Source: a virus
Strand: one strand, 5' to 3'
Virus record (IMG/VR): IMGVR_UViG_3300020213_000030
Coordinates: 1 to 64,000 of that record
DNA: 64,000 nucleotides
The notes beneath the pieces were generated by a model. That model was not told the DNA's origin. It did not search any database and saw nothing but the letters and a program-made list of their open reading frames with translations. Made by a program: the position numbers and the translations under genes. Each line of letters opens with the position of its first letter. The first letter of the stretch is position 1. Below are positions 1 to 64,000 of this stretch, piece after piece.

Positions 1-3104
<3,104 letters not shown>

Positions 3105-3120
3105 TACCTGCCCTGATTAT

Positions 3121-3155
3121 AAAGAAAAAGTGGGATCTGATTTTAACTCCACTTT
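3121..3155 (-). terminator. Possible weak terminator before the vRNAP gene
   Basis: On the minus strand a 7-bp stem (AAAGTGG/CCACTTT, 15-base loop) is followed by TTCTTT, between the lysozyme-domain virion gene and the giant gene. The long loop makes it weak at best. Confidence 0.35.
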
Positions 3156-3187
3156 CACCGATAATCAGGAATTAATCCAGTAGAAAA

Positions 3188-5347
3188 TCAGAAAGGAAGA
3201 TTGGAGTTCGTGTTCGACCGGATCAGGGTGTCCGCGTTGATCTGCTCAAGTGCCCCTTGCATCTGACCCAGGAGGGCTTCATAGAGCAGCTTCGGTCCCT
3301 CGACGTCGACATTCGGGTGGATCTTCTTGCGCTCGGCCGCGTTGAAGTATGCCTGCTGAGCGGCCTGGACCTGCTGCTGCTGCTGCTGGATCAGTGCCGC
3401 GGCGCTCGCCTTGGTGCGAATAGCCTCGAGCTGTGTGATCGAGCCCTTGAGCCGTTCCGCGGGGGTCTTGCCGTCCTTGTTGTAAAACGAGGCGACCAGG
3501 CGGGCGAACTCGCCACCGTCGACAGTTAGCTGCCCAAAAAACCAGCGTGTACCAAACATGTTGCGGTCCACGGCATTCAGCATGAAGGCTGCCGCCATGT
3601 CTGGAGCAAGGCCGTATTTGTTCTGGACCGCAGCCATTTCGCCAGCCATGGACTCTACAGAGAGACCATTGTCGAGCAGGCCATTCTCATCCACGCCGCC
3701 CATGCGCTCGACCATGTCCCGGACGATTTCTTGACGGGTCAGGTTCATATTAGGGCGCTCGACGAGTTCGGTGAGCAGCGACTGATTGCCAAACATGTTG
3801 TCCGACGTAATCGTGTCGAGGATCGTTTGACCCTTGTTCACCAGGAATGTGCCTGCGTTTAAGAAATCCTGGTTCTGCGTCGCAGTGAGATCAGCCGCGG
3901 TAGCTTTCGTGGCCACATCAAGGGCTGCCTGTACCGGGTCGTTGGACCCGCTGGAATTGCTGGAACCAGGGGTATCGAACGAAAGGGCGCTCGTATCGCC
4001 AGACTGGTAAGCCTCGATCGCCGCCTGGAGCTGGCTGTCCGGAACGCTCTTAAAGCCTTCCCATTCTTCGCGAAGCCCGGCCATCTTGCCTTCCATGGAC
4101 TTGGGGCCGGAAAGGCGCTTGTTGACCAGGTGCTGGAAGATTGCGTTCTGTGTGTCTTCGTTGAACACCGTGTCCGGCGACAGACCCATTTCCTTGGCCG
4201 CATCCTGCAGCGTGCTGTTGACGATTTGGAAGCGACCCATGGGAGTGGCAACCCTGCCGATCTGGCCCTTGACCCAGGCGCCGTATTCCCCGGAGAAGTC
4301 ATCGAGCTCGCCGATCGTCTTCGTCGAAACGTCGACGCCGGCGAATGGGCCATTGTCCAACTGTGCGTGCGAGAAGAGCGTTGAATAATTACCAGCACCT
4401 TCGGTGCGATCGACGAGACTGACCAGGCCACTGAGCCCGGGAGGGGTCGCAGAAGCTCCCGGTGTGGTGGTCCCAGCCTGACGTTCCCGAACGGTCTGGT
4501 CGAGGATGAACGCAGCTGGGGATACGTCGCCGCCAAATAGGGCCGGACCCTGAGTTTCGAGAGCGTCCAGCGCCATGGTGATGACCTCCGTGGAGAGATC
4601 AGGGTTCCCACGGATCATCCGTGCTGCATCCTGGGGACTACCTGCCACTCCGACCACCTGGTTGAGGAGCGCCTCGACCTGAAGCCGATCGTTTCTGTCA
4701 AGGTTGGCATCACCCCATTCCTGATGGAGCTTGGCCATCGCCACGCCGGCGATATTGGTGTCCATGGTTCCAGCGTTGACACCAGAAATGCCGGCGGGGG
4801 TAAAACCTGCAGCAGCGAAGATCCCCGCGCTTTCCTTGGTCAATTGTTGTGCCTGAGCCAGGGCTGCAGGAGTATCCTGCGCAGCTAGGGCATCAATCTC
4901 TGCTTGTCGTTGAACGGCAGCCGGGCGGGCCGCTTCGAAGGCCTGGGTCTGATCGTTGGTCCAGACTTGCTGGCTGTTCGCCTCGGCCTGGTTCGCATTG
5001 TTCAGCGAATAACCCTGAGTCAACGTGCTGGTCTGGGTATCTCCCAGCATGTTGCGTCGGTGGGTATCAGCCCACTGGAGATCTTCCGGGGCGATTTGAT
5101 TCCGGCTGAGGCCATCAAAGAGTGTACCACTCTTCAGGGCAGCATCGAGCTCAGCGGGATTGGTGAAAGCCGCAACGCGCGAGACGAACTCGCTCGAAGC
5201 CGCGGACTTTTGGCTGGTATTCAAGCCATCCAGTGTTTTGATGGCACTGTCAAATCCAGTGTCCAGCAGCTGGCCGGCAAGGCGCTGCGATTCCGTTACA
5301 CCGGAAAAATTGGGGGCTGCTACTTCACGCCAAGTCAGAGGAGCCAC
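3188..5347 (-). CDS. Virion protein with lysozyme-like domain (N4 gp51 position)
   Basis: 719 aa. The start is GTG at 5347 with AAGGA 8 bases upstream. Residues ~300-450 resemble the lambda-lysozyme/GH104 type of phage muralytic domain: a Glu in DRTEGAGNYSTLF (probable catalytic acid), a conserved region around GELDDFSGEYGAWVKG, and TPMGRFQIVNSTLQDAA, which matches the family's (A/T)xGRYQxxxxTL motif. The flanking regions are Ala/Gln-rich and helical, with a Gln run near residue 645. It lies immediately upstream of the vRNAP gene in the late operon, so it is probably a minor virion protein that opens the cell wall during DNA and vRNAP delivery. The domain call is from motif recognition. Confidence 0.7.
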   Translation of the reverse strand: MAPLTWREVAAPNFSGVTESQRLAGQLLDTGFDSAIKTLDGLNTSQKSAASSEFVSRVAAFTNPAELDAALKSGTLFDGLSRNQIAPEDLQWADTHRRNMLGDTQTSTLTQGYSLNNANQAEANSQQVWTNDQTQAFEAARPAAVQRQAEIDALAAQDTPAALAQAQQLTKESAGIFAAAGFTPAGISGVNAGTMDTNIAGVAMAKLHQEWGDANLDRNDRLQVEALLNQVVGVAGSPQDAARMIRGNPDLSTEVITMALDALETQGPALFGGDVSPAAFILDQTVRERQAGTTTPGASATPPGLSGLVSLVDRTEGAGNYSTLFSHAQLDNGPFAGVDVSTKTIGELDDFSGEYGAWVKGQIGRVATPMGRFQIVNSTLQDAAKEMGLSPDTVFNEDTQNAIFQHLVNKRLSGPKSMEGKMAGLREEWEGFKSVPDSQLQAAIEAYQSGDTSALSFDTPGSSNSSGSNDPVQAALDVATKATAADLTATQNQDFLNAGTFLVNKGQTILDTITSDNMFGNQSLLTELVERPNMNLTRQEIVRDMVERMGGVDENGLLDNGLSVESMAGEMAAVQNKYGLAPDMAAAFMLNAVDRNMFGTRWFFGQLTVDGGEFARLVASFYNKDGKTPAERLKGSITQLEAIRTKASAAALIQQQQQQVQAAQQAYFNAAERKKIHPNVDVEGPKLLYEALLGQMQGALEQINADTLIRSNTNSNLPF

Positions 5348-5394
5348 GACATTATCCTTGAAACATTATGTCTGTAATCGAGTGGGATTATCAG

Positions 5395-5859
5395 CTAAAT
5401 CGTCCGCGGAGCCAAGCGGTTCTTGTCGATGTAAGCCGCAGCTGCTGTCGGCGACTGACTTTCGGTGAAGGCTCGAGTGCGGCCACGATCTTCCAGGGTC
5501 GTATTGTACGACTGGATCTGGTTCGTGAGGTTCACGTTGGCGAAATCCTTTCCGAACTTAAATTGCTCCTTGGCCAGCTTGTTGGCTTCCCAGGCCTGCC
5601 ACAGCGAGCCAATGGTCTTAAGACCACCGAGCGCCAGCTGGGCAGTATCCATGTTAAAACCAAGAGCACCACCATTGAGCGGCGGTATACCATTATTGGG
5701 GAAGATGTTTGTGTTCGCCGGAGCCGTGGTCTGTGGGGCATAAGCTGCCACAGGGTTCGAAGCGCCTGTGACACCATAGCCAGACAGTTCGCTGCCGGAG
5801 AGTACCGGGGTGGCGCCCATACCAAAGGCGAAGTCGTTTGGTTTGTACATGTTCGTCAC
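5395..5859 (-). CDS. Small virion structural protein (N4 gp52 position)
   Basis: 154 aa from a GTG at 5859; an in-frame ATG at 5850 is an alternative start. The N-terminal half is Gly/Asn/Pro-rich. The C-terminal half has the pattern LWQAWEANKLAKEQFKFGK, then NLTNQIQSYNTTLEDRGRTR, a helical segment seen in small podovirus internal or neck proteins. The GTG is five bases after the upstream stop, so it is tightly coupled in the late operon. The role is inferred from position only. Confidence 0.6.
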   Translation of the reverse strand: MTNMYKPNDFAFGMGATPVLSGSELSGYGVTGASNPVAAYAPQTTAPANTNIFPNNGIPPLNGGALGFNMDTAQLALGGLKTIGSLWQAWEANKLAKEQFKFGKDFANVNLTNQIQSYNTTLEDRGRTRAFTESQSPTAAAAYIDKNRLAPRTI

Positions 5860-5864
5860 CGTTC

Positions 5865-8180
5865 TTAGGTAAATGCGTCTGGCAGTGTGAGGCTGTATTT
5901 TGGGAAATTGTAGAGTAGCTCTCTCGACATTTCCGCGATTTCACTTCCGGTCATTAATGTCCGGGTCAGGAAAGTCGCGGAGCTCTCACTCGGGGGGCTG
6001 TTGCCAGCGTCGATGAGAAGCGTCGGATCAATAACCCCAGCACCATACCCGAAATTTTTGAAAAACTCTTGCTGAATTTTCAAAGTTTCAGCCGCGGCCT
6101 TTTCAATATAATCCAAAGCCTCAATTTGGAGGGCCATGGTGCTCTTGTTTATCGAGTTGGTGAAACCTTGGCCAACAGCACTGGTGAGCGCCAGCAAGTT
6201 GTCGACCCTGAGTAGATCACTCCAGTTGATGGTAAGTGCTCCGGCGGCCTGCATACTGGAGGCCGCAGAGCCAATGGCAAACATAAGCACGGCCCCAACG
6301 ACCGGTCCAATAGGGCCGAGGCCTGACAGGAGAGGCTCCAGGAGCTGCATCAGGATCATCGCAGCCAGGGCATTGATGACCGCGCCGGCGATCGCCGCGG
6401 TCATTCCGGAGAGACCAAGGGCAGTTCCCAGTGCAAGGTGTGGGCCGAGGAGTCCGAGACCTGCACCGCCGGTGAAGATTACACTTACAGCGGCAATGAC
6501 GACGATGACGATGACCTTGAAGAACCAGGTTTCCCACCATTCCTCGACGTCGATCTCGTAACAGTTGAAGACGATATAGACACAAAAAGTTGCGACCTGC
6601 GTTGATTGGATCAGCGGCGTTGCACGCCAGGTCCCATAATGGAGAGGAATAATGAAGCCCGATTCTTTAGGGTCATCAAGCGCTGTCCAGGCGGTTGTCT
6701 CTACGGCATATGAGCTATAGACAAAATTTCTATGTATCATCCCGGCAACCTCAAGGTAGCTGTGGATGCTGGCCGTCTGCTGCCAATAGAGACGGAACGT
6801 CTGCAGGTTGTCATTCCCGGTAATGGGTGGCTGCTGGGTGAACCAGAGATCCCCAACCTTGGCCCCCGGCTTTCCGAGGCCGGCGCCATATGCTTTAGTG
6901 ACAAAGTTCCATTGAAGACGGATGTCATAGGACGTTGAAAGTCCTGTGGTGCTGGTGATCCGGGTCTCATTGGTAGGCATACTCTCTACGGTGGTATTGC
7001 CCTCAGCGATCCAGAGTGGATATGCGTCAGTGCCTCGCAGCTGACTTCGCCGAAGATCATCGAAGAACTGGTAGAGGTAGCGTTTACCGGAGTTGTCAAC
7101 GGTATTGAGGGAAACTCCGAGGACGATGTAGGCGTGGTCGATGTCACCAATACTTGGGTTTGCCGCGAGCTGGGTAATCAGTGCCTCGAGACGGGATCCG
7201 CTGGTGAGCTTCTTGTAAGCATTCTTGACCTGGGCATAGGCGGACGGCTCATTTGTTTCCGACAGAAACGCATTATTAAGGCGGATGGGGAGGAACGGGA
7301 AGAAGTCACCCTGAGCCGCGCCAGGGGAAATTAGGGCATCAAATTCCGTCGTTCCAGCAACTGCGTAAATGAATACGTCCCGGGCATCGATGGCTCTCTC
7401 AACCATCTGGGTGTCAATGCGCCAGGACCTGTTTTCAGACAGGTCCACCATATGGTGCATGGTTTCAATCGAGCCAGTTACCATGGTGGACGTCGTAGAG
7501 ATTATGACCGATCGACGATACACCTTATCGAGGATGCCGTCGTCTACTAACGTCCAACCCGCGGTAGAGGGGTAGGGTTGCCCAATGGCGAGATTAGTGG
7601 TGGTACCACTGATCAGAGAGCCGGCGATATCGTCGGCTATAACGCCGTAGTAGGCGTAGAGATACCAGGCCGTGGTACTAAAACTGGGGTTTGCAAGCGT
7701 GATGAGCACGATGTCATCTATTGCAAAAACCAGAGTGGCTGTAGTTCCCGCGGCGTTGATCGAGTAGGTCCAGGGGAGGGCCATGTCACCAGGTCGATTT
7801 TCCCGGATCCAGCGCAGCACCCAATATCTTGAACGACCCTTGGCAAAGAAATAACTCTGTGTGAACCAGATAGGCGTAGCCAGGATCCCAGAGACAATGC
7901 CTTCGACCGTTATTGGGCTTGTGTAATCACCAGCGGATTCAATATTGCCAGTAGGCAGGCCAATGAGACCATAATTGGTCGGATCCGCTGCCCATCGGTA
8001 AAAGGACCGCAGCTGCAGCGCCGGCCCACGCAGGTATCCTTCTTTCAGCGTCTCGGTGATACCACCAGGCTTTGGTGAAATCTGCTGGCCAACCACTAGG
8101 GTCTTCAGATAGTTCGCTCGTTCAGCGATGCTACCCGCAAGGTTGTAAACCACCGAGGCGACTGTGACTTGATCGCCCAC
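5865..8180 (-). CDS. Large virion protein with hydrophobic C-terminal region (N4 gp53 position)
   Basis: 771 aa from a GTG at 8180, six bases after the upstream stop. Residues ~1-540 look beta-rich and soluble, with many Trp, Tyr and Thr. Residues ~545-655 hold several hydrophobic Gly/Ala-rich segments (starting VIVIVVIAAVSVIFTGGAG), long enough for three or four membrane passes, followed by a helical tail. A virion protein with potential membrane segments, encoded beside the lysozyme-domain protein and vRNAP, is a candidate for the ejected channel through the cell envelope. I do not recognise a domain, and the function is inference from context. Confidence 0.6.
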   Translation of the reverse strand: MGDQVTVASVVYNLAGSIAERANYLKTLVVGQQISPKPGGITETLKEGYLRGPALQLRSFYRWAADPTNYGLIGLPTGNIESAGDYTSPITVEGIVSGILATPIWFTQSYFFAKGRSRYWVLRWIRENRPGDMALPWTYSINAAGTTATLVFAIDDIVLITLANPSFSTTAWYLYAYYGVIADDIAGSLISGTTTNLAIGQPYPSTAGWTLVDDGILDKVYRRSVIISTTSTMVTGSIETMHHMVDLSENRSWRIDTQMVERAIDARDVFIYAVAGTTEFDALISPGAAQGDFFPFLPIRLNNAFLSETNEPSAYAQVKNAYKKLTSGSRLEALITQLAANPSIGDIDHAYIVLGVSLNTVDNSGKRYLYQFFDDLRRSQLRGTDAYPLWIAEGNTTVESMPTNETRITSTTGLSTSYDIRLQWNFVTKAYGAGLGKPGAKVGDLWFTQQPPITGNDNLQTFRLYWQQTASIHSYLEVAGMIHRNFVYSSYAVETTAWTALDDPKESGFIIPLHYGTWRATPLIQSTQVATFCVYIVFNCYEIDVEEWWETWFFKVIVIVVIAAVSVIFTGGAGLGLLGPHLALGTALGLSGMTAAIAGAVINALAAMILMQLLEPLLSGLGPIGPVVGAVLMFAIGSAASSMQAAGALTINWSDLLRVDNLLALTSAVGQGFTNSINKSTMALQIEALDYIEKAAAETLKIQQEFFKNFGYGAGVIDPTLLIDAGNSPPSESSATFLTRTLMTGSEIAEMSRELLYNFPKYSLTLPDAFT

Positions 8181-8185
8181 GACTA

Positions 8186-8797
8186 TTAACTGCCCAGAGC
8201 GTTCGCAGCACGGATGGCTATGAGCACTTCATCCAGGTTGGCGTTGCTGAACTGGGCGGGAGCCAGGAGGCCTTCGTCGATCGTCTTCTGCGTGATCCAG
8301 GCGTCAGAGAAGATCTTCGCCACCTTAGTTTCGGCGTCACGCTGGTAGGAGTCGATCTGCTGGGTATATAGATCCTTCTGTTTGCCAACAGCGCCGACGA
8401 CTGTTGTGACGTTATCGGAACGAGTGTTCATGGTCTGGGACCGCTGCACTTCCATCTGTTCGATGAGCAGTTTTTCCTGCGCTGGCAGGATGGTCGTGTT
8501 GGTGATCGTAAGACCGTTACCCTGCAGCACCAGGTTGGCGATCTGAGCTTCGGCGGTGAGATCAGACCAGTAGGCCTGATCCGCACCAATGAGGAACTGC
8601 TGCGCTGCCCCGAGAGCTGCACTGACGATCGCGGTGTACGCTTTGGTGTACTCGGCACCGGAAATCCGGTTGGCCTCATACTCGACCTTGAGGTGAGCTA
8701 CGAGGCTCACCATCAACTTGTCGAACACACCCTCACCGCCGACAGAGCCGGTGGTGAGGTCAAAGATCGTCATCTTTACGGGAGATGCAACGGGCAC
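8186..8797 (-). CDS. Virion protein, head-tail/tail type (N4 gp54 position)
   Basis: 203 aa. The start is GTG at 8797 with GGAG seven bases upstream. The sequence VFDKLMVSLVAHLKVEYEANRISGAEYTKAYTAIVSAALGAAQQFL fits a family found next to capsid genes in N4-like and phiEco32-like podoviruses: a short N-terminal segment, a helical body, and repeated heptad-like helices to the C-terminus. A copy of the dispersed palindrome lies just upstream. The exact structural role is unknown. Confidence 0.6.
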   Translation of the reverse strand: MPVASPVKMTIFDLTTGSVGGEGVFDKLMVSLVAHLKVEYEANRISGAEYTKAYTAIVSAALGAAQQFLIGADQAYWSDLTAEAQIANLVLQGNGLTITNTTILPAQEKLLIEQMEVQRSQTMNTRSDNVTTVVGAVGKQKDLYTQQIDSYQRDAETKVAKIFSDAWITQKTIDEGLLAPAQFSNANLDEVLIAIRAANALGS

Positions 8798-8807
8798 AGT
8801 CTTACTC

Positions 8808-8823
8808 CATTATCAGAATAATC
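8808..8823. repeat. Dispersed palindromic element, single copy
   Basis: CATTATCAGAATAATC, a near copy of the consensus CATTATNNNGATAATC, in the 43-base gap between two virion protein genes. Confidence 0.7.
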
Positions 8824-8840
8824 AGGGGTGGATTAAATAA

Positions 8841-9674
8841 TCAATCCATGCCCTTGGCAGCTGCCTGTGTGGCGGCAAGACGGGCGAGTTCCTGGGTGGT
8901 GAGCTGCGGGAGCACCTCGAGAGCAAACTCACGGGCCATGGAGGTTTCGATTTGCTCCTTGCCGTTGACCTTGCGGACCTTGATCTGCAGGAACTCCCGG
9001 TTCTTGAGCTGCTGATAGATGATGAAAGGGAGGTGGTAGCCGTTCTCGGTCTGCTCGCCGTAGGGAACGAACTTCCGGACGGCGCCAAGGAACGAGTTGG
9101 CGACGGTGAAAATCTCGCCCGGCAGATCCTTCTTGGCCGGGTTGAGGTTCTGGATGCGAACCCGGACCAGCTTCATCTGCTCGGCGTAGAGTTGTTGACG
9201 GATACGCTGCTTGGCGGCGATTTTGGACTCTTTGATCGACGCAGGAGCCAGAGGGGCCGCAACGCCGATTATGCTGTCTTTCAGAGTTGCAATCTGGGCT
9301 TCCAGGGCTGCGATTATATCGTTCTGGTTCGCCGATGCGGCCGATGCGTGGGTCTGGCCTTCGTCGTTTTGGCTGATCCCATCGGGGTTATCGGAGTTGT
9401 CGTCGTTTTCCTGAAGGGCCTCACCCTCGAGCCTGGCATTGATCTTGCCCTTGAGGGTCTCGGCGCTGATGTTGTTCGAGAACGAGATACCCATCAGCCG
9501 GGCACGGCTTTTGAGCATGTCGAGCTCAGTCACCTGAAGTGCCTCATCTTCATCATCGGGCTCTTCCACAGCAGGGAGCGTGGGTGTGGGTTTGGTTGTC
9601 TCCGCGGCATCCTGTTCGGCCTTGGCCTTCAGGACATCTGCAAATAGGTTCTCGGAACTGCTGGGGTTGGGCAT
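8841..9674 (-). CDS. Virion-associated protein (N4 gp55 position)
   Basis: 277 aa. ATG at 9674 is chosen because AGGAA lies seven bases upstream; an in-frame TTG 15 bases earlier lacks such a site. The N-terminal ~110 residues are acidic and low-complexity. The C-terminal half has a conserved look: KLVRVRIQNLNPAKKDLPGE, then FVPYGE, FLQIKVRKVNGKEQIETSMAREFALEVLPQLT. This resembles a protein class encoded beside N4-gp56-type capsid genes. The stop is followed by the dispersed palindrome. Its role in the particle is not established. Confidence 0.6.
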   Translation of the reverse strand: MPNPSSSENLFADVLKAKAEQDAAETTKPTPTLPAVEEPDDEDEALQVTELDMLKSRARLMGISFSNNISAETLKGKINARLEGEALQENDDNSDNPDGISQNDEGQTHASAASANQNDIIAALEAQIATLKDSIIGVAAPLAPASIKESKIAAKQRIRQQLYAEQMKLVRVRIQNLNPAKKDLPGEIFTVANSFLGAVRKFVPYGEQTENGYHLPFIIYQQLKNREFLQIKVRKVNGKEQIETSMAREFALEVLPQLTTQELARLAATQAAAKGMD

Positions 9675-9709
9675 GTGAATTTCCTGCAAAATGTGGGTCG
9701 GAGTCTATG

Positions 9710-9739
9710 AAAAGAGGGAGAGAAGTGACTCTCTCCCTC
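9710..9739 (-). terminator. Rho-independent terminator after the capsid gene
   Basis: On the minus strand a perfect 10-bp stem (GAGGGAGAGA/TCTCTCCCTC, 6-base loop) is followed by TTTTC. It lies downstream of the capsid stop and before the next virion gene, so it probably attenuates read-through and keeps capsid mRNA high relative to later genes. Confidence 0.75.
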
Positions 9740-9768
9740 CTGTGTTTGCTATCTGGATCCGCCGCCTA

Positions 9769-10971
9769 TTAGATAGGCGCGACGGTCTTAATGAGGCCGA
9801 TACGCTCGGGCCGCTTGACCAGGATGCCGTAGTACCACTTGATCGAACTGAAGCCGGTTTCGCCATACGGGTCGTTGCGGTCGGCGGTCTCTTTGCCGGG
9901 CATCTTGGTCATGACCGAGAATTTCACGGTCTTGCCGTCGGTCTGGAAGCCGATCGTGGTGAACGAGTCATCACCGATGACGAGCAGCGGGAACACGTCG
10001 TAGTTGCCACCGGTGTTACGGTAGCCAAGATTGCCGCCGGTTACGGTTGCACCAACGTCTGCCCAGTGCAGCATTTCCGGAACCTGAACGATGCGGAACG
10101 CATCGATGGTGCCAATCTCGCCGTTGAGGATCGTGCCGGCGTCGCCGTACTGCTGGACCGGGATGAACGCCGGATTCGTGAAGGTATCCTGCATCGCCTT
10201 GAGTAGGGGAACCAGTTCCGAACCAGTGAACATTACGCGAGCAGCCGGCAGCGTCTTGGTGTCGACGAGACGCGAACCGGTGATGATCTTGGTCTGCTTC
10301 GGGGTACGGTTGTCCATGAGCAGCTGATCGAGACGCTGGAAGTCAGCGTAGTCGACCACGGAAGGCGTAGCACCTTCACCGGTGATCGTGCCGTTGGTAG
10401 TCGCAGCGCCGGCGTAGAGGATGACACCAGCGTTGGTGAGCAGGTCCTTCTGAAGCACGGCCTCGGTGATCTGCGTCGCACCATTGACGAGCTCGCGACT
10501 CAGGTGGTTCATCAGCTCATCGTCGGAATCAAAGTCGAGCGCCTCGGCAGTGAACTCGGTGAAGAAACCGAACTTGCTGATCGAGCCTTCACGCTGCAGA
10601 CGGGTGAAGCCAACACGGTTCACACGGCCGCCGGCCTCGGACAGGACCGGGAGCTTGGACGCGATTGTGCCAATGTCCTTGGACGAACCATAGAGGTTGC
10701 CATCGACGATCGTAGCGCCGGCGGCGTCGATGCCCATGTCGTTGACGTTGCGTTCGTCTAGCAGCGGGACGTACTCGTAGACCTTTATGGTCTTGCCGAA
10801 GTGCTTGGGCATATTCATCGTCGAGGCGAGCGGCATGAAATACTGCTCTTTGCGGGCCTCGATGATCGCCTTCTTCAGCCAGAAAAAGGTCTGCATCTGG
10901 GCAGAGCCCGTAAGGTCCACGTCCGAACGAGTGCCACCCGGAGTCAGGGTTGGTGCATTATAATTCAGCAT
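9769..10971 (-). CDS. Major capsid protein, N4-gp56 family
   Basis: 400 aa from ATG at 10971. It forms the icosahedral head shell. Family landmarks visible along the protein: [13 protein letters not shown] near the N-terminus, [85 protein letters not shown], and near the end [13 protein letters not shown] and [10 protein letters not shown]. The length is normal for the family. It lies between the scaffold-like gene and minor virion genes and is followed by a strong terminator. This is the clearest family assignment in the late operon and anchors the N4-type classification. Confidence 0.93.
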
Positions 10972-11011
10972 TTTGAAAATTCCCTTGCGGGACCAACCCG
11001 GTTACTCGAAC

Positions 11012-12322
11012 TCAGAGGCGGTCCTTGAACTGTTTCAGAAACTCGTCGTCTGCCATCTCTAGCGGATTAACGAGGGCGCCTGACTTGCGGGCTGGCGTCG
11101 TTTTGGTTGACGCTGCTGCCGCAGCTTTGTCACCATTCTGAACCTGGGCCTTCGGAGCTGCGGTGCGAGTCGCGATCACTTGGGGCTGCGGGGTATCCCC
11201 CGACAGTGTCTGGATCGGCACTTGGATCGTCTTGAAGCCGTTAGTGGCCTGCAGATGATCCCCGGCAAGCTTATAGGCTTGTAGGAACGGCGTAGTCGGA
11301 GTGATTCGGCCGAACATCTTCTGACGGTCGATCTCAGCAACGATTTGGCTGTAGACACCATTTTCGCGCTGGGATTGGATAACCCCTAGAACCTGCGGCG
11401 ATTCGAGGAGAAGCGCTTTGCTCTCCGCGTCCCACGTCTGGTTGATAACTCGAAGCGTCTCATTGCCGCTGGGATTGGACTGAACGTCTCCGAGCGCCTG
11501 ATGAAACGCCATCTCCTTGTCACTGACAGAGTGGCTCTTCGGAGTGTACTCTGCATTATCTCCGATATTCAAGTCAAGAGGGTCGATGCCCGATTCCTTG
11601 ATTAATTTCTTAATCGCGTCCGGATTTTTGTTGTTAATGTCAATCAGAAACGACAGCTTGCCCTCGTCGAGCAAGTTGGCCTTCTCGAGCATTTTCAGAG
11701 TTTTCAGGGCCGGCTGCAGGTCCTGGATCTTCCGGCCGTAGCCGGCGCCCATCTGCATCAGACGGAGTGCCTCTTCGGGAGTGTTCAGCTTGATCTCACG
11801 CCCGTTCGCCTTGAACGGCGCCATGACCTGCTTGAAAAACGCCTCGTAGTCGACAGGCTTTTCCGCGACTTTTGCGGCTTCAGCTGCGGCGACGACCTTA
11901 GGATCCTTTGGGTCAACAACTGCGGCAGCGGCTATTTTGGGCTTGCCGTTGGCATCGAGCTCTACAGCTGCATCGACTTTGCCACCGTCCTTTGTGCCCT
12001 TGGTCTTGTCGGCTTCCTTGGCTGCGGTCAGCTCGTCGGCGGATTTTTGTTCGGGGGTCTTGGCATCTTCAACAGCTTGAGCAGCAGCCTCAGTGGCCTT
12101 CGCGGCTTCATCGGCAGCTGCCTTTTCCTCATCGGTCTCGGGCTCAGCAACAACAACAACGGCAGTAGCGGCAGTCTCTGCTTCGGCGACTAGTTCCTCT
12201 GGGGTCTTGGCGGCAGGGGCTTCAGTTTCATCCGAAGCCACGACTTCAGGCGCATTGATGTTCAGAAAGTCGTCATCCGACATCCCGAGGTAGTCTTTGG
12301 TCGTAGCTTCGGAGGTTGTCAT
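11012..12322 (-). CDS. Probable scaffolding protein (N4 gp57 position)
   Basis: 436 aa from ATG at 12322, directly upstream of the capsid gene. Residues 1-160 are extremely Ala/Glu/Lys-rich, charged and low-complexity. The middle has conserved-looking segments (NPDAIKKLIKESGIDPLDLN, then SHSVSDKEMAFHQALGD and INQTWDAESKALLLESPQVL). The C-terminal tail is again low-complexity and ends with a short charged motif, EFLKQFKDRL. High charge, helical content, position next to the capsid gene and a terminal charged helix all suit a scaffold. The assignment is by context, not by a recognised domain. Confidence 0.6.
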   Translation of the reverse strand: MTTSEATTKDYLGMSDDDFLNINAPEVVASDETEAPAAKTPEELVAEAETAATAVVVVAEPETDEEKAAADEAAKATEAAAQAVEDAKTPEQKSADELTAAKEADKTKGTKDGGKVDAAVELDANGKPKIAAAAVVDPKDPKVVAAAEAAKVAEKPVDYEAFFKQVMAPFKANGREIKLNTPEEALRLMQMGAGYGRKIQDLQPALKTLKMLEKANLLDEGKLSFLIDINNKNPDAIKKLIKESGIDPLDLNIGDNAEYTPKSHSVSDKEMAFHQALGDVQSNPSGNETLRVINQTWDAESKALLLESPQVLGVIQSQRENGVYSQIVAEIDRQKMFGRITPTTPFLQAYKLAGDHLQATNGFKTIQVPIQTLSGDTPQPQVIATRTAAPKAQVQNGDKAAAAASTKTTPARKSGALVNPLEMADDEFLKQFKDRL

Positions 12323-12328
12323 GGCTGG

Positions 12329-12661
12329 TTATTCCATTTCTACCGAGCGCAACTCGTCGAGCGCTGCATGCATATCCGGAAGCTCCCGATCTGCTACGGC
12401 GCCCATTTGGACCATCATCGAAAGATAGCGTTTCATGTGGCCGGTGGCTTGAGCCATGGCCAAAGCATCGGCACGTTTGTTCGAGTCGAGTATTGGGTCG
12501 GCGGAGAGCTGGACCAGGCGGGCGGCCTCGGTCGTAAAATAGTGATCGAGGAAGAGCGTTTTGAACTCATGGTTGCCAGCGAGTTTGATCGCCATGTTGC
12601 GGCGGGAGACCAGGTCCTCGGCATCCTTGATGCCCTGCTCGAGGTCTTGTAGTTCTGACAT
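12329..12661 (-). CDS. Small conserved head-assembly protein (N4 gp58 position)
   Basis: 110 aa, all-helical, from ATG at 12661. It is six bases from the downstream scaffold-like gene and lies between it and the portal gene. The pattern LEQGIKDAEDLVSRRNMAIKL, then EAARLVQLSADP, recurs in small proteins found in this slot in related podoviruses. No function is known to me; an assembly or head-completion role is inferred from position. Confidence 0.55.
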   Translation of the reverse strand: MSELQDLEQGIKDAEDLVSRRNMAIKLAGNHEFKTLFLDHYFTTEAARLVQLSADPILDSNKRADALAMAQATGHMKRYLSMMVQMGAVADRELPDMHAALDELRSVEME

Positions 12662-12748
12662 TTGAATTCCTTGGGTTTTGTGGGTTGTACAATTATAAGT
12701 TTATCCCCGGCGATAATGCCGCGTCAATACCTATGATAAATTTAGAGC

Positions 12749-12764
12749 CATTATGCTGATAATC
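12749..12764. repeat. Dispersed palindromic element, single copy
   Basis: CATTATGCTGATAATC, overlapping the last two bases of the portal stop region, in the ~100-base AT-rich gap between the portal gene and the next late gene. Confidence 0.75.
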
Positions 12765-14970
12765 AGAGGATGCTTGGCGTCCTCGGATCACCATCCCGCT
12801 TGGTCAAAGAGTTGTAGCCAACGGCCGCTTCAATGTTGCCTCCCCGCTCGTTAGGTTTTCTTGGTTTGAGTAGGGATTTGGTCACCTCGAGGTTTTGGTT
12901 GCCGGTTGACTGGGCGACCTGTTTCTCCAAGGCTCGGGTATGCTCGGTGCCGGTTTCCTGTTCGACGGTATCAAGGACGACCTGTTCGGCGTCGGCCATC
13001 TTTTTCTGGGACTCGGCCTGGTTCTTCATGATCTGTGAATCGATCAGAGCAATCTCTTTCTCAAGCTTCATGACCTCCAGCTCCTTGGCCTTTTGAACCA
13101 GAGGATCAGGCTGAGGTGCGTAAGCTTCGATCTTGTGCTGCAGCTCGGGCATACGCTTGAGACGCGCGATCTCAGACAGGATCAGCTTGGTGACCTCGAA
13201 GTCCATGTTTGGGCCCATGGTCTGGAGCATAAACGACAGGTCCTGAGCTTTCGCAGCGTCGATCTCCGCGGTGGAGATGTCGACTTTGAGGTCGAACTCG
13301 CCGGCGACGCTGTGCAGATCCTCACGTTTTATGGTGACGAAGTTCTCGTTGGTGACGGCAACGATTTCCTCTTCCGAGAGGAATTCGGCATTCATGGCGA
13401 TGATCTTCTTGCCAATCGCAACCATGCCGGCAGCAAGTCGGCGGAGGATCGCCATTTCACGCTTCGAGGAGGCGTCGAGGATGCCCCTGATACCGGCGGC
13501 GACGTCACCATAAGCATTGCCAGAAAGCCCTCCGGAGAATGCTTTCACACCCGTCAGGGCTTCAGCTTCCTGGTTCTGCAGGCTCAACATCAGCATCGCT
13601 GATTGGGGGATCTCGGGGTACTTGTGCTCGAACATGCCGTGGTTCGGTGGCATATTCGGGTTGTACTCGTAGTCGAGGCCCGACTCGTAACGGCGCTTGT
13701 TGAGAACATCGAGCATGCCTTTGGCAAAGCCCTGCTGGGCGTTGGCCGATCGACCCAGCAGATCTACCATGCCGCGCGTAACAGCACCCAGGACCTTCTG
13801 GTTTTCCTCGAGGAGCTCAGCATCCGGCTCGCCCAGGACCTGCCGTTTCACCGGCATGTAGGGCGCAACGACAAAGGGGTGCTTCCCGTCCGGGAAGGGA
13901 TTTTCCTCCAGGCGAACGAGAACACCCTCGACCCAGGTAGCCACGATGGGAACCAGGGTGCCATCACCATGGATGTCATAGTCGCCCCAATACTCGTGGG
14001 CGACGACCCGCTTCCGGAGTGCATCCTTGTAGTTGAAGTTGATGTCCGTCGACTGGGGCGCATGGTTCGGCTCCAGGATGGTCGTGGCGCCTTCCCAGTT
14101 CACGAACGTGAGGTTCTTGTACCGCTTGGGCTCTTTCTTGAGCTCGGCCTGCGAGGTCTCGAATGAGACGATGACGAAGCCGGCCTTTTCGATGTCCCCA
14201 CCACAGGAGGGATCGAAGTATAGGTTCTCGATGTTGACCACAGCCAGAGTGGGCCGGTTGTCGATGACCTTCTCGACCTTCACCTTTTCGGTGCCGACCT
14301 GAACCGCAACGTTGGGCGTCCCGGTTTCCTGGAAGAACTGGCAAGCAGCGATAAGCGCCGGATCCAGCTTAGAATACTCATTCGGGTTAGTCTGGCGCAG
14401 CTGCTCGGCCTGCTCAAGAGCCTGGATGTCTTCCTGGCTTTGGGGCTGCCGGTATTCCCAGACCGGGACCTCTTCTTCGACTTCGGTCGTGATCCGGTTC
14501 CAGCCGCAACGCACGACAACGGTGCCCTCGTCGACGCAGGCACGGACGTAATTATCGATGAAGTTGACGCGGTTGATCTTCGTGCGGAACTGCCAGTTTA
14601 GGATCAGTTCGTTCTGCTGGGCGGCCTTTGCATCTTCCCAAGTCGTCGGTGAAACATTAAAGGTCTTTTCCGATGAGTTGAAGGGCTCGGTCAGGGCTGA
14701 GTAGCGCCACTCCGCCTGACGACGGATCAGCTTGGGCTGGATCTGGGAACGGCCCTTGATCTTGGGCGGCTTGGCCTCGCCCGTGATATTGTTGAGGTCG
14801 TTCCACTTCCTAACCTTCAAAACAAAGGTGTCATGCGCCGGCCGAGAGGCCTCAAGGTCCTCCTGCAGCTTTGCCGTCGTTGGCTCGTTTGCCCACTTTG
14901 TCAACTTGGGTGCCATTGCCGGATTGGTCGGTATAAGATCTCGAGTCTCAACAGCTTCGGTGTTGACCAT
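12763..14970 (-). CDS. Portal protein (N4 gp59-like)
   Basis: 735 aa from ATG at 14970. It forms the ring at the DNA-entry vertex, docking terminase and later the neck. Supporting features are the length typical of podoviral portals, an N-terminal region with KLIRRQAEWRYSALTEPF and RVNFIDNYVRACVDEGTVVVRCGW, a crown/wing region around GMVDLLGRSANAQQGFAKGMLD, and a long C-terminal coiled-coil stretch (~residues 610-700: KAKELEVMKLEKEIALIDSQIMKN) as in barrel helices. It lies between the terminase/lysis part and the scaffold and capsid genes, the standard position. The family call is from overall pattern rather than one diagnostic motif. Confidence 0.8.
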   Translation of the reverse strand: MVNTEAVETRDLIPTNPAMAPKLTKWANEPTTAKLQEDLEASRPAHDTFVLKVRKWNDLNNITGEAKPPKIKGRSQIQPKLIRRQAEWRYSALTEPFNSSEKTFNVSPTTWEDAKAAQQNELILNWQFRTKINRVNFIDNYVRACVDEGTVVVRCGWNRITTEVEEEVPVWEYRQPQSQEDIQALEQAEQLRQTNPNEYSKLDPALIAACQFFQETGTPNVAVQVGTEKVKVEKVIDNRPTLAVVNIENLYFDPSCGGDIEKAGFVIVSFETSQAELKKEPKRYKNLTFVNWEGATTILEPNHAPQSTDINFNYKDALRKRVVAHEYWGDYDIHGDGTLVPIVATWVEGVLVRLEENPFPDGKHPFVVAPYMPVKRQVLGEPDAELLEENQKVLGAVTRGMVDLLGRSANAQQGFAKGMLDVLNKRRYESGLDYEYNPNMPPNHGMFEHKYPEIPQSAMLMLSLQNQEAEALTGVKAFSGGLSGNAYGDVAAGIRGILDASSKREMAILRRLAAGMVAIGKKIIAMNAEFLSEEEIVAVTNENFVTIKREDLHSVAGEFDLKVDISTAEIDAAKAQDLSFMLQTMGPNMDFEVTKLILSEIARLKRMPELQHKIEAYAPQPDPLVQKAKELEVMKLEKEIALIDSQIMKNQAESQKKMADAEQVVLDTVEQETGTEHTRALEKQVAQSTGNQNLEVTKSLLKPRKPNERGGNIEAAVGYNSLTKRDGDPRTPSIL

Positions 14971-14987
14971 TTTCAGAACCTGTGAAC

Positions 14988-15003
14988 GATTATTGAGATA
15001 ATC
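14988..15003. repeat. Dispersed palindromic element, single copy
   Basis: GATTATTGAGATAATC in the gap upstream of the portal gene (on the minus strand). Confidence 0.75.
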
Positions 15004-15055
15004 CTTACAGGACTTTCCCAGAGATTTCTATGAATATCACAAAATTGATTATTAG

Positions 15056-16288
15056 TCAGAACCATTCGGTGAAGCGAGCTCGCGCACCGAGCGTCGGGTG
15101 ATAGACGAAGCATTCCACCCCCTGGCGGTTTACATAGCCGTTGCGATCGTGCCAGCCATCGGGAGCCGACGGAGAGCGAACGTATTCAATCTGGAGATGC
15201 TCACCCTCAACCTGCGTCTTGCCACTGACCATTGTGGTCATCCCGTTGTGATCTTTCTCGCGCAGGTAGGCGAACTCACTGCGGCTCTTGCGGTCCTTGT
15301 GGTGGACATGGTGGAGGAGCCAGTAGAGGTTGGAGCAGTCAGAGATGTGCTCCCGGGCTTCCTTGACCATCAGGCCGTAGAGCTTCTCTTCTTTGGCTCC
15401 GTCGCCGTGGGTCAGGCCGAAGAGATTGTTTTCGAAGCGGTAATATTTGCGATGCGCTTCGGACAGGTTGTACTCAGTGCTATGAACAGCAGGGTTCCCA
15501 CGGAGGCGGCCGGCGATCGCCTGAGACAACGCCCACCCTATCAGCCAGTCGTGGTTTGACATGCAGTGAACCAGGTCGACATCAGCGACCTTGGTGCATT
15601 CGTTGATCACCTCCTCGACTGCCTCGGCGGCGTCCTTAAAGCCCTGGAAGATTGTGCCGTCGCTGTCTAGGAACGTGCCACTGGTTGTGGTCGAACGCGG
15701 GGTGTCGACATGGAGGATGTCGTTGCCGAGCACGAAGAGGATCCGGCCGATGCCCATCGGTTGAGCCAGGCGAAGCAAAGCTTTCGTGCCTTCAACGACA
15801 CGATGCCGGGCAACCTTGCGATTGTAGCTGTAACCAGTCTCGGACTTCACGCAGAGTTTGAGGAAGTGGATATCTGCCAGGTCGATAATCAGCAGGTGTT
15901 CACCATTACCCCTGGGTGCTCTCCGTGGCTCCAACTTCTTAAAGCGTACCGGCGCCTCGAGCACCGCTTCCCGCACCATGTCATAGATGGCGATGTCTTT
16001 GCCGGTCTGGGGGTTCCTGACGAACAGGGAGTAGCCGTTGCCGTTATCGTCTTTGATGATCTTCCAGAAGTGGGCAAGGTTCTCGGGATTCTCGATGCCA
16101 CCAACGGCGGCTGCTTGTACGATCTGGGGGTCAAGTTCCGGTTTGGACAATGTTCGTATGACGGCATTTTTATGGACGCCAATCAAGCGGCCGATTTCGG
16201 TGAAATTTGGTGTGCCGTTACGTTTCTTCACAGAACGCGACAGCTCCCAGATCCGCGCATAGGTCTCTGGGGTATGGTGACCAATCAT
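15056..16288 (-). CDS. HTH-metallophosphoesterase
   Basis: 410 aa from ATG at 16288. The start overlaps the upstream stop (TAATG). Residues ~10-50 form a helix-turn-helix-like segment (NFTEIGRLIGVHKNAVIRTL). From ~130 on there is a calcineurin-type metallophosphoesterase pattern: DLADIHFLK (D-x-H), GNDIL (GND), SNHDW (GNHD with Ser replacing Gly), THGDG and LHHVHH near the C-terminus. Such enzymes hydrolyse phosphodiesters with two metal ions and include phage nucleases. Its place in the late operon, between portal and lysis genes, suggests a role in packaging or DNA processing. The substrate is unknown. Confidence 0.75.
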   Translation of the reverse strand: MIGHHTPETYARIWELSRSVKKRNGTPNFTEIGRLIGVHKNAVIRTLSKPELDPQIVQAAAVGGIENPENLAHFWKIIKDDNGNGYSLFVRNPQTGKDIAIYDMVREAVLEAPVRFKKLEPRRAPRGNGEHLLIIDLADIHFLKLCVKSETGYSYNRKVARHRVVEGTKALLRLAQPMGIGRILFVLGNDILHVDTPRSTTTSGTFLDSDGTIFQGFKDAAEAVEEVINECTKVADVDLVHCMSNHDWLIGWALSQAIAGRLRGNPAVHSTEYNLSEAHRKYYRFENNLFGLTHGDGAKEEKLYGLMVKEAREHISDCSNLYWLLHHVHHKDRKSRSEFAYLREKDHNGMTTMVSGKTQVEGEHLQIEYVRSPSAPDGWHDRNGYVNRQGVECFVYHPTLGARARFTEWF

Positions 16289-16644
16289 TATGGGGTCCTG
16301 CGAGAGGAGGATTTCTGCCCGGCTTCAATGACGCGGTCCAACCGTTCATTAATGCCGTCAAGCCGCTTTTCCATGCGTTCGCCGACTTCGGTAATCGTTT
16401 TGGATACGGCCTCGAACTCGCGATTGACGTCATCCTTGGAGGTGTAAGTCTCGGCGACGTGGAGCTTGTAGGCTTGAAGAGAATCTGAAGCAATTTCGGC
16501 TTTGGTCTTGGCAGCCAGGGCGGTCATACTGGCAACATCTGCCGCCGAATTGATCCTGCCTTCGATACGCCACCAGACACCGCCGACGAAGCCGACGATG
16601 GTGATCAGGCCCAGGATCATTTCCCAGGTGATATTTCCAGTCAT
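16288..16644 (-). CDS. Membrane-anchored coiled-coil protein (spanin- or holin-like)
   Basis: 118 aa. Residues ~7-26 form one transmembrane segment (MILGLITIVGFVGGVWW). The rest is a charged alpha-helical coiled coil (residues ~30-110). N-in/C-out topology plus a periplasmic coiled coil suits an i-spanin. The position directly after the holin candidates and endolysin (transcription right to left) supports a lysis role. No outer-membrane lipoprotein partner is evident nearby, so the call is tentative. Confidence 0.5.
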   Translation of the reverse strand: MTGNITWEMILGLITIVGFVGGVWWRIEGRINSAADVASMTALAAKTKAEIASDSLQAYKLHVAETYTSKDDVNREFEAVSKTITEVGERMEKRLDGINERLDRVIEAGQKSSSRRTP

Positions 16645-16666
16645 AATGGTGGTTCCGCTACTGAGT

Positions 16667-16682
16667 GATTATCAGGATAATC
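16667..16682. repeat. Dispersed palindromic element, perfect 7-bp palindrome
   Basis: GATTATCAGGATAATC: perfect inverted repeat GATTATC/GATAATC with a 2-base spacer, in the gap upstream of the coiled-coil lysis gene. This is the best palindromic copy in the window. Confidence 0.85.
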
Positions 16683-16758
16683 AGTGTGGCTGGGAACAGC
16701 AGTTGCGGAAATTGTAAAGCACTACTGGGTTGAGATGAACAGGCTAGAAGCTAGGAAT

Positions 16759-17157
16759 TCACCTCTTGAATCGGCCGACGATAAGCAGGCTGGCGTCCGC
16801 AAGGACAATGCCGGGAACGAGGATCTTGGCCATGTCTTTGATGTCGGGGGGCACATCAATGACAACGAGGTCCAGGCCAAACCAGGGATTGATGATCTGG
16901 AGGGCAAAGATGGCAGCCCACCACAGGCCAAACGGTACAACAATCAGCCAGCGGCCAACCGATGTGGCAGACCATGCCCGACCGGCTTCAACCACAGCGA
17001 TGTCTCGGGCAGCCTCGATGCCCTTGATGGTTCGTTCAGCCTCGAGAGCTTCGGTGTCGTTCTTGGCGGTGAGCTTTGCCTGGTAAGCCGCGAGAAGTGG
17101 GTCCGTGAATTGCTTCACGATCCCACCACCGAAGAAGGCGAGAATGGCCTGGAGCAT
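16759..17157 (-). CDS. Holin candidate, 3TM type
   Basis: 132 aa. ATG at 17157 overlaps the stop of the preceding gene (TAATG), which argues for this start. The pattern matches the 'holin of 3TMs' class: N-terminal amphipathic MLQAILAFFGGGIVKQ, a charged linker with AERTIKGIEAARDIAVVEAGRAW, then two or three hydrophobic segments (GRWLIVVPFGLWWAAIFALQI; ILVPGIVLADASLLIVGRF). This class is common in alphaproteobacterial phages and gene-transfer agents. It would time lysis by permeabilising the inner membrane for the GH108 endolysin encoded just upstream. Confidence 0.7.
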   Translation of the reverse strand: MLQAILAFFGGGIVKQFTDPLLAAYQAKLTAKNDTEALEAERTIKGIEAARDIAVVEAGRAWSATSVGRWLIVVPFGLWWAAIFALQIINPWFGLDLVVIDVPPDIKDMAKILVPGIVLADASLLIVGRFKR

Positions 17158-17375
17158 TAGGTGGACCACCCCATCTTCTTGGCCAGCCAGTAGAAGCCCT
17201 CGGTCGCGACGGCGATGACGACGCCGACCAAGACGTCAACAGCAGAACCAATTGCGGTGAGCACTTCCGGGTCACTGGCCAGCTCTTCCGCAAGAGCCAT
17301 TGACACGACTCCCTTGGCAGCAAAGTAGCCTGCGAGGTATCGTGCGCCGATACGCAGGAATGGTGATAGTTTCAA
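17157..17375 (-). CDS. Small membrane protein, second holin candidate
   Basis: 72 aa. The start is TTG at 17375; a strong AAGGAGG sits five bases upstream, inside the last codons of the endolysin gene, and decides this start. One or two hydrophobic segments (YLAGYFAAKGVVSMALAEEL; VLVGVVIAVATEGFYWLAK) resemble small putative holins of the Pam3-gp28 kind. It is coupled to the endolysin (stop adjacent to the start) and to the next holin candidate (TAATG). Confidence 0.6.
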   Translation of the reverse strand: MKLSPFLRIGARYLAGYFAAKGVVSMALAEELASDPEVLTAIGSAVDVLVGVVIAVATEGFYWLAKKMGWST

Positions 17376-18134
17376 TTATGCCTCCTTGGCAACTGCGGTG
17401 AGTGTGCGGGATCGCTGGTAGTTAATTACCGCACGAATGAAGAGGACGGCCACGGCCACGCCGAATAGCGCGACGAGTAGCCAAGTCGGAAAGGACCCTA
17501 CGTTGTCGATAGTGACACCACCGGTGGGAACCATAACCACAGCACCACCAGCCTGAGCGCCGGCGGACTGGCTGGCCTTTTTGGCCTCTTCCTTGAGTTC
17601 GGCTTTGGTCAGCACCCAGCTCAGAGCCCTGGCTTCAACGTTGATGATACGTCGCGACCAGCCCTTGCCGAAGGTGTTCCAGATCGCGAGAGACTTGAAA
17701 AACGAAAGCCTCCGCGCGCAGTGTGACTTAATAATCTTCGCATGGTCAGCCAACATGACAGCCCTGCGGGTAACCGGACCCATCTTGCCATCAGCTTTGA
17801 CGCCGACGACTCGCTGGAGATCCTTCACGCTGCGGGATGGGCCGGAGTTGACGCCGTAGTCGAAGACAGCGAGATCGAGCCCGGATGGGAGATCGTCGCC
17901 GCAGACTTTGTTCCAATAGTTCACCTCGTAGATGCCGGCGATCTGAACGTCGGTGAGGTTCCTGATGTCGAGATGAGGGAAGCTGGCTGCAGCAATTCCC
18001 TTCTTGGTTCCCTTTAGGATTCCGGAGCCGACCTTACCGCCGGTCCAGTTACCCGGGTCCTTGCGGTTCATGGTAAAGCCACCTTCGTGGACAAGGACCT
18101 CAGCTAGGGATGCTGTGAAGTTTTTCCAAGCCAT
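17376..18134 (-). CDS. Endolysin, GH108 muramidase with C-terminal membrane anchor
   Basis: 252 aa from ATG at 18134. The N-terminal EVLVHEGGFTMNRKDPGN carries the GH108 EGG signature with the catalytic Glu. ITDVQ-type helices, NYWNKVCGDDLPSGLDLAVFDYGVNSGP and a PG_binding_3-like region (DLQRVVGVKADGKMGPVT) follow in family order. Residues ~205-230 form a hydrophobic segment (FPTWLLVALFGVAVAVLFIRAVI), unusual for a simple endolysin and suggesting membrane tethering or holin-like behaviour. It cleaves peptidoglycan at the end of infection. Coupled holin candidates follow. Confidence 0.9.
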   Translation of the reverse strand: MAWKNFTASLAEVLVHEGGFTMNRKDPGNWTGGKVGSGILKGTKKGIAAASFPHLDIRNLTDVQIAGIYEVNYWNKVCGDDLPSGLDLAVFDYGVNSGPSRSVKDLQRVVGVKADGKMGPVTRRAVMLADHAKIIKSHCARRLSFFKSLAIWNTFGKGWSRRIINVEARALSWVLTKAELKEEAKKASQSAGAQAGGAVVMVPTGGVTIDNVGSFPTWLLVALFGVAVAVLFIRAVINYQRSRTLTAVAKEA

Positions 18135-18215
18135 GAGAAGTAATCCGTTGAAAATAGCTGAATGGGTTTGTTGGGAATGACCCTAGCAAAATCATTCACA
18201 CATTACTAGTGATTA

Positions 18216-18923
18216 TCAAACGAAGCCACGCTCGTCGAATTTGGCGAGTGAGCCATGCGCGGATTGGCTCGCCAGATCGCGTTGTTCAACAGTGAGGCAG
18301 TCAACTTCGAAGCCTGCCAGGTACTCCTGACCTTTCATGATATTATCCACCCCGCTCATGTGGGAGTAGACCTCGTGTGCCACCCGTTTCCGGAACGCAT
18401 TATGAAGGTAATGCGGGATGACAATCTCCTGGTTGAGATAGCCGGCGCCGGTGTCGAGCAACTGAGCATGCTCTGCCTGATAGATGAGTGTCAGGGGCTC
18501 GGCATTAACCGGAGTTGGCACGTAAAGAACCAGGGGGTTTGGAGTAAACACGGAGCCAGTATTATCAGCGTCATTCAGTGGCACCTTACCATATTGATCC
18601 CAAACCTCGAGGACACGGATCAAATCATCCTGGAAGGGATTGGCCACGGTGTCAGTGATGTAGTGGACGGTGACAGTCGGGTCATTGGCGCTTATGGTGT
18701 ACTTCGAGAGTAGCTCATAGCGAGTGATCGTAGTCTCCAGAGTGACGATAATTTCCTCCTGGCGTAGGACGAATCGGCTGTACACCGCAGTGAGTGCGGT
18801 GTTCATGTACATGATCAGCTGTGGGTGCTTTCCCTCGATGATCACGCCGGATCCCGAATTGCTGATCGACAGGTTGGACAGCTCGCCGAAAGAGAGCTGA
18901 CGGAGGAAATCAGAAATATTCAT
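18216..18923 (-). CDS. Probable head-tail adaptor/neck protein (N4 gp67 position)
   Basis: 235 aa from ATG at 18923. The N-terminal FLRQLSFGELSNLSISNSGSG and HPQLIMYMNTALTAVYSRFVLRQEEIIVTLE fit a podoviral adaptor-type protein encoded next to the large terminase. Its C-terminus has IPHYLHNAFRKRVAHEVYSHM. It is separated from the endolysin by ~80 bases containing a half copy of the dispersed palindrome (18211-18217). The assignment is by resemblance and context. Confidence 0.6.
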   Translation of the reverse strand: MNISDFLRQLSFGELSNLSISNSGSGVIIEGKHPQLIMYMNTALTAVYSRFVLRQEEIIVTLETTITRYELLSKYTISANDPTVTVHYITDTVANPFQDDLIRVLEVWDQYGKVPLNDADNTGSVFTPNPLVLYVPTPVNAEPLTLIYQAEHAQLLDTGAGYLNQEIVIPHYLHNAFRKRVAHEVYSHMSGVDNIMKGQEYLAGFEVDCLTVEQRDLASQSAHGSLAKFDERGFV

Positions 18924-18941
18924 GGTTAATCACCGAGTTAA

Positions 18942-20591
18942 TCAGACAATGTAGGAAGCAAGCGCGCTATGCTCATTGGCGGCGAGCTCATCAGCTGTCC
19001 AGTCTGGACCACCATTGTGGTCCATCATCGGGGCCTGCTCACTCGGTTTCCAAGCGTTGAGGTACATTAACATGGAAATCGTATCGAGGCAGTCGTCTTT
19101 TCCTTTAAGGCCATTTTTTGTGGCCATTCGAATCTGACCATAGAAATGCCCCATGACCTTGGAGGTCCTCCACTCGGTCGGGAAATACATCTTTCCGGCC
19201 TTGAAAAGGGGCACCACCAGGTTGAAGCGAGCGAGTTTGTTGATCACTGGCATGATGCCAGGCTCCCCCGACTTCTGGGAGGAGGCGAAGTTGAACCAGA
19301 TGTTCCGAGTGAGCATCTCACTCTGCAGCCACTTGATGAAGGCCCGCTGTTGCCCAGAGATCTCGATCCCGACGGCTTGTGGGTGGTATATTTGAACCAG
19401 ACGGAAGAGCTCGTTGACCGGCTTCTCAGCGGTGGCCCGTTCGCAGTAGCCGTCCACCCAGAACCAGTCGCCGTTGGAGTTGTGGGCCCAGACCGAGATA
19501 ACTGAATAGTCGCTGGTCTGCTTGTCCGAAGTAGCAAAGTCTGTGGTGATATAGAAGTTGTATTGACTCTTGCGCTCGAGCAGCTGGATCCTCGAGAACT
19601 CCCGGATCTCCGACTCCTGGACCAGACGTTCTTCGTCGCTCGAGATCCGGAGCATCAGTTCCTGCATGAAGCCTTCAACGGTGCCACCGAGTACCGCGTT
19701 TTCGTATTGCTCCATGATGAATTCATATGTGAAGCGATCGTCCCAAGCCCCGATGAAATCTTCCCTGGTGCAGGGAAAACGCTCACATACTGGCCAGACG
19801 TTGACATCCCAGGCGCCGGACTCGACCGCCATGATCAGGATGTCTTGCTGGTTGAACGGCGTGCCATTGAAGATGATCTTCCGGCGGGTCGGGTCGAGGG
19901 CGTAGTTGATGCCTTTGTGGACCGTATCACTGATAGATTGCATCGACGCTCTGGACTTGGCGTCGTCGTCGGAAACGAGGTCGTCGAGCACAGCAAGCTT
20001 CGGACGCTTGCCGAAAATCTTGGTTCCGCGGATACCGGTTTTGGCACCGAACATCTTGATGCCGAAGCGCTTACCTTCCTTGTTGGTAAACTCGATATAA
20101 CTGTCCGTGAAGTGAGCCTCGGGCAGCCACTCCTGGAGAAACTCCGAATTCTGGTAGCGAAACTCCAGGTTCTTGCGCGCCGACTTTACACCGTTGTCCA
20201 TCGAGTCGGACACGTAGATCATGCTGTCAAGCTCACCGAACTCAGGCAGATAATGGAAAATGGCGAGGATCGGAGCCAGGTACTCAAAGAACAACGTAGT
20301 CTTGGCGGCACCTCGAAAGCAGAGGTTTGCAATCTGGGTCGACTTAGAGCTGAGCTTGTCCAGCATCTTCAGATGAACCGGTGGCGTTTTGTGACTTTCC
20401 CCCTCTTTGCCGTTGATCAGCTTTACTAGGTTCATAAAAACGAGGCTGAACTCAGATGGCACGTAATGACCGTCGTTGAGTTCGGTGTAGTCGACACCAT
20501 CCAGCCATTGGTCGAGTGTCTGTTTGATGATCGTGCGGCCAGTGAAACTGACGGTGCTGTCAACCTCGTTGGTCTCGATCGGATCACTCAT
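18942..20591 (-). CDS. Terminase large subunit (N4 gp68-like)
   Basis: 549 aa. ATG at 20591 overlaps the upstream stop by eight bases; a GTG 15 bases earlier is possible. The ATPase domain has Walker A LCFRGAAKTTL (~residue 90) and Walker B KLAVLDDLV (~200), with NGTPFNQQDIL as a coupling motif. The nuclease domain has acidic residues in ITTDFATSDKQTSD, VGIEISGQQ and KDDCLDTISML. It pumps DNA into the procapsid and cuts concatemers. It is followed downstream by the adaptor-like gene and preceded by the small-subunit candidate. Confidence 0.93.
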   Translation of the reverse strand: MSDPIETNEVDSTVSFTGRTIIKQTLDQWLDGVDYTELNDGHYVPSEFSLVFMNLVKLINGKEGESHKTPPVHLKMLDKLSSKSTQIANLCFRGAAKTTLFFEYLAPILAIFHYLPEFGELDSMIYVSDSMDNGVKSARKNLEFRYQNSEFLQEWLPEAHFTDSYIEFTNKEGKRFGIKMFGAKTGIRGTKIFGKRPKLAVLDDLVSDDDAKSRASMQSISDTVHKGINYALDPTRRKIIFNGTPFNQQDILIMAVESGAWDVNVWPVCERFPCTREDFIGAWDDRFTYEFIMEQYENAVLGGTVEGFMQELMLRISSDEERLVQESEIREFSRIQLLERKSQYNFYITTDFATSDKQTSDYSVISVWAHNSNGDWFWVDGYCERATAEKPVNELFRLVQIYHPQAVGIEISGQQRAFIKWLQSEMLTRNIWFNFASSQKSGEPGIMPVINKLARFNLVVPLFKAGKMYFPTEWRTSKVMGHFYGQIRMATKNGLKGKDDCLDTISMLMYLNAWKPSEQAPMMDHNGGPDWTADELAANEHSALASYIV

Positions 20592-20841
20592 CAGTAATCT
20601 CATCACGAACCAACCACGTCAGCAGCTCGTCCTTGGCGTCACGTATCTTCTGGCTGTCCATCGCCGCCAATTCGTCGGGATACTCCGGCAGGACACCCTT
20701 CGACATAAAATCACGAACGAATTTCACTACGAGAACATAGTGATCCCTGTCATCGAGATAAACATCACCTGGGCGCTCATCGGTCTCAACCGCGCAAAGC
20801 GCCACACGAATTCCTTTAATGGTTCGGAGTCTAATTGCCAT
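20584..20841 (-). CDS. Small protein between the terminase genes
   Basis: 85 aa. ATG at 20841 is chosen over an upstream in-frame start because GAGGAG lies seven bases before it. It overlaps the upstream terminase small-subunit gene by 11 bases and the large-subunit start by 8, so all three are translationally coupled. It begins MAIRLRTIKGIRVALCAVE and is charged. No domain is recognised; a packaging accessory role is inference from position. Confidence 0.6.
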   Translation of the reverse strand: MAIRLRTIKGIRVALCAVETDERPGDVYLDDRDHYVLVVKFVRDFMSKGVLPEYPDELAAMDSQKIRDAKDELLTWLVRDEITDE

Positions 20842-21616
20842 CGACAAGCTCCTCGTCACGGACCAGCCTTGAGGCTGCGACGTCAATCGTTTTCATGTTG
20901 CCGGCCTCGATCGCCTGCCGCTGCTGCTGGGCGAGCTGGGCCAGCGTGGCCTTCATCTCCGCCATACCTGAGGTCTCCGCGGTATTGAGGTTAATTTGGA
21001 AGTCACCCTTGGGCTCGGGCTTCTTGAGGTGGGTGAGCAGAGAATTGGCCGCATCCGTCCGAACCTTCTCGCTGGTGGCGTTCAGCATCAGATCGGCCTG
21101 AACGTTGAGTGCCTTCTGGAAGAGGTCCTGGTTGAGCACCCAGGTGGGAACCAGGGATTGCTCCATGATCAGGTTGACCATCTTGCCGCAGTGATACGCC
21201 GAGACGTAGGACGAGATGTCTTTCTTGGAAGTGCCCTTGGCGAGGAGGTTTGCGTATCGCTGTGGGAAGGCCCGGGCATACGAGTCTTCGTTGGTGTAGC
21301 CCATCAGCTTAAAGCTGACGTAGGCGACTGCATGGACGTAGTCCTCAGTCTTGAACCTACCTTCCTTGAGGACCACCATGTAGCTGACGAAGTTGTCCCG
21401 AATGTTATCGGCAGCGATTGGATCCGCAGAGATCGCGTTCAACGTGTCGACCATCACCTGGGTCACTGATGCCCGCAGGTGTGAGGGCAGGGCGCGCTTG
21501 ACGTCCGCCTTGGTCAGAAGAACCAAGGAGGAAGACGGAGCCACCACTCCCGTACCTGGTGTTGGTACGGGCGCTGGCTGCAAGGGGGGCGTTCCGAAAA
21601 GGGACGGGGTCGTCAT
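20831..21616 (-). CDS. Terminase small subunit candidate (N4 gp69 position)
   Basis: 261 aa from ATG at 21616. The N-terminal 30 residues are Pro/Thr-rich. The core, with VLKEGRFKTEDYVHAVAYVSFKLMG and YHCGKMVNLIMEQSLVPTWVLNQDLFQKALNVQADLM, then SEKVRTDAANSLLTHLKKPE, resembles small-subunit or DNA-recognition proteins found before the large terminase in related podoviruses. The C-terminal region is a Gln-rich helix. A DNA-binding role in packaging initiation is inferred. Confidence 0.65.
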   Translation of the reverse strand: MTTPSLFGTPPLQPAPVPTPGTGVVAPSSSLVLLTKADVKRALPSHLRASVTQVMVDTLNAISADPIAADNIRDNFVSYMVVLKEGRFKTEDYVHAVAYVSFKLMGYTNEDSYARAFPQRYANLLAKGTSKKDISSYVSAYHCGKMVNLIMEQSLVPTWVLNQDLFQKALNVQADLMLNATSEKVRTDAANSLLTHLKKPEPKGDFQINLNTAETSGMAEMKATLAQLAQQQRQAIEAGNMKTIDVAASRLVRDEELVDGN

Positions 21617-21679
21617 TATATCTATTGCCTTAAACGGATTTTATGGTAAACATTACCACCATATTGAAGAACCACACCA

Positions 21680-21686
21680 GATAATC
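21680..21686. repeat. Half copy of the dispersed palindrome
   Basis: GATAATC, followed after a short spacer by GATTACC, in the gap upstream of the terminase small-subunit gene. Confidence 0.45.
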
Positions 21687-21751
21687 ATTTCCGATTACCA
21701 AACCATTTAGTTCCCTCGCAGCGTTTGTGGGTTTCTGCTGCTGAGGTGAGT

Positions 21752-21805
21752 GGGGCCGAGAGAGGGGGGAACACTCCTTCCCCTGAGTTCTCTTGGCCCC
21801 TTTTT
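21752..21805 (+). terminator. Strong hairpin with T run, oriented against the late operon
   Basis: A 12-bp stem (GGGGCCGAGAGA paired with TCTCTTGGCCCC, one G-T) encloses a smaller GGGG/CCCC hairpin and is followed on the plus strand by TTTTT. The genes here are on the minus strand, so as a terminator it would stop antisense transcription. On the minus strand it could instead stabilise or process mRNA between the HAD-like and terminase genes. Confidence 0.55.
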
Positions 21806-21810
21806 CATTT

Positions 21811-22158
21811 TCATACCAGAAAGTGCGGGAGACCCGTGTTCGGGATAACCGTGACGGCCCGGCTATCCCAGAGCTCGATCATCCAGAAGTCCTTACGATC
21901 GGTGACCTGGAGCACCTGACCAAATTCCAGTTGGCTCCAAACCGTCCAGTTGATGATGAACTCATGCAGCTGTTCAGTGGGGAGGCCAGCCCGGGCTGTC
22001 ATCAGCCGTACTTCTGTGCCTTCCTTGAGCCATCTGCGGATCCGGTCGCACATTGGCTTGATCGGCTTTCCGATCTTGGCGTAGTGGAAGTCACGGCTGT
22101 CGTGAAAGACGATGGTGCCGTCGAGGTCGACGCCAATCCAGCCCTGATGGTTGCTCAT
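21811..22158 (-). CDS. HAD-like phosphatase-fold protein 1
   Basis: 115 aa, ATG at 22158. The N-terminus WIGVDLDGTIV carries the HAD motif I (DxDGT, nucleophile Asp). A motif II-like RLMTARAG follows at ~55, and KDFWMIELWDSRAV is reminiscent of motif IV surroundings. It is short for an active HAD enzyme with a cap. It overlaps the next HAD-like gene in an ATGA arrangement. A nucleotide or polynucleotide phosphatase role is possible; the substrate is unknown. Confidence 0.7.
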   Translation of the reverse strand: MSNHQGWIGVDLDGTIVFHDSRDFHYAKIGKPIKPMCDRIRRWLKEGTEVRLMTARAGLPTEQLHEFIINWTVWSQLEFGQVLQVTDRKDFWMIELWDSRAVTVIPNTGLPHFLV

Positions 22159-22502
22159 CGAAGCACCACTGGGCCCTCAGCCCGGACTAATCGCCAGTCG
22201 ACCAGGCTTTCGGGTGTGGCTGTAGAGTTGGCGATGATGCTTTCTGGCTTATCGTCAACCCAGATGTCAGGAATGAAATCTTCGCTGAAGTGGGCACAGT
22301 ACCACTTCTTGGCGATGCCGCGGCAGTAGATGACGGGTAGGTACTTCTCCACCTCGACGAGTGCCGAGGTCCGATCGAGGCGCTCGTCCCGGGCTGTCAC
22401 GATACGGACGTCGTGCTTGAAGAAGCGAGCGACCCTGATGACCCACTGCCAAAAGCGTGGATCCCTGGAATAGGTCAGATCATAGTCGAGTGCGATCTTC
22501 AT
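22155..22502 (-). CDS. HAD-like phosphatase-fold protein 2
   Basis: 115 aa, ATG at 22502. The N-terminus KIALDYDLTYSRDP has the DxDxT nucleophile motif, RIVTARDER gives motif II, and DIWVDDKPESI gives the motif IV Asp pair. It lies in tandem with a second HAD-like gene, the start of one overlapping the stop of the other, suggesting a functional pair or an old duplication. The substrate is unknown. Confidence 0.7.
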   Translation of the reverse strand: MKIALDYDLTYSRDPRFWQWVIRVARFFKHDVRIVTARDERLDRTSALVEVEKYLPVIYCRGIAKKWYCAHFSEDFIPDIWVDDKPESIIANSTATPESLVDWRLVRAEGPVVLR

Positions 22503-22666
22503 TTTTTGGAGGCACCTTTACCTTGCTGGGTTTGTTCGAGCAGCTCACGGGCCTTGTCCGCATTGAGCTCTTGCCCGGTGAAGGCAAAGAACATCCGCCG
22601 CAGGGCCGTGACCGCGAGCTTGGTTGGGATGATCTGGGGGAGGTACTCGGTCACAGCATTGCTCAC
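22499..22666 (-). CDS. Small paralogous protein A
   Basis: 55 aa. GTG at 22666 overlaps the stop of the upstream gene by four bases (GTGA), and its own stop overlaps the next start (ATGA), so it is translationally coupled on both sides. ALRRMFFAFTGQELNADKARELLEQ resembles the neighbouring protein's MIQSLTGKELPEARARELFNEA, so the two are paralogues. Function unknown. Confidence 0.7.
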   Translation of the reverse strand: MSNAVTEYLPQIIPTKLAVTALRRMFFAFTGQELNADKARELLEQTQQGKGASKK

Positions 22667-22845
22667 GGTTGAACCTCTTTCAAAGCAGCAATGGCCTTTT
22701 CACGGGCCTCGTTGAAGAGCTCACGAGCCCTGGCCTCGGGCAATTCCTTGCCCGTCAGGGACTGGATCATCACCTGGATGGCACGTACTGCGCGGGTAAC
22801 CTCTTCCTCGATGGGTTCGGGAAATGGGGTGGAATTGAAGGTCAT
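22663..22845 (-). CDS. Small paralogous protein B
   Basis: 60 aa from ATG at 22845; an in-frame ATG at 22875 is an alternative, and neither has a strong ribosome site. Its TGKELPEARARELF core is shared with the following 55-aa gene. Acidic and helical; function unknown. Confidence 0.65.
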   Translation of the reverse strand: MTFNSTPFPEPIEEEVTRAVRAIQVMIQSLTGKELPEARARELFNEAREKAIAALKEVQP

Positions 22846-22938
22846 TGGATTTTGTCTCTGGGTCCGCTCACCCATCCGGCGCTTTCCGTGCCTGGCGGCC
22901 TACGGCCTTGGCACCCGCGCCGGAGGGTTCGCTGGGGG

Positions 22939-23232
22939 TTAGTTGGTGGCGGTGTCGTCAAGTGCCACCGGATAAGTGAGCAGAGCTTTGACTTGCCCGG
23001 TAAGACGCTGTGGCCGGAGCACCGCGCGAGCCAGGCGAGAGAACCCCTCTTCGATGAGGGTAATGCCACGGGCAACGTCACGCTGATCGATCTTGTCACC
23101 GTAGCTCTTCAGCACTTCAGCATGCCGTAAGGCCAGCTCCTCAAGGCTCTTGCCGGCGTTGACGACCTCGAGACGTAGAGATGACTGGGTGGCTCGGTAG
23201 CCGGCGACGGGTAGTCCCTTCATATCTGTCAT
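22939..23232 (-). CDS. Acb2/Tad1-hairpin-like protein (candidate anti-CBASS sponge)
   Basis: 97 aa. ATG at 23232 is preceded by AAGG. The pattern GYRATQSSLRLEVVNAGKSLEE, then DQRDVARGITLIEEGFSRL followed by ARAVLRPQRL, fits the short helical Acb2 family: GYR near the N-terminus, N-x-x-K, a polar helix, then D-x-R and GF-x-x-L-x-RAV-x-(R/K)P. Acb2 proteins form hexamers that sequester cyclic di- and trinucleotides made by CBASS and related defences. This is the first gene of the late operon after the divergent control region. The fold call is from motif pattern only; ligand residues were not verified. Confidence 0.6.
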   Translation of the reverse strand: MTDMKGLPVAGYRATQSSLRLEVVNAGKSLEELALRHAEVLKSYGDKIDQRDVARGITLIEEGFSRLARAVLRPQRLTGQVKALLTYPVALDDTATN

Positions 23233-23256
23233 AGGTTTACCTTGCAAATCAGGTTG

Positions 23257-23271
23257 GGTTATCAGATAATC
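23257..23271. repeat. Dispersed palindromic element, single copy
   Basis: GGTTATCAGATAATC (1-base spacer variant), 25 bases upstream of the first late gene, between it and the candidate late promoter. Confidence 0.7.
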
Positions 23272-23281
23272 CGATTTGGGT

Positions 23282-23310
23282 TTTAAACCACCATTAGATG
23301 ATTTAATCAA
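23282..23310 (-). promoter_or_regulatory. Candidate sigma70-type late promoter
   Basis: On the minus strand TTGATT, 17 bases, TTTAAA, about 50 bases ahead of the first late gene. The intergenic block 23233-23412 separates divergent genes, so a late promoter is expected here. N4 late genes use host RNA polymerase. Each box matches only 4 of 6 consensus bases. Confidence 0.35.
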
Positions 23311-23412
23311 GTGTGATTTTCAAGTACCGGTTCTCGCGTCCTGCCGGCCCTGGCTCGGTCACGGACTTCTTAGCAATGCGCATAAGGCCAGCTCTATAGA
23401 AAGCGCACTGAC

Positions 23413-23904
23413 GTGACCACGATCGCTTACCGTTCTGGCATCCTGGTAGCTGACTCGCGGGCCACAACCGATGACATCATCACGGGCAGCAACCACAAGA
23501 AGCTGTACGAGCTCGCCGATGGCGGATGCCTTGCGTTCACGGGCACCATTGAAACGGCAATGGTCCTGATCGACTGGATGATTGCGGCGGCGCAGGTGGG
23601 GGATATAGTTGGTCGATCGACCCAGCCCAAACTCGAGGATGACGCCCGCGTCATTCACCTTCGACCCGATAGCACGGTTTGGATTACCATCAATGATCAC
23701 TGGGTCCAATGCTACGGCGAGTATCACGCCTGGGGTAGCGGTATGGCGCCGGCGCTGGGCTGCCTCGCTGCAGGACTTGATCCGGTTGCCGCGGTAGTCG
23801 CCGCCTGCAAGGTCGATGTCTGGTCAGGTGGCACGCCCCAGGTCTTTGCACTCCCAGAGGCCGCTGGTCGTCTCAAGGAAATGATGAAAGGAATTCCTGG
23901 ATGA
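23413..23904 (+). CDS. Proteasome/HslV-like Ntn hydrolase
   Basis: 163 aa. The start is GTG at 23413 with AGAAAG upstream. The N-terminus (M)TTIAYRSGILVADSRATTDD has the Ntn-hydrolase layout with Thr2 as the would-be nucleophile. KKLYELADGGCLAFTG and GSGMAPALGCLAAG follow, as in beta-subunit-like phage proteins. These form peptidase-type folds related to proteasome beta and HslV. No ATPase partner is obvious next to it. It is the first gene on the plus strand, divergent from the late operon, and overlaps the next gene. Enzymatic activity is not shown. Confidence 0.65.
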   Translation: MTTIAYRSGILVADSRATTDDIITGSNHKKLYELADGGCLAFTGTIETAMVLIDWMIAAAQVGDIVGRSTQPKLEDDARVIHLRPDSTVWITINDHWVQCYGEYHAWGSGMAPALGCLAAGLDPVAAVVAACKVDVWSGGTPQVFALPEAAGRLKEMMKGIPG

Positions 23905-24131
23905 GTACCGTCAAGGCACCAGTGCTCAAGGACGACCTCTTAGTTATAGACATCTCCGCGGGAAACAATAAGATCCTCTCGATTATGGTCACTTACATGG
24001 TCGACGGCAAGCAGGAGGCTACCACCGACATCACCAAGGCCGCCTGGTTCATGGGCTATTCCGAGGACGAAAAGGCCTGGGTCGAGGTCGACGTCACCCG
24101 AGGCTACTACCAAGGGATTACTTGGCATTAA
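23901..24131 (+). CDS. Small unknown protein coupled to the Ntn hydrolase
   Basis: 76 aa; its ATG overlaps the previous stop (ATGA). It is acidic, with an aromatic-rich C-terminus (AWFMGYSEDEKAWVEVD...YYQGITWH). No domain is recognised. Translational coupling suggests it acts with the proteasome-like protein. Confidence 0.65.
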   Translation: MSTVKAPVLKDDLLVIDISAGNNKILSIMVTYMVDGKQEATTDITKAAWFMGYSEDEKAWVEVDVTRGYYQGITWH

Positions 24132-24137
24132 CTCACA

Positions 24138-24153
24138 CATTATCAGGATAATA
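24138..24153. repeat. Dispersed palindromic element, single copy
   Basis: CATTATCAGGATAATA, seven bases after the stop of the small plus-strand gene, followed by a second partial copy (GGATAATAATCC). Confidence 0.65.
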
Positions 24154-24185
24154 ACAGGATAATAATCCATCCAATTTTATATAGG

Positions 24186-24210
24186 AAGGGGGCTTTACGC
24201 CCCCTTTTTC
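24186..24210 (+). terminator. Rho-independent terminator
   Basis: AAGGGGGC, TTTAC loop, GCCCCCTT, then TTTC: an 8-bp GC-rich stem with a T run. It ends the two-gene proteasome-like unit and isolates it from the early control region. Confidence 0.9.
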
Positions 24211-24444
24211 TTGGTGCATAACCTGTATCTCTGATTTGGGGAACACCCACCCCCTACCTCTGCCTTTCCTCTATAAAATCTTTCGTAGGGTCTCAACCCG
24301 CAGAGAGAGTCTATATAGAGAAAAGACGGACAGGCAAAGCTATTCCTGGGATCCAAGAGGATCACCAGGGTGGAACCAGAGCTAAAACACCTAGAGCTAT
24401 ATAGGGAACCAGGAGTGGGAACACAGGAACACCAGTGGTGAGCT

Positions 24445-24457
24445 GGGCCTTCGGCCC
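24445..24457 (+). promoter_or_regulatory. 5-bp stem/3-base loop hairpin (GGGCC-TTC-GGCCC)
   Basis: Same stem length and loop sequence as the two vRNAP-promoter candidates at 24885 and 26503, but not followed by GGAT, so support is weaker. Confidence 0.35.
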
Positions 24458-24530
24458 AAGATCGATCCAAGTTGAAGATCACTCCCATCACATGGCCGCC
24501 ATCACCCGAGGTGTGAGCGCTCCTTGGTTC

Positions 24531-24682
24531 CATTATGGAGATAATCATTATCACATAACCAAACCCCATTATTTGGATAGTCATTATGTAGAAAATCTCA
24601 CCCATTATAAGATAATCATTATATAGATACTCCAGCACATAATTACATTATCATTATCCAGATAATCATTATGGGGATTTTG
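24531..24682. repeat. Array of about eight CATTATNNNGATAATC-type elements
   Basis: Copies begin at 24531, 24546, 24567, 24582, 24603, 24617, 24652 and 24667. Several share a terminal C, giving a 15-base period. The best copies are CATTATGGAGATAATC (24531) and CATTATCCAGATAATC (24652). The same motif recurs singly at gene boundaries elsewhere. Arrayed, near-palindromic and in a gene-free AT-rich stretch, it looks like an operator or iteron array. Confidence 0.8.
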
Positions 24683-24884
24683 CATAGCATATTTTTTGAT
24701 AATTACCTCCTGGTTCTTGAGATAATCACTATATGTATTATCACCGTGGCCATATTTTTGGTAGTTACGTTCTGGTTCAGTATTGGGGGATTGGCTACCC
24801 CCATCATCTTAAGTACCCCCCGGGTACATCCCCCACCTCACACCTCACACCCACCCGGTCATTGTTCCTGGCTCCATCACACCT

Positions 24885-24903
24885 GGCGCTTCGCGCCTTC
24901 TGG
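24885..24903 (+). promoter_or_regulatory. Candidate vRNAP hairpin promoter 1
   Basis: GGCGC-TTC-GCGCC hairpin (5-bp stem, 3-base loop) followed by TTCT and then GG(ATT), about 35 bases before an early gene. N4 vRNAP promoters are small hairpins with 3-base loops a short fixed distance before initiation. The sequence recurs almost unchanged at 26503. Confidence 0.6.
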
Positions 24904-24936
24904 ATTAATCGTCCCCAACCACTGGAGCTACACATC

Positions 24937-25263
24937 ATGACCAATAGCGTAATCGGATCAGCATCGAATACCCTCATCGCACTCTTTGGCACCATCAACT
25001 CAGCTGCCAACGTCGTCGTCAAGACAGTGGACTCTGCTACGTCGGGCATCGACATGCTCGATCGTTTTGTGCAAAAGGCCAAGACCGAGCAGATCGCTCG
25101 TCATACCATCGAAGCCAAAGACTTCATGGATAATCTTATTGACGATGCAGCCATCGCCAATGCCAAGCGTCTACGCGACTTAGAGCAGAGCCTGAGCACA
25201 GATCAGAGACTCGCTCAACTTTTCACCGAATCCCAGTCTGAGTACCGTGGACTCTTCACCTAA
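24937..25263 (+). CDS. Early protein of unknown function
   Basis: 108 aa. ATG at 24937 with GGAG ten bases upstream. Mostly helical: SASNTLIALFGTINSAANVV, a conserved-looking VDSATSGIDMLDRFVQKAKTEQIARH, then an acidic helix. Similar small proteins occur in early regions of other phages, but I know no function. It is the first gene after the candidate vRNAP hairpin promoter, so it is likely among the first expressed. Confidence 0.7.
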   Translation: MTNSVIGSASNTLIALFGTINSAANVVVKTVDSATSGIDMLDRFVQKAKTEQIARHTIEAKDFMDNLIDDAAIANAKRLRDLEQSLSTDQRLAQLFTESQSEYRGLFT

Positions 25264-25378
25264 ACTCAGCCTTAATCCCAGCCTTGGAGCTCTGGCTCCG
25301 AGGCTACTCCAAATTACGGATAGTCACCGACTGTCCCGATAGGTAGACAAGCTCTACTTATCATGTTAATCCTCACCC

Positions 25379-25394
25379 CATTATGGAGATAATC
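25379..25394 (+). repeat. Dispersed palindromic element containing a ribosome site
   Basis: CATTATGGAGATAATC, identical to the first unit of the array at 24531, ending directly before an ATG. The GGAG inside the element doubles as the ribosome binding site of that gene. Confidence 0.85.
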
Positions 25395-25634
25395 ATGCGT
25401 AACCCACGTATGCACTCGCTCGCCCTCACGCAGATGAACACCGCCTTGGCATTGAACTTGGCGATGATGCACGCCAGTACCAGACCGTTCACGTCATTCG
25501 CTGATGGTCGCTCCAGCGAGGCCTTCATCCTCGAGGACGACTTTGACCGGATCAACGAGCTCGAGTCCGGCGACATCACCTTCACCCGTTCCAAAGGTGA
25601 AAGGTCTGATAAGGACACCGGCCATGGCTGGTAA
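25395..25634 (+). CDS. Small early protein, unknown
   Basis: 79 aa. ATG at 25395 is chosen because GGAG lies six bases before it within the palindromic element. The N-terminus is a Met/Ala/Leu-rich helix and the C-terminus is acidic then basic. It overlaps the next gene by 11 bases. No domain recognised. Confidence 0.6.
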   Translation: MRNPRMHSLALTQMNTALALNLAMMHASTRPFTSFADGRSSEAFILEDDFDRINELESGDITFTRSKGERSDKDTGHGW

Positions 25635-25812
25635 GAGCGAGATCTACACCAGCATCGCCCTTGGGTTTCTTGGTGCCCTGCTCATCATCGTCCTGGCGGC
25701 GCTCATCTATAACCGCGCCCTCGAACGCGAGATGCGCTGGAACCAGGAGAACCAGGAGACCATCACCTGGGACTGCACCACTCAATTCATCAACAGCTGC
25801 GTTTCTCGCTAA
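25624..25812 (+). CDS. Small single-pass membrane protein
   Basis: 62 aa. It overlaps the previous gene by 11 bases. Residues ~8-28 form a transmembrane helix (IALGFLGALLIIVLAALIYN), followed by a charged segment and a C-terminus with two Cys. Probably an early inner-membrane protein; function unknown. Confidence 0.6.
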   Translation: MAGKSEIYTSIALGFLGALLIIVLAALIYNRALEREMRWNQENQETITWDCTTQFINSCVSR

Positions 25813-25839
25813 GAACGCTCAAACCAGGAGTACCTAACC

Positions 25840-26241
25840 ATGAACATCATCCATGCCGGCATCACCACGCTTACCCTGCTGGCCATGTCCACGCTTACCC
25901 TGCTTGCCATGTCCACCGTATCCATGGCGGCGATTCCCGTCTGCGAATACAAATTCGACCTGGTTTATGCCCAGGCCAAAGCCAATGACATCGCCATTAT
26001 CCTGGTCGAAAACCTCGAGTCGTTTCTTGACGTCCTCGAGGCTGCCGGCCTGAGCATCCAGAAGACCACACGGGCGTTCTACGTGGTTACGCCAGACCTC
26101 ATCGTTGTCGGGCTCGAGCAGAACACCTGCCTGGCGCCGGCACTGGAGATCGATCTCGACTACCAGGATGCCCTGATCGAAGCCGCCAGCATCATCGCCG
26201 GTGCCCCTACGAGGGGCACCAGCTTCTATGTCAGGAGCTAA
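25840..26241 (+). CDS. Exported early protein with duplicated signal-peptide core
   Basis: 133 aa. ATG at 25840 with AGGAG upstream. The N-terminus is a signal peptide whose hydrophobic core is a tandem duplication (TLTLLAMS twice; DNA ~25869-25917). A likely cleavage site follows near AIPVCEYKF. The mature part is ~100 aa with two Cys. Probably periplasmic; function unknown, possibly superinfection exclusion or envelope modification. Confidence 0.65.
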   Translation: MNIIHAGITTLTLLAMSTLTLLAMSTVSMAAIPVCEYKFDLVYAQAKANDIAIILVENLESFLDVLEAAGLSIQKTTRAFYVVTPDLIVVGLEQNTCLAPALEIDLDYQDALIEAASIIAGAPTRGTSFYVRS

Positions 26242-26329
26242 TCAGCTGGTGTTCTTCAGCTTCGCCTTCGGTTGCATCGCTGGTGTAACCATGCTCTGGA
26301 TCATCCAGTATACCAACCAAAGGAATTAA
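26228..26329 (+). CDS. Tiny membrane protein
   Basis: 33 aa (MSGANQLVFFSFAFGCIAGV...), overlapping the end of the exported protein gene. It is a single hydrophobic helix with a polar tail. Coding potential is supported by coupling to neighbours and a clean membrane profile. Confidence 0.5.
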   Translation: MSGANQLVFFSFAFGCIAGVTMLWIIQYTNQRN

Positions 26330-26332
26330 CCC

Positions 26333-26467
26333 ATGTTCGGAGGCTTTATCGGCGCTATGCTCATCGTGCTCGTAATAGCGGGCATCCGCTCTTTAACTCC
26401 ATCAGGTCGTCGCGCTCGTGAGCATCGTAAGATGCTTAAGGCAATGAGCGCTCGTCCCAAGGACTAG
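26333..26467 (+). CDS. Tiny membrane protein
   Basis: 44 aa. ATG at 26333 with AAGGA upstream, three bases after the preceding stop. The N-terminal helix FIGAMLIVLVIAGI is hydrophobic and the tail is strongly basic (RRAREHRKMLKAM). Likely membrane-anchored with a cytoplasmic basic tail. Function unknown. Confidence 0.55.
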   Translation: MFGGFIGAMLIVLVIAGIRSLTPSGRRAREHRKMLKAMSARPKD

Positions 26468-26502
26468 GTCTCTCTCCAAACCACTACCATCCCTTTGTCC
26501 GG

Positions 26503-26521
26503 GGCGCTTCGCGCCTTTCGG
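26503..26521 (+). promoter_or_regulatory. Candidate vRNAP hairpin promoter 2
   Basis: GGCGC-TTC-GCGCC hairpin, then TTTC and GGATG. It has the same stem, loop and four-base distance to GG as the element at 24885, and lies 59 bases before an early gene. Two matching copies upstream of early genes support a promoter function. Confidence 0.6.
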
Positions 26522-26579
26522 ATGATTAATCACGTCCAATTCATCCTAATTCAACAGCCATTACAAGGAGCTACCACTC

Positions 26580-27032
26580 ATGGCTATTCTCGATTTCACC
26601 GGCACTGCCCAGGCACCGTCCCGCGGTAACACCAGCACTCGTCGCATGCCCTTCGGCGAGATGAGCAACATGGCCGATCGTCCCAGGGCCAAGGTCTGGC
26701 TGAACATCGGCTATGAGGCCAACGGCAAGTTCATCAACCTGCCCATCGGCCTGCCGATCGATACTATGGAAGCGGCCGAAGTCCGCGGTCAGAACTCTGA
26801 CTGGGTCAAGCAGCGCAACGCTCAGAACGCACTTCTTGAAGCCCTCAAGAAGGCCGGCGCCTCGCTCGAGCCGGGTCAGGAGCAGGAGGTCAACCTCTCG
26901 ATCCGCATCCGTCGCGTCAACGAGGAGCTCGTCGTCGAATCGACCAGCAACGAATATGCCGTCGACTTCTCGAGTCTGCTGGTTACCACGACCCAGGCCG
27001 AGACCGAGATCCCGGAGGCAGCGATCGCCTGA
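26580..27032 (+). CDS. Early protein of unknown function
   Basis: 150 aa. ATG at 26580 with AAGGAG upstream, directly after hairpin promoter candidate 2 and closed by a strong terminator, so it is probably expressed alone and highly. The beta-rich middle (RAKVWLNIGYEANGKFINLPIGLPID) precedes a helical segment and another beta segment. A small nucleic-acid-binding fold is possible but I see no diagnostic motif. Confidence 0.7.
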   Translation: MAILDFTGTAQAPSRGNTSTRRMPFGEMSNMADRPRAKVWLNIGYEANGKFINLPIGLPIDTMEAAEVRGQNSDWVKQRNAQNALLEALKKAGASLEPGQEQEVNLSIRIRRVNEELVVESTSNEYAVDFSSLLVTTTQAETEIPEAAIA

Positions 27033-27064
27033 TCGCCTTAACTACCCACCAGCGCCTCTGAAGG

Positions 27065-27109
27065 GGAAGAGGATGCGTTCATCGCATCCTCTTCCTTTCC
27101 ATTTTTTCC
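27065..27109 (+). terminator. Strong rho-independent terminator
   Basis: Perfect 13-bp stem (GGAAGAGGATGCG/CGCATCCTCTTCC, loop TTCAT) followed by TTTCCATTTTTT. It ends the early unit starting at hairpin promoter candidate 2. Confidence 0.92.
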
Positions 27110-27270
27110 CTCGATAGTCACCCCAATCCCGCAACATATCCTGAGCTATCCAGCTCACGATTGTGCTTGATTAAGTCGAAAATGTTGGATTAATCCCTAA
27201 TTATGTTTTAGACTTTCTAAATACTAATCTGACATTATCTTCATAATAGGCAAAGGAGGGCCTAAAGCCT

Positions 27271-27438
27271 ATGGAACCGAAACACCGAAGCTTTGCGATG
27301 AGCCAATGCCGCGAGCAGGGGCTCAATCCCCACGAGATAATCAACCGGGGCCATGAGGCCTTGCCACGCTACCAGTTCGTCGCCCGTGAGTTGGCCGAGC
27401 AGGATGCCCAACACCGCAACAAGGAATACCACAAATGA
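27271..27438 (+). CDS. Small unknown protein
   Basis: 55 aa. GGAGG lies upstream with somewhat long spacing. Charged and helical, His/Arg/Glu-rich. It follows a 160-base AT-rich gap (27110-27270) that may hold a middle promoter; I see no clear box there. It overlaps the next gene (ATGA). Confidence 0.55.
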   Translation: MEPKHRSFAMSQCREQGLNPHEIINRGHEALPRYQFVARELAEQDAQHRNKEYHK

Positions 27439-27605
27439 CCCGTCAAGACTGGGACAGTCTCGTCATATTACTCATAGGCGTCGCCGTCATCATGGCCATT
27501 GCCGTGGTCCTCCTCTGGTCCGACCCGGTCACGGCCGGCGACCTAGGGCATGGTCTCGGAAAAGCTGGTGTGGACTCAATGTTCTCTTTGCGAGGCGGCC
27601 GATGA
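27435..27605 (+). CDS. Small membrane protein
   Basis: 56 aa, coupled by ATGA to both neighbours. Residues ~9-28 form a transmembrane helix (VILLIGVAVIMAIAVVLLW). Function unknown. Confidence 0.55.
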   Translation: MTRQDWDSLVILLIGVAVIMAIAVVLLWSDPVTAGDLGHGLGKAGVDSMFSLRGGR

Positions 27606-27826
27606 GCGACTACACCAGGATCAAAACCTGCATCATCGTTACATCGACCGAGAATGCAATCGCTTTCGACATCATGAAAGACCTGCCCAACGGCGGACGC
27701 ACCGTCAAGTGGGTGCCAAAATCCCTGATCCATGGTGGAGATCTCGTCAAGCTCGAAGAAGCTCAAGGCAACGAGACAGTCAGCTTTCGACTGATGGCTT
27801 GGAAAGCTAGGGAAATCTGGTCTTAA
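27602..27826 (+). CDS. Small unknown protein
   Basis: 74 aa; its ATG overlaps the preceding stop. Alternating beta-like segments with basic residues (RTVKWVPKSLIHGGDLVKLEE). No domain recognised. Confidence 0.6.
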   Translation: MSDYTRIKTCIIVTSTENAIAFDIMKDLPNGGRTVKWVPKSLIHGGDLVKLEEAQGNETVSFRLMAWKAREIWS

Positions 27827-27851
27827 GCGTCAACAACGAAAGCCTCACTAT

Positions 27852-28115
27852 ATGCAAGACCTGACAAAACGCACCAAACACGAACACCTTAAGGCTCTCA
27901 AGCCAGGCGATACGTGGACCATCTTCCACAACGGCTCTATTACCGTTGACATCGAGGATGGCCGTGGTCCTCGCGCACCTGAAGTCGGTGAGATTATAGG
28001 TCGCTGGTATTCCATCGACGAGCCTGGCCGAAACTTCCGTATCATCGCGGTACATCCCCAAGCTATCCAGACTGTTTTTCTCGGCTTCCGAGATTTCGCC
28101 GACCCAGCTCCATAA
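27852..28115 (+). CDS. Small unknown protein
   Basis: 87 aa. The N-terminus is basic (MQDLTKRTKHEHLKALKPGDTW) and the rest is beta-rich (GSITVDIEDG, GEIIGRWYSID, NFRIIAVHP), like a small barrel. Part of the early/middle string of small genes before RNAPII. Confidence 0.6.
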   Translation: MQDLTKRTKHEHLKALKPGDTWTIFHNGSITVDIEDGRGPRAPEVGEIIGRWYSIDEPGRNFRIIAVHPQAIQTVFLGFRDFADPAP

Positions 28116-28130
28116 TTCAAGGAGAGCTAA

Positions 28131-28376
28131 ATGCTCACCTACTACGGCGTTTATCGCATCATCAAAGGCGGTGGCCGCCGTCTAGTCGCTGGCAGTGTCA
28201 CATCGGACAAGGCAGCGGCCAAAAAAATGGCTGCTGACCGAAAGGACGGCGAAAGCCGGTCTCCGATCCATCGCAACGACGTCTACTACTCCCGAATGGG
28301 GCGGTATGTCGTTCATCCCCTTCCCTCCAAGCACGTTGATCGCCTCCAGAACCAGTTTAAGAAAGAAGCTGACTGA
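28131..28376 (+). CDS. Small basic protein
   Basis: 81 aa, ATG preceded by AAGGAG. Rich in Lys/Arg. The last base of its stop codon is the first base of the next start. A nucleic-acid-binding role is possible but unsupported by motif. Confidence 0.6.
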   Translation: MLTYYGVYRIIKGGGRRLVAGSVTSDKAAAKKMAADRKDGESRSPIHRNDVYYSRMGRYVVHPLPSKHVDRLQNQFKKEAD

Positions 28377-28726
28377 TGACCAATTACCGCCAATATGTCG
28401 CTTCGCGACCACTGACTGAAGCTCTATGGTGGTTCATCGAAAACGTGTCTGATGACACACCGGAGCGCACGGAGATTTTCTTCGACCTGCGGGAACGCTG
28501 CCGTGATTCTCCGTCGGAAAGCTCGCTTGCAAGAGCCCTGAAAAGCCTGATCTCGGACATCGAGGCCATGCAGCCCCATAACGACCCAAATAACTACTGG
28601 TTTGGCCCATTCAGCGAAAGTATGCCAACTGGCTCCTACGATGAAGAAACCAATATCAAGTGGCCCAACCTCGCGATCGATCTCGAGGAGGCCAAGATAG
28701 CCCTCAAGGAGTACGAAAATGACTGA
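28376..28726 (+). CDS. Unknown acidic protein
   Basis: 116 aa. It shares a base with the previous stop and overlaps the next gene by eight bases. Helical, acidic, with NNYWFGPFSESMPTGSYDEE in the middle. No domain recognised. Confidence 0.6.
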   Translation: MTNYRQYVASRPLTEALWWFIENVSDDTPERTEIFFDLRERCRDSPSESSLARALKSLISDIEAMQPHNDPNNYWFGPFSESMPTGSYDEETNIKWPNLAIDLEEAKIALKEYEND

Positions 28727-29081
28727 GGATACTTTTCTCCAGCCAAAGCTCCTTGAGGTTCCAAGGCCTCACTGGCACAAGCAGAATCCCTGGAAAGATA
28801 AGATCCTCTACGTGCCCCTCATAGAGCTCGCCGATTGTACGTTCAAGGTGGGCCAGGATAACACTTGGACAATGATCAAGGAAGTCGCCGACTGGGTCCA
28901 ATATGGTGTTATGCTGGACGCCTACATCCTCGACTCCGTAGTGCTTACCGGTGGCGTTCGCTACGGTCCGGAAGGCCGTCATTACCTGTCACCGGGTTTC
29001 TCCCTGCCTAAGCTCATCGAGCTCAAGGCGAAATACACACCCACAAAAAAGAAAAAACCAGATCCCCGTGAGGGGAGTTAG
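28719..29081 (+). CDS. Unknown protein with basic C-terminus
   Basis: 120 aa. Mixed alpha/beta with several Trp, ending in a Lys run (TPTKKKKPDPREGS). Coupled by overlap to the preceding gene; last of a four-gene string. Function unknown. Confidence 0.6.
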   Translation: MTEDTFLQPKLLEVPRPHWHKQNPWKDKILYVPLIELADCTFKVGQDNTWTMIKEVADWVQYGVMLDAYILDSVVLTGGVRYGPEGRHYLSPGFSLPKLIELKAKYTPTKKKKPDPREGS

Positions 29082-29258
29082 GCCAGGGTCATAGTCTCCC
29101 TGGTCCGTCGTGCAGCGGGCGGTCATGACGTCATGAAACAACACCCGCCGGTTGGGGAGGCAGTAACCTCCCTGCTATCGCCAACCATGGGGGAGAGGGA
29201 ATTATCTTTTCGCCCTCTCCCTCAAAATTTCCCCAACCCAGATCCAGGAGAACCTCCA
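29082..29258 (+). other. Non-coding stretch with stacked hairpins
   Basis: It holds a perfect 14-base palindrome TCATGACGTCATGA (29123-29136), a GGGAGG/CCTCCC hairpin (29155-29172) and a 9-bp GGGAGAGGG/CCCTCTCCC stem (29191-29221), the last just before the ribosome site of the next gene. No long T run follows, so these look like leader structure or a protein site rather than simple terminators. Confidence 0.6.
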
Positions 29259-29540
29259 GTGAGCCCACTCAACGACGCCCAGACGACCATGCTGAAGAGC
29301 TATGGCGCGGGCGACTACGCCTGGATCGCCGAGGACTTCTCCGAGGAGCACACCCTCGCCCTCGATGCCGTCGAGCGCCAAGGTGATACCTTGCTGCTGT
29401 TCCTCTTCCGAGAGCTTAGCGACAGGGAAGGCTGCCAAGACATGAATACGGCCATAACCCAGGTGCTGATCGCAATTGACGACCTCGAGGGCGTGCTGCA
29501 AGAGCTGGAGAAGGAGGAGGGATGCACCCAGTACTCCTGA
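29259..29540 (+). CDS. Unknown acidic protein upstream of RNAPII
   Basis: 93 aa. GTG at 29259 is chosen because AGGAG lies eight bases upstream; a longer frame from 29133 would read through the hairpins. Strongly acidic and helical (SEEHTLALDAVE...LEGVLQELEKEEG). No domain recognised. Confidence 0.55.
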   Translation: MSPLNDAQTTMLKSYGAGDYAWIAEDFSEEHTLALDAVERQGDTLLLFLFRELSDREGCQDMNTAITQVLIAIDDLEGVLQELEKEEGCTQYS

Positions 29541-29589
29541 CCATCTTCCACATCCTTGGGGCCATCCTGGTCCTTATCAAAGAACTGCA

Positions 29590-29616
29590 GTCGCCGAGAG
29601 ATCGGCGACTTTTTTC
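29590..29616 (+). terminator. Rho-independent terminator before RNAPII
   Basis: Perfect 8-bp stem GTCGCCGA/TCGGCGAC with a GAGA tetraloop and seven Ts. It separates the small early genes from the RNAPII small-subunit gene, which must then have its own promoter in 29617-29752 or depend on read-through. Confidence 0.93.
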
Positions 29617-29752
29617 CTATCTCCCACTGCCCGCAGATCCCTCGCCGCCACCGCAACCTCGATCAGTCCCGCGGATGAAGATCAGCGGACGACCAATCAA
29701 GCTCGTCTTCACCCCAATTACCTTATTGGGCACCCCAACGAAGGAGAAACCC

Positions 29753-30562
29753 ATGATCGAGTTCCAGATCGAAATTGAGAAGCTGTTTCACAAAAACCAG
29801 CTCTTCCCCAGAATTAAGGGTGAATTCGTTAACTGCGATGGCCTCGACTTTGAGGTACTGATGAAAAAATATGACATCGAGGTAAACTTCGGCTTCGATC
29901 TCCTGGTTCAGATGGTCCTTCATAAGCGAGCCACCTTGCCGGCCCTGGTTGGCTCCCTGCGCAAACACTTCGACGGTGACTGCCAGACAACCACCGACGA
30001 GCTCACCAAGGCAATAGGGGCCGATCTCGTCAACTGGTCACCCGTCACGAGGCAATTCATCGTCAAGTTTGGCATCTCGGACGACGTGCAGCAGGATCTG
30101 GATCGTTACCAATATCCTCTCCCGATGGTAGTTCCGCCCCTCCCGCTCACTGACAACAGGGACACCGGCTACTACACCAGCCAGAACTCGGTCATCCTTC
30201 GTCAGAATCACCACGACGACGACGTCTGTCTCGATCACCTGAACCAGGTGAACAAGATCAGGTTCCGGATCAACCGGGACGTGGCCAACACGATTGAAAA
30301 CCGCTGGCGTAACCTCGACAAGCCCAAGCCTGACGAGGAGATGGCTGAGTACCAGAAGCGGGTCAAGGCATTCGAGAAGTACGATCGCACCGCCCACGAT
30401 GTCATGGACCATCTGGGCATCGCCACCGAGGGAGAGTTCTACCTCACCCACAAGGTCGACAAGCGCGGCAGGACCTATTGCCAGGGCTACGTCGTCAACT
30501 ACCAGGGCACGGCCTGGAACAAGGCCGTGATACAATTCGCCAATGAAGAAGTGGCAAACTAG
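29753..30562 (+). CDS. RNA polymerase II subunit 1 (N4 gp15-like)
   Basis: 269 aa. ATG at 29753 with GGAG upstream. It corresponds to the N-terminal and early palm part of T7-type polymerase: YPLPMVVPPLPLTDNRDTGYY aligns with the T7 'MVVPP' region, then a helix with INRDVANTIE, and near residue 235 VDKRGRTYCQGYVVNYQG, equivalent to T7 DWRGRVY with catalytic Asp537. It stops soon after, where the T7 chain would run on. The missing palm and fingers are in the gene at 31226. It is compact, lacking much of the T7 N-terminal domain, as expected for N4 RNAPII, which needs helper proteins for promoter opening. Confidence 0.9.
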   Translation: MIEFQIEIEKLFHKNQLFPRIKGEFVNCDGLDFEVLMKKYDIEVNFGFDLLVQMVLHKRATLPALVGSLRKHFDGDCQTTTDELTKAIGADLVNWSPVTRQFIVKFGISDDVQQDLDRYQYPLPMVVPPLPLTDNRDTGYYTSQNSVILRQNHHDDDVCLDHLNQVNKIRFRINRDVANTIENRWRNLDKPKPDEEMAEYQKRVKAFEKYDRTAHDVMDHLGIATEGEFYLTHKVDKRGRTYCQGYVVNYQGTAWNKAVIQFANEEVAN

Positions 30563-30582
30563 TTAATGCCGAGAGGAACAAC

Positions 30583-30696
30583 GTGAACGGAAATTACGAA
30601 CCCAGCAATTGCCGGTGGGCCACTCGAAAAGAGCAGGCCAACAATCGCCGTCCCCAACAATCCCACAAATTCGCCAACCAGGATATGACCCAATGA
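30583..30696 (+). pseudogene. HNH homing-endonuclease remnant between the RNAPII subunit genes
   Basis: 37 codons from a GTG at 30583. The frame is open back to ~30547, into the end of the RNAPII gene. NGNYEPSNCRWATRKEQ, followed by ANNRR, is the characteristic C-terminal block of phage/intron HNH endonucleases; the catalytic HNH core upstream is absent. Its stop overlaps the next start (ATGA). It lies right at the junction where the polymerase gene is split, suggesting a past homing insertion. Whether it is still translated is unclear. Confidence 0.75.
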
Positions 30697-30902
30697 CCAA
30701 ACTACTAGGTTACCAGCTCACCAACCTCAAGGGGGAAAACATCCAGGGAAAAAACGAAGATCCGACAAATATGGCCTCGTTCGAGATCATGGCTCCAGTC
30801 TTCGCTTCTTATGTCATGCGTCTAATGGCAAGCCGAAAATTCCTGCTGATGCCGATCTACGAGGGCGACATCGAAGATCCCAAAATCATCGAGGGCATCT
30901 GA
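30693..30902 (+). CDS. Small unknown protein between the RNAPII subunits
   Basis: 69 aa from ATG at 30693, overlapping the HNH remnant stop. A helix-rich middle (FEIMAPVFASYVMRLMASRKF) and an acidic end. No domain recognised. Confidence 0.5.
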   Translation: MTKLLGYQLTNLKGENIQGKNEDPTNMASFEIMAPVFASYVMRLMASRKFLLMPIYEGDIEDPKIIEGI

Positions 30903-30974
30903 AAGAAAATTCTCTGGCCATCTCCTAGATAATCACCTACGATTATCTCGTCTCAAATTACGGAGATAACGTGC

Positions 30975-31064
30975 ATGAAGTCCTGGTTCGCCTTTGATTC
31001 GTCCGCCATCACCACCTCCACCTGTCGAAAACGGATCAGACTTCCTCCTTCAGCCATTCCCTAG
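30975..31064 (+). CDS. Possible tiny peptide gene
   Basis: 29 aa (MKSWFAFDSSAITTSTCRKR...). ATG at 30975 with GGAG nine bases upstream, inside a variant of the palindromic element (AATTACGGAGATAAC). It lies in an otherwise gene-free 323-base stretch (30903-31225) that also has GATAATC at 30928, GATTATC at 30941 and a terminator. Support is only the ribosome site. Confidence 0.3.
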   Translation: MKSWFAFDSSAITTSTCRKRIRLPPSAIP

Positions 31065-31099
31065 AGGCTGCTGACCTCACGTAGGCCAAACCCATCTCG

Positions 31100-31130
31100 A
31101 AGAGCTCCTCTACAAAGAGGAGCTCTTTTC
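31100..31130 (+). terminator. Rho-independent terminator between the RNAPII subunit genes
   Basis: 12-bp perfect stem (AAGAGCTCCTCT/AGAGGAGCTCTT, ACAA loop) continuing into TTTTC. It implies that the two polymerase subunits are not simply co-transcribed, or that subunit 2 relies on partial read-through. Confidence 0.85.
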
Positions 31131-31225
31131 ACATTTGGAGTATGACCATGGTTGACCTGGGCATGGAACTCTCTTGAGCTCTTCTCTACATCTACTGAAC
31201 CTCACCCAACCACTGGAGCTACCAC

Positions 31226-32431
31226 ATGACCTTCCAGACTTTCTCGGGCAAGGAATATCTCAAAATCGACATCGCCAGCTCCTTCGGTCTCGACAAGCTG
31301 ACCTGGGATGCTCGTATCGCCTGGTTCAACACTAACGAGCAGAAATTGCCCGAACTGTTGAAACAGGCTGATGAACCAGCTCTTTTCTATGCTGGTATCC
31401 AAGCCTGGGAAAAAACCAAGGCCAACAAGCCTTCGGGCTATCCGATCTCGCTCGATGCTACCTGCTCGGGGATCCAGATCCTCGCAGCACTGGCCGGCGA
31501 TCGCAAGGCAGCCCAGATCTGCAACGTCGTCGACACCGGCAAGCGTGAAGACGCCTACGTGTCCATTTACCAGGACATGGTCGCCAAGTTGGGCGAGACG
31601 TCCAGAATCGACCGCAAGCTCACCAAACAGGCGATCATGACGTCGTTCTACAGCTCGACTGCGGTGCCCAAGCGGGTCTTCGGTGATGGCGAACTGCTCG
31701 CTATCTTCTATGACACCCTCAAGGCCAACGCTCCGGGTGCCTGGGAAATAAACGAGACCATGCTGGCGATCTGGGATCCCACGACTCTCGAGAACACCTG
31801 GATCCTTCCCGACAACTTCCATGTCAAGGTCAAGGTCATGGGCCAGGTCACTGAAACAGTTCATTTCTTCAACGAGCCGTTCGACGTGCAATACTACCAG
31901 AACATGCCCATCAAGGGTGGTCGATCGCTGGGTGCCAACATGGTTCACTCGATCGACGGCATGGTGGTGCGTGAGATGCAGCGCCGCTGCAACTATGACC
32001 CGATCAAGATCGCCGAGCTCAAGCGTCTGCTCGCTGTCGGCGCCGGTGGGCACAGCACCCGCCGGGATGAGGACAAACTGGTAACGTGCCTCTGGGCACA
32101 CTATCTCGACTCGGGATTTCTCTCGGCCCGGATCCTGAGTTACCTCGACATAGACAACCTTGGTCTGGTCGATGCGAAGGTGATCCAGGGATTGCTCAAC
32201 AGCCTGCCGGAAAAACCCTTCGAGATGATCTCGATTCACGACTGCTTCCGTTGCCTGCCCAACTATGGCAACGACATTCGCCGGCAGTACAATCTGCTGC
32301 TGGCCACCATCGCGGAGTCGGAGCTGTTCAGCTACGTTGTCTCCCAGATCTGCCACCGGTACATTCAGGCCGGAAAACTCGACCCCAAGCTGGGCCGGGA
32401 CATTCGCGAAGCGAATTACGCTCTTTCCTAA
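31226..32431 (+). CDS. RNA polymerase II subunit 2 (N4 gp16-like)
   Basis: 401 aa. ATG at 31226 with GGAG upstream. It carries the rest of the T7-type catalytic core: SLDATCSGIQILAALAGD (~75-92; T7 DGSCSGIQ), RKLTKQAIMTSFY (~130-142), matching T7 R627, K631 and Y639, NMVHSIDGMVVRE, and ISIHDCFRCLP (~340) with the second catalytic Asp (T7 D812). Together with the 269-aa subunit this makes a complete polymerase active site across two chains, as in N4 RNAPII, which transcribes middle genes. It has its own ribosome site and is followed by a strong terminator. Confidence 0.93.
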   Translation: MTFQTFSGKEYLKIDIASSFGLDKLTWDARIAWFNTNEQKLPELLKQADEPALFYAGIQAWEKTKANKPSGYPISLDATCSGIQILAALAGDRKAAQICNVVDTGKREDAYVSIYQDMVAKLGETSRIDRKLTKQAIMTSFYSSTAVPKRVFGDGELLAIFYDTLKANAPGAWEINETMLAIWDPTTLENTWILPDNFHVKVKVMGQVTETVHFFNEPFDVQYYQNMPIKGGRSLGANMVHSIDGMVVREMQRRCNYDPIKIAELKRLLAVGAGGHSTRRDEDKLVTCLWAHYLDSGFLSARILSYLDIDNLGLVDAKVIQGLLNSLPEKPFEMISIHDCFRCLPNYGNDIRRQYNLLLATIAESELFSYVVSQICHRYIQAGKLDPKLGRDIREANYALS

Positions 32432-32454
32432 TAATTGAAAATAGATTACCCTTA

Positions 32455-32492
32455 AAACCCATCCCACCATATTGGTGGGGTGGGTTTCTTTT
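32455..32492 (+). terminator. Strong rho-independent terminator after RNAPII
   Basis: 14-bp stem (AAACCCATCCCACC with GGTGGGGTGGGTTT, one G-T pair, ATATT loop) followed by CTTTTTTC. It separates RNAPII from the tail genes. Confidence 0.93.
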
Positions 32493-32506
32493 TTCAGGAT
32501 AATCCA

Positions 32507-32821
32507 GTGATCACCAGCTCCAACCTACTGGAGGCGTTCCGCGGTAGGGACATCCAGATCGCCTTCACCTACACGCCTCCAAGCGGTGAATCCCGGGCCA
32601 CGCTGACACTCACCGCGGCTCTGGAAGGTGATAACCTCGAAACTTCGGTTCCTGTCAGCACGCTGACTTTTAACACCTCGACCGGGGCGGTGCTCGCAAC
32701 CTGGAGCGAGATAACCACATCCCCTCTGCTCAGTAAACGGACCTATGAGGCCCGGTTTACCCGTACCGACGCCGCTGGCAACTCCCGGGTGTTTTACATC
32801 CGACCTGTAAAGATGCGCTGA
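32507..32821 (+). CDS. Small tail-region protein
   Basis: 104 aa. GTG at 32507 with AGGA upstream, within CAGGATAATCCA (a half copy of the dispersed motif). Beta-rich, Thr-rich sequence (DIQIAFTYTPPSGESRATLTLTAALEG...) resembling an Ig-like or fibre accessory domain. Its last base overlaps the next start, so it is coupled to the fibre gene. The role is inferred from context. Confidence 0.6.
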   Translation: MITSSNLLEAFRGRDIQIAFTYTPPSGESRATLTLTAALEGDNLETSVPVSTLTFNTSTGAVLATWSEITTSPLLSKRTYEARFTRTDAAGNSRVFYIRPVKMR

Positions 32822-34608
32822 TGGCTGTCGAAACGGTCATCGAGACCGTCATTACGGCTGAAATCGTCCTTGAAGCCGGCTCGGCGGAGACAGTCGTTGA
32901 ACCAGTGGTTCAAGGCGAGATCACAGTCGAAGCCGGTGGTGACGAGACTGTTGTCGAGACTGTCACCCAGACCGAGCTCGTCACTCAAAATGTGACGGAG
33001 ATGGTCATTGAGACCATCGCTCTGCCCGAATTGATAACCGAGAACCTGGGTCCACCCGGGCTAACCGGCCCAGTTAGCGAGTTGACGCAACAGGTCATTG
33101 AGCGATTTGACCAGGTACAGGGCGTCTTGTTCGGCGGCCAGGGGGGTTCTCTGTCGGCGATCGTTGCCGCGATTGACACACGTCTCAAAAATCTCGCCGT
33201 GTCTCTCGCCGGCGATCAAACCGTGGGCCACACCATCCGCACTGAATTGCGGGCAGATATTGAGACCAATCACGCGCTTTTCATCACACAGACCGACGTC
33301 TTCGTTACGGATCTGGAAGCCCTCTCGACCACAACGACGCTGCATGCGGTAGAAATCGGTAACAACGCTGCCGCAATCATCCAAGAGGCTACCACCAGGG
33401 CCACTAGTGATACTGCCAGCGCGACCCTGATCAGCGAAGTAGCCGTACAGGCCGGCGAGGCAACCGCGTCCGGCCTTTGGAAGCTCGAAGCCATTGCTGC
33501 CCCAATTGGCGTGACCGTGCGTCTGGCCGCACTCGCACGAGTGAACAACGCTGGTGTTTACGTCCAGTCTGGGCTCTTGATCGACATCATCCCGATCGGT
33601 GGAGGTCTGTACAAAAGCCGCATCGCAATGCTGGCCGACCAGATCGTCCTCACCAACGGCACGGAAGTCAACATACCCTTCGTTTATGAAGGTGGTGTCC
33701 TTTATCTTGATACCGCGGTAATCCGCAACCTCTCAGGCAACCAGATCCTGGCAGACACGATTGAAGCCAGGCATCTCTCCATCGGGTCGCGAATGATCTC
33801 ACTCATAAGCATCGTGTTTGAGCACAATGACCCGATCCTTAATCGAGTTAGTTGGACCGCCGGCAGCGTACGTTACACAAACGATGCCGGCGTAGTAACC
33901 GCCAGCACAATCACGGCGAGCGAGACCGCAACCTGGACAACCGGCGTTATATATATCTACTGGATCAAGGACGCCACTTCGTTTGGAAACACAACCGATG
34001 TCACGACGGCCTACGGCGAAGATCGTGTAGTAATCGCAACCTATGCTGGTAACCGTAACTTTATACTTAACTACGGCCGGACGATTATCGACGGATTTGG
34101 TATCAAGACCGGCACGGTCACCGCCGACAAGATTAACGTCGTAAATCTTGAAGCCATCAGTGCCACCCTAGGCAACGTGATTGTCACCGGCTCTCTAATA
34201 GTTGACGGCACGATCATCACCGGTAAGCTTGACGATAACGCAGTCTCGATCGTCGGCTTCTGGACTGGCAGCAACACAGCTGTGACAGGCGATCTCAGTT
34301 ATACCGAAGTGGTCAGTGGAGCGATCACAACCGACTCCGGAGATCTGCTGATCACCGTTGGTGGGACAATGTCCAAAGGTGGCGATTCTGTCACGTCAGT
34401 TTCTACTCGAATCAAAGTCGATGGCACCGTCATCGGCACTTACGTGACAAATGCGAGCCCACAGAATGGTAGCATGGCAGCGGCCCGAAGGGTGGCTGGA
34501 GGTACCGGGTCGCGCACCATCTCGGTTGAGGTTGGTAACTGTAATTCGACTGCCAATGTGCCAACTGCGACGAATGTGACCTTGCGCGTGGAGAATCTCA
34601 AGAAATGA
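32821..34608 (+). CDS. Tail fibre protein
   Basis: 595 aa. Residues 1-85 are an acidic repeat of ETV/ITE-type units ending in a short collagen-like GPPGLTGP. A helical coiled-coil shaft (~90-220) follows. From ~290 there is a beta-rich part with DTIEARHLSIGSRM, VRYTNDAGVV, YIYWIKDATSF and GIKTGTVTADKINVVNLEAIS, a pattern typical of C-terminal regions of phage tail-tip and fibre proteins. The C-terminal ~100 residues form a Ser/Thr-rich beta domain, possibly receptor-binding. It is encoded with a chaperone-like gene and a tailspike. Confidence 0.75.
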   Translation: MAVETVIETVITAEIVLEAGSAETVVEPVVQGEITVEAGGDETVVETVTQTELVTQNVTEMVIETIALPELITENLGPPGLTGPVSELTQQVIERFDQVQGVLFGGQGGSLSAIVAAIDTRLKNLAVSLAGDQTVGHTIRTELRADIETNHALFITQTDVFVTDLEALSTTTTLHAVEIGNNAAAIIQEATTRATSDTASATLISEVAVQAGEATASGLWKLEAIAAPIGVTVRLAALARVNNAGVYVQSGLLIDIIPIGGGLYKSRIAMLADQIVLTNGTEVNIPFVYEGGVLYLDTAVIRNLSGNQILADTIEARHLSIGSRMISLISIVFEHNDPILNRVSWTAGSVRYTNDAGVVTASTITASETATWTTGVIYIYWIKDATSFGNTTDVTTAYGEDRVVIATYAGNRNFILNYGRTIIDGFGIKTGTVTADKINVVNLEAISATLGNVIVTGSLIVDGTIITGKLDDNAVSIVGFWTGSNTAVTGDLSYTEVVSGAITTDSGDLLITVGGTMSKGGDSVTSVSTRIKVDGTVIGTYVTNASPQNGSMAAARRVAGGTGSRTISVEVGNCNSTANVPTATNVTLRVENLKK

Positions 34609-35036
34609 GTAACTCCTACTCTGTGTTCTTCACTCGTTATCGTGTCGCCGACGGACGGCCGATGGTACTCGGTCAAGTGTCTCGATCAGATCTCGACAAG
34701 CAGCCATTGCGCCCGGGTGAAGCGATCATCATGGGATCATTTAAAGCCGAGGACTGGATCATCGTCGACGGTGTGCCAGTACCGCGTACCGAACCACTCA
34801 ATTTTGTGACGGTCGCCCAGGTCAAGGACGAGGCAAGCCGACGTATCCGCGAGATCATCCAGCCCTGGAAGATCGAGCGCGTAATGAGTGGGGGCAAGGC
34901 TATTTCCAATGAGGACAAGGCGGCGGCGCAAGCGATCCGCGATCGCTGCACCGTGCTCGAGGTGATGGCCCCAATCCCCACCGATTTTTGTAACGACAAA
35001 TACTGGGTCAATTCCGACCCATTTCTCTCGTATTGA
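34605..35036 (+). CDS. Tail fibre-associated/chaperone-like protein
   Basis: 143 aa; its ATG overlaps the fibre stop (ATGA). The C-terminal half, ASRRIREIIQPWKIERVMSGG, then AQAIRDRCTVLEVMAPIPTDF, is the recurrent pattern of small proteins encoded between phage tail fibre genes. Likely an assembly factor or small fibre component. Confidence 0.6.
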   Translation: MSNSYSVFFTRYRVADGRPMVLGQVSRSDLDKQPLRPGEAIIMGSFKAEDWIIVDGVPVPRTEPLNFVTVAQVKDEASRRIREIIQPWKIERVMSGGKAISNEDKAAAQAIRDRCTVLEVMAPIPTDFCNDKYWVNSDPFLSY

Positions 35037-35047
35037 TGTAGGTATAA

Positions 35048-38000
35048 ATGACAGTCACATTTTCTACCGGCACGGTTACCGCAACCAATGGCCTAAAGGC
35101 TATTACTTTTTCGAGTGCTTATGCAATCTCGATCAATATGAAGGCAGGCGACCTGATTAAGATCGGCGACGGCTCAATCAACGCACTCAATGCTCTGGAT
35201 GGCGCACCTACTTATACCGGTGCTCAACTCGAAGTTGCCTTCGATGGGGTCACTGGTGTGGGCCTTGTCTATTATGTCATCCACCTGCCAGCGGGGTGGG
35301 CTGACGTCATCGAACTAAACGAACATCTTGTGGACACGATCCGGCTCCTCAACTACGCCGAGGTCACCCAAGCAAGCCTCGATGCGGCAGTTGCTACGCT
35401 AAATGATATGTTTGCTACCGCTGCGAACTCGGCAGGTGCCGCAGCTGCGTCTGCTACTGCTGCCGCCACCAGTGCAACAGCTTCTTCCAGCAGTGCCACT
35501 GCTGCAGCTGGATCTGCAACCACTGCGGGTACCCAAGCTACCAATGCCGCCACCAGTGCAACAGCGGCTGCAACCAGCGCCACTAACTCCGCCATCAGTG
35601 CCGATGCAGCCTCCGCCAGCGCTGGCACAGCCGCTGGTATTGTTCCCATTGTTGATGCCGACAGGGTTGCCGCCGAAGCTGCTAAAGTTGCTGCTCAAAC
35701 GGCCGAAACCAATGCCCAAACTTCCGCCACCAATGCCGCAACCAGCGCCACAGCGTCCAGCTCTTCAGCTAGCGCTTCTGCTACGAGTGCAACCGCATCG
35801 GCGGGAAGTGCTACCACAGCTTCGAATCACTCTTCTACCGCCGCCACCCAGGCTACCGCGGCTGCCGCTAGTGCTACTACGGCGTCCAATGCTGCCGCTG
35901 CGATGATTGGAACCAGTACGTCATCAGTTGCGATCGACGTCGGTGTCAAAACCTTCACCACTCAGGCTGACAAGTCGTTCGCTGTTGGGCGTAAGGTGCT
36001 GATCACCTCGGATGCCAACCCGACGGTCAACTTCATGACTGGAACGGTGACCAGCTACGCCACAACGACGCTGCAGGTGAGTGTTGAGGTTATCGGCGGT
36101 TCGGGCACGCTGGCCGACTGGACCATCGCCATCTCTGGTGCTCCTGGTTCAGCCGGCCCTGCCGTAATCATCGCCACCCTGGCTGAAGCACAGGCTGGCA
36201 CTGAAAACACAAAGATGATGACGCCGTTACGGGTGCGGGATCACCACACTGCGATGCTGGCAACCCTGGCCGAAGCGCAGGCAGGCGTTGAAAACACAAA
36301 GATGATGACGCCGCTGCGCGTTGCAGATGTTGTCGCAGGAGTAGTTGAGAGCATCTACCTGTCCACCGATGATTACCCCGAGGCGACCCTAGCGCGCACC
36401 GCATACGACCTTGGGAAGTACATCAGGGTCCGCGCTGGTGAGACCGTGTTCCTCCTCTGTGACCCCACTGGTGGGGATAATCTGGAGGCCATGGCCAACT
36501 GGGCGATGAACTGTGTCTGCAGCCCGACTGGAACCTTCTATGTTAGCCTCAAGGACGGCACCCACACAGTCTCCACGAGGTTGAAGCTCGACCGCCCCTA
36601 TTGGGTCGATATTCGTGGCGAGACCACCTCGGTCATGAAGACCATCACCAGCATCTACTACTACGATGCGGTAGCCTGGGTTGCCACAGGGTACTGGTAC
36701 AAGGGCGATCTCGTCACCCACACCGGCCTTCAGTACGAGTGTCTCTCGGACCACGATCCTACCGGTCTCTCGTTCAACTCGGCCTACATTCTGGGCCACT
36801 GGCGCATCGTCAAAGACTTGATGTACCGGTGCCGTATCTACGCTGATGCTCTACCAAGCAACCTCGCGGTTGGCCAGCCGGTAGGTATCCAAAACCCCGG
36901 TGGGGACAATGATGCTCAGGCCGCTGCTGGTGGCCAAATCATCACCAAGGTCCACGCCTCCTCGTCCCCCGCGTGGTTCGAGTTCCAGGTCATTTCCCCG
37001 AGGGGTAAACCCGTCAATCCAACCACGGTTGGCATCAACTCCAGCGATGATCAGTGGGACTGGAATACCCCCCCGAACAGGGTGCTGATCCCGTCAGCAA
37101 TCCTGATTGCCCAAGACAGTGGTTGGGACGGGGCTGCCGTCGAGGGTTTCATCAACGCCTACGAAGGAACCCACGTCAGCATCCGCAACATCGGTATCGC
37201 CTACTCCCCGGTGGCCACCAAGGCAGGTAGCCCCTGGGCCGCAAGCACTTCTTACAATGCTAATGCAGTGGTGGTCTCCGCCAACATGCAGTACCTGCGC
37301 ACCAGCACTGGCACCAGTTTGTCCACCTTCGAACTCGACTACCTGGATGGCGAGTGGACCGAGATTGAGGACCCTCACGACATCATCATGGTCCACGGCA
37401 ACGGGTCTCGTGTCTACCTCCAAGACTACATGGTGATAGCCGGGGCAGGGGACAAAGTCCTACGCAGCTACGGTAACGGTGAAATCATTGCCAACCGGTC
37501 GTGCATCGGTGGTGCCCATTGGGCTCGAGAAATCTACCAAAGCTCTGGCGGCGGTGGCACCATCCAGTTCATCCGTTGCTCCGTTGGTAACGCCCACACG
37601 TCTGGCCTCACCATTGGCGCAGGCGGCACTGGCGTGTTCCAGCAGGGCGTCTTCTGCAACACCCCGTTGGCTATTCGCACCATCGGCGCTGGGTCCAGCT
37701 TCACCATCTACCCGGCTATCCTCTTCAACCACACCACGGCCCTCTCGGCGGAGGGTGGGGACATCGCTACGGCCTCTACCAATCGGCTCCAGCGGAACAC
37801 GCTTGGCATGAAGTGGTACGCAGAGCGCGTCATCTACGGAGACGTAACCTTCGGATTGGGAGACAAGGCCAACACCACCAACCACAACGCCCTGACCAAC
37901 AACAGCCTCTACCTCGGAGGGGCGTGGCTCAAGGACCCCACGATTGGCATCACGGACCCTGACGCGGTCACGGCATCCACCTTCATGAAGACAGTCTTGG

Positions 38001-38731
38001 ACGACACCGATGCGGTCTCCGCACGAACCACGCTGGGCGCGTTTGCAGCCGCCGGTGGCACCATGACCGGCACCATCCAGGTTGGCGACAACTACTCGAC
38101 CACTGGTCTGACCACCGGGATGCAGCTCGTCTCGCACCGCGAGTGGCGCGTGTCTGGCACCGTGACAAGCCAGTTGGTCTGGAACCGCTACTACAACCCC
38201 AACGGTCAAGTCGGGAGCGTCTCGTCCACCACATCAACCACCGCCTATAGCACCTCATCGGATTATCGGTTGAAGTTCGACGTGACCCCTCTGGTCACCT
38301 TCGAAGTTACCGAGGAGATCTTCAATCTGCTCGGGCCGGCGTTGCTGCGCATGATGTTGCTCCGTCCAATCAGCCACAAGTGGCTCGCCGACTCCGAAGC
38401 TCCACTTACGCATGGCTTTATCGCTCACGAAGCGCAGGCGATCGTCCCGCAAGCGGTCGTCGGCGAAAAAGACGCGATGATGGCCGTCGGTACGGCTACC
38501 AGAACCGTTAAGTATAGTAACGAGATCGCCAAGGTAATGAAAAACATCCCTTTCGAGCAGGTGCCCCCGGGATGGAGCTGGACCCAGACCAGCGAGGTCA
38601 TCGATCCGCAGGGCATCGACACCTCCAAGATGACGGCCGACATCGTCGCCGCCATGCAGGAGCTCACCTTGATGGTGCTCGACCTCAAAGCCCAGGTCGC
38701 AGCCCAGCAGATCCGTATCACCGAACTTTAG
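35048..38731 (+). CDS. Large tail fibre/tailspike with S74 chaperone domain
   Basis: 1227 aa. Domains in order: N-terminal beta region (1-110); an Ala/Ser/Thr-rich coiled or triple-helical shaft (~125-300, ATSATASSSSA-type repeats); two copies of a fibre repeat (ATLAEAQAG-x-ENTKMMTPLRV, ~375-425); a long beta-helix-like central part (~430-1010); and a C-terminal intramolecular chaperone with SDYRLKFDV (~1070), whose Ser and Lys match the self-cleaving S74 peptidase dyad, followed by HGFIAHEAQAIVPQAV. The last domain trimerises and cleaves itself off. Host recognition or polysaccharide binding is likely. Confidence 0.88.
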   Translation: MTVTFSTGTVTATNGLKAITFSSAYAISINMKAGDLIKIGDGSINALNALDGAPTYTGAQLEVAFDGVTGVGLVYYVIHLPAGWADVIELNEHLVDTIRLLNYAEVTQASLDAAVATLNDMFATAANSAGAAAASATAAATSATASSSSATAAAGSATTAGTQATNAATSATAAATSATNSAISADAASASAGTAAGIVPIVDADRVAAEAAKVAAQTAETNAQTSATNAATSATASSSSASASATSATASAGSATTASNHSSTAATQATAAAASATTASNAAAAMIGTSTSSVAIDVGVKTFTTQADKSFAVGRKVLITSDANPTVNFMTGTVTSYATTTLQVSVEVIGGSGTLADWTIAISGAPGSAGPAVIIATLAEAQAGTENTKMMTPLRVRDHHTAMLATLAEAQAGVENTKMMTPLRVADVVAGVVESIYLSTDDYPEATLARTAYDLGKYIRVRAGETVFLLCDPTGGDNLEAMANWAMNCVCSPTGTFYVSLKDGTHTVSTRLKLDRPYWVDIRGETTSVMKTITSIYYYDAVAWVATGYWYKGDLVTHTGLQYECLSDHDPTGLSFNSAYILGHWRIVKDLMYRCRIYADALPSNLAVGQPVGIQNPGGDNDAQAAAGGQIITKVHASSSPAWFEFQVISPRGKPVNPTTVGINSSDDQWDWNTPPNRVLIPSAILIAQDSGWDGAAVEGFINAYEGTHVSIRNIGIAYSPVATKAGSPWAASTSYNANAVVVSANMQYLRTSTGTSLSTFELDYLDGEWTEIEDPHDIIMVHGNGSRVYLQDYMVIAGAGDKVLRSYGNGEIIANRSCIGGAHWAREIYQSSGGGGTIQFIRCSVGNAHTSGLTIGAGGTGVFQQGVFCNTPLAIRTIGAGSSFTIYPAILFNHTTALSAEGGDIATASTNRLQRNTLGMKWYAERVIYGDVTFGLGDKANTTNHNALTNNSLYLGGAWLKDPTIGITDPDAVTASTFMKTVLDDTDAVSARTTLGAFAAAGGTMTGTIQVGDNYSTTGLTTGMQLVSHREWRVSGTVTSQLVWNRYYNPNGQVGSVSSTTSTTAYSTSSDYRLKFDVTPLVTFEVTEEIFNLLGPALLRMMLLRPISHKWLADSEAPLTHGFIAHEAQAIVPQAVVGEKDAMMAVGTATRTVKYSNEIAKVMKNIPFEQVPPGWSWTQTSEVIDPQGIDTSKMTADIVAAMQELTLMVLDLKAQVAAQQIRITEL

Positions 38732-38772
38732 ACGACGTGACTCTTCCCTGATTATCAAGAATATACTATGAT

Positions 38773-38814
38773 GGAACCATTCCCCTGATTTACGGGGGAT
38801 GGGTCCACTCTTTT
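38773..38814 (+). terminator. Rho-independent terminator after the tailspike
   Basis: 13-bp stem (GGAACCATTCCCC with GGGGGATGGGTCC, two G-T pairs) followed by a short spacer and TTTT. A half copy of the dispersed motif (GATTATC, 38750) lies between the stop and the hairpin. Confidence 0.85.
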
Positions 38815-38830
38815 CAGGAAAATAATAGCC

Positions 38831-39388
38831 ATGACCACCTATAATATCGGCTTAAATGCCACCCGCACCATCGCCTATGTCACTGTCGATCCCGAGCCCT
38901 TGCCGGGTGCAGCTACGATTGTCCTGACGGACATCGAGCACGATTCTGCGTCTGATCAGGTTCACGACTATGCAGGCAACCACGCCCTCGCTCATCACGT
39001 CCGTGACCTGCTCTACAAGCGTAAGGCTACTGATGGTGCTAGCGGTGCGAGCTACCCAGATGGCATGTACGACTTGAGCAAGGTTTCGATTACCAAGTAC
39101 GGCCAAATCTGGAATGCCATATCTCTCGTAGTGGGCGCTATCCCGGTGTTGGATGCCAGCGACGTCACCACACACACGCTGGTGCTTAGCTACCACTACC
39201 ATAATACCAATCCGGCTGACGCTGTAGCAACCAATTCGCACTTCACCTTTGTGAGCTCGGATCCAAACAAGGCAACAGTCAGCGCCGCCGGCCTCATCAC
39301 CGCAGTCGCCGCGGGCACGACCAACATCACCGTGACCCAGGCCAACTCTGGCCTATCACTCGTGATCCCGCTGACCATCGTCGCCTAA
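38831..39388 (+). CDS. Ig-like (Big2-type) protein, candidate head decoration (N4 gp17-like)
   Basis: 185 aa. ATG at 38831 with AGGAAA upstream. The C-terminal ~80 residues are a bacterial Ig-like Big2 pattern (FTFVSSDPNKATVSAAGLITAVAAGTTNITVT). The N-terminal ~100 residues are beta-rich with a charged helix. It stands alone between two strong terminators downstream of RNAPII, the neighbourhood where N4 encodes its Ig-containing head decoration protein gp17. The decoration role is inference; a tail or surface adhesin is the alternative. Confidence 0.65.
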   Translation: MTTYNIGLNATRTIAYVTVDPEPLPGAATIVLTDIEHDSASDQVHDYAGNHALAHHVRDLLYKRKATDGASGASYPDGMYDLSKVSITKYGQIWNAISLVVGAIPVLDASDVTTHTLVLSYHYHNTNPADAVATNSHFTFVSSDPNKATVSAAGLITAVAAGTTNITVTQANSGLSLVIPLTIVA

Positions 39389-39411
39389 GATCGGCGCCTA
39401 TTGAATACTTG

Positions 39412-39447
39412 AGCCCCGCCCTCATCCGAGTGGCGGGGCTTCTTTTT
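39412..39447 (+). terminator. Rho-independent terminator
   Basis: 9-bp stem AGCCCCGCC/GGCGGGGCT followed by TCTTTTTC. It ends the Ig-like gene unit. Confidence 0.92.
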
Positions 39448-39455
39448 CCCTCCCT

Positions 39456-39471
39456 CATTAATGAGATAATC
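39456..39471. repeat. Dispersed palindromic element, single copy
   Basis: CATTAATGAGATAATC, three bases before an ATG. As at 25379, the element sits where the ribosome site of the next gene would be. Confidence 0.75.
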
Positions 39472-39474
39472 CCC

Positions 39475-39636
39475 ATGACAACCTTTTTACAGGTCCTAAT
39501 CTTAGCTGTTCTCATAGGAGCCGCCGCTTTGATTCGTGCCATTGGGATTCAGAGATCTCTGCAGCGCTACCGAGAGCAAATGGTCATTCTGGAATTGCCA
39601 CTCATAGACGACTTCGGAAACCCATATGAACTCTAG
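39475..39636 (+). CDS. Small membrane protein
   Basis: 53 aa. The N-terminal transmembrane helix (FLQVLILAVLIGAAALIRAIG) is followed by a polar tail. The only ribosome-site-like sequence is GAGA inside the palindromic element. Function unknown. Confidence 0.55.
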   Translation: MTTFLQVLILAVLIGAAALIRAIGIQRSLQRYREQMVILELPLIDDFGNPYEL

Positions 39637-39688
39637 ACTCCTCAACGCGTTGTCCTAGTGACCAAGGTAACTTGGTTGGAGAAGCACC

Positions 39689-39961
39689 ATGCCACATAAA
39701 GACCCCCAACGCGTGGCGGACGTGGAGCAGGAAATCGAGAGTTTTTCCGAAGAAGCCGCACGGACTGAACTCGACCGCCTCTACAAGCTGCTATCGGCCG
39801 CCGACATCGCTTACCACCAGATGGATGCGCCGGAGATTACCGACGCCGAATACGATGCGATGAAGCGCCGCTACCTTGAGCTTGAGGGCGCGTTTCCCGA
39901 ACTCAAGCGCGGCCTCGCCGACAAGGTTGGCGCTCCCGCCGCCGAACTCGTCGCCAGGTGA
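39689..39961 (+). CDS. Free-standing LigA domain Ia-like fragment
   Basis: 90 aa, ATG at 39689. AARTELDRLYKLLSAADIAYHQMDAPEITDAEYDAMKRRY, then LELEGAFPEL, matches the N-terminal Ia domain of NAD-dependent DNA ligases (the NMN-binding cap; compare the family's Y-x-x-DxPxISDAEYD...LE..P). The adenylation domain, with its catalytic Lys, and everything downstream are missing. It may be a decayed ligase, a modulator of host LigA, or a captured domain used for another purpose. Confidence 0.7.
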   Translation: MPHKDPQRVADVEQEIESFSEEAARTELDRLYKLLSAADIAYHQMDAPEITDAEYDAMKRRYLELEGAFPELKRGLADKVGAPAAELVAR

Positions 39962-39997
39962 GCGAAGCAAAGTGTCACGCCCAGGGAGATCCTTTTG

Positions 39998-40256
39998 ATG
40001 ATTCCGAACAAGACGATTTTGGCCGCCGCCACCGTCACCAATATGGAAGCTGCACTCGCTGTTCTCGGGCTCGAGCTGGTTATCCGTCCCATCGAGCAAC
40101 CCACCAATTCAAACCAAGGACCACAAGGTCGAGCACCTCTACGTCCGTGATGGCGATCCAGAGATCGATGACTGTTACGTCGAAGAAGGCACCTACTTCT
40201 GGTGCGCCGCCACACATACCGGCGCCAAAGCCATCACCGCAGTGCGGTTTAACTAA
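39998..40256 (+). pseudogene. Small gene interrupted by a frameshift
   Basis: ATG at 39998 with GGAGA upstream starts MIPNKTILAAATVTNMEAAL, which is open for 50 aa. The +1 frame then carries a natural-looking continuation (KDHKVEHLYVRDGDPEIDDC, then YVEEGTYFWCAATHTGAKAI) to a stop at 40256, directly before the MoxR gene, but has no start of its own. The simplest reading is one ~85-aa gene with a one-base shift near 40110-40120, from mutation, sequencing error or recoding. Confidence 0.55.
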
Positions 40257-40279
40257 CCCCCAACCCGAAAGAACAACCC

Positions 40280-41338
40280 ATGAGCACCGGCCTCTCCGCC
40301 TATACCGTCACGCCGCGGCAGACCAAGAAATTCATTATCCGCTGCATGACGGCCGGCCTAGTGCCGTTCGTCCAATCTTCTCCGGCCATGGGCAAGAGCG
40401 CTGTCGTTGCCCAGATCGCCAAAGAGTATGGTCTCGAACTGATCGACCATCGTCTCTCGACGTCGGCACCGGAAGATCTCTCGGGCCTACCCCGGTTCGA
40501 TGAGAAGGGCATGGCCACCTTCGCCCCCTTTGATACCTTCCCGACCGAGGACCGTCCTATCCCTCCCGGTAAGCAGGGTTGGCTGCTCTTCCTCGATGAG
40601 TTCAACTCGGCCTCCAAGATGGTCCAGGCTGCAGCTTACAAGCTCGTCCTGGACCGGATGACCGGCCTCAAGCGTTTGCACCCTAACGTGGTAATCGTTG
40701 CCGCCGGCAATCTGTCGACCGATCGGGCGATCGTCAATCCGATCTCAACAGCCATGCAGAGCCGGCTGATCCATCTCACCATGGAGCTCAACTTCGACGA
40801 ATTCATGGAGGATGTGGCTCTGCCACAGGCCTGGGATAGCCGCATCGTGGCGTTCCTCAACTACAAAAAGGCTATGCTGCATGACTTCCGGCCGGACCAC
40901 AACGACAAGACTTTCTGCTCGCCCCGCACCTGGGAGTTCATGAACAAGCTCATCAAGGGCCAGGAGATCTTCGAGATCGACGCCGCCCTCTATGCCGGTG
41001 TCATCACCTCCGGCGTGGCTGTGGATTTCATCCAGTTCACCAAGGTCTACGAGAGTCTGCCGAAGCTCAAGGACATCATCGCGCATCCCGAGACCGCTGA
41101 TTTACCGGAAGATCCCCCGACTCGCTGGGCGATTGTTACTCACATGATCGAGAACGTCGACGACGACAACTTCGATGAGATCTCTCGTTACCTGGGCCGG
41201 TTCACGGCCGAGTTTCGGGTACTCTTCTTCCGCGGGCTGATGATCCAGAAGCCGACGCTCAAGAAGCACCAGGCCTTCCGCAAGGCGATGGTCGAGCTTT
41301 CTCGCTACCTCCACGACGATCTGGCAGAGGCAACCTGA
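40280..41338 (+). CDS. MoxR-type AAA+ ATPase (N4 gp24-like)
   Basis: 352 aa, ATG at 40280. Walker A is SSPAMGKSAVV (~36-46; the first Gly is replaced), Walker B LLFLDEFN (~99-106) and sensor 1 VAAGN. SAPEDLSGLPRFDEKG is a typical MoxR loop. It overlaps the start of the VWA/zincin gene (stop and start share a base), the classic MoxR-VWA pairing in which the ATPase remodels or inserts cofactors into a partner. N4-like phages conserve this pair next to RNAPII/replication genes; the phage role is not known. Confidence 0.85.
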   Translation: MSTGLSAYTVTPRQTKKFIIRCMTAGLVPFVQSSPAMGKSAVVAQIAKEYGLELIDHRLSTSAPEDLSGLPRFDEKGMATFAPFDTFPTEDRPIPPGKQGWLLFLDEFNSASKMVQAAAYKLVLDRMTGLKRLHPNVVIVAAGNLSTDRAIVNPISTAMQSRLIHLTMELNFDEFMEDVALPQAWDSRIVAFLNYKKAMLHDFRPDHNDKTFCSPRTWEFMNKLIKGQEIFEIDAALYAGVITSGVAVDFIQFTKVYESLPKLKDIIAHPETADLPEDPPTRWAIVTHMIENVDDDNFDEISRYLGRFTAEFRVLFFRGLMIQKPTLKKHQAFRKAMVELSRYLHDDLAEAT

Positions 41339-42522
41339 TGACTCCAACTGAAACAGCTAAGGCTTCCGTCCTCGATTACCGGATGCTTGATCGCGAGATG
41401 GACCGGACCAAAACCAAGGTGTTCCTGGGAAAGAGTGCTTCTTTCCTGGGTCCACTGATGTGCTCGATGAACTTCTCATGGACCGAGGACATCGAGACGG
41501 CTTGCACCAATGGGGTGACCCTCTGGTGGAACCCTAATTTCTTTCTGGCCATGGATCCAGCGGCCCGAGTGACCATCCTGCTTCATGAACTCTGGCACCC
41601 GGCCTTCCTTCACATAATTCGCCGCGGCGCTCGGGATCCAGAGATCTGGAACTACGCCGCCGACATCGTTATCAACAACATGCTCGACCACGAGGGGTAT
41701 GATTTTGGCAGCTTCAAGCCCTGGATGAACCATGCCTATGACGGCTGGACTACTGAAGACGTCTATGACGAGCTCGTGAAGCAGCACATCCAGCTGCCAC
41801 CCTGGCTGATCAATCCGCTAACTGGCCAGGGAGATCCCACCGATCTCATCGAGCCGGACGATCCTAACGCCAAGAAGGCGATCGAACACACGATCCTAAA
41901 TAACGTGGTGTCAGCCGTTCACTCCTCGACGATCAGTGGTGGTGCCGGCAACATACCGGAGGAGATCAAGGTCACCCTGAAGAGCTTCCTATCCCCAAAA
42001 CTTGCCTGGGAACAAATCCTGCAAAACTTCTTCAACGAGCTCTCGAACCAGGATTACAGCTGGGCCCGCCCGAATCGGCGCTACCAGGACATGTACCTGC
42101 CAGCCATGATGGACGACCATGAGAGTCTCGATCACATTATCTACTACCTCGATGTGTCGGGCTCGATCTCCGATGGAGACATCATCCGTTTCCACTCGGA
42201 GTTCAAATACGTCAAGGAGATCTTCCAGCTCGAGAAGATGACGATGGTTCAGTTCGATACCAAAATCCAAAAGGAAGAGGTCTTCCTTAAGGAGGATCCA
42301 TTCGAAGAGACACACGTCATAGGTCGGGGAGGAACCTCCCTGACCTGCGTTCGAGACCACATCATCAAACACAATCCCACGGCAGTGGTGGTCTTTTCCG
42401 ACCTCTGCTGTGCGGTGATGAAGCCACTTCCTCCAGGGCTGAACGTCCCGATCATCTGGATCGCGCTCAACAACCGCTCGGCCAAGGTGAACCAGGGGCA
42501 GCTTATCCACCTAAACGAGTAA
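41338..42522 (+). CDS. VWA/zincin-type protein, partner of MoxR (N4 gp25-like)
   Basis: 394 aa. Residues ~80-95 contain HELWHPAFLH, an HExxH zinc-metallopeptidase motif, with YAADIVINNML following as in DUF2201 putative metallopeptidases. The C-terminal domain has YLDVSGSIS (~280), the DxSxS MIDAS metal site of von Willebrand A domains, and FDTKIQKEE. It is translationally coupled to the MoxR ATPase. Such pairs act as chaperone-like machines; the substrate is unknown. Confidence 0.82.
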   Translation: MTPTETAKASVLDYRMLDREMDRTKTKVFLGKSASFLGPLMCSMNFSWTEDIETACTNGVTLWWNPNFFLAMDPAARVTILLHELWHPAFLHIIRRGARDPEIWNYAADIVINNMLDHEGYDFGSFKPWMNHAYDGWTTEDVYDELVKQHIQLPPWLINPLTGQGDPTDLIEPDDPNAKKAIEHTILNNVVSAVHSSTISGGAGNIPEEIKVTLKSFLSPKLAWEQILQNFFNELSNQDYSWARPNRRYQDMYLPAMMDDHESLDHIIYYLDVSGSISDGDIIRFHSEFKYVKEIFQLEKMTMVQFDTKIQKEEVFLKEDPFEETHVIGRGGTSLTCVRDHIIKHNPTAVVVFSDLCCAVMKPLPPGLNVPIIWIALNNRSAKVNQGQLIHLNE

Positions 42523-42541
42523 ACCCCACACGCCAGAGGGG

Positions 42542-42597
42542 GCCGAGCGAGGACTGGCAGGGGTCTCCAAAACCCCCAACCTCGCTCGGCAATTTTT
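42542..42597 (+). terminator. Rho-independent terminator after the MoxR-VWA operon
   Basis: 11-bp stem GCCGAGCGAGG/CCTCGCTCGGC enclosing an inner GGGGT/ACCCC hairpin, followed by AATTTTT. Confidence 0.88.
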
Positions 42598-42627
42598 CCC
42601 ATGCACACGACGAAAGGATCAGCCCAC

Positions 42628-43056
42628 ATGGACTGGAGCGAATATTATTACGCCTTCGCCGAGCTCGCGGCCACTAAGTCGAAGGACAGCACCAAAGTTG
42701 GTGCCGTGCTGGTTGGTCCCGAAGGTGAGATCCGCCTGACCGGTTACAACGGTCCACCACGAGGCGTGCGCGATTGCGCCGAACGTCGAGAACGGCCGGC
42801 GAAATACCTCTTCGCCTCGCATGCTGAGGTCAACCTGATCGCTTTCGCAGCTCGTGAGGGCATTCGGACCAAGGACTGCACAGTCTATGTAACCCACCTG
42901 TGCTGCAGTGCCTGCACCCGGACCTTGATCCAGGCTGGCATAACCAAAGTCGTCTTTGGCCCCGGCAAGACCAGTATGCCCGCCGAGGAGTTCAACGCGG
43001 CTCGGGACATGTTTACCGAAGCCGCTATTCTACTGATCCCTATTGCTATGGACTAA
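42628..43056 (+). CDS. dCMP/cytidine deaminase
   Basis: 142 aa. ATG at 42628 is preferred over an ATG at 42601, with AGGA upstream. The zinc-deaminase core: SHAEVNLIAFAA (His ligand and catalytic Glu) and CCSACTRTLIQAGI (CxxC ligands; PCxxC has Cys instead of Pro), plus STKVGAVLVGPEGEI near the N-terminus. It converts dCMP to dUMP, feeding the phage-encoded ThyX at 46031 for dTMP synthesis. Both lie in the same run of middle genes. Confidence 0.9.
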   Translation: MDWSEYYYAFAELAATKSKDSTKVGAVLVGPEGEIRLTGYNGPPRGVRDCAERRERPAKYLFASHAEVNLIAFAAREGIRTKDCTVYVTHLCCSACTRTLIQAGITKVVFGPGKTSMPAEEFNAARDMFTEAAILLIPIAMD

Positions 43057-43058
43057 AA

Positions 43059-43496
43059 ATGACTTGGACAAACGCAAATACCTCGCAGAAAATTTCTATG
43101 GTTCGGAAAGTATGGCACGATGAATGCTCGGCGAGCACACTTGCCGATGCCATAACCCGAGAAACCCACTCGAAGGTAACGCGCAATGCCGTGATTGGTC
43201 TCTACAAGCGAAACCCGGGGATTAGAGCCTCCCACCCTCTGAGGGGTGGCACCAAGGGTACGCCCCCTATCAGCGAGAAGGCCGCCAAGCAGTGGATCCC
43301 AGCGCTGGGTCTGGCCTATGACGAGGCATCGCGTCACGTCCTCTTGTACGAAGTCGGCCACAACCAGTGCCACTGGCCTGTCAATCATGCCGAGCCAGGG
43401 GAAAAACATCTCTTCTGTGGCCATGGGACCGTAGCCGGCGCCACCTATTGCGACCATCACCAGGCCCGCGCTGGTAAACCATCCAGGAGGACATGA
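43059..43496 (+). CDS. GcrA-like cell-cycle regulator
   Basis: 145 aa, ATG at 43059. The N-terminus MTWTNANTSQKISMVRKVWH, then SASTLADAI and VTRNAVIGLYKRNPGI, matches GcrA (W-T-x...L-x-x-x-W...SAS-x-IA...TRNAVIGK-x-x-R). The C-terminus has the GcrA Cys/His pattern: CHWPV, FCG and TYCDHHQARA. GcrA is an alphaproteobacterial transcription factor that binds sigma70 holoenzyme and CcrM-methylated GANTC promoters. A phage copy could redirect host cell-cycle transcription. It indicates an alphaproteobacterial host. Confidence 0.8.
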   Translation: MTWTNANTSQKISMVRKVWHDECSASTLADAITRETHSKVTRNAVIGLYKRNPGIRASHPLRGGTKGTPPISEKAAKQWIPALGLAYDEASRHVLLYEVGHNQCHWPVNHAEPGEKHLFCGHGTVAGATYCDHHQARAGKPSRRT

Positions 43497-43699
43497 TGAT
43501 CGGCTGGACCCTCGCAGTCTGGGGCCTGGACAGCTGGAAGCCTTCCGTGGCTGTCCGCAACGATACCCGCACCCGTGCTGAACGCCACCTGGAAACGATG
43601 CTCAGTCATGGTTGTAAACGATCGCAGGTTCTGGTGGTCGAGGAGAGCGAGCTGCACAAACTCAACGAAGAGGTTGCTGATGGCCATCTACCGTTATAG
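43493..43699 (+). CDS. Small unknown protein
   Basis: 68 aa, starting at ATG 43493 or 43496 with AGGAGG upstream. It overlaps the GcrA-like gene end and the next gene. Basic middle and acidic C-terminal half. Function unknown; coupling suggests co-expression with the regulator. Confidence 0.55.
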   Translation: MMIGWTLAVWGLDSWKPSVAVRNDTRTRAERHLETMLSHGCKRSQVLVVEESELHKLNEEVADGHLPL

Positions 43700-43901
43700 C
43701 CGAACCACCATCCGTTCAACGGGTGAGACCCTTCATCACGAGCAGCTGATCCTTAATGCCCAGGAGCATCTCGCTCGGGGCGAAATCCTCACGACCTACC
43801 GAGAACAGGTGCTCCTCCTCATTAACCGCTGGAACCAGCAAGCAATCGGGTACTGGCTCCGCACGGGTCAGCACCTTTTCATCTATACCCTGGAGCTCTG
43901 A
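43680..43901 (+). CDS. Small unknown protein
   Basis: 73 aa from ATG at 43680, overlapping the preceding gene by 20 bases. Helical, with aromatic and basic residues (WNQQAIGYWLRTGQHLFIY). No domain recognised. Confidence 0.5.
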   Translation: MAIYRYSRTTIRSTGETLHHEQLILNAQEHLARGEILTTYREQVLLLINRWNQQAIGYWLRTGQHLFIYTLEL

Positions 43902-43904
43902 GTC

Positions 43905-44219
43905 ATGCTGAAATTCAAAGTCTATGGAGGCAAAGACGCTTGGGCGGTCTATTCGATCACCGTCGAGGTCTTCACCGAAGACGGCAGACTGATCGACGAG
44001 CCGGTGATGACAGCCATCTCGACCGGCGACCCCAAGCACATCCTTCAGCTGACCGGTCCAGATGTCGACACTGTCCTGGCTGCCCTGCGCTTCTGGCAAA
44101 GAGAAGGGCTTTCATCAGCCGGACACGAAATCACCGACATCGCGACTAGCAATGGCTCCCATCCAGCGCTGACCGTCAAGGATATTGATGATCTCTGCGA
44201 GGAGATCAATTGTGGCTGA
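43905..44219 (+). CDS. Unknown protein
   Basis: 104 aa. Beta-rich N-terminus (KFKVYGGKDAWAVYSITVEVF) and helical acidic C-terminus. It overlaps the start of the following interrupted gene by eight bases. No domain recognised. Confidence 0.6.
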   Translation: MLKFKVYGGKDAWAVYSITVEVFTEDGRLIDEPVMTAISTGDPKHILQLTGPDVDTVLAALRFWQREGLSSAGHEITDIATSNGSHPALTVKDIDDLCEEINCG

Positions 44220-44427
44220 GCCCTGCAAGGTAGGCGACCGCATCGAGCTGATATCGATGGAGGACGACCCACACCCGATCGAGGCCGGCGCCCGCGGCAC
44301 GGTGACCTAGGTCAATGTGATCCACTACAACCATACGAGACATTTTCAGTTGTCGGTCAAATGGGACAACGGGCGCACGCTCAAACTCATCATTCCACCC
44401 GACGTCTTCAAGATCATCCAGGAGTAA
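44212..44427 (+). pseudogene. DUF4314-like gene with an in-frame TAG
   Basis: GTG at 44212. The frame encodes CKVGDRIELISMEDDPHPIE, then AGARGTVT, then a TAG at 44308-44310, and resumes in the same frame with HFQLSVKWDNGRTLKLIIPP to a TAA at 44427. Both halves match DUF4314 (GDRI-x-LI-x-M-x-DDPxPI...G-x-GTV...VxWDNGRxLxL), so one TAG splits an otherwise intact 71-codon domain. A nonsense mutation is simplest. Amber suppression or read-through would restore a full protein. Confidence 0.75.
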
Positions 44428-44430
44428 CCA

Positions 44431-44787
44431 ATGAACAAGGTATTTTACATTAAAGCCTACAATGCCGATGGCCACGATATTGACCTGATGGTTAGCGCCA
44501 TCGATCCCCAGGATGCCTTCGAGCTTTGGGAGAAATACTACTACCCAGACACTGCCGACTGGCAAGATTATGGCGAGGAGCCCCACGACTATACGACCGG
44601 CTTGGTGACACTCACCTTCGCCGAGATCGAGAAGACTGATCTGACAGACGACGTCTGGGGTGCTCACGGTATCGTCGAATGCGATCTTCGCATCTACGCG
44701 CTCGCTGATCCAGGCACGATCAGCCGTGTCTATCCGTGGCACTCGCCAGAGTGCAAAATGGTAGCCTTCGTCAAGGAGAGTATGTGA
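44431..44787 (+). CDS. Unknown acidic protein
   Basis: 118 aa, ATG preceded by AGGAG. Acidic with many Tyr and Trp (FELWEKYYYPDTADWQDYGEE). Its last base overlaps the next start, so it is coupled. No domain recognised. Confidence 0.65.
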   Translation: MNKVFYIKAYNADGHDIDLMVSAIDPQDAFELWEKYYYPDTADWQDYGEEPHDYTTGLVTLTFAEIEKTDLTDDVWGAHGIVECDLRIYALADPGTISRVYPWHSPECKMVAFVKESM

Positions 44788-45032
44788 TGGGCAAATACCA
44801 GTCCCCAAATGGCAGCAAGATCATCGGCACGGCCGAGCTGATCCCGGGCACCGCTATGATCATCAGCATCGATGATGATGGCCGTCCCGAGTACACCGGC
44901 GAAACCGAACTTGATTGGGACAACCAGTGGACCAAGACGCGCGACGACAAGTTCCTGTTCATCGATGATGACGGGTATCTTTGGACGTTCAACCAGCTGA
45001 TGAAGCTGGTCGACGAAGAGGAGGAAGACTGA
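44787..45032 (+). CDS. Unknown acidic protein
   Basis: 81 aa. ATG at 44787 with AAGGAG upstream. Beta-rich body and an acidic tail (EEEED). Coupled to both neighbours by shared stop/start bases. Function unknown. Confidence 0.6.
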   Translation: MGKYQSPNGSKIIGTAELIPGTAMIISIDDDGRPEYTGETELDWDNQWTKTRDDKFLFIDDDGYLWTFNQLMKLVDEEEED

Positions 45033-45400
45033 TGCCGTGGATCAACCTTACCGACGAGGAGATTCTAACCGTCACCCTGGCGCTCGACGCCCTTCAGGGT
45101 GAAGACGGGGAGGACAAAGCTACCGCGCTGAAATTTCGGATTGAGGAACGCATTAAGCTCGACCCGCGCGACCAGGCGTTCGCCGAGGCCGTCGTGATGG
45201 CCTGGCTCTGGGTCTACAACGAGGAAGCCGGCATCAAGGACGAAGACGAGAGTGAGTCCTGTGACGTGTGCGACTGCACCTGGTCACTCGATGCCATGAG
45301 CACGATCTATCCGGACACCTGCAAGGAGTGCGAGGCCCGGCTTGAAGTCGAGGGTGCCACCTCCAATAAAGAGGAGGAAGCTGACGATGAAGCTTCCTGA
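45032..45400 (+). CDS. Acidic protein with Cys-pair motif
   Basis: 122 aa. An N-terminal helical domain; then SCDVCDCTW and DTCKECEAR supply two Cys pairs that could bind zinc; acidic Glu/Asp-rich tail. It overlaps the next gene by 14 bases. Function unknown. Confidence 0.6.
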   Translation: MPWINLTDEEILTVTLALDALQGEDGEDKATALKFRIEERIKLDPRDQAFAEAVVMAWLWVYNEEAGIKDEDESESCDVCDCTWSLDAMSTIYPDTCKECEARLEVEGATSNKEEEADDEAS

Positions 45401-45659
45401 CCCACGCGACCACCCTCCCCTGTTCGCCTCAGTGCTCCGTTCGCTGCTGGCGGCCGCCGGCAAGGGTATGGCGCCAGTGCCGCTCGCCGATGCCACCTAT
45501 AAGGGCGCCAAGATGCCGCCTGACCCTATCCAGTCAGTCAGGGTCGCTATCTGCAAGCGCCGCCCTCAGCTCGCCGAACAGGGCTGGGAGATTGTCTTTC
45601 AGGCCGGTCGATACATTCTAAAGATGATGGTGCCGTGCAATGAGGAGGATTTCCAGTGA
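45387..45659 (+). CDS. Small basic protein
   Basis: 90 aa, starting MKLPDPRDHPP. The middle (SVRVAICKRRPQLAEQGWEI, then VFQAGRYILKM) resembles a small winged-helix or nucleic-acid-binding segment, but no family is certain. It overlaps both neighbours. Confidence 0.55.
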   Translation: MKLPDPRDHPPLFASVLRSLLAAAGKGMAPVPLADATYKGAKMPPDPIQSVRVAICKRRPQLAEQGWEIVFQAGRYILKMMVPCNEEDFQ

Positions 45660-46009
45660 CCGATATATTTGTCTTTGGATCCAACTTGCGTGGAATACAC
45701 GGCGCCGGCGCAGCACGCTACGCTGTCCTGCACCACGGGGCGATCTACCGCCAAGGTATCGGGCTGCAAGGTTGCAGTTACGGCATCCCGACCAAGGACA
45801 GGGAGCTCCAGACGTTGCCGCTTGAGCACGTCGAAATGGAGGTGGCGGTCTTTATCGCCTTCGCCAGGTTGCACCCCGAGCTGACCTTCAACATCACGCC
45901 GATAGGCTGTGGTCTGGACGGCTTCAAGCGCTCGCAGATCGAGCCACTTTTCGCAACCATACCAAGCAACTGCCGGTTCGCCAAAACCTGGAACGATTAC
46001 CATGACTGA
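45656..46009 (+). CDS. Macrodomain-like protein (A1S_2505 type)
   Basis: 117 aa, coupled to the previous gene (ATGA). DIFVFGSNLRGIHGAGAARYA, then GLQGCSYGIPTKDRELQTLP and ITPIGCGLDGFKRSQIEPLF, is the phage/bacterial A1S_2505-like macrodomain pattern. Macrodomains bind or remove ADP-ribose. In a phage this could reverse host ADP-ribosylation or recycle NAD+ metabolites. It lies directly before ThyX. Activity is inferred. Confidence 0.8.
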   Translation: MTDIFVFGSNLRGIHGAGAARYAVLHHGAIYRQGIGLQGCSYGIPTKDRELQTLPLEHVEMEVAVFIAFARLHPELTFNITPIGCGLDGFKRSQIEPLFATIPSNCRFAKTWNDYHD

Positions 46010-46030
46010 GACACTGGAGACTTCCCACAG

Positions 46031-46969
46031 ATGACCACCATAACTGCCCAGACCATTCTTCGCAGCCGGCACAGTCAGCGGCCGGAGATCATTCTCTCAA
46101 CGCTACTGTTGCGTTACCCGCGTTGGATCCATGCGGAGTTGATGACCCATCGTGCTTTCAGCCGCAACGCAGCGAGTTCACGGGCCATTCCTGTGAGGAA
46201 GCTGATTGATGATATAATGATGCACCCAGCGATCCCACTATTCTGGGGGAAAAATCAGAAAGGGATGCAAGCGGCTAAAGAGTGTGACAACACGGTCCAC
46301 TTTACCGAGGGATCACGAGATCATTTCCTGACCAATAGAATGGCCTGGATATACGCTCGTGATAATGCAGTTCACTTGGCTGAAGCCTTTGCTGACGCGG
46401 GCTATCACAAGCAGATCGTCAACCGTCTCCTGGAGCCATTCAGCCATATTACCGTGCTGGTGTCGGCAACCGAGTGGACCAACTTTCTGGCACTCCGGGA
46501 CCACCCCGACGCTGAGCCACATATCCAGATGCTGGCTCGTGAAATCCGGCGAGAGCTCGACCGGACGGACAATATCCAGGTCCTGCAGCCCTATCGTTGG
46601 CACTTGCCATTTAGCAGCCGGCAACCCTTCGACGAGGGGCTACGTGGTCGGGCTCTGCATGAAGCTGTGAACCAGGAAATAAAGCTCTCGGTGTCCTGTT
46701 GTGCCTCGACCTCCTACAAGACGGTCGACGGCTTCGACATGACCATGGAGAAGGCAATTGAAATCCATGACAAGCTGGTTGGCTCGACGCCAATTCATGC
46801 CTCGCCGGCCGAGCATGTTGCCCAGGCTGATGAAAGAACATTTGAAGTTTACCGTGACACCAAGGGGTTCCGGATTACAGCCCCTGATGTTTGGGGGCAC
46901 CTTGAGCAGCACGGGAATTTCACCGGCTTCCGCCAATATCGGAAAATGCTGCCGGGAGAATCTCTTTAA
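46031..46969 (+). CDS. thyX: Flavin-dependent thymidylate synthase
   Basis: 312 aa, ATG at 46031. It makes dTMP from dUMP using FAD and methylene-tetrahydrofolate. The signature region LMTHRAFSRNAASSRAIPV corresponds to the ThyX motif RHRxxSxNxxSxR, with Thr for the first Arg. Further hallmarks are QIVNRLLEPFSHITVLVSATEWTNF and HVAQADER near the C-terminus. It is longer than typical bacterial ThyX but within phage size. It functions with the dCMP deaminase encoded 3 kb upstream. Confidence 0.92.
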   Translation: MTTITAQTILRSRHSQRPEIILSTLLLRYPRWIHAELMTHRAFSRNAASSRAIPVRKLIDDIMMHPAIPLFWGKNQKGMQAAKECDNTVHFTEGSRDHFLTNRMAWIYARDNAVHLAEAFADAGYHKQIVNRLLEPFSHITVLVSATEWTNFLALRDHPDAEPHIQMLAREIRRELDRTDNIQVLQPYRWHLPFSSRQPFDEGLRGRALHEAVNQEIKLSVSCCASTSYKTVDGFDMTMEKAIEIHDKLVGSTPIHASPAEHVAQADERTFEVYRDTKGFRITAPDVWGHLEQHGNFTGFRQYRKMLPGESL

Positions 46970-47031
46970 TCCAGCGCTGTTTACTTCAATAATACCAAAC
47001 ACTTAGTCAAACTTTTTTTACAGAGAGGTGC

Positions 47032-47060
47032 TTGACACTTTCTATGCAACCAGATTTTAG
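47032..47060 (+). promoter_or_regulatory. Candidate sigma70-type promoter
   Basis: Perfect TTGACA, 17-base spacer, TTTTAG (weak -10), 60 bases after the thyX stop and pointing into a gene-free stretch. The -35 match is exact but the -10 is poor. Confidence 0.4.
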
Positions 47061-47065
47061 TTCGT

Positions 47066-47215
47066 GTGTTCTGGTAACTGTCAGAGCGGGAACTCGAGAG
47101 AGATCCTGCGGCGTGCAAAGAGACCCACCTTTGAGTGCGGCACATACGATTACCCGAACACGACATCTAGGATCCTCCGTTCACCCGGCCAGTGGACGGA
47201 GGATTTTTGTTTTTC
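47066..47215 (+). ncRNA. Candidate small RNA between promoter-like box and terminator
   Basis: About 140 bases with no convincing reading frame, bounded by a TTGACA promoter candidate and a strong terminator. It could be a small regulatory RNA or a leader. No family is recognised. Confidence 0.35.
47172..47215 (+). terminator. Strong rho-independent terminator
   Basis: 13-bp stem ATCCTCCGTTCAC/GTGGACGGAGGAT (one G-T), 7-base loop, then TTTTGTTTTT. Confidence 0.92.
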
Positions 47216-47261
47216 GATGTCAACAACAAAAGACCATTAGAGTCCATTAACCAGGAAGATT

Positions 47262-47501
47262 ATGACCACCCCCTCAGCATCAGTTCCAGCGCTACAAGTT
47301 CACCTTGTTCACCGCCTCCTCGCAGCCATCGCTTTGGACAACCAGTCCAAAGCAGCCTATATCGGACGGATCACCCAGACCGAGACGGTCACGATCATGT
47401 CCAATGATGGGACGTCCTTCGAAAAAGACGTGACGATCTCGATCTCTTGGGATAGTATCTCGAAAATCCTAGAGTTAATCGGCAAAAGGGCCGGTTTATA
47501 A
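47262..47501 (+). CDS. Small unknown protein
   Basis: 79 aa. ATG at 47262 with AGGA upstream (CCAGGAAGATT). Thr/Ile-rich, with VTISISWDSISKILELIGK at the end. It lies between the terminator and the HTH gene. Function unknown. Confidence 0.55.
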   Translation: MTTPSASVPALQVHLVHRLLAAIALDNQSKAAYIGRITQTETVTIMSNDGTSFEKDVTISISWDSISKILELIGKRAGL

Positions 47502-47528
47502 TCGGGATAATCCGAGGACCCAGAACCT

Positions 47529-47828
47529 GTGCCTTACAAGCGCAAAGCCGACGACGCCAGAATCATCAAGCTCAATAACGTTGGCCTATCGCTTGCGGGC
47601 GTAGGAAAACGTCTCGGTGTCCACCCTACCACGATCACCCACCGTCTTGCGGCGTTAGGGATCTCACCGTTCGATACTCGCCGTGCCTTTATGGAAGACA
47701 TCTTTGAGACTCTGGCACCTGCGCAGCAGGACTGGTTGATCAGCCAGCTGGGTCCCGGCCGCTCTGCCAAAGACTATGTGCGATCACTCTTAATTTTGGC
47801 CTATGTAACCCGGGTATCTGGCGCATGA
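47529..47828 (+). CDS. Helix-turn-helix protein
   Basis: 99 aa from GTG at 47529; GAGG lies upstream with long spacing, beside a half copy of the dispersed motif (GATAATC, 47506). Residues ~10-45 (ARIIKLNNVGLSLAGVGKRL followed by GVHPTTITHRLAALGI) form a resolvase/homeodomain-like HTH as in small transposase- or regulator-type DNA-binding proteins. It could be a candidate binder of the dispersed element, but there is no direct evidence. Confidence 0.65.
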   Translation: MPYKRKADDARIIKLNNVGLSLAGVGKRLGVHPTTITHRLAALGISPFDTRRAFMEDIFETLAPAQQDWLISQLGPGRSAKDYVRSLLILAYVTRVSGA

Positions 47829-47961
47829 TTTTCAGGGAGTATTAGCCTAAAATCCGAATCTAACTTGACGAAAATAATGAGAACCTAAAAGGGTTCACAG
47901 GTTGGAATTCGATTCTGTCCACCCGGTTTGACAGAAACCACATTTTGTGAGAAGTGCTATC

Positions 47962-48432
47962 ATGAACGAACATGGAGCCCTAGAGGCGCCAACCACCATC
48001 ACCATCAGACATCTCGTGTTTGACCCGCTGACCAAAATGAACAATCTCGAGATCGAAGCACCGCGGGAGCCAGCTGCTGACATTGAGAACCCCAGGAAAG
48101 TTATGGAGTTTTCTGTCGCCGACGAAGCCAATCTCGACGAGATGACTGTTGACGAACTGCAGCACCACCAGGAAGAGGTTAACCGCAAGATCCGCGAGAA
48201 GCAGGAAGCTGAAAAGCAGGCTGTCATCGAGCAGATCGTCAACGTCGTCCACACTTACAACATCCCTATCGACGAGCTCGTTGAGAAGCTCGGCGGCCTG
48301 AAGATCAAGCGCAAGGGTGTCAAGGCAATCCAGAAATACCAGGATCCTGCCAACCCTGAGAAGACCTGGTCAGGCCGCGGTAAGGAGCCTCTCTGGATCC
48401 GCGGCAAGGACCATGCGAAGTTCCTGATCTAA
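47962..48432 (+). CDS. H-NS family nucleoid protein
   Basis: 156 aa, ATG at 47962. An N-terminal ~55-residue extension; a coiled-coil oligomerisation helix (LDEMTVDELQHHQEEVNRKI followed by REKQEAEKQAVIEQIV, ~55-100); then the C-terminal DNA-binding signature KYQDPANPEKTWSGRGKEPLWI, matching H-NS family KY-x-(D/N)P...TWSGRGR-x-P-x-W. H-NS proteins silence AT-rich DNA. A phage copy may interfere with host silencing of its AT-rich control regions or regulate its own genes. It stands alone before a terminator. Confidence 0.85.
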   Translation: MNEHGALEAPTTITIRHLVFDPLTKMNNLEIEAPREPAADIENPRKVMEFSVADEANLDEMTVDELQHHQEEVNRKIREKQEAEKQAVIEQIVNVVHTYNIPIDELVEKLGGLKIKRKGVKAIQKYQDPANPEKTWSGRGKEPLWIRGKDHAKFLI

Positions 48433-48463
48433 CCTCGCATTACCCCAGCCTCCTCGATTTAGG

Positions 48464-48497
48464 AAACCCCGGACTCGTTCCGGGGTTTTCCATTTCC
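48464..48497 (+). terminator. Rho-independent terminator after the H-NS-like gene
   Basis: 10-bp stem AAACCCCGGA/TCCGGGGTTT, CTCGT loop, followed by a TC-rich tail. Confidence 0.82.
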
Positions 48498-48537
48498 AGA
48501 TTCCCCAACCACAATATATTGAGAAAACAGGGTGATA

Positions 48538-49965
48538 ATGTCCCTTGACCTGCCGGTAGCTGCCAAGCCATTGACCGACTATAATCTGAACCAGGAGCAG
48601 AGAGACGCCGCTGAAGCATTCCTTGAATTCCTTTTCAGCCCCGAAAAAGAGTTCATCATCTCGGGGGCGGCCGGCGTCGGCAAGACCTACCTGATGAACT
48701 ACATCATCGACAACACGATGCCGCGCTACCTCGAGATGTGCCAGCTCCTGAGCATGCCAGCGATCTATGACAACGTCGTCATGACGGCCACCACCAACAA
48801 GGCAGCTGACGTGCTCTCCCAGAGCGTCGGAAGACCCGCGGGGACCATACATTCGTTCTTCAACCTTACGGTGCGAGACGATTACTCGACCGGCGAAACC
48901 ACAATCAAGAAGACCACCCGCTGGAAGATCCACCAGGGTAAAATCATCTTCATCGACGAAGCCTCGATGATCGACACCGAGCTCTGGAAAACTCTCCACG
49001 AAGGGACCCAGGACTGCAAGCTGGTCTATGTTGGCGATCGACATCAGCTGGCTCCCGTTCAGGAGGATCTTTCCCCGGTCTACAAGCACAATTCCCCGAT
49101 GGTCGAACTGCTTCAGCCGATGCGCAACGCCGGGCAGCCGGCACTGATGGCGATCTGCCAGCAGCTCAGGGATACCGTGGCAACGGGTAAGTTCAACCCC
49201 ATCCGACTCGTACCGGGAGTGATCGACCTTCTCAATGGCCAGGACATGCAAGCTGAAATCCTGCGTGTGTTCCAGCAGCAGACTCATGCAGCCCGCATCC
49301 TCGCCTACACCAACAAGCGGGTGATCGAGTACAACAACCACATCCGCAGCATCCGCAGCCTGCCGGATCGGTTCACGGTTGGAGAATACCTGGTTGCAAG
49401 CTCAGTGGTTCACACTAAGACAGGTAATATCCCGGTCGAAACCGAGCTCGAAGTGCTGGTCAATCACGGCGCCGATCGCATCGAGATCGACCCCAAACAT
49501 AACATCCAGCTCGATGTCGACTACCTGGACATCAAGACCTCCCTTGGGGAGCGTTACAATCGTATACCGGTGATGACCAACCGACAGCATTTCGATGAGT
49601 TGACCCGATACTATTCCCAGGTCAAGGTCAAGGATTGGACCAAGTTCTTTTATCTCAAGAACAATATCGCCGATCTCCGTCCTCGTGACGCGGCGACGGT
49701 CCATAAGTCCCAAGGGTCGACCTATGACACGGTCTTCATTGATATCGGGAACATTAGCACCTGCCATCAGCCGCAACAGGTCGCCCGCATGCTCTATGTG
49801 GCATTCTCCCGGGCTCGCACTCGGGTCTTCCTCTATGGGGACCTCGCCAGCAAGTATGGGGGGCTCGATCTCTCACGCAGCTGGGTGGCTCACCAGACGG
49901 CTTCCGCTACCTCGGCAGCATCTACTCGGCTCTTGCCGGTGCCGCCCGCAAGCGGGGTCGCTTAG
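48538..49965 (+). CDS. SF1 DNA helicase (N4 gp37-like), C-terminus altered
   Basis: 475 aa. ATG at 48538; a GTG six bases earlier is possible. The motifs of a RecD/Dda-type 5'-3' helicase appear in order: ISGAAGVGKTYLMNY (Walker A, ~42), KIIFIDEASMID (Walker B, ~140), YVGDRHQLAPVQ (III), RILAYTNKRVIEYN (IV), TVHKSQGSTYDTVF (V, ~385), LYVAFSRARTRVFLYG (VI, ~420). After GGLDLSRSW the last ~28 residues come from an 89-bp duplicated piece of the downstream gene read in another frame, so the natural end has been replaced. All catalytic motifs precede that point. Confidence 0.93.
   Translation: MSLDLPVAAKPLTDYNLNQEQRDAAEAFLEFLFSPEKEFIISGAAGVGKTYLMNYIIDNTMPRYLEMCQLLSMPAIYDNVVMTATTNKAADVLSQSVGRPAGTIHSFFNLTVRDDYSTGETTIKKTTRWKIHQGKIIFIDEASMIDTELWKTLHEGTQDCKLVYVGDRHQLAPVQEDLSPVYKHNSPMVELLQPMRNAGQPALMAICQQLRDTVATGKFNPIRLVPGVIDLLNGQDMQAEILRVFQQQTHAARILAYTNKRVIEYNNHIRSIRSLPDRFTVGEYLVASSVVHTKTGNIPVETELEVLVNHGADRIEIDPKHNIQLDVDYLDIKTSLGERYNRIPVMTNRQHFDELTRYYSQVKVKDWTKFFYLKNNIADLRPRDAATVHKSQGSTYDTVFIDIGNISTCHQPQQVARMLYVAFSRARTRVFLYGDLASKYGGLDLSRSWVAHQTASATSAASTRLLPVPPASGVA
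49874..49962. repeat. 89-bp perfect direct repeat, copy 1
   Basis: Identical to 50090-50178 over all 89 bases, starting CACGCAGCTGGGTGGCTCAC. This copy lies in the 3' end of the helicase gene, read in a different frame from copy 2. Confidence 0.98.
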
Positions 49966-49982
49966 ACCAAAGGATTGCCCCC

Positions 49983-50483
49983 ATGAGTGGGAACCAGCTT
50001 TACCACGACATCACCGACATCATGCGCTTCCTGTTCGAGAAGGAGGACAAGTACCTCACCAAACGAGAGATGGCGATCGTGACCCGGCACACGCAGCTGG
50101 GTGGCTCACCAGACGGCTTCCGCTACCTCGGCAGCATCTACTCGGCTCTTGCCGGTGCCGCCCGCAAGCGGGGTCGCTACGATCGCCTGAGCCCCACTCT
50201 GGTTCCCGAGATGGATGGTATCCACACCGATCGGAAGATCCTTGAGGTCGACTGCAGCCGGATCAAGCAGGCTCTTGTACTGGTTCTAGTGGGCGTTTCG
50301 TCCTTCCAGGACATGCGGGACGCTCTCCCGAACTGCCTCCAGGATTCGATCCCCGAGTGCAAAGGGCTTGCACGCACCAGGGATGAGGCCTATACGCTGC
50401 TTGATAATCGCCGGGCATATTCTCAATATATGCAACTACGCGAGAAAATCGAGTTTTACGTGGCGACTCGCCTGATTTATTAG
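49983..50483 (+). CDS. Unknown protein between helicase and DNA polymerase (N4 gp38 position)
   Basis: 166 aa. ATG at 49983; the spacing from the helicase is short. Helical, charged protein with TRHTQLGGSPDGFRYLGSIY (the region also present as the upstream duplication). N4 has gp38 between helicase gp37 and polymerase gp39, so this is probably its counterpart. Function unknown. Confidence 0.65.
   Translation: MSGNQLYHDITDIMRFLFEKEDKYLTKREMAIVTRHTQLGGSPDGFRYLGSIYSALAGAARKRGRYDRLSPTLVPEMDGIHTDRKILEVDCSRIKQALVLVLVGVSSFQDMRDALPNCLQDSIPECKGLARTRDEAYTLLDNRRAYSQYMQLREKIEFYVATRLIY
50090..50178. repeat. 89-bp perfect direct repeat, copy 2
   Basis: The in-frame copy, inside the gp38-like gene, 216 bases downstream of copy 1. 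It is the probable source of the duplication because it encodes an uninterrupted part of that protein. Confidence 0.98.
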
Positions 50484-50505
50484 GTTAATCGCTAAGGGCA
50501 TTATC

Positions 50506-50604
50506 CAGCAGGTTACGAATGGTGGGCTACTCCTGAGACATCACTAGGGAGGACAAAGCTCGCCATGGAAGGGCTGCCCGCCCTTCGTAACCTGCTGTAT
50601 TTTT
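50506..50604 (+). other. Long inverted repeat ahead of the DNA polymerase gene
   Basis: 50506-50527 pairs with 50576-50597 as a 14-bp perfect helix (CAGCAGGTTACGAA/TTCGTAACCTGCTG), one mismatch, then seven more pairs (GGTGGGC/GCCCGCC, one G-T), enclosing a 48-base loop. TATTTTTC follows, then the polymerase ribosome site AAGGA. It could be a structured leader, an unusual terminator or a protein-binding site controlling polymerase expression. Confidence 0.85.
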
Positions 50605-50616
50605 CAAGGAAGACCA

Positions 50617-53277
50617 ATGCAGCATCTGATTTTTGGTCTCGAGAAGGCCACCTACAAGATTGCGATTCTCGTCAACGAGATCCGCCGAGATGACATCCGC
50701 CGGGAATATGTCACCCCTTATGGCCTCAACGAAGACGACATCATCGTCATCGATCTCCACCAGACAGCCGGCAAAAAGAGCACCCCAGCGGCCGAGCGTA
50801 AAATGTACATTTTCGAAGAGCTGGCGCCTACGTTAAACGACCTCAAGGTCGAGTACCTGATCATTGGTGACGGCGACTACTTCAAGACCTTCACCAAGGT
50901 TTCCAAAGTTGATCCGACGCTGGGCTACATGCTCAGCACCGAGTTTGGCGACTGGAAGGTGGCCTACGTCCCCAATTATCGAACCGTCTTCTACGACCCG
51001 TTGAAGGTCGGTCAGAAGATCAGTGCCGGCGTCAATGCCGTGATCAGCTGGATGAACGGGACCTACAGGGACCCGGGCGTTGACATCATAGAGTTCAGTG
51101 CATACCCGCAGACCATTAGCGAGATTGCCGACTGGCTCGACCGGCTGCTCGAGATGGACCGCGATCTCGCGATCGACATCGAGGCATTCTCACTCAAGCA
51201 TTATGACGCCGGCATCGGTACGATCTCGTTTGCCTGGTCCAAGACCGAGGGAATAGCCTTCCCGATCGACATTCTTGACAGTCCGGAGCATTCCCGCATG
51301 TGCCGGCAGCTCTTGCGCATCTTCTTCGAGAAGTTTAAGCGCAAGGCGACTTACCACAACATTGGCTACGACGTGTACGTGCTGATTTATCAGCTCTTCA
51401 TGAAGGACCTCCTCGACAACGAGGGGTTGCTCCATGGCCTCGACGTGCTGCTGCGAAACTGGGATGACACCAAGCTCATTACCTACCTCGCCACCAACTC
51501 GTGCGCCGGCAACGAACTGAGCCTCAAGATCCAGGCCCAGGAATACGCCGGGAACTATGCCCAGGAAGACATCAAGGACATCCGCAAGATCCCGCTGCCA
51601 CAACTGCTGCAGTACAATCTTGTGGACAGTATGGCGACCTGGTTCGTCCACGAGAAGCACTATAAGAAAATGGTCCGGGACAAGCAGCTCGACATCTACG
51701 AAACGCTTTTCAAGCCGGCGATAGTTGACATCATCCAGATGCAGCTCACCGGTATGCCTGTCAGCATGCCGCGGGTGGGTAAGGTCAAGCAAATCCTCCA
51801 GGCGGCCAACGATTCGGCCGTCCAGCAGATGCGGACCAACCCGCTCCTCCAGAGCTTTGAGTATCACCTCAAGGAAGAGCACGTCCGCAAGCGGAATGAG
51901 AAGCTCAAAACCAAGCACATCTTGATCACTGACGACGAGTGCAACAATGTCGTGTTTAATCCCAATTCGGCGCCGCAGCTCCAGGTGTTTCTCTACGAAA
52001 ACCTGCAGCTACCGGTCATCAGCCGAACCAAGAACAAGGAACCCTCTACCGGTGGTGACATCCTCGAGGCGCTCAAGAACCATACCCAGGACAACAATAT
52101 CCTTGGTTTCCTGGACGCTCTGATCGAGTTCAAGGCCGTCGACAAGATCCTGGGTACCTTCATTGTTGCGATGGAGAATGCCCAGCTGGGACCAGACGGC
52201 TGGCACTACCTGTTTGGATACTTCAACCTGGGAGGTGCCCTCTCAGGGCGCCTATCGTCGAGCAATCCGAACCTGCAGAACCTGCCGGCCAATGTGGTGA
52301 TGGCGGTCAGCCAGCTCCTCCTCGACCAGTTCGGGGACGCCCTGGCTCCGTTCATCAGCAAGGGCAAACTGAGCCTTGGCAAACTCATTAAATGGTGCTT
52401 TGAAGCTCCTCCTGGCTGGTTCTTTTGCGGCATCGACTTCGCGTCGCTTGAGGACCGGATCTCAGCGCTGACAACCAAGGACCCGAACAAGCTGAAGGTT
52501 TACACCGATGGCTATGACGGGCATTGCCTCCGAGCCCATGCCTATTTCGGCGACAAGATGCCGGACATCGACCCGACGTCGGTGGCATCTATCAATTCGA
52601 TCGCCGATCTCTATCCACGGGAACGGCATATTGGAAAGAACCCGACCTTCGCGCTGACCTATCAGGGCAACTATGGCACGCTGATGCGCAACTACGGCTT
52701 CAGCGAAGAGCTCGCACGCAAATGCGAGACCTCCTACGCCACGCTTTACGCGGTCTCAATTGACTGGGTGAATGCCAAGCTCAACCAGGCCAGCAAGGAT
52801 GGTTACGTGACCGTTGCTTTCGGGCTACGAGTGCGAACGCCGCTCCTGCATCAGGTTATCCGGGGCACCTCCAAGACACCGGCAGCCGCTGAGACTGAAG
52901 GCCGATCGGCAGGTAATGCGCTGGGTCAGTCCTGGTGCCTGCTCAATTCCAGAGCAAGTTCCGAGTTCATGGGAAAAGTCCGTCAGAGCGAACATCGTAA
53001 CGCGATCAAGCCCTGCGCCCAGATCCATGATGCGCAATACTATCTGTGCCGGGACAATATCGATGTTATCGAGTATGCCAACACCCATGTGGTGAAAGCC
53101 TGCGAGTGGCAAGATCACCCGGAAATCGCACACGACGACGTCAAGCTAGGGGGCGAATTCTCGATCTTCTACCCGGACTGGAGCAAGGAGGTTTCCCTCC
53201 CCAACCATGCAACGCAGGCTCAGATCTACGAGGCCTTCGAGAATCATATGAAAAAGCTCTTAGCCTGCCCGCAGTAA
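50617..53277 (+). CDS. Family A DNA polymerase (N4 gp39-like)
   Basis: 886 aa. ATG at 50617 with AAGGA upstream. Residues ~1-170 form an N-terminal domain typical of N4-type polymerases. A 3'-5' exonuclease follows (LAIDIEAFSLKHYD, ~186, the D-x-E pair; NIGYDVYVLIY). The polymerase domain has motif A FCGIDFASLEDRISAL (~605), motif B KNPTFALTYQGNYGTLMRNYG (~675-690) and motif C AQIHDAQYYLC (~803). LSGRLSSSNPNLQNLPAN lies just before motif A, as in the Pol I family. It replicates the genome with the helicase, primase-like, RecA-like and SSB-like proteins encoded nearby. Confidence 0.96.
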   Translation: MQHLIFGLEKATYKIAILVNEIRRDDIRREYVTPYGLNEDDIIVIDLHQTAGKKSTPAAERKMYIFEELAPTLNDLKVEYLIIGDGDYFKTFTKVSKVDPTLGYMLSTEFGDWKVAYVPNYRTVFYDPLKVGQKISAGVNAVISWMNGTYRDPGVDIIEFSAYPQTISEIADWLDRLLEMDRDLAIDIEAFSLKHYDAGIGTISFAWSKTEGIAFPIDILDSPEHSRMCRQLLRIFFEKFKRKATYHNIGYDVYVLIYQLFMKDLLDNEGLLHGLDVLLRNWDDTKLITYLATNSCAGNELSLKIQAQEYAGNYAQEDIKDIRKIPLPQLLQYNLVDSMATWFVHEKHYKKMVRDKQLDIYETLFKPAIVDIIQMQLTGMPVSMPRVGKVKQILQAANDSAVQQMRTNPLLQSFEYHLKEEHVRKRNEKLKTKHILITDDECNNVVFNPNSAPQLQVFLYENLQLPVISRTKNKEPSTGGDILEALKNHTQDNNILGFLDALIEFKAVDKILGTFIVAMENAQLGPDGWHYLFGYFNLGGALSGRLSSSNPNLQNLPANVVMAVSQLLLDQFGDALAPFISKGKLSLGKLIKWCFEAPPGWFFCGIDFASLEDRISALTTKDPNKLKVYTDGYDGHCLRAHAYFGDKMPDIDPTSVASINSIADLYPRERHIGKNPTFALTYQGNYGTLMRNYGFSEELARKCETSYATLYAVSIDWVNAKLNQASKDGYVTVAFGLRVRTPLLHQVIRGTSKTPAAAETEGRSAGNALGQSWCLLNSRASSEFMGKVRQSEHRNAIKPCAQIHDAQYYLCRDNIDVIEYANTHVVKACEWQDHPEIAHDDVKLGGEFSIFYPDWSKEVSLPNHATQAQIYEAFENHMKKLLACPQ

Positions 53278-53296
53278 ACTCAAATCTGGAGATGAG

Positions 53297-53587
53297 ATGA
53301 AACCTAGTTGTGACACCTGTAAATTTTGGGAACGAAAACAGCAAGGGAAGCTAAATAATGAGGAGGAGTGCCGCCGTAACGCCCCACTTCCTTTCACCAG
53401 CCACGTCAAGAAGACCATTAACGCCCTGGGGTATATTATGTGGGCGAGCTACGTGGGAGCCTGGATAGACGAAGACACCTCCCGCAATGATCAGGACGAA
53501 GTGGCAGCCACTACGGATCACTCCTGGGCTTTCTGGCCGATCATCATGGATGCAGACTGGTGTGGGGAGCATACCCCCTCCACGTAA
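53297..53587 (+). CDS. Cys-rich small protein
   Basis: 96 aa, ATG at 53297 with GGAG upstream. CDTCKFWERKQQGKLNNEEE followed by CRRNAP, and a C-terminal WPIIMDADWCGEHTP, form a CxxC...C...C pattern common in small phage proteins thought to bind zinc. Its 3' end holds one arm of an 11-bp inverted repeat whose partner lies at 53674. Confidence 0.7.
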   Translation: MKPSCDTCKFWERKQQGKLNNEEECRRNAPLPFTSHVKKTINALGYIMWASYVGAWIDEDTSRNDQDEVAATTDHSWAFWPIIMDADWCGEHTPST

Positions 53588-53882
53588 TCGTCGCTTAGCT
53601 GCGGCTCCTGGGCAGGAGGGTTCAACTCCCTCTCGCTGACCGAGATCCGGTGAAATGCAGGTTCGAGTCCTGCCCGTAGTGGCTACACTATAAGGGAGAC
53701 CCCACCGGTATGGGGTGGTCTGACAGCTCGGAAAGACGGCACCCTTTTCTACATAATGACCCTTCAATAAACTGTGGCCATATGATAGATAATCCGCTAC
53801 CATTAATTTTGAGATCGGCTATGACTCTACCTACGCGACGAGTCGAGGCCTGATTTTGTTGAAAATAACGGAGTCAACTAAC
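53588..53882 (+). other. Gene-free stretch with tRNA T-arm-like motifs
   Basis: No gene is supported. Two exact T-arm-like stem-loops occur: GAGGG-TTCAACT-CCCTC (53616-53632) and GCAGG-TTCGAGT-CCTGC (53657-53673). The second is followed by CCGTAGTGGCT (53674-53684), which pairs perfectly with AGCCACTACGG at 53506-53516. A CACTATAAGGGAGA sequence at 53686-53699 and an ACCCCA/TGGGGT hairpin follow. A complete tRNA fold could not be drawn, so these may be tRNA remnants or a tRNA-like RNA. Confidence 0.5.
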
Positions 53883-54200
53883 ATGAGTGAAGCCAAACAC
53901 CACTGGCTCGTCGCCGGCCAGATTATCACAGCAAACCCCAAGGGGATTGGCCATACCCGCATCCTGAACAGCCTCGTGCTCGCCGATGAGCAGTGCCTCA
54001 CCAAGCTCGACATCGCCCGGACGCAGGATGGCCTGATGCGCCGTTTCGTGACCGAGACCGAACAGGAGAAGGGATTTCAGATCGTCGACGTCGTAATCCT
54101 CTCGATCAACTATCTCGGTCTCATGACCCAGGAAGGCTTCGAGGGCGCTTTTGCGGCTCAGGTCACCGGTCAGGACAACCAGCTGGCCGTGGTGAACTGA
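53883..54200 (+). CDS. Unknown protein
   Basis: 105 aa. ATG at 53883 with GGAG upstream. Alpha/beta sequence with KGIGHTRILNSLVLADEQC, then FQIVDVVILSINYLGLM. No family recognised. It is followed by the DUF5664-like gene. Confidence 0.65.
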   Translation: MSEAKHHWLVAGQIITANPKGIGHTRILNSLVLADEQCLTKLDIARTQDGLMRRFVTETEQEKGFQIVDVVILSINYLGLMTQEGFEGAFAAQVTGQDNQLAVVN

Positions 54201-54202
54201 CT

Positions 54203-54556
54203 ATGAAGGTACGCATCCCACAGCGCCAGCGCTTGATTGAGACCTCCAGCTCAGAGCGCAAGACCTATCCGATGGCGTCGGGTCTCCTGGACTATTTCCC
54301 GGACGCTTTGGCTGAGGTCTCGAAAGTCTCGTACCTCGGGAACCAGAAGCATAATCCCGGTAAGCCGATGCATCATGCCCGCGGCAAGTCCATGGATCAC
54401 GCCGACTGCATCATTCGACACCTTGTCGGACGCGGTGGCTTTGACGGAGAAATCCGTGAAAGCGCTGCAATGGCTTGGCGTGCCCTGGCTCTTCTCCAGG
54501 AAGAGATCGAGCAGGAAAACCATCTGGCACTGCCACGCGGCGCCAAACTCGACTGA
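54203..54556 (+). CDS. DUF5664/dNTP-diphosphohydrolase-N-like protein
   Basis: 117 aa, ATG at 54203, three bases after the preceding stop. GLLDYFPDALAEVSKVSYLG, then NQKHNPGKPMHHARGKSMDH followed by ADCIIRHLVGRG, matches the small helical domain annotated as 'dATP/dGTP diphosphohydrolase N-terminal' or DUF5664 in many phages. This suggests a nucleotide-pool role next to replication genes. The enzyme activity is uncertain for this short form. Confidence 0.75.
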   Translation: MKVRIPQRQRLIETSSSERKTYPMASGLLDYFPDALAEVSKVSYLGNQKHNPGKPMHHARGKSMDHADCIIRHLVGRGGFDGEIRESAAMAWRALALLQEEIEQENHLALPRGAKLD

Positions 54557-54646
54557 ACCACCTGATTATCTATGATTTAACCAACGGGATTATCTTAATA
54601 TCCCGATGGTCTCGTGCCCCCAAAATTCCGCCAGAGGCCCTCTTCC

Positions 54647-55642
54647 ATGCGACTCACCAATATCCACGGTATCAGCCTTCCACTGGCCGTCTGGCTGCTG
54701 AACGACGAATACGACTACATCAACGAGCCGAACTACATCTCAGCCACCAGCCTGCTCAAGAGCACCCGCCAGCTCGTTCTTTCCCGTCGGGTGATCCAGG
54801 AAGATCGGGAACTCGATCTCTCGGACCTGCTGGCATCCCGTATGGGCTCGGCCATCCACGATTCGCAGGAGAAGGCCTGGCGCGAGAACGGCCAGGCTGC
54901 ATTGCGCCGGCTCAACTACCCAGAGCAGGTCTGGGCCAACATAAAGATCAACCCCACCGACGATGAGATCGCCGCCAACCCGGCCATCATTCCGATCTGG
55001 ATCGAGAAACGCTCTTTTCGTGAGATCGAGGTCGGTGGCGTCACCTACAAAATTGGTGGCAAGTTCGACCAGGTCATTCAGGGCCGGCTGTTCGATACCA
55101 AGACCACTTCGGTCTACTCCTACCTACTTGGCCGCAAGGACAATGACTACGCCATGCAGGGTGGTATCTATCGCTGGCTCAACACCAAGCTGATCACCGA
55201 AGACCACATCTTCATCCAGTTTGTCTTCACCGATTGGCAGAAGGCCAGGGCTCGTGGTGATGAGGATTACCCACAGACCAAGACCATGGAATACCCAGTC
55301 CTGTTGCCCTCACTCGACGAGACCGAGGCCTACATCCGAACCAAGGTCGAGGAGCTGCTGAAGTACGGCGAAGCTCTCGATGAACAGATCCCCCACTGCA
55401 CCGACAAGGAGCTCTGGAAGGGGGAGACCGTCTTCAAATACTACACCGACCCTGCCAAAGCCTCTACTCCTGGCAGCCGTGCCACCCGCAACTTCGAGGG
55501 CGACAAGGTGGCTGCCCACGCCTTCATGGCGTCAAAGGGTGGCGTTGGCATCGTCAAGGAAATCGCCGGCGAAGTGAAGGCATGCGGCTACTGCCCGGCC
55601 TACAACGCCTGCAAGCAGAAGGATCTCTACTTTGTCTCTTGA
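54647..55642 (+). CDS. PD-(D/E)XK nuclease
   Basis: 331 aa. ATG at 54647 is chosen, since AGAGG lies upstream; an ATG at 54614 extends the frame. KIGGKFDQVIQGRLFDTKTTS holds the (D)...D-x-K nuclease core (~150). Upstream MGSAIHDSQEKAW gives the conserved helix, and the C-terminal CGYCPAYNACKQKD has Cys residues as in Fe-S-containing RecB-like exonucleases. It occupies the N4-like slot between DNA polymerase and the gp42-like protein. Probably an exonuclease in recombination or host DNA degradation. Confidence 0.75.
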   Translation: MRLTNIHGISLPLAVWLLNDEYDYINEPNYISATSLLKSTRQLVLSRRVIQEDRELDLSDLLASRMGSAIHDSQEKAWRENGQAALRRLNYPEQVWANIKINPTDDEIAANPAIIPIWIEKRSFREIEVGGVTYKIGGKFDQVIQGRLFDTKTTSVYSYLLGRKDNDYAMQGGIYRWLNTKLITEDHIFIQFVFTDWQKARARGDEDYPQTKTMEYPVLLPSLDETEAYIRTKVEELLKYGEALDEQIPHCTDKELWKGETVFKYYTDPAKASTPGSRATRNFEGDKVAAHAFMASKGGVGIVKEIAGEVKACGYCPAYNACKQKDLYFVS

Positions 55643-57788
55643 TCTATCGACGGTGAAACATCACCCGGCGATTGATGAAATCGTCGACATTCTTTGCGCC
55701 AAAACTCAGCAGCTGGATCGTAACTTCTTCCAGGCCGAGGTCGCTTATTTTCTAGGTAAGATGGCCGCAACGATGCGTGCCACTATCGTTACCAAGGACC
55801 GCGGTGAGTTGCCGGTCAACGTCTATGCCATGGCACTGGCACCCTCTGGCTTCGGTAAAGGGCACTCGATCCAAGTTGTCGAGAATGAACTTCTCAAAGC
55901 CTTCAAGACCCGCTTTATGGAAGATGCTCTGCCAGTCTTGGCCGAGCAGAACCTTTGGGTCGTCGCCAATAGCCGGGCCGCCCGAAAAGGCACTGACCAA
56001 CAGGAAGAATTCGACAAGGCGATGAAGGAGTATCGCTCCTACGGCGACTATCTGTTCACCTTCGACTCTGGCACCACACCGGCCGTGAAGCAGCTCCGTC
56101 AAAAGCTGCTGATGGCCAACGTCGGTTCGATCAACATGCAGATCGATGAGATCGGCTCAAATCTTGTCAGGGAGATCGAGGTCCTTACCGCGTTCCTCGA
56201 GCTCTACGACGCCGGCATGATCAAACAGAAACTGATCAAGAACACATCGGATAACCAGCGAGGCGAAGACCTCGATGGCGCCACGCCGACCAACATGCTG
56301 CTGTTTGGCACACCCTCTAAGCTCTTTGACGGTGGCCAGACCGAGACCGAGTTTTACTCAATGCTCGAAACGGGCTATGCCCGTCGCTGCATCTTCGGTA
56401 TGGGCGCCAGGTCCCTGTCGGGTGAGAACCTTACTGCCAAGGAGAAGTACGAACTTCGGATCAACCCGGCCAACAGTGCTGCCCTGGTCAAGTGGACCCA
56501 GCATTTCTACAGACTGGCAGATCCGTCGGTCTTCGGGTGGCGGATGGAGGTCGATGACGACGTCGGCATCGCACTGATCCAGTACCACGATACCTGCCTA
56601 AAGCTGGCCCACGTAATGGCCGAGCACGATGAGATCAAGAAGGCCGAGATGGAGCATCGTCACTCCAAGGCCCTCAAGCTCGCCGGCGCCTTCGCATTCG
56701 TCGATGGTTCCACCATGATCGATCTCGACCACCTGAACTCGGCAATCAAACTGGTCGAGGAGTCCGGGGACGCCTTCCAGAAGATCCTCAGCCGTGAACC
56801 CACCTATGTGAAGCTCGCGAAGTACATCGCTCAGGTGAGATCTGATCAGACCCACGCCGACATCCACCAGGAGCTGCCGTTCTATCCCAAAACCTCGGGT
56901 CCGCGGAATGACATGATGATGCTGGCCACGTCCTGGGGCTACCGGAACAACGTCATCATCAAGAAGTCGTTCGTCGACGGCATCGAGTTCTTTAAGGGCG
57001 AGACGCTGCAGGAGACCAATCTTGCCAAGCTGGTGGTCAGCTACTCGAGCCACTGGGCCTATAACTACCAGTGCGATACGGCGCCGTTCAACGAGTTGCA
57101 CATCCTGATGGAACATCCGGACATGCACTGGTCGAACCATCACTACAAAGAAGGCCACCGCACCGAAGAAAACATCCTACCGGGGTTCAACCTCCTGGTT
57201 CTCGACATCGACGAGGGCACCCCCCTCGCCACGGCTCACGAGCTTATGCGGGACTACAAGTTCCTGACCTACACGACCAAACGGCATCAGACCGAAGGTC
57301 ATGGCGATCGATACAGGATGATCCTGCCAATCAACTACACTCTGAAGCTCGACAGTGACGAGTACAAGGAGCTAATGCGTGGGGTGTTCGCTTGGCTTCC
57401 GTTCCAGACCGACGAGTCCTACGAGAAGCGGGAAAAGAAGTCCGAAACCTTCCCCGGCCAGGTCTACTACAACGATGATGCAGGGGTGCTCGACATCCTT
57501 CCGTTCATCCCCAAGACCAGCCGCTTCGAGCAGGCCCAGAAGCAAAATCAGCAGCTGGCCTCGCTCGATAATCTGGAACGCTGGTTTGCTGGGCGCATCG
57601 TCTCTGGCAACCGGAACAACCATATGATCAAGTACGCGTTGTGTCTGGTCGACGCTGGCTGGGACCTGCCTGCGGTACAGAGCCAGGTCCACGCCTTCAA
57701 CAAGAAACTCTCGGATCCGATGGCCGAGCAGGAGGTGGATTCCACCATCTTGATCACCGTCGCCAAGCGATACCAGAAGGGCGCCTGA
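55632..57788 (+). CDS. Primase-like protein: ATPase-like N-terminus plus AEP-like C-terminus (N4 gp42-like)
   Basis: 718 aa. The start is TTG at 55632, overlapping the nuclease stop by 11 bases, with AGGA upstream; the next Met is ~43 residues in. The N-terminal ~400 residues resemble DUF3987-type helicase/ATPases (MALAPSGFGKGHSIQVVENEL; MLLFGTPSKLFDGG). The C-terminal part has LLVLDIDEGTPL (two acidic residues), FLTYTTKRHQT and GDRYRMILPI, the three-motif pattern of archaeo-eukaryotic primases. N4-type phages encode a related gp42 in this slot. A primase role is inference. Confidence 0.72.
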   Translation: MSLDLSTVKHHPAIDEIVDILCAKTQQLDRNFFQAEVAYFLGKMAATMRATIVTKDRGELPVNVYAMALAPSGFGKGHSIQVVENELLKAFKTRFMEDALPVLAEQNLWVVANSRAARKGTDQQEEFDKAMKEYRSYGDYLFTFDSGTTPAVKQLRQKLLMANVGSINMQIDEIGSNLVREIEVLTAFLELYDAGMIKQKLIKNTSDNQRGEDLDGATPTNMLLFGTPSKLFDGGQTETEFYSMLETGYARRCIFGMGARSLSGENLTAKEKYELRINPANSAALVKWTQHFYRLADPSVFGWRMEVDDDVGIALIQYHDTCLKLAHVMAEHDEIKKAEMEHRHSKALKLAGAFAFVDGSTMIDLDHLNSAIKLVEESGDAFQKILSREPTYVKLAKYIAQVRSDQTHADIHQELPFYPKTSGPRNDMMMLATSWGYRNNVIIKKSFVDGIEFFKGETLQETNLAKLVVSYSSHWAYNYQCDTAPFNELHILMEHPDMHWSNHHYKEGHRTEENILPGFNLLVLDIDEGTPLATAHELMRDYKFLTYTTKRHQTEGHGDRYRMILPINYTLKLDSDEYKELMRGVFAWLPFQTDESYEKREKKSETFPGQVYYNDDAGVLDILPFIPKTSRFEQAQKQNQQLASLDNLERWFAGRIVSGNRNNHMIKYALCLVDAGWDLPAVQSQVHAFNKKLSDPMAEQEVDSTILITVAKRYQKGA

Positions 57789-57815
57789 GCAATCAGGAAA
57801 CCTTTTCTGGTGTGG

Positions 57816-57832
57816 GGTTATCTCTGATAATC
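57816..57832. repeat. Dispersed palindromic element, single copy
   Basis: GGTTATCTCTGATAATC (3-base spacer), 25 bases ahead of the RecA-like ATPase gene. Confidence 0.65.
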
Positions 57833-57856
57833 CAACAAAATAATAAAGGATAATGA

Positions 57857-58585
57857 ATGGACGCGATCAACGAGCAACTGGTACTTATCTCTGGCGAGTC
57901 CGGCACTGGCAAATCTGCCAGCCTGCGGAACGTCCGAAACCAGGAGAGGTGGATGTACCTCAACTGCGAGGCCGGCAAGCGTCTGCCGATGCAGAACGGG
58001 TTCAAAACCTTCAAGGTCACCGATCCCTACCAGGTCTACGAGGGCTTCGACCACGCAATGACCAACCCAACCAACTGGGATGGCATCGCCCTTGATACGA
58101 TCACGTTCCTCATGGACATGTTCGAGAGCTTGTTCATCATCGGCAACACCAACACGCAGAAGGCCTGGGGTGACTATGCCCAGTTCTTCAAGAACATGAT
58201 GCAGGACAAGGTCGTCAAATTTGGCAAGCCCGTGATCATCATGGGGCACACCAAGTCCGAACTCAATGAAGGGGCCATGGAGATGAGGACTTCGGTCCCC
58301 GTCAAGGGCTCGCTTAAGAACAACGGCATTGAAGCCTATTTCTCGACTGTGATCTCGACCAAGAAGATCGGGATTATGGAGCTCGAGAAGTACGGGTCGG
58401 ATCTTCTCAAGATCACCGACGAGGATCGTGAGCTTGGTTACAAGCACGTCTTCCAGACCCGGCCCACCAAAACGACCGTTGGTGAGCGCATCCGTTCACC
58501 CATGGGGATGTTCACCAGAGCACAAACCTACATGGACAACGACGCTCAACTTCTCCTGGATCACCTGCGTAAGTTCTATACCTGA
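57857..58585 (+). CDS. RecA-like AAA ATPase (N4 gp43-like)
   Basis: 242 aa. ATG at 57857 with AAAGGA upstream. Walker A is ISGESGTGKSASLRN (~11-20). A Walker B-like GIALDTITFLMD lies at ~75-86, and PVIIMGHTKSELNEG is a sensor region. The type is the small single-domain RecA-fold ATPase (phage 'AAA_24'-like) encoded beside SSB in N4-like and other phages, probably a recombination mediator or SSB-associated replication factor. Confidence 0.85.
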   Translation: MDAINEQLVLISGESGTGKSASLRNVRNQERWMYLNCEAGKRLPMQNGFKTFKVTDPYQVYEGFDHAMTNPTNWDGIALDTITFLMDMFESLFIIGNTNTQKAWGDYAQFFKNMMQDKVVKFGKPVIIMGHTKSELNEGAMEMRTSVPVKGSLKNNGIEAYFSTVISTKKIGIMELEKYGSDLLKITDEDRELGYKHVFQTRPTKTTVGERIRSPMGMFTRAQTYMDNDAQLLLDHLRKFYT

Positions 58586-58641
58586 TCTCAGGATCCTACC
58601 CCCGACTAGCCCACCACTTTCAGACAACAAGGAAAATATGA

Positions 58642-59391
58642 ATGACCAATGTTTTTGGCAACCTGACTACCGACGGCCTCGAAGAATCCCAGGATCGCAT
58701 TGGCGGCTTCCGTGTCCTCGAATCCGGCCCTGTCAGGGGCAAGATCAAGATCGCCTACGCCGGCAAGGCATCCGGCTCAAACGCGCAGAGCGTCACTGTC
58801 ATACTCGCCCACGAAAACGGCGAGTACCGTGAAACCTTCTGGGTCACGAACAAGGCCGGTGAGAACTTCTACACCAAGGAAGGCAAAAAGAACCCGCTCC
58901 CGGGCTTCACCATCATCGACGATCTTTGCGTCGTCACCACCAACAAGTCGTTGGCCCAGCAGCCGGGCGAGGACAAGGTCGTTAATCTCTACGACTACGA
59001 GCAAAAGAAGGAAGTCCCGACTTCTGTTCCGATGCTCGTCGAGCTCCTCGGCAAGAATGTCATCTTTGGCATCCAGAAGCACCTCAAGAACAAGCAGGTG
59101 AAGAACACCTCGACCGGTAATTACGAGGACACGGCCGAGACCCGCGAAGAAAATGTCACCGACAAGATCTTCCACTTCCCGTCAAACCTGACCGTCGTCG
59201 AGGCCCGTAAGGGCATCCAAAAGGCTGGGTTCTACGATGCCTGGGTAGAGCGTAATACCGGCCAGACGCAGGATCGTCGTTCGATCAAGGACGGCCAGGC
59301 GAGCGCCCAGAGCGGTCGGACGGGTCGCCCGGGTGCCCCACCGAAGTCCGGTGAGGGTGCTGCCAAGACGACGTCACTGTTCGGCGCCTAA
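58642..59391 (+). CDS. Single-stranded DNA-binding protein candidate (N4 gp44/45 position)
   Basis: 249 aa. ATG at 58642 with AGGAAA upstream. The core is OB-like (RGKIKIAYAGKASGSNAQSV, YRETFWVTNKAGENFYT, GFTIIDDLCVVTTNKSL). The C-terminal 50 residues are Gly/Ser/Ala/Arg-rich and disordered, the usual SSB tail for partner binding. N4 SSB also activates host RNA polymerase at late promoters. Location after the RecA-like ATPase supports the call. Confidence 0.7.
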   Translation: MTNVFGNLTTDGLEESQDRIGGFRVLESGPVRGKIKIAYAGKASGSNAQSVTVILAHENGEYRETFWVTNKAGENFYTKEGKKNPLPGFTIIDDLCVVTTNKSLAQQPGEDKVVNLYDYEQKKEVPTSVPMLVELLGKNVIFGIQKHLKNKQVKNTSTGNYEDTAETREENVTDKIFHFPSNLTVVEARKGIQKAGFYDAWVERNTGQTQDRRSIKDGQASAQSGRTGRPGAPPKSGEGAAKTTSLFGA

Positions 59392-59416
59392 ACATTAGCA
59401 TCGAAGATATCACGTA

Positions 59417-59971
59417 ATGCTGATCCAAATCCTCGGCATGGATCCAAGTCTCACTAACTGGGGACTTGCCGAGGCCTCCTTTTGCCTCAAGACGGGCATC
59501 CTGCAGACGCCCTTTCTCTCATTGGTTCAACCTGATGAGTTGAAGGGAAAGCAGGTCCGGGTCAATTCCAACGACCTTCACCGATCTGAACAACTGGCCA
59601 TCCGGGTAATCGAGGCCGCCAGGAAGGCCAAGGCAGTTTTCGTCGAGGTGCCGGTTGGATCTCAATCTGCCCGGGCGATGGCCAGCTACGGCATCTGTGT
59701 CGGTATCCTGGGAGCCGTTCGTGCGCTCGGGGTGCCACTTATTGAAGTTACTGCTACCGAGAGTAAACTCGTCTTCACCGGCGACAAGAATGCCACCAAG
59801 CGGAAAATGATCGATAGGGGGTACGAGCTTTACCCTGATGCGAACTGGCCGTGGCACGCCGGGAAAATCCCTGATAAAGCAGAGCACATGGCCGATAGTA
59901 TCGGTGCCATCCATTCGGGCGTGCGGACGCCCATGTTTCAAAACCTAATGCGACTCTTCAGAGAGGTATAA
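59417..59971 (+). CDS. RuvC-like Holliday-junction resolvase
   Basis: 184 aa, ATG at 59417. LGMDPSLTNWGLAEAS (first Asp), AVFVEVPVGSQSARAM (Glu), then EHMADSIGAIHSG (His/Asp pair) give the RNase H-fold acidic layout of RuvC. Probably cuts branched DNA produced during replication and recombination before packaging. Confidence 0.85.
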   Translation: MLIQILGMDPSLTNWGLAEASFCLKTGILQTPFLSLVQPDELKGKQVRVNSNDLHRSEQLAIRVIEAARKAKAVFVEVPVGSQSARAMASYGICVGILGAVRALGVPLIEVTATESKLVFTGDKNATKRKMIDRGYELYPDANWPWHAGKIPDKAEHMADSIGAIHSGVRTPMFQNLMRLFREV

Positions 59972-59974
59972 CCC

Positions 59975-60532
59975 ATGCAGATCTCCACCCAGGTCATGAC
60001 TACAACCCGGATCATCCTGAACCAGAAAGAGATCGAGGACGCGCTGATCGCGTACCTGCGGTCCAAAACTGAGATCCCCAATAACGTCAAGTTCGACATC
60101 GACATTGGCGACAATGCCGACAAAGAGCTCGAGGGCGAGATCACGATCTTTGGCGGTTCGGATATTCCCTTCGATCCTCCGTTCACGGAGAACACCAAGC
60201 CGGCGGCCGAGCCCAAGCGCCGCGGTGGCAAGGGTACCCAGGCTGAAACCCGACAGACTTTCACCGTTCCCGACGAGCAAGAAGCTGTTGAGGATACGGA
60301 TGGTAAGACAACGGGTGAGACCCGTCAGGTCGAGCTCCCAGCCACCGTCGCTACGAATGAACCCAAGCCGGATGCACCCAAGGTTGAGACCGAGGTCAAG
60401 CCGGCGATGATAACTGCGAAGATCTTCCCTGATCCTGCCACGTCAGCGGCGTACACGCCCGTACCCGCGGAACCCAGCCCCGAGGTGAAGGCGAAATCCC
60501 TGTTCGCCAACCTAGTGAAGCCGGCCAACTAG
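59975..60532 (+). CDS. Unknown protein with long disordered tail
   Basis: 185 aa. ATG at 59975 with AGAGG upstream. Residues 1-65 look folded (IILNQKEIEDALIAYLRSKT, then FDIDIGDNADKELEGEITI). The remainder is Pro/Thr/Glu/Lys-rich and likely disordered, ending AKSLFANLVKPAN. It follows the resolvase by three bases. Function unknown. Confidence 0.65.
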   Translation: MQISTQVMTTTRIILNQKEIEDALIAYLRSKTEIPNNVKFDIDIGDNADKELEGEITIFGGSDIPFDPPFTENTKPAAEPKRRGGKGTQAETRQTFTVPDEQEAVEDTDGKTTGETRQVELPATVATNEPKPDAPKVETEVKPAMITAKIFPDPATSAAYTPVPAEPSPEVKAKSLFANLVKPAN

Positions 60533-60542
60533 GCCGGCTTAC

Positions 60543-60713
60543 ATGGGAGCCTTCGTCAAAGCCCTGCTCATATCGGGGCTCATCACCGGGGGGTTATTCG
60601 CACTTGTGTGGGCGGCAGTTCCCTTGATAATGTTTTTGATAATCACGGGAATATCATACGTGATTATAAAGGAAAATCAGCAAGCCCGTCGTAACGTCCA
60701 GCATCGACGGTAG
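60543..60713 (+). CDS. Small membrane protein, last plus-strand gene
   Basis: 56 aa. One long or two short hydrophobic helices (ALLISGLITGGLFALVWAAV, LIMFLIITGISYVII), then a basic tail. It ends just before the strong terminator. Function unknown. Confidence 0.55.
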   Translation: MGAFVKALLISGLITGGLFALVWAAVPLIMFLIITGISYVIIKENQQARRNVQHRR

Positions 60714-60714
60714 G

Positions 60715-60744
60715 AGCTGGAGGATTTTTCCTCCAGCTTTTTTC
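60715..60744 (+). terminator. Strong terminator ending the plus-strand genes
   Basis: 10-bp perfect stem AGCTGGAGGA/TCCTCCAGCT with TTTT loop and TTTTTCTTTT after it. It protects the convergent vRNAP gene, whose stop is at 60747, from read-through. Confidence 0.95.
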
Positions 60745-60746
60745 TT

Positions 60747-63700
60747 TTATCTCGTTAGGTTGATCCAGGGATTGAGCTGCCAGCTACTGAGGCCCATTCC
60801 CGGGCCGACCGAGTAGCCAAGCTTCCCGTCGTTGAACAGCGCCACGAAGTTGTCGACCAGTGGCGTACCAATGTCCCCAAGGACCGGGAGCCGCGGCGCC
60901 GACAGCATCAGCAGGGAGCGCAACGGGTTGTGTCGAAGCAGATAGACCGCCTCTTTCATGATGCGCAGCTTGTAGTTGTAGAACCACAGCAGGCCCACGC
61001 TCTCAAGATACTGGCGTGAGCGGCCGGCCAGGCGGTTGTAGTTGATGAACGCCTCGTTGACGGTGGCGATCGCGTCTTTGGTTTTCACCTTCTTGCGCTT
61101 GGTAAGGTCCTCGTAGAGCACCGCCTTGGCGACGAAATCACCGTACTGGACCGCACGAGCGAGGCCTTTGAACAGGGCCGTGTCCCGAGTGATCAGGGCA
61201 TAGCGAGCCGGGGTCCGGAGAGGTTCCTTAAGCCGATTCACCTTGTCTTCGATGAAGCCCAACCACTTGCCATCGGCGATCGCCAGATCCTCACCCGTTA
61301 CCTGGCCGTCTGAGATCGCCGAGAACTCGCCGGCCTCGATGAGTGGCCAAATCGACATGCGCTTGTAGCTATCACGGATCGACTGGAGCTGGTTCGTAAT
61401 GCGTCCGACGGTTGCATCGTCCTTCTTGCTCATTGCCGCCCGCAGATCAGCCTCGAGGTCGATCTCCTGAGCCCGACGCTTGATATACGTGTTGATCTCG
61501 GCCGTCTTGGCCTGGAACCCATGGATGATCGAGCGGATCGGCACACCCCGGTTGAGCAGTTGGAGCATGTTCGACACGATGTTGGCAGTTGGCACTAGGA
61601 TCGACTTCACCACGATGTTCGTCTTCACATTGCCGACGAGCTCCTGAAGATTGGCCTCGACACCCACCAGCAGCTCATAGGCAGTCTTCTCCTTGAGGAT
61701 CTTCCGGCCGCCAAAGATCCCGGTTGCGATTTTCTCGAACTGGGAAGCTACCTTGGGATTCCAGCGGGTCTTGCCCGAAAACAGATCCCCGACTGACGCC
61801 TGGCGGGCGCCGAAAGTGTCAAGCAACATGTCACGGCGGACCATGAACCGGCCAGGACCGAAGGCCGCAGCGATGGCTTTCTTCGCCTGGTTCGGGATAA
61901 GACCCACGGCCTCGATTAGGATACGATCGTCGGTCTTGGGATTGAGCTTTGCGATGTTTACGAACTCGTCCTGGCGGCCATCCTTTTCGCCCTGGATCCA
62001 GATCTCGTGGAGCCGGTCGACCAGCTGTTGGTTGACCTCCTGGGCCAGGAGCTCTTCAGCCTGACGACCACGCCATACGCCGATCATCTCAGCCAGGTCG
62101 GTAGAGTGATCAAGGTTCATGAGCCGCTTTGGATCAGCACCACGTTCGAAAGCATAGAGCCTACCCCTGTCATCATAGACCGGAAGCAGGTTCTCGTCTG
62201 TCTGGCGCTGATTGGTTATAAGGCGTTCGATGCGCTGGACACTTGGGTAGTCCTCAATACGCCCCGCCATGATTGCGCCCACCGTGAAGCCCGATTCGGG
62301 ATCAATACCCGAGGCCGTCTGATGTACCGTTTGGAGTACACCCTGGGTGAAGGGAGCCCGCCCCGAGACGGGGGCGAAATAGTATGAGCGCTTCCCGAGG
62401 AGCCGATCGGCCGATGACCCAGTATACGCATCGATCCGAGTGTAGCCGCGGCTGAGTAGGTGAGCATGCTCGGTGTCTGAGGCAATGATCAGGGAGCCCC
62501 CGTTTTGAACTTCCGAGGGGATATGCCCCTTGTAGTGGTTGTACAGCGCCGTGTCATTGCCATCGAGTTTTGCGAGTTCATCCGCACGCTGACCGATGAG
62601 ATAGCTTGTGACAAATTCTACACCCTCGCGCTCACCATTTTGGAGCAGATTTGTGACGGCGTCCTTGGCGGCCTGATCGGTTTCCGCAATCGCATAAAGT
62701 GTCACCAGCCGATCAATCTCCTCAATTAGCTGAGGCGCCGCCTTATGGGCCGTCGACCGGATGCCCAGGAGATTACCAATAGCGGTAGCATTGCGCAGGA
62801 GTTTGGTCCCATGCTCGCCGCTGACCATGTAGTGCGCCAGCTGCTCAGCCTTGGCCTTGATGAAGTCGATGTGAACTTCATCCTGTGCCTTGATCGAGCG
62901 CTCAAGGCCTTCAATCTCGTTGGCCAAACGATTGGCGTCCGTAAGAAGCTCGAGAGCGCCGGCGACGCCGAAAGAACCAGTGAGTGAAGCCAGATCAGTC
63001 TTGCCCAGGGCTTTGAACATCGCCGTCCAGTTCGCCTTCGAAACCGGTTTTTTGAACATCCGGTTCAGCTTGACCGGCAGCTCGTCGCGGAACTGCTGAC
63101 GCACCTGCTGGACGGTTGCACGCACCTTCGAGATCATGTCGAAAATGGGAGCGTTTTCACTGGTACGCCCAACAACGTCGGCGATCACTTCCTTGAACGG
63201 GTTCAGGCCGTTGCGTTTGTTGAGCCAGGAGACCATGCCCAAAGCAGCAACGGTCGCCTTCTGCTCGTTGATCATCGTGGCGACAAAGCTCACGAGGCCG
63301 GCGCCTGCTTTCACTATCCGGCTATTACTATTGCGGACGATCTCGGCCGACTTCTCGGCGATGATCGCGCTCTTATCCTGAACCAGATTAGCGAGATAAT
63401 TATTGATCTTGTCGAAACCGTTTTCGGTGCGCTGCCCGATGAAGGTCCGCTGGTCGCCGACATTCTCGATCATTGCGTACATCAGGTTGTCGAGGGCATA
63501 ACGGACATTGGTGGCCTTGGATCCCTCACCCGACATCCGGACTGACAGGCTGTTCATCACCGCATTGCCGGCGTTCTCGAGCACGGCGTCGAGGCCCGTG
63601 GCTTCACTCTTGTCCGCCTTCGGCTTCTCGATCCCTTTGAGAACGTCACGGAAAAGATCGCTGGTCATCGCTAGAGCCAGGAACGAAGACAACAGTGACG

Positions 63701-64000
63701 ACCGGCCGTGCTTGTCGGTCACCTGAATGAAGCGGCCGAGGAGAGCGTCGTATTTCTGACGAGCCTGGTAATCGTCGTTGACGTCACTGGGGTCATCATT
63801 CTTGCGAAATGCAGTGTACTTCAGCCCTTCGATGACATGCGCGTAGAGATCCTCCATGCGCGAGAGCGCATTGGAGTTGAGCTCGATCTCGGTCATCAGC
63901 GCCAGCTGGACAGAGGTAAAAGTGCTCTGCGCCTGCATCGTCCCGAGGTCCTGGAAGTGGTAAGCGAAAGTCGTGGTAACCTGCTCAGCCAGTCTCCTGG
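60747..64000 (-). CDS. Virion RNA polymerase (N4 gp50-like), C-terminal part, cut by window edge
   Basis: At least 1083 residues of a leftward gene; the frame is open to base 64000. The first Met inside the window is at 63938, but the reading frame continues upstream of it without a stop. It is all-helical and charged (QARQKYDALLGRFIQVTDKH, ANLVQDKSAIIAEKSAEIV), with SRQYLESVGLLWFYNYKLRI near the end and a C-terminus ...WQLNPWINLTR. A giant leftward gene ending convergent to the replication genes is the N4 gp50 arrangement. The fragment at 1-3104 is probably the start of the same gene on the complete genome. The C-terminal domain in N4 is needed to package the polymerase. Confidence 0.72.
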   Translation of the reverse strand, partial: RRLAEQVTTTFAYHFQDLGTMQAQSTFTSVQLALMTEIELNSNALSRMEDLYAHVIEGLKYTAFRKNDDPSDVNDDYQARQKYDALLGRFIQVTDKHGRSSLLSSFLALAMTSDLFRDVLKGIEKPKADKSEATGLDAVLENAGNAVMNSLSVRMSGEGSKATNVRYALDNLMYAMIENVGDQRTFIGQRTENGFDKINNYLANLVQDKSAIIAEKSAEIVRNSNSRIVKAGAGLVSFVATMINEQKATVAALGMVSWLNKRNGLNPFKEVIADVVGRTSENAPIFDMISKVRATVQQVRQQFRDELPVKLNRMFKKPVSKANWTAMFKALGKTDLASLTGSFGVAGALELLTDANRLANEIEGLERSIKAQDEVHIDFIKAKAEQLAHYMVSGEHGTKLLRNATAIGNLLGIRSTAHKAAPQLIEEIDRLVTLYAIAETDQAAKDAVTNLLQNGEREGVEFVTSYLIGQRADELAKLDGNDTALYNHYKGHIPSEVQNGGSLIIASDTEHAHLLSRGYTRIDAYTGSSADRLLGKRSYYFAPVSGRAPFTQGVLQTVHQTASGIDPESGFTVGAIMAGRIEDYPSVQRIERLITNQRQTDENLLPVYDDRGRLYAFERGADPKRLMNLDHSTDLAEMIGVWRGRQAEELLAQEVNQQLVDRLHEIWIQGEKDGRQDEFVNIAKLNPKTDDRILIEAVGLIPNQAKKAIAAAFGPGRFMVRRDMLLDTFGARQASVGDLFSGKTRWNPKVASQFEKIATGIFGGRKILKEKTAYELLVGVEANLQELVGNVKTNIVVKSILVPTANIVSNMLQLLNRGVPIRSIIHGFQAKTAEINTYIKRRAQEIDLEADLRAAMSKKDDATVGRITNQLQSIRDSYKRMSIWPLIEAGEFSAISDGQVTGEDLAIADGKWLGFIEDKVNRLKEPLRTPARYALITRDTALFKGLARAVQYGDFVAKAVLYEDLTKRKKVKTKDAIATVNEAFINYNRLAGRSRQYLESVGLLWFYNYKLRIMKEAVYLLRHNPLRSLLMLSAPRLPVLGDIGTPLVDNFVALFNDGKLGYSVGPGMGLSSWQLNPWINLTR

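Follow-up and report, generated by a model that had tools for sequence, protein, structure and literature searches.

How did the RNA polymerase of N4-like phages come to be divided over two genes, and does an endonuclease scar between these genes in one such phage record that event? For N4, it has been called unclear where the two-subunit enzyme comes from (PMC4496689). A paper of 2017 put forward homing as the source of the N4-like split, with G7C and EE36P1, whose junction endonucleases were noted, as examples (PMC5418858). The stretch analysed here (the window, 64,000 nucleotides) comes from an N4-like phage (Schitoviridae) and is part of a 68.5-kb virus record. A sequence-only reading of it had suggested that a homing insertion created, or later reused, the split. 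Our comparison with related phages makes it highly probable that an old N4-type split received a phrog_374-type insertion late, that this insertion decayed in the window, and that similar events swapped gene ends in relatives.

An N4-type polymerase encoded by two genes

The polymerase is encoded by the following genes.

29753–30562, + strand: RNAP1 (N4 gp15-like), 269 aa; covers the N-terminal and thumb regions and DxxGR of a T7-type polymerase
31226–32431, + strand: RNAP2 (N4 gp16-like), 401 aa; covers palm and fingers and carries motifs A, B and C; no intron

Both T7-type chains named in the sequence-only reading are present, as RNAP1 is matched over its full length by phrog_2166 (E=9e-96) and RNAP2 by phrog_2051 (E=2e-152), both families of N4-like RNA polymerase. 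RNAP2 also matches the N4 RNAP2 of PDB 6dt7 (6dt7_B; E=1e-128), and RNAP1 has the same length as the RNAP1 of ort11 and X2_28B. In the alignment to T7 RNAP, the two chains are contiguous, as had been noticed, with the break between T7 residues ~453 and 454 and nothing of note missing. Residue mapping places both catalytic aspartates in RNAP2, with D77 corresponding to T7 D537 and D339 to T7 D812. The helix residues R130/K134/Y142 (T7 R627/K631/Y639) are likewise found in RNAP2, and the DxxGR motif (DKRGR) occupies residues 236–240 of RNAP1 (T7 421–425). The earlier assignment of the R/K/Y helix and the second catalytic aspartate to the 401-aa chain is therefore correct, whereas that of a catalytic aspartate to the 269-aa chain, made through DxxGR, is wrong.

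The gene layout is that of the N4-type heterodimer, in which RNAP1 (N-terminal, thumb and DxxGR) and RNAP2 (motifs A, B and C) are separate genes, and the division of motifs equals that published for N4 gp15 and gp16 (PMC4496689). N4 RNA polymerase II (PDB 6dt7, 6dt8 and 6dta) is likewise encoded by two genes, of 269 and ~404 aa, with an equal split point. In N4, the two chains form one enzyme that transcribes the middle genes (PMC4496689), and those of the window would do likewise.

A truncated HNH endonuclease lies between the two genes

The junction between RNAP1 and RNAP2 spans 664 nt in the window and contains the HNH relic together with a small ORF and a terminator-like hairpin, whereas the N4 junction measures 48 bp and holds no endonuclease. 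Its features are as follows, with L023 being a relative from the same clade.

30568–30696, + strand: 5'-truncated HNH endonuclease relic AERNNVNGNYEPSNCRWATRKEQANNRRPQQSHKFANQDMTQ, keeping between ~1/5 and 1/4 of a ~173-aa protein, at its C-terminal end
30693–30902, + strand: 69-aa ORF from the ORF list, overlapping the relic stop by ATGA
30554–30903, no strand: interval absent from L023, ~334 bp net extra in the window, containing the relic and the 69-aa ORF
30904–31140, + strand: non-polymerase element conserved in the clade of the window; in L023 it follows RNAP1 directly
31099–31128, + strand: terminator-like hairpin with a stem of 13 pairs and T's after it (dG -21.6 kcal/mol, z -5.6)
31215–31218, + strand: Shine-Dalgarno-like GGAG before RNAP2, identical CTGGAGCTACCACATG in L023

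The HNH C-terminal block reported earlier is real: it matches phrog_374 (E=5e-12 over 29 residues) and phrog_3377 (E=2e-10), far above chance, and can be aligned with the intact junction HNHs of five relatives (L028, L040, L041, L051 and HN02). It does not continue the RNAP1 frame, as had been supposed; its open frame (30547–30696, with a candidate GTG start at 30583) is frame 1, whereas RNAP1 and RNAP2 are both in frame 2. Only the last ~36–42 of ~173 codons are kept, and a complete nuclease and DNA-binding region is thus missing. Judged from its sequence, the relic can no longer cut, its 5' three quarters being gone. No second HNH copy occurs elsewhere in the 68.5-kb record.

The relic and the 69-aa ORF might instead be a retained functional unit, in which the truncated frame is translated and coupled through ATGA to the ORF. 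The frame is still open, its GTG is preceded by AGAGGA, the ATGA overlap is in place and the core motif is conserved. By comparison, most of the nuclease is missing, the arrangement occurs in one lineage only, and the 69-aa ORF has no relatives in phage records or viral contigs, and we regard such a unit as rather unlikely.

Downstream of the extra interval, the element at 30904–31140 is 69% identical to its L023 counterpart across 227 columns and aligns also with L024 and L064. L023, L024 and L064 share with the window its order of a box resembling GATAATC..ATAATC, then ~150 nt, then the terminator-like hairpin, and the element is possibly a short transcript or an attenuator. The hairpin folds also in L023, L064 and L024. 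The terminator read earlier in the junction thus stands as a strong hairpin followed by T's, but it is not among the terminators listed by a strict scan.

The split is older than the endonuclease of the window

Relatives were taken from public virus collections, in which metagenome records may be fragments, on the basis of RNAP2 similarity and were placed on a quick RNAP2 tree with long branches at its base. On this tree, the window falls into a clade of six with L064, L023, L024, L003 and L001 (support 99). These five closest relatives are split at the same point, and none carries an HNH in the junction; relatives of exactly this kind had been named in the sequence-only reading as evidence against its proposal. 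In blastn, the first match between the two runs as far as window 30553 (L023 4088), in the case of L023, and the alignment resumes at window 30904 with L023 4105, a position 8 nt beyond the RNAP1 stop of L023. On this alignment, L023 is a near-empty site for the HNH of the window. The gene may have been lost in L023 instead of gained in the window; the other four clade members are also without it.

The split point is identical in every record examined, and the split is found without HNH in N4, in RG-2014, in L096 and in the closest clade of the window, which speaks against the earlier suggestion, drawn from the scar of the window, that a homing insertion created it. We conclude that the split predates the endonuclease of the window and does not depend on it. 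RG-2014 and L096 had been candidates for an unsplit N4-like polymerase and were rejected: RG-2014 aligned in one piece, yet it has two genes 24 bp apart, and L096 has two genes that overlap by ATGA.

Most probably, the window inherited an ordinary N4-type heterodimeric RNA polymerase II, whose two genes had already been separate for a long time when this phage emerged. The relic would be what is left of a free-standing homing endonuclease gene of phrog_374 type that entered the junction beside the RNAP1 3' end, in the window lineage alone, and then lost its 5' three quarters. This loss was presumably caused by deletion or by recombination or exchange with an endonuclease-free phage.

A different arrangement would be a junction that is, or was, a self-splicing intron with an HNH gene, giving a single polymerase after splicing. 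Some relatives do carry group I introns in RNAP2, with an Rfam match above threshold in phage VL1 and weaker matches in L064 and L003. However, an Rfam scan of window positions 28000–34000 returned no intron match up to E=1, and in other members of the family the two genes lie 13–48 bp apart or overlap. In addition, RNAP1 and RNAP2 have normal ends, with their own stop codon and a conserved ribosome-binding site, and match N4 proteins over their full lengths. Splicing of RNAP1 into RNAP2 is unlikely because of these normal end and start codons, the conserved RNAP2 ribosome-binding site and the lack of an intron match, and we give the intron reading as a whole almost no credence.

The junction is a recurrent landing site of homing endonucleases

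Comparison of the gp15–gp16 junction across Schitoviridae, as the sequence-only reading had proposed, covered 89 related records, in which 1.54% of the sequence lies in junctions. At least one intact endonuclease lies in the RNAP1–RNAP2 junction of 17 of the 89 records, and three families are represented: HNH_3 (8 of 84 matches in junctions; P=5e-5), phrog_374 (6 of 13; P=2e-8) and phrog_1035 (4 of 16; P=9e-5), where the binomial P values are taken against genome length and ignore relatedness between records. Nearly all of these genes adjoin the end of RNAP1 or the start of RNAP2. The occupant of the junction changes state at least 17 times on the RNAP2 tree, including among N4 and Jura and among L077, L079 and G7C; N4 has no HNH and Jura has one, although their RNAP2 genes are ~99% identical. 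In a well-supported clade of five (L028, L041, L047, L071 and L090), three different endonuclease families are found at the RNAP1 side.

Coliphage G7C gene 15.1 (phrog_1035) and Jura_0050 (HNH_3/phrog_99) lie directly after RNAP1, in the same junction as the relic, and are intact, whereas the relic is phrog_374-type and truncated. The phrog_374 HNHs of HN02, L028 and L041 are homologous to the relic over its length and occupy the same junction, but are intact at ~173 aa. That of L028 begins 4 nt past the RNAP1 stop, L041 carries two, one at each end of the junction, and L040, L051 and HN02 carry one beside RNAP1 and/or RNAP2. The HNH of Burkholderia phage HN02 lies on the RNAP2 side, directly before RNAP2 (L010 3569–4087; PP079243.1 5238–5756), and is unannotated in GenBank. 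With profiles of the three endonuclease families run over the 89 records, the relic of the window was the only one found in a junction. The second half of the earlier suggestion, that the split was later reused, is borne out: unrelated homing endonucleases have landed in the junction repeatedly, and the window carries one relic. The junction would draw such elements probably because its two flanks, the RNAP1 3' end and the RNAP2 5' end, are conserved.

These data also bear on the reading in which a homing insertion made the ancestral split and the HNH block of the window descends from the founding element. In its favor, the split is located where homing elements keep landing, a homing origin has already been proposed (PMC5418858), and Aeh1 NrdA provides a precedent for a homing endonuclease splitting an essential gene (as cited in PMC5418858 and PMC2988022): this phage enzyme consists of two pieces, and the endonuclease lies at their junction. 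In Aeh1, however, the insertion made the split, whereas here the split exists without an endonuclease. The junction endonucleases belong to three families that are gained and lost among near-identical phages, and many junctions of 13–90 bp hold no trace of one, with one relic in 89 records. Furthermore, within its clade the HNH is confined to the window, and the tree contradicts descent from a founder. We therefore consider this reading very improbable. An ancestral homing event may still have made the split as such. Our comparison indicates that present-day junction endonucleases are late and recurrent arrivals, whose turnover is too rapid for them to be taken as relics of that event.

Related phages carry replaced and displaced RNAP1 3' ends

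Where an endonuclease abuts RNAP1, the last ~90–160 bp of RNAP1 have been replaced, as seen in six carrier phages compared with endonuclease-free relatives. The RNAP1 genes of N4 and Jura are 98.6% identical over the first 630 nt and 100% at 660–720, but 71% over the last 90 aligned columns, with 53–80% per 15 nt from 720 to the stop. For each carrier (Jura, L079, G7C, pSb-1, L095 and L091), the last 90 nt were compared with the body of the gene against one endonuclease-free relative. Identity falls by 20–31.5 points in the last 90 nt in all six, as compared with changes of -7 to +5 in 16 control pairs without an intact endonuclease, one of which is the window with L023 (Mann-Whitney P=1.3e-5, the pairs being partly related).

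In addition, the native RNAP1 3' end, down to its stop codon, is found displaced downstream of the endonuclease in L079 (71 nt at 92%), L095 (56 nt at 96%), L091 (54 nt at 87%) and OLIVR1 (L007; 33 nt at 85%), and a foreign 3' end now completes RNAP1 in these four phages. In L079, RNAP1 stops at 4264 and the displaced end lies ~518–583 nt beyond. Searches for displaced RNAP2 5' ends in the junctions gave weak reverse-strand matches only. These arrangements suggest that RNAP1-side elements land within the last 11–24 codons of RNAP1 and bring a substitute 3' end, so that the original one is left behind downstream; the steps involved would be a cut close to the end of RNAP1 and endonuclease-driven transfer. 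Co-conversion of flanks is known for phage homing endonucleases (PMC2988022), and plain co-conversion could explain the replaced RNAP1 end, but not the displaced second copy.

A close parallel is found in mobile ORFs of fungal mitochondria (Allomyces atp6; Glomus atp6, atp9, cox2 and nad3), which bring a substitute C-terminus together with an endonuclease ORF and displace the native 3' end downstream, as in L079, L095, L091 and OLIVR1 (PMC3630166). The fungal elements encode LAGLIDADG or GIY-YIG enzymes in mitochondria, whereas those of the phages encode HNH_3 enzymes. A brief literature search found no description of the displaced-end arrangement in phages.

The window itself bears no signs of a swap. 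Its RNAP1 tail was considered as a swapped end and rejected, since the identity profile against relatives is unbroken: the tail is 82% identical to L023, as compared with 76% in the body. No displaced RNAP1 3' end is found in the window. At one position of the tail the window has Gln where the rest of the clade has Glu, and most phrog_374 carriers also have Gln.

A broader model can be offered tentatively. The RNAP1 3' end may be a shared docking site at which unrelated homing endonucleases (HNH_3, the EndoVII-like phrog_1035 and perhaps phrog_374) bring a substitute C-terminus, thereby sitting in a conserved essential gene without an intron or intein; the relic of the window would then be a wreck of such an element, and the ancestral split may share the route. 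C-terminus swapping is a testable route for a free-standing endonuclease into an essential gene, and the coliphages N4 and Jura, with near-identical polymerases without and with an endonuclease, offer a ready test pair.

Interruptions of RNAP2 in related phages

In several relatives, inserts that start with AACC break up RNAP2 at motif B (codon ~137/138); their positions are as follows.

L003: 4223–5001
L010: 4506–5314
L064: 5311–5637
L090: from 4226
L100: 4195–5001

The inserts of L064 (E=1e-11) and L003 (E=3e-6) match a group I intron model, and several carry phrog_1035 endonucleases. RNAP2 of HN02 (L010) is annotated as separate ORFs. In Pseudomonas phage VL1 (L017 2994–3259), a group I intron lies at RNAP2 codon ~80 (Rfam 82.5 bits) and is associated with a GIY-YIG-like homing endonuclease. 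RNAP2 of Erwinia phage MIF8 (L105 2008–4244) seems broken at residue ~362 and resumes ~960 nt later, with an HNH-type ORF at 3365–4024 preceding the resumed part. In Vibrio phage 1.224.A (L016 3992–7014), RNAP2 precedes RNAP1, the reverse of the order in the other N4-like phages examined, and contains an HNH-bearing insert after AIMT.
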